In this document: in pieces, positions 1 through 31,264 of the stretch
How positions within the stretch are numbered: the first letter of the stretch is position 1
Layout of the letters: each line of letters starts with the position of its first letter
Virus record (IMG/VR): IMGVR_UViG_3300042090_000433
Location: 1-31,264 of that record
DNA length: 31,264 bases
DNA from: a virus
Strand: one strand, 5' to 3'
Position numbers and translations under genes: made by a program
The notes under the pieces: generated by a model
Database searches by the model: none
What the model was told of the DNA's origin: nothing
What the model saw: only the letters and a program-made list of their open reading frames with translations

Positions 1-88
1 AACGCCACTTTCCGGTGACGGATTAGGAAGCCCAGCATTATCAACGCCAAATGGCGTGAATTGCGGATGTTTTCTGGTTAATTGGCGT
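1..88. promoter_or_regulatory. Candidate integrase arm-type sites (AACGCCA repeats)
   Basis: The word ACGCCA occurs at 2-7 and 44-49, and its reverse complement TGGCGT at 52-57 and 83-88. The middle two form a near-continuous palindrome. Repeated short words just upstream of a tyrosine integrase are typical of arm-type integrase or excisionase binding sites at an attachment site. The core site cannot be defined because the other end of the prophage is not clearly in view. The rest of the leader (89-233) holds two GTTAACT words (169-175, 225-231), the second touching the integrase ribosome site, and no gene. Confidence 0.25.
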
Positions 89-233
89 CCCCGGCGGGCT
101 TGGCCCCGAAGCCGCAAAGTCTCTACTTTCAGCAGCATACAGCAGCCACCTAGAAAATCGTAACGCAGGTTAACTTAATCCTTTCGGAACCCGGAAATCG
201 AGCGGTATTGAAGGTTCAAGGAGAGTTAACTAT

Positions 234-1505
234 ATGGCAAGCAGGCCCAATCGCGCTGTTACGATCTACCGTCGTGTTCATGTTCCGGGTAAAGAAAAGA
301 GCACCTATTGCCGCGCTGTGGTTTACGCCAGCGGTGAGATTCACGCGACCAAAGTCGAATATCAGGGTCAGGTTCTGACAGCGGGTGAAGGCGACTTCTA
401 CATCGCCTACCGCTGCCCTCAGCTGCGCTGGGATCGTATAGGCGCTGACCCCAAGCTGGCACGTCGGGCGGCTGAGGCTAAACGGGGGGAGCTGGCGGCT
501 ATCGCAGCGGGTATCATCCAACCCTCAGCACGAGTCGGTGTGCAAGGCGTACAGGTCGCAATAGACGTTGCGCGGGATACCTACCTGAATGACCTACGAC
601 GGACGCGAGGCGAAGGGACCTACGATTTGTTCTTCCAGACGCTTTGGGAGTTCACGAACTGGCTGGGCGTCCAGTATCCCAAGCTGAAGACCATGACGGG
701 CATCCAGCGTGAACACTTGTTGAGCTATTACGACGTGCTCGTGACGCGTGGGCTATCGCTTCGCCGTGGTGAAACTGAACTCATTCCGGCTTCGCCTTCC
801 ACTGGAGGGAAGAAATGCGACAGAGTGAATCAATGGATTCGGCGCACGCTTGGCCTCCGTCCGGGCTGTGGCCCCATCCGGCGCAGTGATCTTCCCCGCG
901 AATGCTTTTCCGAGGAAGAGGTTGAGGTCTTTTCTCCTCAGGAATTGAGCGCGTTCTTCGCTGCGTGTGGCGGCGAGGACTACCTCTTGTTCAGCTTGTT
1001 CTTGCACACTGGGCTGCGGAATAAGGAAATGTCGTTTTTGACTTGGGATGATGTCGATCTGGAGGGCGGCTTCGTGACCGTCCGACCCAAGGAAGGCTTC
1101 AAAGTGAAAAATGGCGAAACCCGCACGGTTCCAATCACCGACGATGATTTGCTGGCTCGCCTAGAGGCGCATAAGAAGGTGAGCAAGTTCAGCTATGTGT
1201 TCAGCACCAGCACGGGTGGTCGCGTGCGGGACTTCTTGGATCGAGCCAAGGCTGTTGGCGAGCGTGCCGGAATGAAGCGTGGTGACGTTTGGGTCCATAA
1301 ATTCAGGGCCAGCTGCGCCACAGGTTTAGCGATTGACGGTTTGGGCTTCACTGCCGTCCAGCAACTTCTGGGGCACCGCGATTCCAAAGTCACCAAACGC
1401 TATCTCGCTAAAGCCACCGACCTCAGGCTTCGGGAAGCCATCATGGCTGTCCGTACACAGGCTGCTGGCCGCAAGCTGGCATTGGTGAAAAAGGCCACCG
1501 CGTAA
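234..1505 (+). CDS. int: Tyrosine-family phage integrase
   Basis: This 423-aa protein is a site-specific tyrosine recombinase that would integrate and excise the prophage. The C-terminal catalytic domain shows the expected residues: R262 in HTGLRNKE, H355 and R358 in HKFRAS, H381 in LLGHRDS and the nucleophile Y390 in KRYLAK. Residues of roughly 100-200 look like the SAM-like core-binding domain, and the N-terminal 100 residues probably bind arm sites. The length is usual for the family. The ATG start has a good ribosome site (GGAGAG) about 8 bases upstream. The gene lies at the left edge next to repeated AACGCCA words, and a hairpin terminator follows 16 bases after the stop. It is convergent with the minus-strand lysogeny operon. 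Function is secure; the attachment site is not identified. Confidence 0.96.
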   Translation: MASRPNRAVTIYRRVHVPGKEKSTYCRAVVYASGEIHATKVEYQGQVLTAGEGDFYIAYRCPQLRWDRIGADPKLARRAAEAKRGELAAIAAGIIQPSARVGVQGVQVAIDVARDTYLNDLRRTRGEGTYDLFFQTLWEFTNWLGVQYPKLKTMTGIQREHLLSYYDVLVTRGLSLRRGETELIPASPSTGGKKCDRVNQWIRRTLGLRPGCGPIRRSDLPRECFSEEEVEVFSPQELSAFFAACGGEDYLLFSLFLHTGLRNKEMSFLTWDDVDLEGGFVTVRPKEGFKVKNGETRTVPITDDDLLARLEAHKKVSKFSYVFSTSTGGRVRDFLDRAKAVGERAGMKRGDVWVHKFRASCATGLAIDGLGFTAVQQLLGHRDSKVTKRYLAKATDLRLREAIMAVRTQAAGRKLALVKKATA

Positions 1506-1521
1506 ATCGTCTGCTGTGAAA

Positions 1522-1551
1522 GGAGCCACCTTCGCGGGTGGCTTCTCTTTT
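1522..1551 (+). terminator. Intrinsic terminator after the integrase
   Basis: The stem GAGCCACC / GGTGGCTT has a six-base TTCGCG loop and is followed by CTCTTTT. It lies just after the integrase stop. The opposite strand also ends in a pyrimidine-rich tract, so it could stop the convergent minus-strand operon too. A weaker GACCC-TTGC-GGGTC hairpin lies at 1581-1594. A near-identical stem closes the replication operon at 7412-7436. Confidence 0.8.
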
Positions 1552-1638
1552 GAACTGTGGGGAACGGGCGAGACGATAGCGACCCTTGCGGGTCATTCAT
1601 TAGCGATGAGGAAATCGTTTCTTTCACCACCACAGAAG

Positions 1639-1818
1639 TTATTGCTTGATAGCGAGCAGTGCTCTTTCCAAGCGAGCGTGGCGCGCTTCACCCATCTCAA
1701 CATGGAAGCTGCAAGCGTAGCGATGTTCCAGCCCTGCATTGTCACAAGGGCCATCGTGTTCGCCATGCTTGAGGCTATCTTCGGCGGCAAGGATCAGCTC
1801 TTTGATTTCCGGTGTCAT
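1639..1818 (-). CDS. Small hypothetical protein (59 aa), end of lysogeny operon
   Basis: A 59-residue reading frame starts MTPEIKELIL and ends LLAIKQ, read from the minus strand. Its ATG overlaps the stop of the upstream gene as TAATG at 1816-1820, the same coupling used one gene earlier and widely in this phage, which is the main support. The protein is soluble and charged, with Cys27 and Cys38 and several histidines (EHDGPCDN, LEHRY, SFHVEMGEARHARLE), and probably helical. I recognise no family. It is short enough to be missed by length-filtered gene calling; longer overlapping frames here on both strands lack ribosome sites or coupling. It is the last gene of the leftward operon led by the XRE regulator. 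Confidence 0.65.
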   Translation of the reverse strand: MTPEIKELILAAEDSLKHGEHDGPCDNAGLEHRYACSFHVEMGEARHARLERALLAIKQ

Positions 1819-2006
1819 TAGTATCCGTTGGGACCGATGCCCTCAGCGCTGCGTACACATTGAACTGGGAACGAACCCACCTGTGTGAAGCCATCCTTTG
1901 ACGACCATGCAACGCAAATGGCGTCCGCGTTGACAGAAGTGATAGCCATACGTGGGCCACCGCTGTTGAGCATTACAACATCACCGACTTCAAATTCAAT
2001 CTTCAT
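1818..2006 (-). CDS. YodC-like DUF2158 small protein
   Basis: This 62-aa protein has the pattern of the DUF2158/YodC family: GDVVMLNSGGPRMAI near the N-terminus, then alternating strands ending around a conserved tryptophan (AICVAWSS) and a short segment with a cysteine. The family is small, beta-rich and common in bacteria and phages; its biochemical role is not established. Both ends overlap neighbours as TAATG, so it is translated as part of a coupled minus-strand set with the 64-aa gene before it and the 59-aa gene after it. Family assignment is from sequence pattern only. Confidence 0.8.
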   Translation of the reverse strand: MKIEFEVGDVVMLNSGGPRMAITSVNADAICVAWSSKDGFTQVGSFPVQCVRSAEGIGPNGY

Positions 2007-2200
2007 TACTTTCCTCTTCCTGCCTTCACTGCGTTGGCGAAGGCTCTGTGTCGAATACGATTAGCACGCTCACGCGTGATTTCCTTCTCAATCTGAGTGT
2101 TCAGTTGAGCGACTTCCATCGTGGTGATGCGGTGGCTGGTTGGAATCTCCACCGCAAGGCGTTCGCGCAGCTTCATGCGCTTACTGTCGTGGGCTGTCAT
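2006..2200 (-). CDS. Small basic hypothetical protein (64 aa)
   Basis: The protein is rich in Arg and Lys and predicted helical, with a central segment MEVAQLNTQIEKEITRERANRIRHRAF that could be a short coiled coil or nucleic-acid-contacting helix. I do not recognise a family. The start is uncertain: ATG at 2200 (MTAHDSK) overlaps the upstream gene by 20 bases, while ATG at 2176 (MKLRERL) begins just after the upstream stop. An earlier ATG at 2266 would overlap the upstream gene by 86 bases and is less likely. The 3' end couples as TAATG to the DUF2158 gene. Co-transcription with the XRE regulator suggests a lysogeny or accessory role, which is inference. Confidence 0.6.
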   Translation of the reverse strand: MTAHDSKRMKLRERLAVEIPTSHRITTMEVAQLNTQIEKEITRERANRIRHRAFANAVKAGRGK

Positions 2201-2558
2201 TGGTGTTCGCTCGCAGGCTGTCTGGAACCGACTTCCATTCAGTGCCAACAAGATATCCATGACCACCTTTGACGTTTGGGAGACCCAGAACCTTCAAAAC
2301 GTCATTTGGCGAATACCAGCCACCCTTCAGACCTCTGATCAGGGCTTCGGGAGGGAGTTCGGCCCCGCCGACTGAAACACAATCCATAACCAACTTGGGA
2401 TCAATGGTCACATTGTTGATGGTGATTCCGTGCTTTGCGAGTTCCTGCGCCACCTCAAGCAGCCTTTCTTTTGCAGCATCAATATCGGCGCGGAACTTGT
2501 CCATGTCTAACTTGAGGGCCACGATCAGCTTTTCTACTGCACTCTTCTCTTCTGACAT
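2181..2558 (-). CDS. Hypothetical protein with N-terminal coiled coil (125 aa)
   Basis: Residues 1-45 are strongly helical and heptad-like (AVEKLIVALKLDMDKFRADIDAAK), suggesting a coiled-coil dimer. The C-terminal half has a compact motif YSPNDVLKVLGLPNVKGGHGYL that resembles a small helix-turn DNA-binding or adaptor fold but matches no family I can name. The ATG at 2558 has a clear GGGAG ribosome site. It follows the XRE regulator gene by 67 bases on the same strand and is probably in the same transcript. A regulatory partner of the repressor is a reasonable guess from position only. Confidence 0.65.
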   Translation of the reverse strand: MSEEKSAVEKLIVALKLDMDKFRADIDAAKERLLEVAQELAKHGITINNVTIDPKLVMDCVSVGGAELPPEALIRGLKGGWYSPNDVLKVLGLPNVKGGHGYLVGTEWKSVPDSLRANTNDSPRQ

Positions 2559-2625
2559 ACTTTTCTCCCGGCAGTTTTAATACCTGCCTCTACACCGTGC
2601 TGGGGAGTTGAGAAATGTCGATTCA

Positions 2626-2997
2626 TTAGCGTCTCGGGAACTTGCCTGTCTTCAGCCAAACGCGATAGTCGTCCATCGTACGAAGTTCATACGCCGCAGC
2701 TGGAGCACCCTGAAAATTTGACATCGGGCAACCATATATATACGCGAGCCGTTCCAGCACGGTGAACTCCACTTCTCCCGAATGCTCCATACGACTCAAA
2801 GCACTCTGACTGATCCCGGCGAGTGCAGCGGCGTCTGCCTGGGACCACTTCCACTTACATTCCTTCCGGGCTGCCTTCAACGCTGTCGCAATCTTCCTCC
2901 GGTGCCAAACATAGTCGTCCTTGAGGTCGAGGCTGAAGATTGATCTCTGACGAATACGCACAGGCTGGCTGGAATCATAAATCGGTTTTTCAGTCAT
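2626..2997 (-). CDS. XRE-family helix-turn-helix regulator (candidate prophage repressor)
   Basis: This 123-aa protein carries a Cro/CI-type HTH at about residues 50-90: WSQADAAALAGISQSALSRME followed by VLERLAYIYGC, where the SQSALSRME helix is the likely DNA-recognition helix. It lacks a C-terminal S24 peptidase domain, so it is not a LexA-like self-cleaving repressor. It starts the leftward operon and faces the rightward early genes, the usual place for a lysogeny switch. A TATAAT lies about 30 bases upstream of its start, overlapped by two GACTCA words that could be its own operators. Repressor role is inferred from family and position; a Cro-like or antitoxin-type regulator is possible. 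Confidence 0.8.
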   Translation of the reverse strand: MTEKPIYDSSQPVRIRQRSIFSLDLKDDYVWHRRKIATALKAARKECKWKWSQADAAALAGISQSALSRMEHSGEVEFTVLERLAYIYGCPMSNFQGAPAAAYELRTMDDYRVWLKTGKFPRR

Positions 2998-3001
2998 TCT
3001 T

Positions 3002-3050
3002 GACTCACTCGTTTTCGACTCATTCCATTATAGCTGAATCACCCACCTGT
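3002..3050 (-). promoter_or_regulatory. Promoter of XRE operon with paired GACTCA words
   Basis: On the minus strand a perfect TATAAT lies at 3032-3027, placing the start site near 3020 and leaving a leader of about 20 bases before the XRE gene. The -35 region is poor. GACTCA occurs at 3002-3007 and 3017-3022, 15 bases apart, flanking the predicted start site, and TGACTC recurs at 3164-3169. This spacing fits an autoregulating repressor site. The rest of the divergent gap (3051-3279) shows a GGCCC/GGGCC inverted repeat at 3246-3257 and no convincing rightward promoter or gene. Confidence 0.5.
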
Positions 3051-3279
3051 ATCTGACTGATTTTTGGGGTTCTTATAGGATTTTTGCGCCTCGACACCAA
3101 AATATGTTTTCCACAGCAGAGTGGAGTGTACGCGGGCATTCCGTGAAGGGGTTGGCGGCCAACTGACTCGCCCGTAGCCAAACGCAAAAGCCCTGAACCC
3201 GATCTTTCACAACTGATTGGCAATCGTGAGGTCAGGCATTTCCACGGCCCAAGGGCCACAACAGTACATAGGAGAAAAT

Positions 3280-3612
3280 GTGAAATACAAAGAAAAACTT
3301 CAATTTGCAAACGAACTTCTCGCCGAAGGAAAACGTGCATCGGCTATGACCGATGAGCAGCTGCTCGATAACTTTGAAAAGGGCAAGCTCACTGGCTTTG
3401 AATACCCCGAGCTCATGAAGCGTGGATTTCGTGATGAACTTCTCCAGCGTTGTGACACGAAAGATGAGCGCATCGAAGTCTGGTACGAGTCTTTCGCGTG
3501 GGAACGTATAACGGCCTACGCCTCCCGCCTTCAACCACCTTCGATGGAAGAAGCCTTCGCTCACAGCGAAGAAGACCATGCGCGAGCCGAGATGATAGTG
3601 TCGGCCAACTAA
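3280..3612 (+). CDS. Hypothetical early protein (110 aa)
   Basis: This is the first rightward gene after the lysogeny switch. The best start is a GTG at 3280 (VKYKEKLQFANEL), preceded by TAGGAGAAAAT as ribosome site; an in-frame ATG at 3217 has no ribosome site. The protein is acidic and mostly helical: an N-terminal helix, a DEQLLDNFEKGKLTGFEYPELMKRG segment, and a C-terminal part with EERIEVW-type helices ending in MIVSAN. I recognise no family. Position suggests an early regulatory or host-takeover role, but nothing in the sequence shows it. Confidence 0.7.
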   Translation: MKYKEKLQFANELLAEGKRASAMTDEQLLDNFEKGKLTGFEYPELMKRGFRDELLQRCDTKDERIEVWYESFAWERITAYASRLQPPSMEEAFAHSEEDHARAEMIVSAN

Positions 3613-3633
3613 CCAACCACAACCCTCAACCCC

Positions 3634-3655
3634 GGTGGGCTGTTGAAAACCCACC
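3634..3655 (+). promoter_or_regulatory. Intercistronic hairpin, copy 1
   Basis: GGTGGG and CCCACC are separated by 10 bases and followed by CTTTC. The stem is followed after about 19 bases by TTAAAGGAG and the next ATG. The same layout recurs at 4103-4124. It may be a weak terminator, an RNase site or an mRNA stabiliser. Confidence 0.5.
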
Positions 3656-3688
3656 CTTTCAGCCCCATGCCTTAAAGGAGATTTCAAG

Positions 3689-4090
3689 ATGTCCGTTCGC
3701 AAACCTGCTCTAAGCCCAGAGGAAGCCCAGCACACCCTCCTCTTTGTCCGCTACGTCGTCGAGCTTGTTATGAAGATGTCCGGCGAGGCACTGGTCACCC
3801 TCTACCACTTCATGCCGACTGGTCTTCCGCACGACAAGGTGCTTCGTGAAATTGTGGAGTCGCAACTGGTGCAGCGCAATATTCTCACCTTCGTGAACGA
3901 GAAGCTGGTGTGGAACGTCCCCGACGAAACGCACAACACGCTTGTGGATCACTTCGGCGCAGCAGCGTCCATCGAAGACGAGTTCTTCAGCAACGTCCTG
4001 AACATCGGAAACCCGCACAAGCAAGTGTGGGAAGACGAAGCCTATGACTTGGGAGAAACCGCTGCCCTCGTAGAAGCTGACGGCGACTAA
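3689..4090 (+). CDS. Hypothetical early protein (133 aa)
   Basis: An acidic, soluble protein starting MSVRKPALSPEEAQ with a strong ribosome site (AAAGGAG). Residues about 15-50 form a hydrophobic helical region (HTLLFVRYVVELVMKMSGEALVTLYHFM). The segment DKVLREIVESQLVQRNILTFVNEKLVWNV has the helix-helix-strand look of a winged-helix fold, so a DNA-binding role is possible but unproven. The C-terminus is strongly acidic (EDEAYDLGETAALVEADGD). No family is recognised. Hairpins lie on both sides, at 3634-3655 and 4103-4124. Confidence 0.75.
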   Translation: MSVRKPALSPEEAQHTLLFVRYVVELVMKMSGEALVTLYHFMPTGLPHDKVLREIVESQLVQRNILTFVNEKLVWNVPDETHNTLVDHFGAAASIEDEFFSNVLNIGNPHKQVWEDEAYDLGETAALVEADGD

Positions 4091-4102
4091 CAACTACAAC
4101 TC

Positions 4103-4124
4103 GGGTGGGCTTTCACAGCCACCC
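4103..4124 (+). promoter_or_regulatory. Intercistronic hairpin, copy 2
   Basis: GGGTGG and CCACCC are separated by 10 bases and followed by CCTTTGATTT, then TTAAAGGAG and the next ATG 32 bases beyond the stem. It is the same cassette as at 3634-3655, with a matching loop length and matching distance to the start codon. Confidence 0.5.
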
Positions 4125-4155
4125 CTTTGATTTCTGCGCATTAAAGGAGCAACAA

Positions 4156-4380
4156 ATGACCGATGTCACGAAACTCAGCATTCCTCAACTCGTCGCACTG
4201 CTCTACGCCAACGCTTGCACCGACGACGTTCTGCACCGCCGCTTGGCGGTAGAGCTTTTCCAGCATCGCGGCGTCCGGATCAAGCTAGATGATGAACATC
4301 AGACCAGCTATCTAGACCTAAGTGATGAGAATAACGAGACCGTCCACACTCTCATTTCTTCCAACGCGCCAACCGACTAA
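4156..4380 (+). CDS. Small hypothetical early protein (74 aa)
   Basis: The start at 4156 (MTDVTKLSIPQL) is chosen over an upstream in-frame codon at 4105 because it has TTAAAGGAG seven bases before it and because 4105 would translate through the intercistronic hairpin. The protein is short and acidic: a helical N-terminal half (QLVALLYANACTDDVLHRRLAVELF) and a C-terminal half with charged strands. No family is recognised. It sits directly before the structured 4394-4521 intergenic region. Confidence 0.7.
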   Translation: MTDVTKLSIPQLVALLYANACTDDVLHRRLAVELFQHRGVRIKLDDEHQTSYLDLSDENNETVHTLISSNAPTD

Positions 4381-4393
4381 CAACCTCACATAC

Positions 4394-4521
4394 AAGAATT
4401 TTTCATTCCTCGTGTTCAGAGTGGCCGCCCAACATTCTGGACGCGAGGGATGAGAATTCTTTCCGAGTTTTCCAGCTTCGGAAGTATCAGGTGTAAGCAA
4501 AAATCGCCCCGCTGACGCGGG
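4394..4521 (+). ncRNA. Candidate structured RNA: 26-bp stem-loop plus two hairpins
   Basis: Arm 4394-4420 (starts AAGAATTTTTCATTCC) pairs with 4436-4461 (TCTGGACGCGAGGG...ATTCTT) over 26 base pairs with one bulged T and four wobble pairs, all U on the 5' arm and G on the 3' arm, closing a 15-base loop. A second hairpin, TTTCCGA/TCGGAAG, spans 4460-4484, and a third, CCCGC-TGAC-GCGGG, spans 4508-4521 just before the next ribosome site. No reading frame of note crosses it. It could be a leader regulating the 150-aa and primase genes, an RNase III processing site, or a small RNA. The structure is visible; the role is unknown. Confidence 0.55.
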
Positions 4522-4542
4522 TGGATAAATAGGAGCTACAAA

Positions 4543-4995
4543 ATGGTTCAATCGAGTCTGTTCCGCCGTGCCCTTCGCTACAAAGGTTCCCTTCCAAAAG
4601 TTGTTGCTGTCCGTCTGGGTTGTCAAGAAGCCGATCTTCAATTCCTCAAGACCTACAATTTCAGCGATGTTCAGTTCCGCATCCTCACAGATACCATCTG
4701 CAATCTTCCCGCTGGCCCGAAGTTTCAGCTTCGCAAGCTGATGCTCGATCTGGTGCGCCCTGCCGCCGATGACGAACTCAACACGGTGGTTTCACAGGAA
4801 GACATTTACACGCCAATCTTCGTGGCGTTCCTCGTTCAGCATATCGACGTGAATCTTGGTCAGGCATGGTTGCAGTTTGCCACTGGCCGTGAAAAGCGCG
4901 ATTCCCGCTTCGACTTCCGCAAGCTGCTCAAGGCGACTGAAGAGACCTTCCTCACCTACGATGCCGACGGCGTCAGTGATGTGGAGGTGCTGTAA
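4543..4995 (+). CDS. Hypothetical protein coupled to the primase gene (150 aa)
   Basis: It starts MVQSSLFRRALRYKG with GGAGC as ribosome site and ends in a TAATG overlap with the primase gene, so the two are translationally coupled and probably act together. The N-terminal 35 residues are basic (RRALRYKGSLPKVVAVRLG), suitable for nucleic acid contact; the rest is mixed helix with a long acidic C-terminus. No known replication accessory motif is visible. A replication-associated role is inferred from coupling alone. Confidence 0.75.
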   Translation: MVQSSLFRRALRYKGSLPKVVAVRLGCQEADLQFLKTYNFSDVQFRILTDTICNLPAGPKFQLRKLMLDLVRPAADDELNTVVSQEDIYTPIFVAFLVQHIDVNLGQAWLQFATGREKRDSRFDFRKLLKATEETFLTYDADGVSDVEVL

Positions 4996-7385
4996 TGGAT
5001 TTCAAGTCAAGAGCACTTCCATACGCCCAGATGGGCATTCCAGTATTTCCGCTCCAGCCCAACGAGAAAGTTCCAGCCAAGGGTTTCATGGCATGGCAGA
5101 TTGAAGCCACCACCGATTTGGCCAAGATCAACGAGTGGAACGATCAGAACTCTGAATGCAACTGCGGTTTGGTTGCTAAGAAAGATGGTGTCTGCTTCCT
5201 TGAGTTCGACATGCAGGGCGGCATGAAGGCTGCTGCCGAGGAAATGGGCCAGCCGATTCCAGTGACGCGTGTGCATCGCTCCGGTAAGGGTTTTGCCCAC
5301 TACATCTTTCGCCACACTGAAAAGAGCAACGCGCTGGGCAATCGTCAGGCCAACCTGCCGAACGGCCACGAATGGTTCTCACTCCGCTCGCTGAACCGTT
5401 ATGTGGTTGGTGCTGGCAGTGTTCATCCCAACGGCAACATGTACACCGTGCTCCGCGACATCGAACCAACGCCAATTCCTGATTGGGTGTTGGAGTGGGT
5501 CGCCAAGAACAGCAAGGCGGAAGTCAGCCAGAGCAAAAAGGATGGATCGCCTGTAGTTGATGAGTTCGATTTTGAAGACTTCATTGACCACTATGGTGAA
5601 GCCACGGCACTCGCCTACACCAAAGACAACAATTTCCACGTCACGGAAGTCTGCCCAGCTACTTGGACAGGTCCCGGCACTGGGCGTCGTCACGAGGGTT
5701 CCACGGAAACTGGCTTCTTCTACGATGGCTCACACTTGGGCTTCAAGTGCTTCGCGCAGGGATGCCCAGGTTCTGAAATGTCCATCGGTCAGCTGCTCAA
5801 GCACCTGAACCAGTATTGCGAGCCGTACCCTGAAAACATCTGGCCAGAGCGTGACATCAGTTCGTTTCTTGATGATGTGGAATGGGCTGACGACGTGGAT
5901 GCCGATGAAGTCATAAATGGTGTGCCTGAGCCAGCCGTAGAGCCTGTGGTCGTGGCTACAATTCCAGCTGCACCTGTTGCCAATCCTCCGGTGGCTGAAG
6001 TGGTGAAGCAAGTCGTGGCCGAGGTCACGGTTGACCTGTCTGAAGGCTACAAATACCCGGAACTCCGCTTCCCATACGAGGCACTTCCCGAGGGTCGTTT
6101 GAAGACTCTGACGGATGAGGCTTGCGCTGGTGAGCTTGATCCCGGTCTGGTGGTTCCAGCACTCATGGGGCTGGCATCGGCGGTCCCGGCCAAAAATGTT
6201 CACGACGGTGATCTACGCATCAACCTATATGTATGTCTGTTGGCGCTGGTGGGTGGTGGCAAGGATGTCGCCGTGGGCCGTGCAATTCAGGCACTGGGCC
6301 TTGCTAACCATGAAGGCCAGCTCTACACAGAGCACAATCCTTCGGGTGAACGTGCCGTGGCCATGCTGCTGTGCGATAAGAAGGACAAACCCGGACCCAA
6401 GCATCACTGCATCGTGAGTTACGAATTGGAAGAGACGTTGAAGAAGGCCAAGGCTGACACCTCTGGTGTTCTTCAGGCGATGCAGCACTTCTACGACCAC
6501 GACACCAAGACGCTGATGATGGATAGCAAGAAGGGCACCACGCAAAAGATCGACTGCCGCCTATCATGGCTGTCTGGATTCCCTGTTGGCGACAAGGAAA
6601 TTGAGCCCACCAAGTTCAAAAGCGCGTTTGGCGAAAACAGTTCCCACGGATTGTCTTCACGGCTGCTGTTCGGGTTCAGTGAAAGACGGTTTGATAACCG
6701 CAAGGCTCGCATGGCGCGCCGGAGCGTTCCGATGCAAGAGGTGGTTGCCCACGAGTCGTGCGACTATGCACCTGAGCCACAGGACATGAGCGATTGGGAC
6801 ACCAATTCCATCACGGCAATGCTGAGAGGACAGGTTGTAGAAGGCTTTGAACCCGATGCCGAACAGCAGTTCATCAACTGGAACCCTGAAGAGGATTACA
6901 GCGGTCGTGACACATTCCACGTTCGCAAGGTTGCTGTAATTGTTGCCCTGCTCAATGGCCATCGTCTTGTGGATATGGGGGATTGGCTGTTCGCCAAAGC
7001 GTTCATGGAGTGGCAGGGTCAGCTGCGCCGGACGTTCCAGTCCAGCAAGTCTCAGCGTGTGACGCAGGGTGCGTTCAATGAAATCGTTCTTGACGAAACC
7101 TCTAAGCGCACCGACCGACTGAAGAAAGGCACTCTGCCCACAAAGCAGGGCCGCATTACTGAAGTTGCCGACGGAGAAAAGGTCAAGAGATTCCACTGGA
7201 TCAACTGGGGCCAGATGTCGAATTCTATGCGGTGGGCAAAGTACGGCATGGACGTCGAGCGCACCATCGACCAACTTGTGCGTTCCAATGCTCTTCAATA
7301 TCTGACCGAGCGTGAAGAGAACAAGGACGGCAAGGAAATTTGGGTGGAGAACAAGAAGTACGTTCGCATCTTCGGAACATGGTAA
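4995..7385 (+). CDS. Bifunctional primase-polymerase with C-terminal ATPase-like domain
   Basis: This 796-aa protein is the likely replication protein. Residues 1-170 match the bifunctional primase/polymerase (Prim-Pol, PF09250) fold: GIPVFPL, the acidic pair E70 and D72 in FLEFDMQGG, RSGKGFAHY at 95-103 and VVGAGSVHPNG at 137-147. A Cys/His cluster (VCPATW, RRHEG, FKCFAQGC) around 210-260 may bind zinc. A Pro/Val/Ala-rich linker follows at about 310-350. The C-terminal half resembles DUF3987-type primase-helicase ATPases, with a P-loop-like LVGGGKD at 418-424. That P-loop is unusual: the invariant Ser/Thr after K423 is Asp and the first Gly is Ala. A terminator and the candidate origin follow directly, so origin recognition by this protein is plausible. 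Confidence 0.88.
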   Translation: MDFKSRALPYAQMGIPVFPLQPNEKVPAKGFMAWQIEATTDLAKINEWNDQNSECNCGLVAKKDGVCFLEFDMQGGMKAAAEEMGQPIPVTRVHRSGKGFAHYIFRHTEKSNALGNRQANLPNGHEWFSLRSLNRYVVGAGSVHPNGNMYTVLRDIEPTPIPDWVLEWVAKNSKAEVSQSKKDGSPVVDEFDFEDFIDHYGEATALAYTKDNNFHVTEVCPATWTGPGTGRRHEGSTETGFFYDGSHLGFKCFAQGCPGSEMSIGQLLKHLNQYCEPYPENIWPERDISSFLDDVEWADDVDADEVINGVPEPAVEPVVVATIPAAPVANPPVAEVVKQVVAEVTVDLSEGYKYPELRFPYEALPEGRLKTLTDEACAGELDPGLVVPALMGLASAVPAKNVHDGDLRINLYVCLLALVGGGKDVAVGRAIQALGLANHEGQLYTEHNPSGERAVAMLLCDKKDKPGPKHHCIVSYELEETLKKAKADTSGVLQAMQHFYDHDTKTLMMDSKKGTTQKIDCRLSWLSGFPVGDKEIEPTKFKSAFGENSSHGLSSRLLFGFSERRFDNRKARMARRSVPMQEVVAHESCDYAPEPQDMSDWDTNSITAMLRGQVVEGFEPDAEQQFINWNPEEDYSGRDTFHVRKVAVIVALLNGHRLVDMGDWLFAKAFMEWQGQLRRTFQSSKSQRVTQGAFNEIVLDETSKRTDRLKKGTLPTKQGRITEVADGEKVKRFHWINWGQMSNSMRWAKYGMDVERTIDQLVRSNALQYLTEREENKDGKEIWVENKKYVRIFGTW

Positions 7386-7411
7386 ATTCGGCACGCTGTA
7401 CCAGACACAAT

Positions 7412-7436
7412 GGAGCCACCTTCGGGTGGCTCTTTT
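7412..7436 (+). terminator. Intrinsic terminator after the primase gene
   Basis: The perfect 8-bp stem GAGCCACC / GGTGGCTC closes a TTCG tetraloop and is followed by TTTT. It lies 27 bases after the primase stop. It is nearly the same as the stem after the integrase. Confidence 0.88.
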
Positions 7437-7449
7437 GCTGCGACAATGT

Positions 7450-7851
7450 GTAACGCGTCGAAAGTAGTAACGCGTCGGTGGGGAGGTTGGGTGATTGTTG
7501 GATAGAACTCCGGGTAGAACGTGACCGAAGGGGAAAATGCGGAGTTCTATGTGGGGAGTCAAACCGACGCTGGAATCGAAAATAGGTGTATCTCTTGTTT
7601 TATGTGTAACGCGGTAACGCTGTCTCCCTATATAGAATGAAAAAACTCGGTTTAGAAAAAAGTCTCTTGTAAAGTTGGAAGTAGTTATAAATAAACATAC
7701 ATATATATATCTATATTGTATGTATGTACATGTTTTGTAATTGGTAACGCGGATTGTAACGCGTCAGTAACGCGTCGTGGTTGCGTTACCGTTTTTTTCG
7801 AACGTTTGATGAGAACTACCCCTATAGCGCGTTACCGCGTTACTGCGTTAC
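7450..7851. other. Candidate replication origin with GTAACGC iterons and AT-rich core
   Basis: Eleven copies of GTAACGC lie in about 400 gene-free bases. Forward copies start at 7450, 7467, 7606, 7614, 7744, 7756 and 7767. Reverse copies (GCGTTAC) end at 7789, 7835, 7843 and 7851. Several are extended to GTAACGCGTCG, and two sets are packed head to tail every 8 bases. Between the clusters (7622-7743) is a strikingly AT-rich stretch with ATATATATAT and an ACATACA/TGTATGT inverted repeat (7695-7723). Iterons flanking an AT-rich unwinding element beside a replication gene is the classic origin layout, as with P4 ori. No convincing gene lies in 7386-7995. Confidence 0.72.
7502..7550. repeat. 11-bp perfect inverted repeat inside the origin region
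   Basis: ATAGAACTCCG at 7502-7512 is exactly repeated in inverse as CGGAGTTCTAT at 7540-7550 with a 27-base spacer. It lies between the first two iteron pairs. It could be a protein site or a stem-loop used in origin function or in an RNA made across the origin. Confidence 0.6.
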
Positions 7852-7920
7852 TGATTCCTGCAAGACCAGCCCAACACCAGTATTCAATTCCAGCTGTTCC
7901 ATTGACTCTCCTAGTCGCTT

Positions 7921-7955
7921 AGACCCACTGACTCACAGCAGTGGGTCTTTGTTTT
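7921..7955 (+). terminator. Strong intrinsic terminator between origin and next gene
   Basis: The stem AGACCCACTG / CAGTGGGTCT is 10 perfect pairs with an 8-base loop, followed by TTGTTTTG. No protein gene lies between it and the terminator at 7436, so it must stop either read-through or a transcript that begins within the origin region. Confidence 0.88.
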
Positions 7956-7995
7956 GAAAAGTCAACTTCGAGGTTCTTCATTGAAGGAGAACTCA

Positions 7996-8223
7996 ATGCC
8001 GATCACCGCAGAAGACCTCATCACGCTGATTAAAGCTGCTGGGGACACCAAGTTATCTGTTCATCGCACCACGGAACCCCCAGAAATCTTCCTGACAGGT
8101 TGGCTCAACTTGAACTTGCTGGCCGAAGCATTAAATCTGCTGGCCTTGAACCCTGATTTCGATGTCCGCGAAATTGTTCCGTTTCTCAAAGCTGTAAACA
8201 GCGATGACTGGACTGAGCAATGA
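7996..8223 (+). CDS. Small hypothetical protein (75 aa)
   Basis: The start at 7996 (MPITAEDLITLIKAAG) is set by GAAGGAG eight bases upstream; an in-frame TTG at 7954 falls inside the terminator tail and is rejected. The protein is acidic and probably alpha/beta, with a hydrophobic middle (GWLNLNLLAEALNLLAL). No family is recognised. It follows the origin-region terminator and precedes the HNH-kinase gene by 39 bases, so the two are probably transcribed together. Confidence 0.7.
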   Translation: MPITAEDLITLIKAAGDTKLSVHRTTEPPEIFLTGWLNLNLLAEALNLLALNPDFDVREIVPFLKAVNSDDWTEQ

Positions 8224-8262
8224 CCACAGTTCGCCCTACAGCGATTACAGCGAGGCTTGCTA

Positions 8263-9036
8263 ATGCCTAGCTCTCCAACTGGGTTATGCAAGGATTGCGG
8301 CTCGCGTGCAGTCGCCAATGGCTATTGCGCCAAACACCAAGTCAGCAACGAAGCCGCGTTGCGCTCAAAGACACATGATCGTTATCGTGATGCCAATGAT
8401 CCGATTCGAAAGTTGTACAAAACTGCACGTTGGCAAGGAACACGAGAGATTGTATTGCGCCGCGATATCTTATGCGTGTCATGTGGTCACAAGGTCGCAA
8501 CCGAAGTCGATCACATCCTCTCGGCTCGTCTTGTCATAGACAACTATGGTCTTGCTGAGTTCTACAACCCCGAACGCTTGCAAGGGTTGTGTCACGAGTG
8601 TCATAGCAGCAAGACAGCATTAGAGTGTGGCTTCACAGGTCGCAAAGGAACGAAGCTGACTAATCTTGGTGATCGTCGCAATATGACTGTCGTATGCGGC
8701 CCAGCAGGTTCGGGAAAAACAACGTTCGTAGCGAATACCAAAGCGCCAAACGATTTGACGTGGGATTATGACGTCGTGATGCACGACCTGACTGGCTTGC
8801 CAATGCACCAAGGATTGCAGGGTGCTGTTGGTAGCGTGCTGGCTCATCGTGACCAATGGATTCAGGCCACTGAGTACAGTGCCAACCACTGCTGGCTAAT
8901 CGTGAGCAACCCCAAAGCAGCGATTGTGAAGCTGCTAGAAGAAGCAGGAGCCAAGGTAATCGTGATGGATACGAGCGCAGTAGAGTGTGCAAACAGGTTG
9001 CAGCGTCGGTTCAATGAAGCCAATACGAATATCTAA
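8263..9036 (+). CDS. HNH nuclease fused to a P-loop kinase-like domain
   Basis: This 257-aa protein has three parts. Residues 9-25 form a small zinc ribbon (CKDC, CAKH). Residues 50-120 are an HNH nuclease: C71-C74, D83-H84 in EVDHI, N102 in NPERL and CHECH at 110-114. Residues 141-257 form a P-loop domain starting MTVVCGPAGSGKTT (Walker A at 146-154), with an Asp pair in WDYD at 168/170 and a late CANRLQRRF segment, like polynucleotide-kinase/AAA_33 proteins. HNH genes next to terminase genes are common in cos phages, where they assist DNA cutting during packaging; a fused kinase-like ATPase is not the usual form. Start ATG 8263 is preferred over TTG 8257. Nuclease assignment is firm, kinase activity is inferred. 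Confidence 0.85.
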   Translation: MPSSPTGLCKDCGSRAVANGYCAKHQVSNEAALRSKTHDRYRDANDPIRKLYKTARWQGTREIVLRRDILCVSCGHKVATEVDHILSARLVIDNYGLAEFYNPERLQGLCHECHSSKTALECGFTGRKGTKLTNLGDRRNMTVVCGPAGSGKTTFVANTKAPNDLTWDYDVVMHDLTGLPMHQGLQGAVGSVLAHRDQWIQATEYSANHCWLIVSNPKAAIVKLLEEAGAKVIVMDTSAVECANRLQRRFNEANTNI

Positions 9037-9080
9037 CCGCTAATTGCAGAGTCGGCCTCGCCGGGGGCGGTGGGGTACTC

Positions 9081-9195
9081 GGGTCTCATATACCCGCGAG
9101 ACCCTTGGATCTTCCATCGTCAAGTAAGCACGCCCCGACGCCAGCCGTTTTTCCATGTGTATCCGATATTTTAGCCACAACGTCTGCAATATCGG
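9081..9195. other. Candidate cos/pac site with two inverted repeats
   Basis: The gap between the HNH gene and the small terminase gene (9037-9214) holds no convincing gene. It contains a G-rich stretch (9061-9080), a perfect inverted repeat GGGTCTC/GAGACCC (9081-9087, 9098-9104) and another, CCGATATT/AATATCGG (9163-9170, 9188-9195). Phages with an HNH gene beside terS usually carry the packaging site here. The exact cut cannot be read from sequence. Confidence 0.4.
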
Positions 9196-9214
9196 CAATT
9201 TGAAAGCTCAAGTT

Positions 9215-9640
9215 ATGGGTCGTAATCGTACTCCAACAGCAATACTCGACACGAAGGGTGGCTTCCTCAAGCACAAGAACCGTCAGCAGGAACGTGTTGA
9301 CGAGCCAACCACAGACCGTCCTCTCGGTGGCCCACCCAAGCATCTTTCATCTGAAGAAAAGAAAATCTGGAAGAGTCTTGAGAAGCAGATGCTTCCTGGC
9401 GTTGTGTTTGAGTCTGACCGCACACAGTTTGAACTGTTGGTTCGTCTGAAGACCAAGATGACGTTCAACTACGAAACGATGTCATCGGCTGACAAGGCTC
9501 TTCTTGTTTCTCTCGGCTCCAAGTTTGCCATGAACCCAGCAGACCGCAGCAAGGTTGCTACCACAGCACCCAAGAAATCTTCATTACAGCAGTTCCTCAA
9601 TCGCAAGCCTACCAAGCCGAGCACAGACGCAGTTCAGTAA
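9215..9640 (+). CDS. terS: Phage terminase small subunit, P27 family
   Basis: This 141-aa protein recognises the packaging site and hands DNA to the large terminase. The N-terminal MGRNRTPTAILDTKGGFLKH, with a downstream PLGGPPKHLSSEEKKIWKSL, is characteristic of the P27 family (PF05119). Length is close to the family norm. Start ATG 9215 is chosen because family proteins begin at MGR.RTPT; an earlier ATG at 9155 adds 20 unrelated residues and covers an inverted repeat. The ribosome site is weak. The C-terminus is basic (KKSSLQQFLNRKPTKPS). It is separated from the large subunit gene by the capsid gene, which is unusual. Confidence 0.9.
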   Translation: MGRNRTPTAILDTKGGFLKHKNRQQERVDEPTTDRPLGGPPKHLSSEEKKIWKSLEKQMLPGVVFESDRTQFELLVRLKTKMTFNYETMSSADKALLVSLGSKFAMNPADRSKVATTAPKKSSLQQFLNRKPTKPSTDAVQ

Positions 9641-9656
9641 TCCCAATCCAACTAGA

Positions 9657-9670
9657 TAACCCCTGTATAG
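9657..9670 (+). promoter_or_regulatory. Late-region motif, copy A (before capsid)
   Basis: TAACCCCTGTATAG lies 16 bases after the terS stop and is preceded by CCAACTAGA. It matches three other intergenic copies (13155, 17186, 29796). The TGTATAGAT portion looks like an extended -10 element, but no -35 is present. A CACGG/CCGTG hairpin follows. No gene is seen in 9641-9771. Confidence 0.5.
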
Positions 9671-9771
9671 ATGCTCTTGCTCACGGCTCCATTGAGTCCG
9701 TGGCTGGGCCGCGTGTCCATCACGTTCCATTGAACGCTCTTGGGGCAACTTCGCATCACAGGATTTCAAAA

Positions 9772-10971
9772 ATGGCAATCGACATCAAGGCACTCAACAC
9801 TCGCAAGAAAGAACTTCTGGACGCTCAGGAGAAGATGCTGGTTGCGGCCACCGACTCCAAGATTCAGTTGACCGCTGCTCAGGAAGAGCAATTCAAGAAC
9901 TTCACCAACGAGATTGACAGCATCAATACCAATCTCGCCCGCACCGAGGCCATCAACAAGGGCAAGCTCGAAGTTGGCGTGCCTTCCAGCACGCTGGCCA
10001 TCCCTGCTGACTTCAGCAACGTCAAGTCGAAGTACACCAACTGCACCGCTGAGTATGCGGGTGCCTTCTGGAATGCTCTTTCGACCCGCAACTTTAGCAA
10101 CGCCGCACTGGGCGAAGGTGGAACGGCTGCCGATGGTAGCTTCCTTGTTCCAAACCAGACTGACCCCAGCATTCCGAACCTCGCTGTAATTGAAGCGAGC
10201 GCTCGCAAGCTGAGCCGCGTTATCACCACAGAAATGGACGTCAAGCTGCCCTATCAGGCATCGAAGACGGTTGCCGCGCTGAAGGCTGAGTCCAACAACA
10301 CCAGCACGAACGCTTTCGCAACCAATGTTCCGACCTTCAACACCACGACCCTGACGGCATATATGGCTGGTGACAGCGTGGCCGTTTCTTGGGAACTGAT
10401 GCAGGACGTCAAGGCTCTTTCGCAGTTCATCACCGCCGACCTCAATCGCGCCGTGTACAACTACGAAGAGGGCATGTTCATCAACGGTACTGGCACTGGC
10501 CAACCGCTGGGATACGTCACTGGCGCAACGCAGTTTGCCACCGAAGCCCTCTCCATCAACAACATCCTTGACCTGATTGCATCAATCAAGGCTGCATACT
10601 TCTCTGGTTCTTCGTTCTTGATGAATCGTTCCGAGTTTCATCGTTTGTATAAGGCTCAGATCGCATCCAGCCAGTTCCAGACCTATGTCACGTATGACGT
10701 GAACGGCCAGCCCCGCATTCTGGGCTTCCCGGTTTACTTCTCCAGCGTGATGCCGACGTACCTCGCGTCACCTGCCACCACTGGTGCTGTTCTCTTCGGA
10801 GACTTTTCTGCCGGATGGGTGATCGGTGATCGTGGTGACGCCAATATCCGCGTCAAGGTGCTCGACCAGGTTGCCGCGCTCAACGGGCAGACCATTGTTC
10901 TCGGCTACCGTCGCACCGACCAGCGCTGCGTGCTTCAGGAAGCAGTAGCTTGCTTGACGACCAACGCATAA
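9772..10971 (+). CDS. Major capsid protein, HK97 family
   Basis: This 399-aa protein is the shell subunit. Residues 1-75 are a helical, charged delta-like scaffold domain (KALNTRKKELLDAQEKML, then an NEIDSINTNLAR helix), followed by the HK97 core: GGTAADGSFLVPNQ, the SRVITTE-to-KLPY strand region, VAVSWELMQD, NYEEGMFINGTGTGQPLG and a C-terminal VIGDRGDANIRVKVLDQ. These are standard for PF05065. The scaffold part is probably removed by the ClpP-like protease encoded at 14865. Start ATG 9772 is chosen because the protein begins like relatives here and has AGGATTT upstream; an in-frame start at 9700 is unlikely. Oddly, the gene lies between terS and terL, flanked by a motif A upstream and a terminator downstream. 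Confidence 0.94.
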   Translation: MAIDIKALNTRKKELLDAQEKMLVAATDSKIQLTAAQEEQFKNFTNEIDSINTNLARTEAINKGKLEVGVPSSTLAIPADFSNVKSKYTNCTAEYAGAFWNALSTRNFSNAALGEGGTAADGSFLVPNQTDPSIPNLAVIEASARKLSRVITTEMDVKLPYQASKTVAALKAESNNTSTNAFATNVPTFNTTTLTAYMAGDSVAVSWELMQDVKALSQFITADLNRAVYNYEEGMFINGTGTGQPLGYVTGATQFATEALSINNILDLIASIKAAYFSGSSFLMNRSEFHRLYKAQIASSQFQTYVTYDVNGQPRILGFPVYFSSVMPTYLASPATTGAVLFGDFSAGWVIGDRGDANIRVKVLDQVAALNGQTIVLGYRRTDQRCVLQEAVACLTTNA

Positions 10972-10993
10972 TCACAACTCGACCAAACCAACT

Positions 10994-11019
10994 CCCCGGC
11001 CTAACCAGCCGGGGATTTT
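10994..11019 (+). terminator. Intrinsic terminator after the capsid gene
   Basis: A perfect 7-bp GC stem, CCCCGGC / GCCGGGG, with a 7-base loop is followed by ATTTTG. It sits 23 bases after the capsid stop and separates the capsid from terL, so terL needs its own promoter or read-through. A partial match to the late motif, CAACTACAGAACTCT, lies at 11052-11066. Confidence 0.85.
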
Positions 11020-11071
11020 GCTATGTGGACGAAATCAATGTTCCGAGTATTCAACTACAGAACTCTAGGTC

Positions 11072-12811
11072 ATGAGTAGTCTTTCAATCAATCCAACCGT
11101 TAATGCTTACATCGCCGGAGTCCTTGATGGCTCCGTTGTGGTTGGACCATGGATTAAGAAAGCGATCCAGCGGCATGTTCGTGACCTACAACGCAAAGAC
11201 ATTTGGTTCGACGCTGAGGCCGCCAACCGTGTAATCGACTTCTGCCAGTTGTTCTGTATTCCCAGCGCCCAAACCGAACCCATGCAGTTGATGCCGTGGC
11301 AACAGGTCTTCCTCGCCATTGTGTACGGCTGGAAACGCCAGGACGGATATCGCCGTTTCCGTCGTGCCTATCTGGAGATTGCCAAGAAGAACGGCAAGAC
11401 CGGACTCGCCGCAGCGCTGGCCCTCTATCACCTGATTGCTGACGGTGAACTTTCCGGCCGTGTCTTCGTTGCGGCCACCGCGCTCAAGCAAGCTCGCGAG
11501 TGCTTTAACGAAGCCGTCGCCATGCGCGACAAGCACCCCGAACTGCAAGCCATCGTTGGTCGTGCTGGAAACGCACCTGTTCAGGCGTTGTACGTCACCG
11601 ACACCAACTCTCGCCTCTCACCTATGACGAGAGGTTCTGACTCGCAAGACGGAGCTATCGTCAGCGCAGCAATTCTTGACGAACTCCACCGCTGGAAGCT
11701 CACAGACAATCTCTGGTCAATCCTTCGGTATGGCGGTGACACCCGCAAACAGCCAATGCTCATTTGCATCACCACCGCCGGAGCATCGGCGGGAAAGAGC
11801 ACCCTCTGTTGGGGTGAGCATGAGTATGGCACCCGCATTCTTGACGGCATGGTTGAGGATGACGAAGTTTGCCCGTTCATCTTCTCGCTGGACATCAAAG
11901 ACAACTTCAAGGATGAGCGCAACTGGATTAAGCCCAATCCTTCACTGGGGGCAATCCTTCCACTATCAGCATTGCAGAACCAGTTCCGCGAGGCACAAGG
12001 CAAGCCCACAGCACTGGGCGAGTACAAGCGTTATCGCCTCAACATCTGGACGGATGAAGCAGCCGATCCTGCCATTGAGATTGAGCGCTGGGATGTGTGT
12101 TGCCGTGAGGATATTGAGGGCCATCCCGATGTTCAGCGACTTCGTAAAGACCTAATTGCGGAGATGAAAGGCCGCCCCTGCTTCGCTGGTGTGGACCTTG
12201 CTCCCAAGATTGACACAACTGCGCTGGTATTGCTCTTTCCACCACTGACAACCACCGAAAAATGGAACATTTTGGAGTATTTCTGGTGCCCCGCCGATGA
12301 CGTGGCCACTCGCGTCAAGCGTGACAAGGTGCCCTACGACGTGTGGGCTTCACAGGGTTTTATCACCCTTACACCCGGAAATCTCACAGATACCCGATAC
12401 ATAGCCGACCAAATCACCGAAATCGGCAAGGACTTTGACCTCAAAGAGCTTGCCTACGATGACGCTTGGTCATCGGAACTCATTCGCATGTTAGGCGAGA
12501 GTGGCTTCCAGATGTCGAAGTTCGTTTCCTTCCCGCAGTCAGCCATCCGCATGAACGCGCCTTGCCAAGAAATGATGCGGAAGATTCTGCGTCAAGAGTT
12601 CTCCCATGCCAGCAACCCTGTCATGCGCTGGCAGATGAGCAACCTGCGCTGGAACACGCAGAAAGGCACCGGATTTATCAAACCTGCTCGGGATAGGAAG
12701 CGGGAGAAGATCGACGGTTGCGCCTCACTCATCATGGCGCTGGCCAGAGCCACCGATCCAGAGAACCAAATCAAGCCAAAGAAGAAGTTCTGGAGCGTGA
12801 CCAGTGCCTAG
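11072..12811 (+). CDS. terL: Phage terminase large subunit
   Basis: This 579-aa protein is the packaging ATPase-nuclease. The N-terminal ATPase has Walker A AKKNGKT at 104-110, Walker B AAILDE at 199-204 and a coupling segment ICITTAGAS near 231-239. The C-terminal RNase H-like nuclease begins at FAGVDLAPKIDTTALV with D375, followed by YDDAWSS and a late KIDGCASLIMAL acidic site. This is the Terminase_1/HK97 type (PF03354) and full length. The start has a modest TAGG ribosome site. The stop overlaps the next gene by 8 bases. It would act with TerS at the prohead portal. Confidence 0.95.
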   Translation: MSSLSINPTVNAYIAGVLDGSVVVGPWIKKAIQRHVRDLQRKDIWFDAEAANRVIDFCQLFCIPSAQTEPMQLMPWQQVFLAIVYGWKRQDGYRRFRRAYLEIAKKNGKTGLAAALALYHLIADGELSGRVFVAATALKQARECFNEAVAMRDKHPELQAIVGRAGNAPVQALYVTDTNSRLSPMTRGSDSQDGAIVSAAILDELHRWKLTDNLWSILRYGGDTRKQPMLICITTAGASAGKSTLCWGEHEYGTRILDGMVEDDEVCPFIFSLDIKDNFKDERNWIKPNPSLGAILPLSALQNQFREAQGKPTALGEYKRYRLNIWTDEAADPAIEIERWDVCCREDIEGHPDVQRLRKDLIAEMKGRPCFAGVDLAPKIDTTALVLLFPPLTTTEKWNILEYFWCPADDVATRVKRDKVPYDVWASQGFITLTPGNLTDTRYIADQITEIGKDFDLKELAYDDAWSSELIRMLGESGFQMSKFVSFPQSAIRMNAPCQEMMRKILRQEFSHASNPVMRWQMSNLRWNTQKGTGFIKPARDRKREKIDGCASLIMALARATDPENQIKPKKKFWSVTSA

Positions 12812-13157
12812 CAAACGAGGGCGCAAGCGCACGGTCAAGTACGAACGGGTGGTTGCTTATGCCGCAGCCCACGCCGAGCTTTCCCAGAGTGACGTTGCCA
12901 CTCACTTCAAGATCACACAGAGCCGAGTGTCATACATCCTTCGTGCCGCTGGTGTTGAGCAGATTCACAGGGGACGGCCAATCTCACAGGCTCCAAATCA
13001 GACTGATGAACAGCACCATTGGGAACAGATATTGCACAACGCCGGACTGGGCATGGAGCGCGGATTGAGGCTCAGGAATCAGCGGATTCTCTATGGCTAC
13101 GATCCTCTGAGAACAACGCGTGAGGATACAAGCGCGACCCGCAATTCTACTTGTTAA
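12804..13157 (+). CDS. Helix-turn-helix protein between terL and portal (117 aa)
   Basis: The protein starts at a GTG overlapping the end of terL by 8 bases, with GGAG upstream. A basic N-terminus (PSKRGRKRTVKYER) leads into a classic HTH, ELSQSDVATHFKITQSRVSY, at about residues 25-45. The C-terminal part has NAGLGMERGLRLRNQRILYG, which I do not recognise. It could be a late transcription regulator or an additional packaging DNA-binding protein. The late motif copy B starts at its own stop codon. The HTH is clear; the role is open. Confidence 0.8.
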   Translation: MPSKRGRKRTVKYERVVAYAAAHAELSQSDVATHFKITQSRVSYILRAAGVEQIHRGRPISQAPNQTDEQHHWEQILHNAGLGMERGLRLRNQRILYGYDPLRTTREDTSATRNSTC

Positions 13158-13168
13158 CCCCTACTTAG
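13155..13168 (+). promoter_or_regulatory. Late-region motif, copy B (before portal)
   Basis: TAACCCCTACTTAG begins at the stop codon of the HTH gene. It is followed by the small palindrome TGGCCCAATGGCCA. It lies 80 bases upstream of the portal ATG. This is the most divergent of the four full copies in its last six bases. Confidence 0.4.
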
Positions 13169-13234
13169 TGGCCCAATGGCCATCGTGTATCCCTAGCCAA
13201 CACGTTATCCGTGCCCAAAGGCACCGAAGGCCGC

Positions 13235-14881
13235 ATGAAACTAATCTCCCTGAATTTGCCCGACCCACCGTCCTTCAGAAACGTGGGCGAGAGCACACTG
13301 GCTCAGCCCTCCGCAGACCTCGTGAATGCGCTGGTTGGATACCCAGCAGCAGCTGGCAAGCCAGTCACACGCGCCACAGCTATTCGCGTTGCCGCGTTCC
13401 TCTCGGCGGTCAAAATGCTGGCCTCTGATATCGCCAAGATGCCGCTGATTTTGCGCGAAACCAAGATTGTCGCGGGTCGCCAACGCACGTTGCCTGACCT
13501 CGAAAACGCGCTCTACACAATTCTCAAAGATTGCCCGAACCCCTACCAGACCTCGTATCAGATGCGGTGGTTCTTGGCCTCTCAGTTGATCATGAATTCC
13601 AACTGCTACTGCCAGAAGATCACCGATCAAGCTGGGGATGTCACGGCATTGATTCCTTTGAACGCTTGGAACATGGCCCCGCACTGGGACTACCAGACGA
13701 ACCCACCCACGTTGCGGTGGCGCTACTCGGATGGCTCAGGCAACTATCGGGAATTCGCTCAAGAGCAAATCTGGCACGTGTCCGCAATGAACCTTGAAGG
13801 CTTCGGCCTTGAGGGAACAGCCATCATCACGCTTGCCAAGGAAGCTCTGTCCGTTTTGATGGCCGCTGAAGAGACCGCTGGGCGCAACTTCGCCAATGGT
13901 CTCGGCATGGGTGGCTTCATTTCGTTCCCGGTCGATAGCGGCCTTGAGGAAACAGAGGCTCAGAACGTCGTTGACCGTCTAAAGAAGGACTTCTCTGGCT
14001 CGCAAAATGCCGGCAAATTCACGATTATTCCTAACGGTGGCACATGGCAAAAGATGAGCTTCAACGCTCAGGAAAGTCAGTTGCTGGAGAGCCGCAAGTG
14101 GAATGAGCAGGAAATTGTGCGGCTGTTGGGTGGTGCCCCGTTGCTCGTCAAGCTCGGCTTGGGTGAGCAAAACAGCACCTATGCAAGCTCCAGTGCCTTC
14201 CTTGACGAGTATTTCAACACCAGCTTGCTTCCGTACACCACGGCCATAGAGCAGTCCATCACACGCGACCTGATTGCTCGTAAGGATTGGGGACGGCTGT
14301 ATGCAAAGCACAGCGCCGACATCATTCTGCGCGGCTCCCCGAAGGAACGTGCTGAAACCAACCAAGTTCTGATCAACAGCTGGCAGATGACCCCGAATGA
14401 GGCCCGAACGCTGGAAGACAGAGACTCCATTGAAGGTGCCGACTTCCTGAGTGGCCCATCCAACGGCGCGATCTACGATCCGGCCAACAAAGAGTTCTTC
14501 ATCCCCGGTCAGAAGCCACCGTCACAGCAAGACCCAGATGACGCCAACGAGGAAACCACATCGCCGGATTCACCAGAGCCTGACGAGTCTGGTGATGGAG
14601 ATGCCAATACCGCGCCTCCAGCCAAGCCCACGAAGGCTCCGGCTAAGAAGCCCAGCAAGACCAAGGCACGCTTGGAAGCGATTGCTAACAGCTTGGTGGA
14701 GCGAATTACCCGCAAGGAAGCCAAGGCGTCCGTAGAGCCGAAATTCGTTGCAGAGGTTCTTCTGTGCTCACGCGCGGAAGCCGATGCCTACTGCGCCACA
14801 CGTAAAGACATGACACCGGAAGAAGCGAGAGCTTCGTTGCTTTCGCTGGTGATTGGAGAACCCTATGAAAAAGTCAACTAA
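13235..14881 (+). CDS. Phage portal protein, HK97 family
   Basis: This 548-aa protein forms the dodecameric DNA gate at the capsid vertex. Family features include TRATAIRVAAFLSAVKMLASDIAKMPL near the N-terminus, PNPYQTSYQMRWFL, the WHVSAMNLEGFGLEG segment, LGGAPLLVKLG and NEARTLEDRDSIEGAD. This matches PF04860. A Pro/Glu/Asp-rich linker (about 430-480) leads to an extra C-terminal helical domain (RLEAIANSLVERITRKEAK) that is longer than in a minimal portal. ATG 13235 is preferred, with GAAGG upstream; a GTG at 13211 would add eight residues. The 3' end overlaps the protease gene by 17 bases. Confidence 0.93.
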   Translation: MKLISLNLPDPPSFRNVGESTLAQPSADLVNALVGYPAAAGKPVTRATAIRVAAFLSAVKMLASDIAKMPLILRETKIVAGRQRTLPDLENALYTILKDCPNPYQTSYQMRWFLASQLIMNSNCYCQKITDQAGDVTALIPLNAWNMAPHWDYQTNPPTLRWRYSDGSGNYREFAQEQIWHVSAMNLEGFGLEGTAIITLAKEALSVLMAAEETAGRNFANGLGMGGFISFPVDSGLEETEAQNVVDRLKKDFSGSQNAGKFTIIPNGGTWQKMSFNAQESQLLESRKWNEQEIVRLLGGAPLLVKLGLGEQNSTYASSSAFLDEYFNTSLLPYTTAIEQSITRDLIARKDWGRLYAKHSADIILRGSPKERAETNQVLINSWQMTPNEARTLEDRDSIEGADFLSGPSNGAIYDPANKEFFIPGQKPPSQQDPDDANEETTSPDSPEPDESGDGDANTAPPAKPTKAPAKKPSKTKARLEAIANSLVERITRKEAKASVEPKFVAEVLLCSRAEADAYCATRKDMTPEEARASLLSLVIGEPYEKVN

Positions 14882-15668
14882 CCGATTCTTTAACTCAGCC
14901 GCGAAGGGCAACACGCTCACGCTGTCCTTCTACGACGCCATCGGCGCGGACTTTTTTGGCGACGGTATCACAGCCACCATGGTGCAAGAGACACTGAATC
15001 AGGCCGACTATACGGACATCACAGTGCGCCTGAATTCCCCAGGCGGAAACGCCTTTGAGGGTGTCAGCATTTACAACCTTCTGCACTCTTGCGGCAAGCC
15101 TGTGAACGTCGTGGTGGATGGTCTTGCAGCCTCCGCTGCTTCAATTATCGCCATGGCGGGCGACACCATCACGATGAACGACGGCTCCATGCTCATGATT
15201 CACGAGGCTCAGGCTATGGCCATGGGCGATGCCGCCGAGATGCTCAAGATGGCCGACACGCTCAAGGCTGTGACAGGTAGCATTGCCGATATCTACGTCA
15301 GTCGTACCAAAACCGATAAGCCCGAAGTGCTCGCGCTGATGGCCGCCGAAACTTGGATGGATGCCAGCGACGCTTTAAGCAAAGGCTTCGCCACTGCAAC
15401 TGCCAAGTCGTCTGCCGTGAAGAACTCGTTTGACCTCGGTGTATTCAAGAACACCCCAGAGGTTCTGAAAAACACTGCGCCCTCATGCGAATGCGAGTGC
15501 CCACAATGCACAGATGGAACCTGCGAAGACTGCTCTTGCGACGAGTGCGATTGTGACAACTGCGAGTGCAAGGCCCCCGGTGTAACGGATGAGACTGGCT
15601 CTGAGAATGCCACGCCAGACAAGATTTCCATGTTCAGCAAGCAGCTAGAAATCAACAAGAGGAAATAA
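14865..15668 (+). CDS. ClpP-like head maturation protease with Cys-rich tail
   Basis: This 267-aa serine protease would mature the capsid. The ClpP/S14 core is clear: VRLNSPGGNAFEG at 55-67, the nucleophile S90 in GLAASAAS, H113 in MLMIHEAQ, and a DASDALSKGFAT segment that likely carries the acidic residue. The start has GGAG seven bases upstream. Residues 208-235 hold eleven cysteines in 28 residues, in CEC, CxxC and CDC patterns alternating with acidic residues; this resembles a metal-binding, metallothionein-like tail and is not part of the normal protease fold. A charged 30-residue end follows. The stop overlaps the next start as TAATG. Confidence 0.92.
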   Translation: MKKSTNRFFNSAAKGNTLTLSFYDAIGADFFGDGITATMVQETLNQADYTDITVRLNSPGGNAFEGVSIYNLLHSCGKPVNVVVDGLAASAASIIAMAGDTITMNDGSMLMIHEAQAMAMGDAAEMLKMADTLKAVTGSIADIYVSRTKTDKPEVLALMAAETWMDASDALSKGFATATAKSSAVKNSFDLGVFKNTPEVLKNTAPSCECECPQCTDGTCEDCSCDECDCDNCECKAPGVTDETGSENATPDKISMFSKQLEINKRK

Positions 15669-16387
15669 TGTACCAACAAATAATCACACCTCGGTCAGCG
15701 CCAGTCATCACTCCGGAGCAGCTTGCTGCGTTTGGCAGATTTGATCTGCCTCAGCAATATGTCACTGGTTCATCCCCGCAGGTGGAGACCGATGATTATG
15801 CGCTGTTGGAGACCTTTATCGAAGCGGCAACCGATGAGGTCGAAACGGCAGCGGCCACTGCCTGTTTGCTTGAACAAGTCCTGCTCACCTTCGACTACTT
15901 CCCCGGTCAGCAAGACCCGCGCAACTTCCTCAACAACGAACTGAGCTTTGCGTTCACGGCGACTCCATGGTGGTGGTACGGATTTCCAACAATGGACAGC
16001 ATTGAGCTTGTGCGCCGTCCGGTGGTTGTCCCCAGTGGCTCGCCCCTGACCAACTCCGTGACTGTCACCTACAACGATACGAATGGTGTTTCGCAGACCT
16101 TGGACCCATCCACTTACACCGTATTCGCTGACAAGATCACGTTGAACGTCGGATGCCTCTGGCCTTTGACCGACCGCAGACAGGATTGCATTCAGGTCTC
16201 CTACTGGGCTGGTTTTGATGAGAGCGATGTCACCAAAGTTCCAGCACGGCTCAAAATGGCAATCCTGTATCTTGCCAACCACTTCTATTCTGTGCGCCAG
16301 ATCGTTTCGACTGAGCCAACCACGGAAGTTGGAATGACGCTGTGCAGAATGCTGTCCAGCTTCAGAAGCATGAGGATTCCCAGATAA
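15668..16387 (+). CDS. Head-tail connector, gp6-like
   Basis: This 239-aa protein has the helical N-terminal pattern of gp6/gp15-type connectors: DDYALLETFIEAATDEVETAAATACL followed by FDYFPGQQDPRN, then a beta-rich middle (SIELVRRPVVVPSG, TVTYNDTNGVSQ), and a C-terminal VPARLKMAILYLANHFYS helix usual in this group. It binds under the portal and joins head to tail. It is coupled by TAATG at both ends, to the protease and to the next head-closure gene. Position and pattern agree; exact subfamily is not certain. Confidence 0.85.
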   Translation: MYQQIITPRSAPVITPEQLAAFGRFDLPQQYVTGSSPQVETDDYALLETFIEAATDEVETAAATACLLEQVLLTFDYFPGQQDPRNFLNNELSFAFTATPWWWYGFPTMDSIELVRRPVVVPSGSPLTNSVTVTYNDTNGVSQTLDPSTYTVFADKITLNVGCLWPLTDRRQDCIQVSYWAGFDESDVTKVPARLKMAILYLANHFYSVRQIVSTEPTTEVGMTLCRMLSSFRSMRIPR

Positions 16388-16761
16388 TGAAGCTCCCTAA
16401 GCAACCAAACGGAGTGCGGTATCTAGGAGCTTCGGACTTCAACTCCTACATCACCATCACACAGCCCAACAGCGGAAACGCTGTGGATGGAACGCCGCTC
16501 CCAGAGACCACGGTTGCCCCGAATATTCATGCCAACATCAATCAGTGGCGCGGCAAACAAGAACAGAAAACCGATGCGTTGCAGGCTCAGAGCAGCTACA
16601 AAATCATCATTCGGTATCCGCAGACCTACACACTGGACACAGGAATGAACATTCTTGTGCGCGGCCAGCGTCACAACATTGAGAGCTTCAGCGACCCCGA
16701 TGGTCAGAGGGTTGAACTCCACATCTGGACATGGGTTGGCAATGACACGGTGAACAACTAA
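16387..16761 (+). CDS. Head closure / head-tail joining protein
   Basis: This 124-aa, beta-rich protein fits the SPP1 gp16 / phage head-tail adaptor group (PF05521): ITITQPNSGNAVDGTPLPE, ANINQWRGKQEQKTDALQAQ, then IIIRYPQTYTLDTGMNILV and RGQRHNIESFSDPDG. The start at 16387 overlaps the previous stop as TAATG; an upstream in-frame ATG at 16342 lies inside the previous gene and is rejected. It is coupled again by TAATG to the tail terminator gene. Confidence 0.85.
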   Translation: MKLPKQPNGVRYLGASDFNSYITITQPNSGNAVDGTPLPETTVAPNIHANINQWRGKQEQKTDALQAQSSYKIIIRYPQTYTLDTGMNILVRGQRHNIESFSDPDGQRVELHIWTWVGNDTVNN

Positions 16762-17174
16762 TGGTCGAACAAGGGCTGTACCAACTCATCATACAAACTT
16801 CGGGCATTCAATCCCTCTTGGGTTCCCCCACCAACAGCGTCAAATGGGTTCTGGCCCAGCAGGGAACGGTCATTCCCTACATCGTGCTCAGCAGCGTTGC
16901 CACGACTGATACAAACACAATGGCTGGCCCCACAGGATTGAGAAGCTACCTGCTCCAGGTCGCGTGCTATGCAAGCGACTACTACACCAGTCGAACAATC
17001 GCCAAGGCTGTACGAGGATTATTGGCTGGCTACAAAGGCACACTCCCCGACGTCAACTCCACGGTTGTCTCTTCCATCCTTTGCGAAAAGGATTGGGACA
17101 TGAAGTACGAGGAAGGCTCCAAGGGCTTTATCTACGGTGCCTTGCTTCACTTCCGTATCTGGTTCATCGACTGA
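16761..17174 (+). CDS. Tail terminator / completion protein (DUF3168)
   Basis: This 137-aa protein matches DUF3168 (PF11367): LYQLIIQTSGIQSLLG, VIPYIVLSSVATTD near 38-50, then LRSYLLQVACYASDYYTSRTIAKAVRGLL and a C-terminal FIYGALLHFRIW strand pair. Such proteins cap the tail tube and dock it to the head. It is the last gene of a TAATG-coupled run that starts at the protease; a 191-base gap with late motif C follows. Confidence 0.88.
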   Translation: MVEQGLYQLIIQTSGIQSLLGSPTNSVKWVLAQQGTVIPYIVLSSVATTDTNTMAGPTGLRSYLLQVACYASDYYTSRTIAKAVRGLLAGYKGTLPDVNSTVVSSILCEKDWDMKYEEGSKGFIYGALLHFRIWFID

Positions 17175-17185
17175 TTCCAACTACA

Positions 17186-17199
17186 TAACCCTTGTTTAG
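17186..17199 (+). promoter_or_regulatory. Late-region motif, copy C, in a gene-free gap
   Basis: TAACCCTTGTTTAG lies 11 bases after the tail terminator stop, preceded by TTCCAACTACA, and overlaps a CCTTG/CAAGG hairpin. The gap 17175-17365 otherwise contains a GACGCA-CTCT-TGCGTC hairpin at 17294-17309 and no supported gene. Confidence 0.5.
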
Positions 17200-17365
17200 A
17201 AGTAGCAAGGCGAATACACGTAAGACGAATACAGGGCAGTACGCAGTATTGCCTCAAGATGAAGACCAGCTAATTCACGGGCATTCTGCCCAGGACGCAC
17301 TCTTGCGTCTAGCTTGTCCCTCCCTGTGTTTCTCCCGCCTGTTTCGCCTTGCTACGAAAACCCCT

Positions 17366-17761
17366 ATGCCCATTGAAATTGAAGGCCTCGCCGACTTGTC
17401 TGAACTTCTCACGGAGCTTACTCCGAGGGCAGCGAAGAGGTACTTGTCGCGCTGCGCGGAACCCGCTGCTCAAGTCGTCATTGACGCAATGGAAGAGACC
17501 GTTCCTGTTGGCGTTGGTGTTCTTGAAGAGGGCATGGGTTGGCAAAAGAAGTGGGGCAACGATGGTGATGAAACCACGATGGAAATCAACATCGGCCCGT
17601 TGAAACCGTTCTTCTGGGGATCGCTGCAAGAGTTTGGCACCGCGACGCAACCTGCTCAGCACTGGATGGGAACCGCGTGGGAAACCAGCCGCGATAAGTG
17701 CCTTGATGTTTTTGCTACTGAAGCCATCGGGTTACTTCAGGATTTGGAGAACAAGAGATGA
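17366..17761 (+). CDS. HK97 gp10-like tail completion protein
   Basis: This 131-aa protein has the HK97-gp10 (PF04883) shape: an N-terminal helix (LSELLTELTPRAAKRYLSRCAEPAAQVV), a DAMEETVPVG segment and the KPFFWGSLQEFGTATQPAQHWM stretch, where the EFGT...PA.... motif is characteristic. It acts at the head-tail interface. ATG 17366 is chosen because the family begins with a short N-terminal strand before the helix; in-frame codons back to 17192 encode residues unlike the family. The ribosome site is weak. The stop overlaps the glycosyltransferase start as ATGA. Confidence 0.83.
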   Translation: MPIEIEGLADLSELLTELTPRAAKRYLSRCAEPAAQVVIDAMEETVPVGVGVLEEGMGWQKKWGNDGDETTMEINIGPLKPFFWGSLQEFGTATQPAQHWMGTAWETSRDKCLDVFATEAIGLLQDLENKR

Positions 17762-18456
17762 AGGTTAGCGCCATCATGCCCGTTGGTTATGGAGACAGGT
17801 ACTTTCAGGTCGCACTGAACAGCTTCCTCTCCCAGACCTACGAAGGCGATCTTGAGCTTATCGTGCTGGACAACAGCGCAGAGCCTATTGAGCACCTGCT
17901 TCCAACCGATGAACGCATCAAGTATCACCGCTGTACCCGGATGCCTGTTGGCGCTTTGCGTAACCTCGGAACTTCGTATGCCACAGGTGAAGTTTGCATC
18001 TCGTGGGACGAAGACGACTGGTATGCAGACACCCGAGTTGAAGAGCAAGTCACGCGGCTTGAAGAGACAGGTAAGTCGGTCACTGGCTGGCACAACGTCC
18101 TGTATTACGACACTTCTAACAGCGGAACATACAAGTATTTCTACGAGCCAACAGGCCGGAATCACCCACCCTATGCATGTGGCACTTCCCAGTGCTACCT
18201 CAAGTCGTGGTGGGAGGGACATAAGTTCCCCGATACAGGCGTTGAGGACTTTGGCTTTCAGCTTGAAGCACTTCACCTGAACTTGCTGGACAGCTGTGAC
18301 GCAGGTCAGTTGTGCGTGGCCAGAGCGCACGGCGATAGCAAATGCCCACCCCAGTTTGGACACAAACAGTTTCCCGCAGTGAGCAAAGACTTGCTGCCCC
18401 AAGAGTTCTTCAACGCAATCCGCGCTGTGGAAGCAAATCCAGTACAGGAGCAATAA
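17758..18456 (+). CDS. Family 2 glycosyltransferase
   Basis: This 232-aa protein has a GT-A fold. The N-terminal VSAIMPVGYGDRYFQVALNS and SQTYEGDLELIVLDNS segments match GT2, as does RNLGTSYATGEVCISWDEDDW with the DEDD metal/nucleotide-sugar motif at 84-87. A Cys-rich middle and a VEDFGFQLEA segment, which may supply the acceptor-side acidic residue, follow. No membrane segment is visible, so it would act in the cytoplasm. It overlaps the gp10-like gene by 4 bases and is followed after three bases by the tail tube gene, inside the late operon. Known precedent: some actinobacteriophages glycosylate capsid and tail tube proteins. A virion protein substrate is the favoured guess. Confidence 0.87.
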   Translation: MKVSAIMPVGYGDRYFQVALNSFLSQTYEGDLELIVLDNSAEPIEHLLPTDERIKYHRCTRMPVGALRNLGTSYATGEVCISWDEDDWYADTRVEEQVTRLEETGKSVTGWHNVLYYDTSNSGTYKYFYEPTGRNHPPYACGTSQCYLKSWWEGHKFPDTGVEDFGFQLEALHLNLLDSCDAGQLCVARAHGDSKCPPQFGHKQFPAVSKDLLPQEFFNAIRAVEANPVQEQ

Positions 18457-18459
18457 CCT

Positions 18460-18876
18460 ATGTCTAATCCCATTGTTGGTATCGGCGCAGCTTTTGAATA
18501 CGCCACAGTCGCTTCACCCACCGTCTTCACCACGCTCGCTGGCGTTGACACCATCACCATCTCTGGTGACAAGGTTGCCGTTGAAAAGACCACAACCATG
18601 GCAACCACCAACGGTGTTGACACTTTCATGTCCAGCACGCAAGACCCCGGCTCAGTTGACGTAAAAGCGTTCTTCATCCCCGGCGACACCACGCAGGTTG
18701 GTCTGGAAGCGATCCGTCTAGCTGGTCAAGCCGTCCAGATGAAGGCGATCTATGGCACGTCAAACAGCTGCACCTTCACCGGAATTGTGGAGTCTCTGAC
18801 CCCCAGCTTCCCGCTGGAAAAGCCCGCACGCCTTGACGTGAAGATCAAGGTCACCGGACCAAAAGTGTACGTGTAA
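18460..18876 (+). CDS. Major tail tube protein
   Basis: This 138-aa protein has the simple beta-sandwich pattern of siphophage tail tube subunits: VGIGAAFEYATVASP, TISGDKVAVEKTTTMATTNGV, TFMSSTQDPGSVDVKAFFIPGD and a C-terminal ESLTPSFPLEKPARLDVKIKVTG. It lies just before the tail assembly chaperone pair, the standard position. AGGAG lies 11 bases upstream of the ATG. A GC stem-loop follows the stop and may lower expression of downstream genes, as expected for a protein needed in high copy. Confidence 0.88.
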   Translation: MSNPIVGIGAAFEYATVASPTVFTTLAGVDTITISGDKVAVEKTTTMATTNGVDTFMSSTQDPGSVDVKAFFIPGDTTQVGLEAIRLAGQAVQMKAIYGTSNSCTFTGIVESLTPSFPLEKPARLDVKIKVTGPKVYV

Positions 18877-18894
18877 CCAACAGGGACATAGGTT

Positions 18895-18914
18895 GGGGAG
18901 CGAACCTGCTCCCC
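18895..18914 (+). terminator. Attenuator-like hairpin after the tail tube gene
   Basis: GGGGAGC / GCTCCCC forms a perfect 7-bp stem with a 6-base loop, but is followed by TCCTGTAACG with no T-run. It could be a partial terminator or an mRNA 3'-end stabiliser between the abundant tube protein and the chaperone genes. Confidence 0.5.
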
Positions 18915-18939
18915 TCCTGTAACGCCCAGAGGAAAACCC

Positions 18940-19356
18940 ATGAAGCAAGAATCAATTTTGAAGACTCGGATTACTCCACACTTTTCGCTGGAGATCGACC
19001 AAGAGGATGGAAATCCACCCAAAGTCTGGAAGCTCTGCTACACGTACAAAGCAATTGCCAAGATCGAAGAGGCAATCGGTAAAGACCTCAAAAGAGTCGA
19101 AGACTGGAAAGACCTCAGTTCCGGCAAGGAATTCCCAACCATCGTGTGGGGTGGCCTAGATCGCTACAACCCTGACGTCACGCTTGAGGAAGTCACCGAA
19201 GTTCTCAATCCGGAAGCCCAGCGTCTGTTGTCCGACGAAATCTTTGAACTCATGTTCCCCGGCGTCACGAAGGCATATCAACAGGCACTCGCGGAACAGA
19301 AGGAATCGGGTGCAGCTGCCGACCCAAACGCATCAGCGGGGACGACGGTTGTATAG
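18940..19356 (+). CDS. Tail assembly chaperone, short form (gpG-like)
   Basis: This 138-aa protein fits the first of the two tail assembly chaperone products: an N-terminal strand region (HFSLEIDQEDGNPPKVWKLCYTYKAIAKIEEAIG), a helical middle with VWGGLDRYNPDVTLEEVTEVL, and a low-complexity Ala/Gly/Asp C-terminus near the shift site. Its last codons contain the slippery CCCAAAC (19323-19329). A share of ribosomes would slip back one base and continue in the next frame to give a 288-aa GT-like fusion. It sits between the tube and tape measure genes, the fixed position of this pair. Ribosome site AGAGGA. Confidence 0.87.
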   Translation: MKQESILKTRITPHFSLEIDQEDGNPPKVWKLCYTYKAIAKIEEAIGKDLKRVEDWKDLSSGKEFPTIVWGGLDRYNPDVTLEEVTEVLNPEAQRLLSDEIFELMFPGVTKAYQQALAEQKESGAAADPNASAGTTVV

Positions 19357-19378
19357 AGCGTCCCCCAGAAACCTGGGG
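19323..19378 (+). promoter_or_regulatory. Programmed -1 ribosomal frameshift site
   Basis: CCCAAAC at 19323-19329 is an X-XXY-YYZ heptamer read as CCA AAC in the zero frame. Eight bases later a 7-bp stem GGGGACG (19338-19344) / CGTCCCC (19359-19365) follows, overlapping a second hairpin CCCCAG/CTGGGG (19363-19378). Slipping back one base enters the frame of the following coding region, which is open from the slip to 19805. Confidence 0.85.
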
Positions 19379-19805
19379 TGAGTTGTGGGCGTTCGCCCGT
19401 TATGACCTCAAGCTGATGCTGGAAGAGTTTGAAGAACTCACTCCTGGCGAGTTCTTGGAGCTGTGTAAACGGCGCAACGTGGCAATCAAGTATGACCGCT
19501 ATGCGAACGCTCTCTCAGCCTCGGCCATTTACAACGTCAATCGCGCAAGCACGGACGACCCAGTGGTTACTGCCTTTGACTTTGTAAGGGACGAAAAGGC
19601 GGCTGCCAAGCGGGAGAAGGTCAGACAGGCGAAGCGCTTTATCACGCAGGCCATCGGCACCATGCCCTTTGGGACGCCTCGGGAGAAGTTCTTGGATATC
19701 AGACGCAAAGTTATCGGCGACCTCACCGCCAGCGGTCACGGTAATGCAGAAGCGTTATTTGACGAGTGCTGGCCTACATTGAAGCCCACGAAAGAGGAAC
19801 TGTAA
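19329..19805 (+). CDS. Tail assembly chaperone, frameshift extension (gpT-like)
   Basis: This 158-residue region is read after the -1 slip as the C-terminal part of a 288-aa fusion. It starts RISGDDGCIERPPETWGELW and is helical: FARYDLKLMLEEFEELTPGEF, KRRNVAIKYDRYANALSAS and a basic AAAKREKVRQAKRFI helix. The T part of such fusions recruits the tail tube protein to the tape measure. A free-standing start would be the TTG at 19383, which has no good ribosome site, so the fusion is favoured. The stop overlaps the tape measure start as TAATG. Confidence 0.83.
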   Translation, partial: RISGDDGCIERPPETWGELWAFARYDLKLMLEEFEELTPGEFLELCKRRNVAIKYDRYANALSASAIYNVNRASTDDPVVTAFDFVRDEKAAAKREKVRQAKRFITQAIGTMPFGTPREKFLDIRRKVIGDLTASGHGNAEALFDECWPTLKPTKEEL

Positions 19806-22159
19806 TGAGTGAAGTTGGCGCTCTCATCATCAAGTTGCAAGCAGAGACGGCCTCTTTCCGCGAAGACATGGGCAAGGTCAAAGGTGATCTTGACGACCTC
19901 AAGGATAAGGCCGGGGACGCTGGCGAGGGCTTTGACAGCAGCATGAAGAGTGCTCGTGGCAGCTTGATGATGGTTGAAGAGTCCGTTGGAGTCCGCCTCC
20001 CGCGCCACCTCAACACCCTTATTGCCGAGATTCCCGGTGTAGGGGCAGCGTTCGCCATGATGCTCCCCATCGCTGGTGTGGTGTTGGCTGGCGAACTCAT
20101 TCACAAGCTGGTGGAGGGTCACAAGTCACTTGAAGACTCCATTCACGGCAACAGCGCTGGATGGCGTGAGCTAACGGAGCAATCGGAAAAGTTTCACCTC
20201 AGTGCCGAGGCTGCAATATTGGGCCTGAAGGCCCATCTTGAGGAACTCACCAGCGGCCCATTGGCCTCCTTCGGCACCAGACTGAAAGAGATTGATGCCC
20301 AGTCCATGAAGCAACTCCGCAGTGAGTTCGACGAGTTGGGCAAGACTGCTGAAAAGAACTTCCTCTCCATGGAAGAGTCTTGGCTAAAGTCAACACTGTT
20401 TGGCGACGGCAACGCGCAATCCGAGATTAAGAACCTGCATGAGCAGTTCACCCTGCTTGGTCAAGCGATCAAGGTTCCGGGTACGAGTCTCACTCAAATC
20501 AACAGGCTCATTCAGGAACAAATTGATAAGACCACCGAGGCCATGCACACCAATGAGGAGTGGGCTCACACGGCCAAGACTGATGACATCATCGCGGCCC
20601 AGCAGCGTCTCCTAGCGGTTCTGGGAGACATGAAGCAAGCCTACAACGATGTCGCGGCTGAGAACCAGCTGAAGAAACAAGTTGTCACGCAGGAACAGGT
20701 CAATAAGACCACCGAGGCGGGTGCCGCTCTCCAACACATTTTGACTGCGGGTGTTCATGCTCACGATGAGGCTCTAAAGAAGTTAGCCGAGACCAACGCT
20801 GAAGCCTCGACTGGTGGAAAGAGTGCTCAGAACGATTCGGCTATCAATGACCACCTCGCCAAAGAGCTTACAGCCATTGAAACCGCACGTGTAGCAAGCA
20901 CGAATGCTGCCGCCGCTAACTTGGCTGCTCAGCGTAAGCAGTACGACGCCGACATAGTCGCAGCCGGGGAAAACATAGAGAAGAAAAAAGAACTCTCGGC
21001 TCACTTTGTTAATGAGATGAGAGCCGCCTCTGACGCCATCATTCAGGCGGATGCCGAAGCAAACAAGAAATCAGAAGCGGCCATGGCAGCGGCTTGCGAG
21101 AAGAAGATTCAGCTTGCCGAGAAGCTTGCTCAGGCAGTGACGCAAGTATCCATCGCCGGAGCAAAGCAGGAAGAGTCATTCCACATGAGCGCCATTAAGG
21201 CTGAGGAAGCTCGTAACAATGCCGCCTCCGCTTTGGGGCTGGAAACCCAGCGTCGGTACTTGGCACAGAAAATTGCGCTCATTAAAGAAGAGGAAAAGGC
21301 AAAGGAAGACGCCTTGGCCGCCGAGATCGAGGCAGAAAGAAAAGCTGCTGCCGCTGCTCATGCAGCTGGAGACCCCGCGAAAGAGAACGCTGCTCTGGCG
21401 AGGAAGATTCAGCTCCAAACGCAACTCAACAGCGTCACGACTCAGTACGCAACTGAAGTGAAGGGTCTCCAAACTGACCTCGCGAAGCTCAACAGTTCAT
21501 GGTCAACCTACTTCGCCAAGATGAAGACTGAGACTCAGGACTTGAGCACTCAGATTCGTACCAACCTGCAAGCCAGCGTTACGAGATTCACGCAGTCGTT
21601 CGGCGACTCAATGGCAAAGTGCATTGTGGAGGGCAAGAGCCTTGGACAAGCAGTAAAGCAGGAAGCCGAGCAAATGCTTGAGTCCATGATTTCCATGCTC
21701 GTCCAGTGGCTCGAAAAGTGGATCATCAGCCACACGATAGCAAAACTGTTCCAACAGACCTCCGATGAATCTGGTCAGGCTTCTGCTGCTTCTCTTGCTG
21801 GAGCCAATATGGTTGCTTCGTGGTCAGCGGCTCCATGGCCCATTGACGGTATGGCTCCTGCCATGGGTATGCAAGCCTATGCCGCAGCCATGAGCTTTGA
21901 GGTTGGTGGAAAGATTCCTGGCGAAGGCCCAGTCCCCATCGTTGGTCACGGTGGTGAGACGGTCGTCACCAAGGCCCTCACCGACAAAGTGGAAGCCGCC
22001 AATGGCCGTGGAACAAGTGCAGGCGGTGGTAATCACACGTGGAACTATGCCCCGCAAATCCATGCCGTGGATGCAACAGGCGTGGACGCAATGCTGACCA
22101 AACATGCCTCTCTCTTCCAGCGCCACATCACTAACACGATGAGAAAGATGAATCGCTAA
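19805..22159 (+). CDS. Tail tape measure protein
   Basis: This 784-aa protein is long, helical and placed after the chaperones. Residues 1-60 are coiled coil (LIIKLQAETASFREDMGKVK), followed by the motif VGVRLPRHLNTLIAEIPGVG and a hydrophobic segment at about 78-98 that may cross the host membrane during injection. The middle is Ala/Glu/Lys/Gln-rich coiled coil, and a region near 650 (SMLVQWLEKWIISHTI) is hydrophobic. The C-terminal end has GGKIPGEGPVPIVGHGGETVV, common in tape measures. At 1.5 angstroms per residue the tail would be near 115-120 nm. Start at the TAATG overlap; ends in another TAATG. Confidence 0.93.
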   Translation: MSEVGALIIKLQAETASFREDMGKVKGDLDDLKDKAGDAGEGFDSSMKSARGSLMMVEESVGVRLPRHLNTLIAEIPGVGAAFAMMLPIAGVVLAGELIHKLVEGHKSLEDSIHGNSAGWRELTEQSEKFHLSAEAAILGLKAHLEELTSGPLASFGTRLKEIDAQSMKQLRSEFDELGKTAEKNFLSMEESWLKSTLFGDGNAQSEIKNLHEQFTLLGQAIKVPGTSLTQINRLIQEQIDKTTEAMHTNEEWAHTAKTDDIIAAQQRLLAVLGDMKQAYNDVAAENQLKKQVVTQEQVNKTTEAGAALQHILTAGVHAHDEALKKLAETNAEASTGGKSAQNDSAINDHLAKELTAIETARVASTNAAAANLAAQRKQYDADIVAAGENIEKKKELSAHFVNEMRAASDAIIQADAEANKKSEAAMAAACEKKIQLAEKLAQAVTQVSIAGAKQEESFHMSAIKAEEARNNAASALGLETQRRYLAQKIALIKEEEKAKEDALAAEIEAERKAAAAAHAAGDPAKENAALARKIQLQTQLNSVTTQYATEVKGLQTDLAKLNSSWSTYFAKMKTETQDLSTQIRTNLQASVTRFTQSFGDSMAKCIVEGKSLGQAVKQEAEQMLESMISMLVQWLEKWIISHTIAKLFQQTSDESGQASAASLAGANMVASWSAAPWPIDGMAPAMGMQAYAAAMSFEVGGKIPGEGPVPIVGHGGETVVTKALTDKVEAANGRGTSAGGGNHTWNYAPQIHAVDATGVDAMLTKHASLFQRHITNTMRKMNR

Positions 22160-22815
22160 TGGCCTATCCGATCATGCCGACTATGCCACTAAGCATGGCA
22201 AGCGGTCTTAAGAAGTCACCAAATTTCAACACCGTCAAGCAGAAGGCAGCGGCAGGACTGACGAGCGCGATTGCGCTTAAACCGTACCCGACGTGGGATT
22301 TCGAGTTTGGTCTTGACCACATTACAGGCCGCGAGTCATTGGCTTCCAGCGTGGTTGCTCAGTTCTTTGGGACGTACATGGCCACTGCGGGAGGCGCGGG
22401 ATTGTTCCTGTTCACCGATCCCCAGGACAATACAGCCACCGGAGCACAGTTCGGAACAGGCAACGGAAGCACGACGACCTTCCAGCTGTCCCGCAACATT
22501 TATGGCTTCGTTGACGTCATTCAGAACCTCAATGGGTCTGCCTCAATCTATGTGGGCGGCGCACTCACCACACCCGCCTCAATCTCGGCAACAGGAGTGG
22601 TCACGTTCACCTCGGCTCCCGCGAACAACGCGGTGCTGACATGGACAGGCAACTTCTACTATCTGTGTCGCTTTGCTGAGGACACGGTGGATTCCACTCG
22701 TAGCTTCACAATCAACAACGGCATAGACCAGTGGATGATTCAAGGCGTCAAGTTCTCGTCCGAGTTTGCCGCAACCACGACCTACGGAACTATCGCGTCA
22801 GCGGGAGGCGTGTAA
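22159..22815 (+). CDS. Distal tail protein, DUF2460
   Basis: This 218-aa protein belongs to DUF2460 (PF09343), the GTA gp12-type distal tail component: PTWDFEFGLDHI near 48-59, an FFGTYMATAGGAGLFLFTDPQDN segment, a beta-rich GTGNGSTTTFQL region and a C-terminal ITSGIKFS-like end (MIQGVKFSSEF). It links tail tube and hub. It is coupled by TAATG to the tape measure and to the DUF2163 gene, the same order as in alphaproteobacterial gene transfer agents. Confidence 0.9.
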   Translation: MAYPIMPTMPLSMASGLKKSPNFNTVKQKAAAGLTSAIALKPYPTWDFEFGLDHITGRESLASSVVAQFFGTYMATAGGAGLFLFTDPQDNTATGAQFGTGNGSTTTFQLSRNIYGFVDVIQNLNGSASIYVGGALTTPASISATGVVTFTSAPANNAVLTWTGNFYYLCRFAEDTVDSTRSFTINNGIDQWMIQGVKFSSEFAATTTYGTIASAGGV

Positions 22816-23753
22816 TGAAACGCCTGATGCCCTCTGGTTTGATCACGTTCTTGCAGCAGACTCCCAACTGTGTTCGGGCTGACTTGTTCACCCTCACGCT
22901 ACCGACTGGCGCGGTCATCTACGTCACCGATGGCCAGTTTGACATCGTGGTGCCATCTGGTACACCCGGATGGACTGGTGCAACCCAGACCTTCAGAGCG
23001 ACGAAGTACGGTGTGTGGAGCCGGGGAGCTATCACTTCAGAGGCTTCGTTTGACCTGTCCTCCAACACCATGACGCTTACTTGCGTGCCTCAGCAGAGCA
23101 CGATGTATCCCGGCCTCACGGTGGGATTACTGAACGGAGCCTACCAAGGCTTGTTCGATGCGGCCACCGTCACAGTCCAGACAGCCTATATGCCCCTCGG
23201 AAGCTATGGGAATGTCAGCAACGGCATCGAGACTAAGTTCTTTGGAACGGTCACCAAGATCAGCCAAATCAATCGCACCAAGGTTGTGTTTGAGTGCGGC
23301 GATCCCCTGTACCTACTCAACATGAAGATTCCGTACAGATTGTTTCAGGCCGACTGCCCATGGAGCTTCTGCGATTCCAACTGCACGCTGTCAGCCGCTA
23401 ATTACACGGTCAGCTTTACTGCCGCCACCGGGAGCACGAGTCAACTACTGAAGCCGAGCACGACGTTCACGCAAGCCGCTGGCTACTTCAGCCAAGGCGT
23501 TGTGAAGTGTACGGCTGGAGCGAATGTTGGCCTGTCTCAGACCGTTCAACTGCACGACACGACTGGCTACCTTGAACTCACCGCGCCATACCTGTTGCCT
23601 GTGTCTGCGGGAGAGTCGTTCTCCGTTATCAAGGGATGCAACAAGACGATGCCAGCATGTGTGGCCACAGCCACGACAGCCGGAACTGTTACGAACAACT
23701 TGATCAACTTCGGTGGCACGCCATACACGCCAGTGCCGACCACAGCCGTTTAA
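22815..23753 (+). CDS. Tail hub protein, DUF2163 / phage BR0599 family
   Basis: This 312-aa protein matches DUF2163 (PF09931), the GTA gp13-type hub. It has TNCVRADLFTLTLPTG-like and YVTDGQFDI N-terminal features and SRGAITSEASFDLSSNTMTLT. The conserved cysteines are C181, C186 and C190 in CPWSFCDSNC plus C275 and C282 in GCNKTMPAC. In the GTA hub and in lambda gpL a comparable cysteine set holds an iron-sulfur cluster; the same is inferred here. The start at 22815 overlaps the previous stop as TAATG; in-frame codons from 22731 fall inside the previous gene. Confidence 0.9.
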   Translation: MKRLMPSGLITFLQQTPNCVRADLFTLTLPTGAVIYVTDGQFDIVVPSGTPGWTGATQTFRATKYGVWSRGAITSEASFDLSSNTMTLTCVPQQSTMYPGLTVGLLNGAYQGLFDAATVTVQTAYMPLGSYGNVSNGIETKFFGTVTKISQINRTKVVFECGDPLYLLNMKIPYRLFQADCPWSFCDSNCTLSAANYTVSFTAATGSTSQLLKPSTTFTQAAGYFSQGVVKCTAGANVGLSQTVQLHDTTGYLELTAPYLLPVSAGESFSVIKGCNKTMPACVATATTAGTVTNNLINFGGTPYTPVPTTAV

Positions 23754-23762
23754 GGGGCGACC

Positions 23763-24218
23763 ATGCTGACACCAGAACAAAGAGAAGCGATTGTTGCAGA
23801 AGCGGCCAGTTGGGTGGGAACACCGTACAGAGGCTGGAGTGCCGTCAAAGGTCCACATGGTGGAACTGACTGCGGAATGATCATCAAGGCTGTGTACCAG
23901 ACGCTTGGCCTCATCCCGAACGGTGGCCTCGGCATTGATATGACATACAGCTTGCAGGTCGCCCAGCATCTTGCAGACCCCACATACCTGAATCACATTG
24001 AAACCTTCATGCGGGAGATTCCCGAAGAGGAAGTTCAAGCTGGCGACGTGGTGGTGTACAAGTTGGGCCTTGCGTTTGCTCACGCCGGAATCATCGTGAA
24101 GTGGCCGCTGTTCATTCATGCCTTGGGCCATGGTGGCGTTCGGTTCTCCGATGGACTCAGCCACCCCAAACTTCGCAACACAACCCGCAAGTTCTACACA
24201 CTGAAGGACGCAGAATAA
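23763..24218 (+). CDS. NlpC/P60-family tail peptidase
   Basis: This 151-aa cysteine peptidase is the GTA gp14-type tail component that would open peptidoglycan at injection. The catalytic Cys37 lies in GGTDCGMI, His107 in FAHAGIIV, and a third polar residue may be His119. It begins REAIVAEAASWVGTPYR, typical of the family. AGGGG lies upstream of the ATG, which follows the hub gene by 9 bases. Its stop overlaps the next start as TAATG. Confidence 0.92.
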   Translation: MLTPEQREAIVAEAASWVGTPYRGWSAVKGPHGGTDCGMIIKAVYQTLGLIPNGGLGIDMTYSLQVAQHLADPTYLNHIETFMREIPEEEVQAGDVVVYKLGLAFAHAGIIVKWPLFIHALGHGGVRFSDGLSHPKLRNTTRKFYTLKDAE

Positions 24219-27112
24219 TGGGCATCTTTGGTAGCAGCAATAAGGGTCCGACAAAACTCAACGGTGTCTCAATCAATCAGTCCAAACAGGGCTTCGCGAT
24301 TGCCGCCCTGATGGGGCAGAACAAGATTCAACAGTCCATTATCTGGCTGGATGGCTTGCACTCGGTTCAAGCCTCAAGCGGTGGCGGCAAGGGCGGTGGT
24401 AAGAGTGGTGGGGGAAACTACCTTTACACCGCTGACGTAATCGCGGCCTTGTGCAATGGGCCTGTGTCATCCATCGCAAGTGTGTGGTCTGGCCAAACGT
24501 GGCTTAGCACCCTGACAAGCTCTGAGAGCACCGTGCTGACCGGAACAACGTACACACCAACTTACAGCGCCAATCTAGCTGCTGACAATGGCGTGTCCAT
24601 GCTCACGACGTACAGCGGAACGTACAACGACTTTGGCGCGTCTAGCTCAACCGTGTTGAGTGGAACCGACTACACGCCAATGAAGCTCGTACCGTACGGA
24701 ACAACGCTTACAACGGGCATGTACTCAATCAATTCGTCCACTGGCGCGTACAACTTTTCCAGCGCCGATGTCGGCAAGCCCGTGGTCGTCAACTACCAGT
24801 ACTCGTTGCAGAACTTCATTCAGCAAGAGACCGACCTGATTCCGAGCAACGGAACAGTTAAGCCAGGTGGTGCGAATGGGCCTCAAGTTGACATGGGGGT
24901 TGTGTTCTACAACAACGGCACGAGCATTGATGGAACGAAGCTGACAGCGGTGACGACCACCCCGACTGTATCCGGCACCTACAAGTTCACTTCCAACAAC
25001 TCGGCTGCACCGACGTACCAGTTCGCCACGGTGGATGCGAACAAAGAAGTCCTCATCACGTGGTCATACACCAACAAGGCTGCTGTCTCTAGTCCGTCAG
25101 ATACACTGCTCAACTTTGAATTGTTCACAGGAGCCCAGAGCCAAGCGGTTGCACCGTATATGCTGACTGGCTACTCCCACGGCGACAATGGTGTCACATA
25201 CTTCAACCCTGCGTTCCCGGCAGAAGCCTTGGGATACACGAACACGGCTTATGTCCTCTACTACCCGATGGAACTCGGTAGCGATGCAGAACTTCAGGAC
25301 AACACATTTGAAGTCATCACCCCTCATGCGTTTGGTGGTGGCATCGTTGACTGCAACCCCGTCACCTGCCTCTACACCGTGCTCACCAACTCTGTCTGGG
25401 GCTTGGGCAGCGGAGCGCAACCGTTCCCTGTATCAGCCATTGACAACGGAACGAACGGCACTTGGGGTTACTCATCCCCAACTGGTGGCGCTCGCACCTC
25501 GAATAGCACGGCTTGGAACTGGTTCGCCGCACAAAACTTCTTCATATCGCCAGTGATCGACAGCCAAGACACCGCTGCCTCAATTATGAGCAAGTGGCTT
25601 GAGGCTGGTATGTGCTCAGCCTTCATGAGCGAGGGTCTGCTGAAATTGGTTCCGTACGGTGACACCAGTGCGGCTGCTAATGGCTGCACTTGGGTTGCGC
25701 CTTTCTCCTACGTGGTGGCCTTGGATGACACTTGCTTCATCGCCAAAGAGGGTGAAGACCCTGTCAAGATTGAGCGCAGCGCATGGCAGGATGCCAACAA
25801 CAAGATTCAGGTCCAATACAAGAATCGCGCGAATCAATATTCTGACGACATCCTTCAAGAGTCCGACCAAGCCGCAATCAATCGCTATGGTCTTCGTGTC
25901 GAGGATGCCCAGAACTGGGACTTCATCACCACAGTGACCTCTGCAACATTCGCCGCCAATATGCGGTTGAAGCGCAGCGTCAACATTCGTAACACCTACA
26001 CCTTCACGCTGCCCTACACGTATTCGTACCTTGAGCCAATGGACATCGTGCCAATCTCAACAACGTCTGTGTGGGCGGCTGGACTGAACAACGCCAATTT
26101 GGGCATTGTGAATTTGCCCGTTCAAATCACCAAGATCGTGGATGATCCGGTCAACGGTTTGGAAATCACGGCAGAGGATTACGCCTACGGAACTCACAAG
26201 CCTGTCCTCTACAACAAGGGCATTTCCAGCGGCGATATCGTCATCAACCAGTACGCGAATCCAGCAAACTCAGAGGTCGTCCTATTTGAAGCCACATCAC
26301 GTCTCACTGGCTTTACAGGCAACCAAATCTGGATTGGTGCTGCTGGTGCCTCTGCTGAATGGGGTGGTTGTGCAATCTGGATCAGTTCGGATGGAGCCAA
26401 GTACACACAACTGGGAACAATCACAACCCCAGCGAGACTTGGTACGTTGGCCAGCGCATTGCCCGTAGGATCGGCTGCTGACACGGTCAACAGCTTGGTA
26501 GTGAACATTGCTGACAACTGTGGCGCTCTCTTCGCTGGGACGCAGTATGACGCAACGCAAAACAACACGCTCTGCTACGTGGACAACGAGCTAATCAGCT
26601 ATTCAGCCTGTGCCCTGACTGGTTCGGACCAGTACACGATGAACACGTATCTCTCCAGAGGCGCGATGGGTTCGACAATCGCCTCTCACGCGGCTGGAAG
26701 CTTGTTCATGCGTCTGGACGATTCCATCTACAAATACACCTACGACCCTCAATGGTATGGGAAGACTTTGTACTTCAAGTTCTCGTCGGTGAACAGTTTC
26801 AACAACTGCCCACAGGACCTCGCAACGCTAACAGCGGTGCCGTTCACTGTTCCTGGCCTCAATCCCGGCACCGTGAGCGCGTCCACTGGAATCGTGACGG
26901 CAACATCGGTGGTGTATCCGGCCAATGGAAGCAATCCACCCAAAGCCGTTTCCACGCTTGAACCTGCCGAACCCGGAGCGGATTCAACCGCAAACAATAC
27001 AGCCGTCGCTATCGTGAACCCTTCGTTCTCTTCGGCTACCACAGTGACATCAGGTGTACCCGGCTGGACTGTTCCAACAGGCTGGTCCGTGGTGACTGGA
27101 GGAGTGGACTAA
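24218..27112 (+). CDS. Large tail baseplate/hub protein, phage-tail_3 type (GTA gp15-like)
   Basis: This 964-aa protein is the central tail-tip protein. It starts MGIFGSSNKGPTKLNG and has a Gly/Lys linker (SSGGGKGGGKSGGG), a VIAALCNGPVSSIASVW segment typical of the family, an AWNWFAAQNFFISPVIDSQ region and an ITAEDYAYG motif. Its end has LEPAEPGADSTANNTA, then PSFSSATTVTSGVPGWTVPT, which begins a carbohydrate-binding-like beta-sandwich but is cut off by TAA at 27110-27112. The next gene continues in the same frame and completes that domain. Start at the TAATG overlap; an earlier ATG at 24101 lies within the peptidase gene. Confidence 0.88.
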   Translation: MGIFGSSNKGPTKLNGVSINQSKQGFAIAALMGQNKIQQSIIWLDGLHSVQASSGGGKGGGKSGGGNYLYTADVIAALCNGPVSSIASVWSGQTWLSTLTSSESTVLTGTTYTPTYSANLAADNGVSMLTTYSGTYNDFGASSSTVLSGTDYTPMKLVPYGTTLTTGMYSINSSTGAYNFSSADVGKPVVVNYQYSLQNFIQQETDLIPSNGTVKPGGANGPQVDMGVVFYNNGTSIDGTKLTAVTTTPTVSGTYKFTSNNSAAPTYQFATVDANKEVLITWSYTNKAAVSSPSDTLLNFELFTGAQSQAVAPYMLTGYSHGDNGVTYFNPAFPAEALGYTNTAYVLYYPMELGSDAELQDNTFEVITPHAFGGGIVDCNPVTCLYTVLTNSVWGLGSGAQPFPVSAIDNGTNGTWGYSSPTGGARTSNSTAWNWFAAQNFFISPVIDSQDTAASIMSKWLEAGMCSAFMSEGLLKLVPYGDTSAAANGCTWVAPFSYVVALDDTCFIAKEGEDPVKIERSAWQDANNKIQVQYKNRANQYSDDILQESDQAAINRYGLRVEDAQNWDFITTVTSATFAANMRLKRSVNIRNTYTFTLPYTYSYLEPMDIVPISTTSVWAAGLNNANLGIVNLPVQITKIVDDPVNGLEITAEDYAYGTHKPVLYNKGISSGDIVINQYANPANSEVVLFEATSRLTGFTGNQIWIGAAGASAEWGGCAIWISSDGAKYTQLGTITTPARLGTLASALPVGSAADTVNSLVVNIADNCGALFAGTQYDATQNNTLCYVDNELISYSACALTGSDQYTMNTYLSRGAMGSTIASHAAGSLFMRLDDSIYKYTYDPQWYGKTLYFKFSSVNSFNNCPQDLATLTAVPFTVPGLNPGTVSASTGIVTATSVVYPANGSNPPKAVSTLEPAEPGADSTANNTAVAIVNPSFSSATTVTSGVPGWTVPTGWSVVTGGVD

Positions 27113-29455
27113 ATGAGTCAATGCTTACAAACAACAACTGCGTGCGGAACGTCTGAAGGCTACAACACCACGATGTCTGTGTTGGTTGGACAAGTGGTGG
27201 TGGCACAAGGATACTGCAAAGCCATCGGCGTCACGGGCACAGGTGGAATCAGAATTGACTGGCTTAACTCTGCTGGGACGTTGCTGAGTTCCACCACCAG
27301 CGCGACCACAGTTACCGGAACAAGCAGCTGGACGCTCTGCAAGGTCGTAGGAACGGCACCAGCGTCCACAGCCTACGCTCGCTTCGCGTTCTACACGACC
27401 TCTTGCACCGCCGGATACTTCCAGTTCGATGACTCGATGATGCAGCTCCAGTCTTCATCCCTGGACGAGGTGCCCCAAGGCAACACGTTCAAGTCTGTCA
27501 CGGCGATTGACCCGAACGGAAAAGCCATCATTGACTTGTCTCAGGCTCACCTGAACAAGACAGCTTCAAACATCACCTTCGCATCTGGAGCGACGATTGA
27601 ATCACTAAAGCCAGCGGCTGCTGGTGCCGATGTCACCGCGAACAATACCGCTGCTGATACAGCGAAGGTAAACGGGGTGGTGTCTAGCAGCATCAGTCCG
27701 ATTGCAACCCTTATGCCCGCACAAGCTGGTGCCGACAAGACAAGCCTGAACACAGCCGCAAATACGTCAGCCGTCGGCAGTAACACGGCATCAGATGTCA
27801 ACAACACCGTGCTCTCAGGTGGTGGCATCAACTTCGCCTCTGGTCTTCACACAAACAAGACACTAGACAACATCGGCGACGGTTCAACATACGCTCGTGT
27901 CAACTCTTCCGCGCTAACAGGCAACAACATCGACCCCAGCAAGTCGGGAATGTTGATGAAGGGCAGTTTGCCGCCAGTGTTGACCAATGGCTTCACATAC
28001 ACTTCGACCACATCTTCAATCACTTGGAACTGGCCAAGCAGCATGGCAATCTACAGAGCCGATGGCACCCTCACCTCAGTGGGCGCTGGCTCACAAAACA
28101 TCAGCGGTCTGGTTTCATCCATGCCGTACTACTTCTATCCGTGCTGGAACGAGACGACTCAGGCGTTGCAGTGGATTGGTAATTCCAACGTGGCTTCCGC
28201 CACGATGGTCGGCTATACAGGAAATGGAACAACGGGTTACGTCAATACGGCAACAGCGGTATCCACCCCAACGAACTTTTCCGTTGAATGCTGGGTGAAC
28301 ACCACCAACACGAGCAACAGCCTTCCGCTGCTATCTCTCAGTTCGCCTGACGCCATCGGAACGGCTACGAGCGTAGTGTTTGCCATGACGGCTCAGTGCG
28401 CCGGATACCTTGCAACGTCTTCATCCGCGTATGAAATCGAGTATGGAACTCTTCCAGCGGGACAGGTGTTGTACGACGGCATAACACATCACATCGTATT
28501 TACATGGAACGGCAGCACGAAGGGATACGCTGTTTACTATGATGGCGTACTGGTCGGCAGTGGTACTGCGGCTTCTGCTCTGTACTCCACGACTGGTCTC
28601 TATTGGCATATCGGAGCAGTGCAAGGCAAGGCGTCTGGATGGCTTTGGACGACCAACAGCTACTCGTGGGCTTCAACTGTCCTGTCCAATGCTGCCGTTT
28701 ACAGCACGGTGCTGACCACCGCGCAAGTTGCGAACCATTACCAGACCATGGTCAACCTCGGCTTGACGCAGTACAACACCGTGGTCACTGCTGACGCTCC
28801 GACCTACTGGTGGAAGCTGAACGAAACGTCAGGCACCACAGCAGCCGATTCAGCCGGAGGCAACACAGGCACCTATCAAGGTGGTGTGACGCTGAATCAG
28901 ACGATATCTTCCTTTGGTGCTGTTGGCTCCCCTGCCTGTGCATGGAAGGGCACCACATACCTCACGGCTCAGGCCGCGTCCGTGCAAGGAATGGTTCCCC
29001 TCACCAATGGCGCGATATCAGCCACACCGTCAGGTGGTACTGGTGGCTCAGGAGGAAGTGGCGGCGACGGTGGTGGTGGGTGCTTCTCACCGAATACACG
29101 TGTCAGGACGCAGCGCGGTGAAGTTCGCTTTGACGAACTGACGCTTGACGACTCGGTTCTGACAGCAGCCGGAACATGGCGGCGCATCGCCAAGTTGCTC
29201 ATTCATGACTGGACCTCTCCCATGCTCGACATGGGGGACGGTGAACTCATCACCTACAAGCACAGCGTTCTGGACGGCCACACATGGGAACGCGGCTGCA
29301 CTCTCTTCGGCGGCTCGCAGCTGTATTGCGGACAAGTCTGGAATCTTGAGACTGACGTTGATGAGCCGGATGAAATCGGCCAAAGCCCATACACAGAACA
29401 CAGCTACACGCTGGCGAACGGCCACGTCGTTCACAACGGATTTTCAACGAAGTGA
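27113..29455 (+). CDS. Tail fibre-like protein: beta-sandwich, LamG and C-terminal Hint domain
   Basis: This 780-aa protein directly follows the hub gene in the same frame after one TAA, with GGAGGAG 8 bases before its ATG. Residues 1-115 look like the rest of the beta-sandwich begun in the previous gene. Two GAD-TxxNTA-type repeats follow (near 165-210). Residues about 365-547 form a LamG/concanavalin-like domain (FSVECWVNTT, AVYYDGVLVG, WASTVLSNAAVYS), and 565-640 a truncated second one (YWWKLNETSGTTAADSAGG). A Gly-rich linker leads to Cys657, which starts a 124-aa Hint domain: CFSPNTRVRT, LDDSVLTAAGTW, YKHSVLDG and a final VVHNG. This would bind host glycans and may self-cleave before Cys657. 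Confidence 0.87.
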   Translation: MSQCLQTTTACGTSEGYNTTMSVLVGQVVVAQGYCKAIGVTGTGGIRIDWLNSAGTLLSSTTSATTVTGTSSWTLCKVVGTAPASTAYARFAFYTTSCTAGYFQFDDSMMQLQSSSLDEVPQGNTFKSVTAIDPNGKAIIDLSQAHLNKTASNITFASGATIESLKPAAAGADVTANNTAADTAKVNGVVSSSISPIATLMPAQAGADKTSLNTAANTSAVGSNTASDVNNTVLSGGGINFASGLHTNKTLDNIGDGSTYARVNSSALTGNNIDPSKSGMLMKGSLPPVLTNGFTYTSTTSSITWNWPSSMAIYRADGTLTSVGAGSQNISGLVSSMPYYFYPCWNETTQALQWIGNSNVASATMVGYTGNGTTGYVNTATAVSTPTNFSVECWVNTTNTSNSLPLLSLSSPDAIGTATSVVFAMTAQCAGYLATSSSAYEIEYGTLPAGQVLYDGITHHIVFTWNGSTKGYAVYYDGVLVGSGTAASALYSTTGLYWHIGAVQGKASGWLWTTNSYSWASTVLSNAAVYSTVLTTAQVANHYQTMVNLGLTQYNTVVTADAPTYWWKLNETSGTTAADSAGGNTGTYQGGVTLNQTISSFGAVGSPACAWKGTTYLTAQAASVQGMVPLTNGAISATPSGGTGGSGGSGGDGGGGCFSPNTRVRTQRGEVRFDELTLDDSVLTAAGTWRRIAKLLIHDWTSPMLDMGDGELITYKHSVLDGHTWERGCTLFGGSQLYCGQVWNLETDVDEPDEIGQSPYTEHSYTLANGHVVHNGFSTK

Positions 29456-29464
29456 GGAGACACG

Positions 29465-29773
29465 ATGGCAAGAAATCTATATCTCGCGCCCACTGAACTA
29501 GCAACAGCCTACAACGAAAAGTTTGCGGTTTGGCACGCAATACCTGTTGGAGATGGAACCAGCGAGTTTATCTCCGCTCTGTTCTCAACGGATCGAGCGC
29601 AGGACGAATGGGAAAGCCTGCCCGGAATCACTGTCGTAGGCAATGAGTTGAGCCAAGCTCAGATTGACGCGGATGTTGCTACGATTCTGGCCGACTTGGC
29701 TGTGACTCCTGACATGACGCCGGGAGATGTGCGTAAGCTCATTCGGACCACCTATCCTCACCCGCTGTTCTGA
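29465..29773 (+). CDS. Hypothetical protein after the tail fibre gene (102 aa)
   Basis: The gene has a strong ribosome site (TGAGGAG) ten bases from the fibre stop and encodes an acidic soluble protein: MARNLYLAPTELATAYNEKF, then a DEWESLPG segment, an SQAQIDADVATILADL helix and a C-terminal DVRKLIRTTYPHPLF. No family is recognised. Small genes here are often fibre assembly or host-range accessory proteins; that is inference from position. Late motif D follows its stop. Confidence 0.75.
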   Translation: MARNLYLAPTELATAYNEKFAVWHAIPVGDGTSEFISALFSTDRAQDEWESLPGITVVGNELSQAQIDADVATILADLAVTPDMTPGDVRKLIRTTYPHPLF

Positions 29774-29795
29774 CTCGCGGGGAATTCCATATACC

Positions 29796-29809
29796 TAACC
29801 GTTGTTTAT
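29796..29809 (+). promoter_or_regulatory. Late-region motif, copy D (before lysis genes)
   Basis: TAACCGTTGTTTAT lies 22 bases after the 102-aa gene stop and 41 bases before the holin-like ATG. It is preceded by TTCCATATACC and followed by GGGCTTGCCC. It separates tail from lysis genes. Confidence 0.45.
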
Positions 29810-29850
29810 GGGCTTGCCCTAACCTCTGAACAACGCAAAGAGCAACTAAC

Positions 29851-30045
29851 ATGAAGATCGATTGGGCGCATTACAGGTTGGTAGTTCATGGAATTGTCGC
29901 GGCGTTCGTATCTGCCGCCTTGACCACACTGGCTGGAATCGTAGCAACACCTGATCTCAGCTATCAGCAACTGGTACACGTCGCCATTACAGGTGGCATT
30001 GTTGGCTGCGCTGGATACTTCGTCAAGTCGCCAGTGAGCAAGTAA
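29851..30045 (+). CDS. Holin-like small membrane protein (64 aa)
   Basis: The protein has a short charged N-terminus (MKIDWAHYR) and two hydrophobic segments: about residues 10-32 (VVHGIVAAFVSAALTTLAGIVA) and 42-60 (HVAITGGIVGCAGYFV), ending in a short basic tail. Size, two membrane spans and direct coupling (TAATG) to the lysozyme gene support a class II-like holin that times lysis. The ribosome site is AAGAG. No specific holin family is recognised. Confidence 0.75.
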   Translation: MKIDWAHYRLVVHGIVAAFVSAALTTLAGIVATPDLSYQQLVHVAITGGIVGCAGYFVKSPVSK

Positions 30046-30476
30046 TGATCACCGACATCACCAGCCAACTGAAGCGTGACGAAGGTTTGCGGCTGGTCCC
30101 ATACAAAGACACACGAGGCAAGGTCACTGTTGGGTACGGCCACAACCTCACAGACGATGGTGGCCCACTGACTCCAATCACTCAGGCTCAAGCCAATGCT
30201 TGGCTGGTGTCAGACATCGCACACGCAAAGAGTGAACTCCTAGAACATCTTCCGTGGGCAACCATGCTGGCTGAGGTGTACGCGGGAGTCCTCACAAACC
30301 TTTGCTTCAACATGGGAATCGGTGGGCTGCTTGAGTTTCAATGCACGCTGAACCTCATTCACTCTGGTCGTTACGGCGAGGCAGCAGACGAGTTGCTTCG
30401 TAGTGCGTGGGCAACTGAGGTAGGGCTCCGGGCAAACAGACTGTACACACAGTTGAAGACCGGGCAATGGCAGTAG
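30045..30476 (+). CDS. Endolysin, T4-type lysozyme (GH24)
   Basis: This 143-aa muramidase has the T4 lysozyme catalytic triad at the family spacing: E13 in RDEGLRL, D22 in YKDTRG and T28 in KVTVGYGHNL. The C-terminal helices include a FNMGIGGLLEF segment and a CAxxLLRS-like AADELLRSAWATEVGLRANR motif. It lacks a signal peptide, so it depends on a holin, consistent with TAATG coupling to the gene before it. Length is normal for a single-domain phage lysozyme. Confidence 0.94.
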   Translation: MITDITSQLKRDEGLRLVPYKDTRGKVTVGYGHNLTDDGGPLTPITQAQANAWLVSDIAHAKSELLEHLPWATMLAEVYAGVLTNLCFNMGIGGLLEFQCTLNLIHSGRYGEAADELLRSAWATEVGLRANRLYTQLKTGQWQ

Positions 30477-30502
30477 CTTCATCAACCGATTGAAGGTCTC
30501 TT

Positions 30503-30877
30503 ATGGTGTCACCAAATCCCAACGAAAGCAGTATGGGCCTCAGCATGGAAATGGCAGCTTTAATCCTCGCAAAACTGGAATCGCTAGAAACCAAATTGGA
30601 CGATCTTTCAATCGACACCAAGCAACGCCTCACCCAGCTGGAAACTCAGATGCACCCGTTGGTAGGAAACGGTCAGCCGGGACGCTGCGCCCAGCAGCTA
30701 GCTTGGGGGCAAGAGGCTGAGCGCAAGATGGATTCTCGCGTCAAGGAACTGGAGCAGTGGCGCGTCGGTCTGTCGTGGTGGGTTGCTGGTGCCACGACCA
30801 TTGCCACCATCGTTGGTGCCGCCGTCGGCGGCATTATCACTTGGGCCTTCGAGTACTTCAAACTTCACAAGGGCTAA
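30503..30877 (+). CDS. Coiled-coil protein with one C-terminal membrane segment
   Basis: This 124-aa protein has an N-terminal coiled coil (MEMAALILAKLESLETKLDDL and TKQRLTQLETQM) and, after a Gly/Pro-containing middle, a strong membrane span at about 90-115 (VAGATTIATIVGAAVGGIITW) ending in FEYFKLHKG. Its place after the lysozyme gene and this layout suggest a lysis-related accessory (second holin or inner-membrane spanin-like protein), though the usual i-spanin has its span at the N-terminus. A ribosome site, GAAGG, lies upstream. The stop overlaps the minus-strand small gene by 4 bases. Confidence 0.75.
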   Translation: MVSPNPNESSMGLSMEMAALILAKLESLETKLDDLSIDTKQRLTQLETQMHPLVGNGQPGRCAQQLAWGQEAERKMDSRVKELEQWRVGLSWWVAGATTIATIVGAAVGGIITWAFEYFKLHKG

Positions 30878-30990
30878 CTTCGCTTCACAATCTTCTTCGC
30901 CTGTTCCAATGCCTTTTCCGCGCGGCACACAAGAACACATCCATAGATAGCGAAAGCGGCAAGAGCGAGTAGTGCAATCGTCAGCAGCAT
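30874..30990 (-). CDS. Candidate 38-aa membrane peptide
   Basis: On the minus strand, ATG at 30990 is preceded by GGAG at a 7-base spacing. The peptide has a hydrophobic N-terminal span (LLTIALLALAAFAIYGCVLVC) followed by a basic helix (RAEKALEQAKKIVKRS). It is convergent with the coiled-coil gene, overlapping its stop by 4 bases. The good ribosome site and clean topology support a real gene, but its size makes it easy to miss. It could be a lysogeny-expressed membrane peptide or a small toxin; nothing shows which. Confidence 0.45.
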   Translation of the reverse strand: MLLTIALLALAAFAIYGCVLVCRAEKALEQAKKIVKRS

Positions 30991-31075
30991 GATGAATCTC
31001 CTCACCATGAACTGCGAAGTTTGCTTGCTTGGAAATTACCTTTCGAGCGCCGGAAGGTCCAGCTTAGGGTTTGGT

Positions 31076-31264
31076 ATGACATTTCTATTCAGCCTTGGCC
31101 AACTCGTTGCGACTCCTGCGGCATTACGCGCTCTTGAAGAATCCCAAGAAACCTTCTGGCCCTACATCACACGGCACCTTACAGGTGACTGGGGTGAGCT
31201 TGATGCTGAGGACAAGCGTGCCAACGATTTTGCCGTGAAGAACGAGGAACGAATTCTGAGTGCA
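31076..31264 (+). CDS. Partial gene, LGQLVATPAAL-type conserved hypothetical protein
   Basis: From ATG 31076 the frame stays open to the window edge, giving 63 residues. It begins MTFLFSLGQLVATPAALRAL and contains RHLTGDWGELDAEDKRANDF and NEERILSA. This matches a widespread family of small proteins with the pattern LGQ.VAT.gAL..LE and GDWGEL..ED..AN found on plasmids, prophages and chromosomes; function unknown. AGGG lies upstream of the start. An in-frame ATG at 31007 would add 23 residues not seen in the family and is disfavoured. The 3' end is outside the window. It may be a prophage accessory gene or the first gene beyond the prophage. Confidence 0.75.
   Translation, partial: MTFLFSLGQLVATPAALRALEESQETFWPYITRHLTGDWGELDAEDKRANDFAVKNEERILSA

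Follow-up and report, generated by a model that had tools for sequence, protein, structure and literature searches.

Directly downstream of the gene for a 796-amino-acid replication protein, the virus genome studied here carries an array of GTAACGC repeats that we interpret, with a probability of roughly 85%, as the replication origin of an uncultured temperate phage, where the C-terminus of this protein would bind the repeats as iterons. The array spans positions 7450-7851 of the window, i.e., the whole stretch of 31,264 bp that was analyzed. Its layout is of a known kind, the 796-aa protein is new, and the repeated word is found again in the origins of numerous unrelated phages. The strongest evidence of the analysis is a comparison of the window with three other loci (L179, L180, and L181) that reveals which genes the array is inherited with.

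The initial annotation had described eleven GTAACGC words in both orientations, some of them eight bases apart, around a very AT-rich core with an inverted repeat and directly after a primase-polymerase (Prim-Pol) gene, and the exact positions bear out each of these points (Table 1). All eleven heptamers in 7450-7851 are exact copies, with seven forward ones followed by four reverse ones, and the first begins after a gap of 64 nt from the stop codon of the Prim-Pol gene. The 7606-7620 pair is a 15-nt perfect complement of 7829-7843, and every GTAAC or GTTAC in the intergenic stretch 7386-7995 is part of a full GTAACGC. Across the entire window the word occurs 14 times compared to 2.09 copies expected from dinucleotide shuffles (maximum of 6 in 100 shuffles). 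Its post-hoc choice was allowed for by scoring the clustering of any 7-mer in 402 bp in 60 shuffles, where the best cluster reached 4 copies as opposed to the 11 observed for GTAACGC. In stability, positions 7628-7727 rank lowest among all 100-bp segments of the 31,264-bp record; they fall within the iteron-flanked stretch and contain the 9-nt inverted repeat of the core.

Table 1. Features of the candidate origin region and of the adjoining genes in the window.
Feature	Coordinates	Strand	Basis or remark
150-aa ORF, probable operon partner	4543..4995	+	1-base overlap with start of replication gene
796-aa replication protein gene	4995..7385	+	Directly upstream of the array
Probable replication-gene terminator, stem-loop GAGCCACCTTCGGGTGGCTC and then TTTT	7413..7432	+	Stem scan
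Two outer forward iterons (7450-7456, 7467-7473)	7450..7473	+	Not positionally conserved in L179
Forward iteron pair GTAACGC-G-GTAACGC (7606, 7614; 8-bp spacing), left border of AT core	7606..7620	+	Identical in L179
AT-rich core (dyad 7695-7703/7719-7727), proposed to serve as DNA unwinding element	7621..7743		Stability scan
Forward iteron trio (7744, 7756, 7767)	7744..7773	+	All identical in L179
First reverse iteron, opposite the forward trio	7783..7789	-	Identical in L179
Reverse iteron triplet (7829, 7837, 7845; 8-bp spacing)	7829..7851	-	Heptamers identical in L179, spacer bases differ
10-bp stem-loop with T-rich tail, predicted intrinsic terminator on the far side of the origin region	7921..7948	+	Scan; largely conserved in L179
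Small ORF opening the gene block beyond the origin	7996..8223	+	Start codon picked by eye, ATG at 7996 within frame 7954-8223

The viral contigs contained a single relative of the 796-aa protein, at the locus L179 (recovered again as L193), and no close relatives were found in the genome contigs. L179 shares with the window a 95% identical integrase and residues 353-796 of the replication protein (444 residues, 81% identical), whereas its capsid and terminase genes differ (TerL 32%, TerS 38% identical) and the N-terminus of its replication protein is not confidently alignable to that of the window and gives no PF09250 match. The corresponding position of L179 contains eleven copies of GTAACGC, and the locus as a whole has 13 compared to 0.82 expected. 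Nine core iterons lie in register between the two sequences and are identical at 63/63 bases, while the remaining bases of 7575-7855 are identical at 162/218 (74%; p = 1e-7). Moved to any shifted position, the same iteron layout was less conserved than at its true one. The other two of the eleven L179 copies, at 7103 and 7118 with one of them inverted, are off-register with the outer pair of the window. The structural relatives L181 and L180 (TerL 65-68%, TerS 44-52% identical; capsid 70% and 45%, portal 73% and 45%, respectively) have no GTAACGC array. The proposed search of relatives for such arrays thus gave a divided result, and the interpretation as an iteron origin gains support from it: the nine iterons are perfectly conserved together with the replication protein and absent where only the structural genes are shared.

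Judging from this pattern of inheritance, the array belongs to the replication cassette and not to the packaging genes. Within the cassette it goes with the ATPase and C-terminal part rather than with the Prim-Pol domain because the N-terminus has been replaced in L179 while the array was kept. The proposed tie between the array and this Prim-Pol family therefore holds for the replication protein but not for the Prim-Pol domain itself. The comparison suggests that one primase type was exchanged for another at this N-terminus. The differing N-terminus of L179 (4303-5700) shows AEP-like motifs (DVDV, SGNG, and NAARI), which were read by eye and come without a Pfam match.

That the array follows the replication protein and not the packaging genes favors an origin over a packaging site of the pac or cosB type, which would be bound by the small terminase encoded just downstream. 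We regard such a site as very improbable, although the array does have the replication gene on one side and the HNH/terminase-small genes (8257-9640) on the other and arrays in L003, L044, and L119 adjoin terminase-like genes as well. The array is not conserved with its own terminase, given that L180 and L181 lack it at the higher TerL and TerS identities listed above while L179 with its lower ones keeps the core iterons base for base, and most GTAACGC arrays elsewhere lie within initiator genes.

In the 796-aa protein, an N-terminal PF09250 Prim-Pol domain (aa 7-164, E=1.3e-27 in Pfam) is followed by a Cys/His-containing linker and an orphan ATPase-like region at about aa 353-700 with the Walker-A-like sequence LVGGGKD (motif and domain limits read by eye). 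Its description as a putative primase-helicase draws on Pfam for the Prim-Pol domain and on the Walker-A-like motif for the ATPase-like region, which matches no recognized family and was not assigned to SF3. Phage and plasmid matches are confined to the Prim-Pol domain, the C-terminal half has no match in Pfam, among phages, or in the PDB, and predicted structures of this half and of the last 97 residues (pLDDT 36 and 44) are too low in confidence for use. We propose the last ca. 97 residues as a candidate iteron-binding domain.

The neighboring 150-aa ORF has no Pfam or PHROG match, and its counterpart in the same place of L179 is 36% identical. A 41% identical counterpart of the small ORF 7996-8223 follows the array in L179, and in the window the HNH/terminase-small genes lie downstream of this ORF. 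The first of these (8257-9036) encodes a fusion of an HNH endonuclease with a P-loop (AAA_33-like) domain that matches a terminase-small PHROG, and its counterpart in L181 (ORF 6782-7204) has only the HNH part. Two observations from the tail genes are recorded here in their own right. A 780-aa tail protein (27113-29455) with a LamG-type lectin domain may carry a self-splicing or self-cleaving domain, with a weak Hint_2 match at its C-terminus (23.1 bits, below the cut-off of 28.4) and an intein-like end, VVHNG. In addition, a Family-2 glycosyltransferase gene (17758-18456) is located within the tail gene block, and similar ORFs are present in L180 (6857-7531) and L181 (19887-20585).

The core is identical to that of L179 at 87/123 bases (71%), the matching core of L179 is likewise its least stable region, and a hairpin folds in both cores from different sequences. 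Folding scores of the core region (z about -5) are owed mostly to the oppositely oriented iterons and are not counted as support for an extruded structure. No turning point of the cumulative GC skew coincides with the array, which speaks against an origin, as does the lack of positional conservation of two of the eleven iterons. Rfam and tRNA searches found nothing. Terminator-like hairpins at 7413-7432 and 7921-7948 bracket the array region. The former has a GC-rich stem and was scored on the minus strand, as its plus-strand tail comprises only four T, and its GCCACCTTCGGGTGGC is conserved in L179. Repeat arrays also serve repressors and ParB-like proteins, so that the array could in principle be a regulatory operator or a centromere-like partition array instead of an origin. 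We give this reading hardly any weight because the array is linked to a replication protein and bracketed by the two hairpins, while no promoter-like site was found in 7000-8400 and no partition gene was recognized among the ORFs scanned.

Several known replication systems resemble the origin proposed here in part. The initial annotation had pointed to satellite phage P4, and this likeness stands for the arrangement of iterons beside a primase-helicase gene but not for the iteron word or the type of primase. As in the window, short iterons of either orientation directly follow the primase-helicase gene in P4 crr/ori; they are 8 bp long and lie about 9-10 bp apart, and crr (4291-4590) ends 46 bp from the alpha stop codon. 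However, the P4 iteron word (annotated repeats) is TGTTCACC and not GTAACGC. The P4 alpha protein, in which a winged-helix domain binds the repeats, carries a bacterial Toprim-type primase (PMC4234260), whereas the window encodes an AEP Prim-Pol (PF09250). No relation was found between the ATPase parts of the two proteins, with the C-terminal half of the 796-aa protein having no phage match. P4 alpha/crr proper was therefore ruled out, given that neither TGTTCACC-type iterons nor Toprim primase or alpha homology are present. In phage-inducible islands (PICI), two iteron sets flank an AT-rich region that adjoins the pri-rep gene (PMC6092414), and SaPI Rep uses its C-terminal domain to bind iterons that immediately follow its own gene (PMC7581432), but these are satellites without full structural genes while the phage of the window encodes capsid, portal, and terminase. 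With origins of this P4/PICI/SaPI kind the window shares repeats beyond chance, an AT-rich region flanked by them, and co-inheritance with the replication gene. The SCCmec helicase Cch2 similarly binds short repeats directly 3' of its gene through its C-terminal domain (PMC7581432), yet its iteron is AAGTG and its primase is a separate polymerase complex, compared to GTAACGC and a fused Prim-Pol in the window.

ORF904 of plasmid pRN1 combines Prim-Pol, helicase, and winged helix, and the origin lies directly downstream of its gene (PMC4234260). The 796-aa protein shares the fusion of a Prim-Pol, here to an ATPase-like region, and the position of the origin, and the hairpin in the AT cores of the window and L179 can be likened to the stem-loop of pRN1. 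However, pRN1 has a stem-loop of ca. 100 nt, an SF3 helicase, and no iterons, and we rejected a stem-loop origin of this type for the window with its iterons and an ATPase outside SF3 assignment. Lambda O-type and replisome-organizer origins such as SPP1 oriL consist of direct repeats and an AT-rich unwinding element (PMC6316719), and many initiator genes of this kind on viral contigs carry GTAACGC itself. The array of the window is intergenic and lies outside any initiator gene, and no O-type initiator gene was recognized in the window, so that an in-gene origin of this type was likewise rejected.

By analogy with P4 alpha, SaPI Rep, and Cch2, we infer a mechanism in which several monomers, or two opposed assemblies, of the 796-aa protein would attach to the GTAACGC iterons through their C-terminal ends. 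This binding would strain and open the AT-rich core at about 7628-7743, and the ATPase part would be loaded on the opened strands and unwind them as a helicase. The N-terminal Prim-Pol domain, or another N-terminal domain in the case of L179, would then make the first primers and replication would start from this site.

The idea that GTAACGC is unique to this phage was rejected by at least 120 stretches of viral contigs with three close copies. For 86 of these loci we took the ORF spanning the array, and matches to PHROG included replication initiation proteins (phrog_9474 in 31, phrog_2509 in 21), a DnaD-like helicase loader (in 15), and a replisome organizer. The initial annotation had linked the iteron word to no described system. 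No description of it as an iteron was found in a literature search that covered few subscription journals, but the word itself is frequent in phage initiator genes. At other loci the array is intergenic as in the window, i.e., between the gene of an 817-aa PF09250 + ATPase protein and terminase genes in an unrelated phage (G004/L005, with an AT/purine core), beside a DUF927 protein with a Cch-type helix-turn-helix domain (L080), or beside a zinc-ribbon primase-helicase (L072), in each case with GTAAC clusters on either side of an AT- or purine-rich tract. The Prim-Pol domain as such was rejected as the partner of the word, since PF09250 was found in 4/100 GTAACGC records and 1/50 control records without enrichment; four named Prim-Pol phages that we checked have no GTAACGC array. 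In the Thiohalocapsa phage LS06-2018-MD04 (L198), a dense ACCTTCG/GCTAAC cluster (3079-3480; ACCTTC 26 times in 400 bp) immediately precedes the Prim-Pol gene, inside or near an ORF annotated as RNA-binding protein, and is possibly an origin using another word.

Two control words were searched in the same way. The scrambled word CGATAGC gave 51 stretches and initiators of one family only (3/35 covering ORFs), while the reversed word CGCAATG gave 74 stretches with arrays in initiator genes (DUF1376 in 24/59 covering ORFs, Lin1244_N in 7/59). The reversed word is itself another iteron word, associated with an initiator family of its own (L203-L276, initiator ORFs). DUF1376 is rarely found with GTAACGC (4/86 compared to 24/59 for CGCAATG; p = 1e-7 with loci counted as independent despite possible kinship), and these sequence comparisons therefore indicate that iteron arrays within initiator genes are general and that the word tracks the initiator family.

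The same E. coli host offers a further contrast, as GTAACGC words are present in the protein O gene of E. coli phage 673R7 but no array is found at ydaU of the E. coli K-12 Rac prophage, which encodes a different N-terminus with nearly the same C-terminal DNA and was rejected as a GTAACGC origin. Within this E. coli family, the contrast argues that the DNA-binding domain of the initiator and not the host sets the word. Where 673R7 has GTAACGC, Rac carries several TGTTCAA-like words (L202, 7500-7610), which are candidate iterons of the Rac origin.

A different question is whether the region is an origin with iterons that are read by another factor, such as the product of the 150-aa ORF (4543-4995), the XRE repressor (2626-2997), or a host protein, with the 796-aa protein only being loaded there. 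GTAACGC is shared by initiators without detectable mutual relation, as a common external reader would predict. No homology could be detected between the C-terminus of the 796-aa protein and the O-type initiators using this word, and the low-confidence models of this C-terminus show no demonstrable DNA-binding fold. Nevertheless, we consider another reader rather unlikely, though by no means as improbable as a packaging site. The iterons are 100% conserved in L179, where the 150-aa ORF has an identity of only 36%, the word vanishes with the swap of the initiator N-terminus between 673R7 and Rac YdaU in the same host species, and CGCAATG as the second word goes with initiators of another family. 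We favor direct binding of the iterons by the 796-aa protein.

For a phage without a close isolated relative, the analysis provides a candidate origin at base resolution together with its likely initiator, and the comparison with L179 points to exchange of the N-terminal primase part while ATPase, C-terminus, and origin were retained. A broader generalization is tentative, and we lean slightly against it: phage origins may draw on a limited set of short iteron words, with the word following the DNA-binding domain of the initiator and with GTAACGC being used by winged-helix initiators whose own genes carry the array and, either independently or via exchange of binding modules, by several primase-helicases, and with a primase domain that can be swapped on a conserved cassette of ATPase and origin. 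If so, the word could be used to locate origins and to predict initiator specificity across uncultured phages. The recurrence of GTAACGC in the origins of many unrelated phage initiators, together with the use of CGCAATG by another family, already suggests that such words can serve to detect and type origins in viral metagenomes.

Follow-up and report, generated by a model that had tools for sequence, protein, structure and literature searches.

In RcGTA, the megatron and hub proteins form the trimeric core of the baseplate, and a separate fibre is bound via the fibre-binding domain of the megatron (PMC7296036). Hub and receptor-binding modules can be carried by one chain, as in gpJ of phage lambda, or by separate chains, as in pb3, pb4 and pb5 of phage T5 (PMC10721106). 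Wild-type lambda is without side tail fibres, the stf gene being disrupted by a frameshift (PMC10721106). The T5-like phage DT57C has a two-chain fibre, LtfA and LtfB, where a relative has one chain, and natural deletions are known to fuse the two (PMC4728585). Docking of LtfB was proposed to occur through its own N-terminal region (PMC4728585).

A search of a literature library for papers linking gene fission with phage tail fibers found none. To our knowledge, in the precedents that can be named for hub and adhesin as fused or separate genes, the division lies between domains.

Tail genes of the virus

The stretch of DNA analyzed (the window) is a complete linear virus record, 31,264 bases long, and the virus is a soil-type bacterial virus. 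Pfam matches were obtained to an integrase, a primase-polymerase, capsid, terminase and portal proteins and a ClpP-like protease. The tail genes form a GTA-like series, in which DUF2460, the gp84N/BR0599 hub and NlpC/P60 precede the split hub gene in that order, which is the gene order of the megatron type. The hub encoded by the split gene matched Phage-tail_3 with 68 bits (curated cut-off 23) and Rcc01698_C with 43.1 bits (cut-off 27). Because these two domains are present, the hub is, as judged from sequence, a homologue and the counterpart of the RcGTA megatron, of the Rcc01698 type. Coordinates of the features described below are collected in Table 1.

No match to named phages was found in a DNA-level search with the window, nor in a tblastn search with the joined region on both sides of the hub stop codon. 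Hub identity to phages of Acinetobacter, Pseudomonas and Brevundimonas was merely 28-34%, and a scan of the GTDB species genomes did not find the hub family. A gene for a glycosyltransferase of family 2 (window 17758-18456) was observed at an odd location, flanked by the tail-completion/gp10-like genes on one side and by the tail tube gene on the other.

Table 1. Location of the hub, the adhesin and the junction between them in the window.
Feature	Position	Strand	Basis
Hub ("megatron"-type, Rcc01698-like) ORF, 964 aa	24218..27112	+	ORF and Pfam/PHROG matches
Phage-tail_3 in hub	about 25559-26059	+	Pfam
Rcc01698_C in hub	about 26432-26707	+	Pfam
N-terminal part of CBM_4_9-like sandwich, 35 residues, at hub C terminus	27005..27109	+	Independent profile, positions 2-24
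Shine-Dalgarno GGAGGAG, 8 nt upstream of ATG 27113	27098..27104	+	-9.3 kcal/mol with anti-SD
In-frame TAA splitting the domain	27110..27112	+	Sequence; also in L002; ordinary stop in window
Second ORF, adhesin, 780 aa	27113..29455	+	ORF; LamG_3 and Hint matches; L071 homologue
C-terminal part of CBM_4_9-like sandwich, at adhesin N terminus	27113..27448	+	Independent profile, positions 42-131; AF2
LamG-like (concanavalin A-like lectin) domain	28223..28732	+	Pfam PF13385, E 3.4e-10
C-terminal Hint (intein-like) domain after Gly-rich stretch	29078..29452	+	Hint_2/Vint, below curated cut-off

The junction between hub and adhesin

An earlier note, made from the sequence of the window, had described that the hub ends in TAA and that the next gene starts at the adjoining ATG without a change of frame, and this is what the sequence contains. 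A shared frame between neighbours is by itself unremarkable, as the first hub gene and NlpC, and likewise the glycosyltransferase and tube genes, are also in frame. The hub TAA is followed by 780 open codons, compared with 0-154 after the other 20 listed stops. The GGAGGAG site of the second gene, which the same note had called ideal, was found to be among the strongest in the window. Its duplex energy was equalled or exceeded at five of the 503 plus-strand ATGs, the ATG of the second gene included, and was reached at none of the 132 internal in-frame Met codons. Termination followed by re-initiation would be the simplest route to the second protein.

The same TAA is present at the hub end of a second IMG/VR record, 3300014167_000021 (L002), which has a single mismatch to the window, at 24609, in 12,973 bases. 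The assemblies of the two records are likely independent.

A carbohydrate-binding-type domain on both sides of the stop

A CBM profile with a length of 136 positions was grown over the fetched relative loci from L009, a relative retrieved via its hub and carrying a CBM-like domain within its single ORF. No window sequence was included in the profile. The joined window region was aligned by this profile across the stop. The 35 residues before the stop corresponded to profile positions 2-24, with 10.3 bits (4 of 5000 shuffles were as good), and the residues after the stop to positions 42-131, with 29.7 bits (0 of 2000 shuffles). The two halves match complementary, colinear stretches of one profile, and beyond chance, which supports the earlier proposal of one carbohydrate-binding-type sandwich split by the TAA. 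Alignment to uninterrupted homologues, which had been suggested as a check, showed the window halves to be colinear with the intact CBM and placed the stop inside the domain, with roughly a quarter to a third of the CBM_4_9-type sandwich ahead of it. The stop and the start Met are aligned with the usual Ser-Gly of the intact homologues, ahead of the "QSL" strand. The part before the stop retains the conserved N-x-x-F motif, with the invariant N and F of the alignment, as well as PGW.

Pfam CBM_4_9 (PF02018) was above its cut-off in L071, in L009 and in one L044 copy. The joined window region had no match in Pfam and did not reach the CBM_4_9 cut-off. The window domain is a diverged relative, linked to CBM_4_9 through these three loci, and is therefore referred to as CBM_4_9-like rather than assigned to the family; any carbohydrate binding by it is putative. 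The intact homologues were missed by phmmer with the joined domain alone, and a profile was required. A PHROG match across the stop was dropped as evidence of continuity; the part after the stop alone gave an E value of 1.4e-8 and the joined region 1.3e-7, and adding the residues before the stop does not raise the score.

AF2 models were obtained from shallow input alignments of 11 and 9 rows. The joined region was predicted to be a sandwich with nine strands of at least 3 residues and a mean pLDDT of 76.7, in which the residues before the stop were of low confidence (pLDDT about 52-70). The part after the stop was by itself predicted to form an eight-strand sandwich with a pLDDT of 82.9. The joined model has the sandwich fold of CBM4/16/22 (PDB CBM22/CBM16, E about 1e-6); it matched CBM22, CBM16 and CBM4 structures with a best E value of 6.2e-7 and a TMt to CBM16 of 0.72-0.74. 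For the model of the part after the stop the values were 7.2e-5 and 0.49-0.50, a drop that is partly due to the shorter chain. The stop thus lies within the canonical domain; most of the sandwich belongs to the second chain, and this chain may be able to fold by itself.

Layouts of hub and adhesin among relatives

Among the hubs surveyed, 49 ORFs had a 3' end, and these gave 39 distinct complete C-termini. In the hub relatives (51-74% identity) the ORF often continues unbroken through variable modules to a Hint domain at the C terminus. A single chain up to a Hint-like His-Asn ending was found for 18 of the 39 distinct C-termini, L027 included, where the contig ends just after the His-Asn. The remaining distinct hubs end earlier, and many of them are followed by separate adhesin genes. 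Hub and intact CBM share one ORF in L009, L044, L053 and L060, and hub and CBM are in one ORF in L064 as well. In L017 and L018 a single ORF, without the CBM, joins the hub core to parts homologous to the adhesin regions past the CBM and to a Hint domain. In L071 the adhesin is separate and consists of an N-terminal region of its own, an intact CBM and then the FN-like, LamG and Hint series known from the window adhesin. Judging from these layouts, the boundary between hub and adhesin is fluid in this hub family.

A boundary within a domain was seen only in the window lineage, i.e. in the two near-identical records. L049, in which an in-frame ATG comes immediately after the hub TAG, was taken up as another candidate and rejected, since its second gene starts at a domain edge; the N-terminal domain of this gene has homologues inside the single hub ORFs of L047, L050 and L053.

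Two further observations were made at the hub ends. Compared with the near-identical hub of L051, L052 and L070 have an inserted gene directly past the hub stop, just after position 10172; the L052 copy was tested and found to be homing-endonuclease-like, with a NUMOD3 motif. The C-termini of the short hubs of L041, L046, L048, L051 and L057 have a common motif around GAGP, and the separate fibre encoded next may dock on this end.

The second ORF and its Hint domain

The adhesin of the window begins in the middle of a domain, whereas the separate adhesins of L048, L071, L082, L087 and L090-L092 begin with regions of their own. Its homologue in L071 is 50% identical over adhesin residues 236-775. 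The Hint domain begins with CFSPNT and terminates with VVHN-GFSTK, and reading of its sequence revealed the nucleophile Cys at its start (CFSPNT), the TxxH motif (TYKH) and the terminal His-Asn (VVHN). Hint-like ends were also observed in L003, L013-L019, L023, L026, L027, L032, L040, L044, L045, L047, L053, L060, L063, L071 and L087. The domain follows a Gly-rich stretch, starts with Cys and ends with His-Asn and a few residues, without the conserved splicing nucleophile. In these phages the Hint domain is common at hub and adhesin ends; its role may be to trim or attach the adhesin.

Two other occurrences of Hint-like domains were observed. L074, a 463-kb contig of jumbo-phage size, has two, apparently arranged in tandem, where a tail-like protein ends (ORF 3406-6372), and L075 has one near the end of a phage-type gene (ORF 5128-6414), with a Gly-rich tail past the His-Asn. 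The adhesin module with Gly-rich stretch and Hint-like end is also present in Candidatus Acidiferrales MAGs (L090, L091 and L092), which suggests Acidobacteriota hosts.

Probable origin of the divided protein

The locus is probably the result of a lineage-specific gene fission, in which a once fused tail-tip protein was cut inside its CBM and translation restarts at a strong site. The ancestral single chain would have been composed of a GTA-type megatron hub, the CBM_4_9-like domain, linkers, an FN-like region, LamG, a Gly-rich stretch and Hint. From this chain, an in-frame stop at its location inside the CBM would have made two genes, presumably in that direction and recently. The second part would be made by termination-reinitiation, with the strong site lying within the final codons of the hub gene, and this restart site either happened to be good or became good. 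The virion would carry hub and adhesin as separate chains, probably joined to each other in the trimeric tip through remaining contacts, either of the CBM sandwich parts or of other regions.

The earlier proposal that a long protein was cut by one substitution was only partly upheld. The cut is supported because relatives pass this point in one ORF. A single substitution finds no support: Ser-Gly stands opposite the stop and Met, and a change from Gly to ATG requires at least two base changes, if Gly is ancestral. Members of the family also commonly encode hub and adhesin in separate genes, so the fused state is one that we infer for the direct ancestor. Recombination joining partial genes may also have given rise to the split.

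Reassembly of the split CBM in trans by the two chains, where the first strand or strands, carried by the hub, and the rest, carried by the adhesin, form a non-covalent joint that fastens the adhesin, is regarded as doubtful. Such a joint would fit the start of the adhesin in the middle of a domain, unlike the separate adhesins of relatives, and the retention of N-x-x-F and PGW before the stop. It is also consistent with the better fit of the joined model than of the post-stop piece to canonical CBM structures, and with the trimeric baseplate core of the related RcGTA (PMC7296036). However, the low confidence with which AF2 places the part before the stop argues against it, and reassembly is not obviously required because AF2 folds the part after the stop alone, at higher confidence. 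We consider it unlikely as well that the stop is a recent damaging mutation, which would leave too little adhesin made, or none assembled, and render the phage adhesin-deficient or change its host range. The stf frameshift in the laboratory strain of lambda offers a precedent (PMC10721106), and the confinement of the split to this lineage would agree with such damage. Against this, the 780 codons are still open behind a strong ribosome site exactly where it is needed, the same form is present in two assembled records, and no other adhesin was recognized among the genes 3' of the hub within the window.

The hub and the second ORF share their frame, so that a hypothetical fusion would have 1745 residues, as had been calculated. 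The suggestion that occasional read-through of the TAA makes this fusion alongside the short hub draws on the shared frame, the lack of a spacer and the fused form of relatives, but was not borne out and is very improbable. TAA is the usual stop in the window, ending 13 of the 21 listed genes (12 besides the hub); the base after the hub TAA is A; no tRNA genes were found in the window; and RNA structure at the junction was no more than in shuffles (z -0.06). Neither a leaky context, a stimulating structure nor a suppressor tRNA, as known for programmed read-through, was thus found. Recoding of TAA was rejected on account of its use as an ordinary stop by the window genes, and junction RNA structure as a stimulator was rejected on its z value. 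A sequencing or assembly error, which the earlier note had raised as a possible source of the stop, is the least credible explanation. One wrong base could suffice to create it, but the near-identical L002 carries the same TAA, the stop comes together with an ATG and a strong Shine-Dalgarno site, and no other broken gene was found among the recognized structural genes of the window.

Comparison with known systems

If the halves do not reassemble, the locus represents an ordinary lineage-specific gene fission. If they do, the split would offer a testable example from nature of a domain that is put together from two parts in a virion. The cut within a domain, together with a ready-made restart, would provide a snapshot of how a division of hub and adhesin can arise.

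The locus resembles RcGTA in its order of DUF2460, gp84N/BR0599 hub, NlpC/P60 and megatron, in its Rcc01698_C match (PMC7296036), and in having a fibre chain that is separate from the megatron. Unlike in RcGTA, where the fibre is held by the fibre-binding domain of the megatron, the chains of the window are divided inside the CBM sandwich. The counterparts in lambda gpJ and T5 are whole domains, whereas in the window one domain is common to two chains. The division between LtfA and LtfB of DT57C is likewise not within a shared domain, in contrast to the division found here. Structure matches showed that the central fibre gp20 of mycobacteriophage Douge and TSP4 of CBA120 similarly have a CBM-type sandwich in a tail fibre or spike. 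Both of these are continuous chains, whereas the sandwich of the window is divided.
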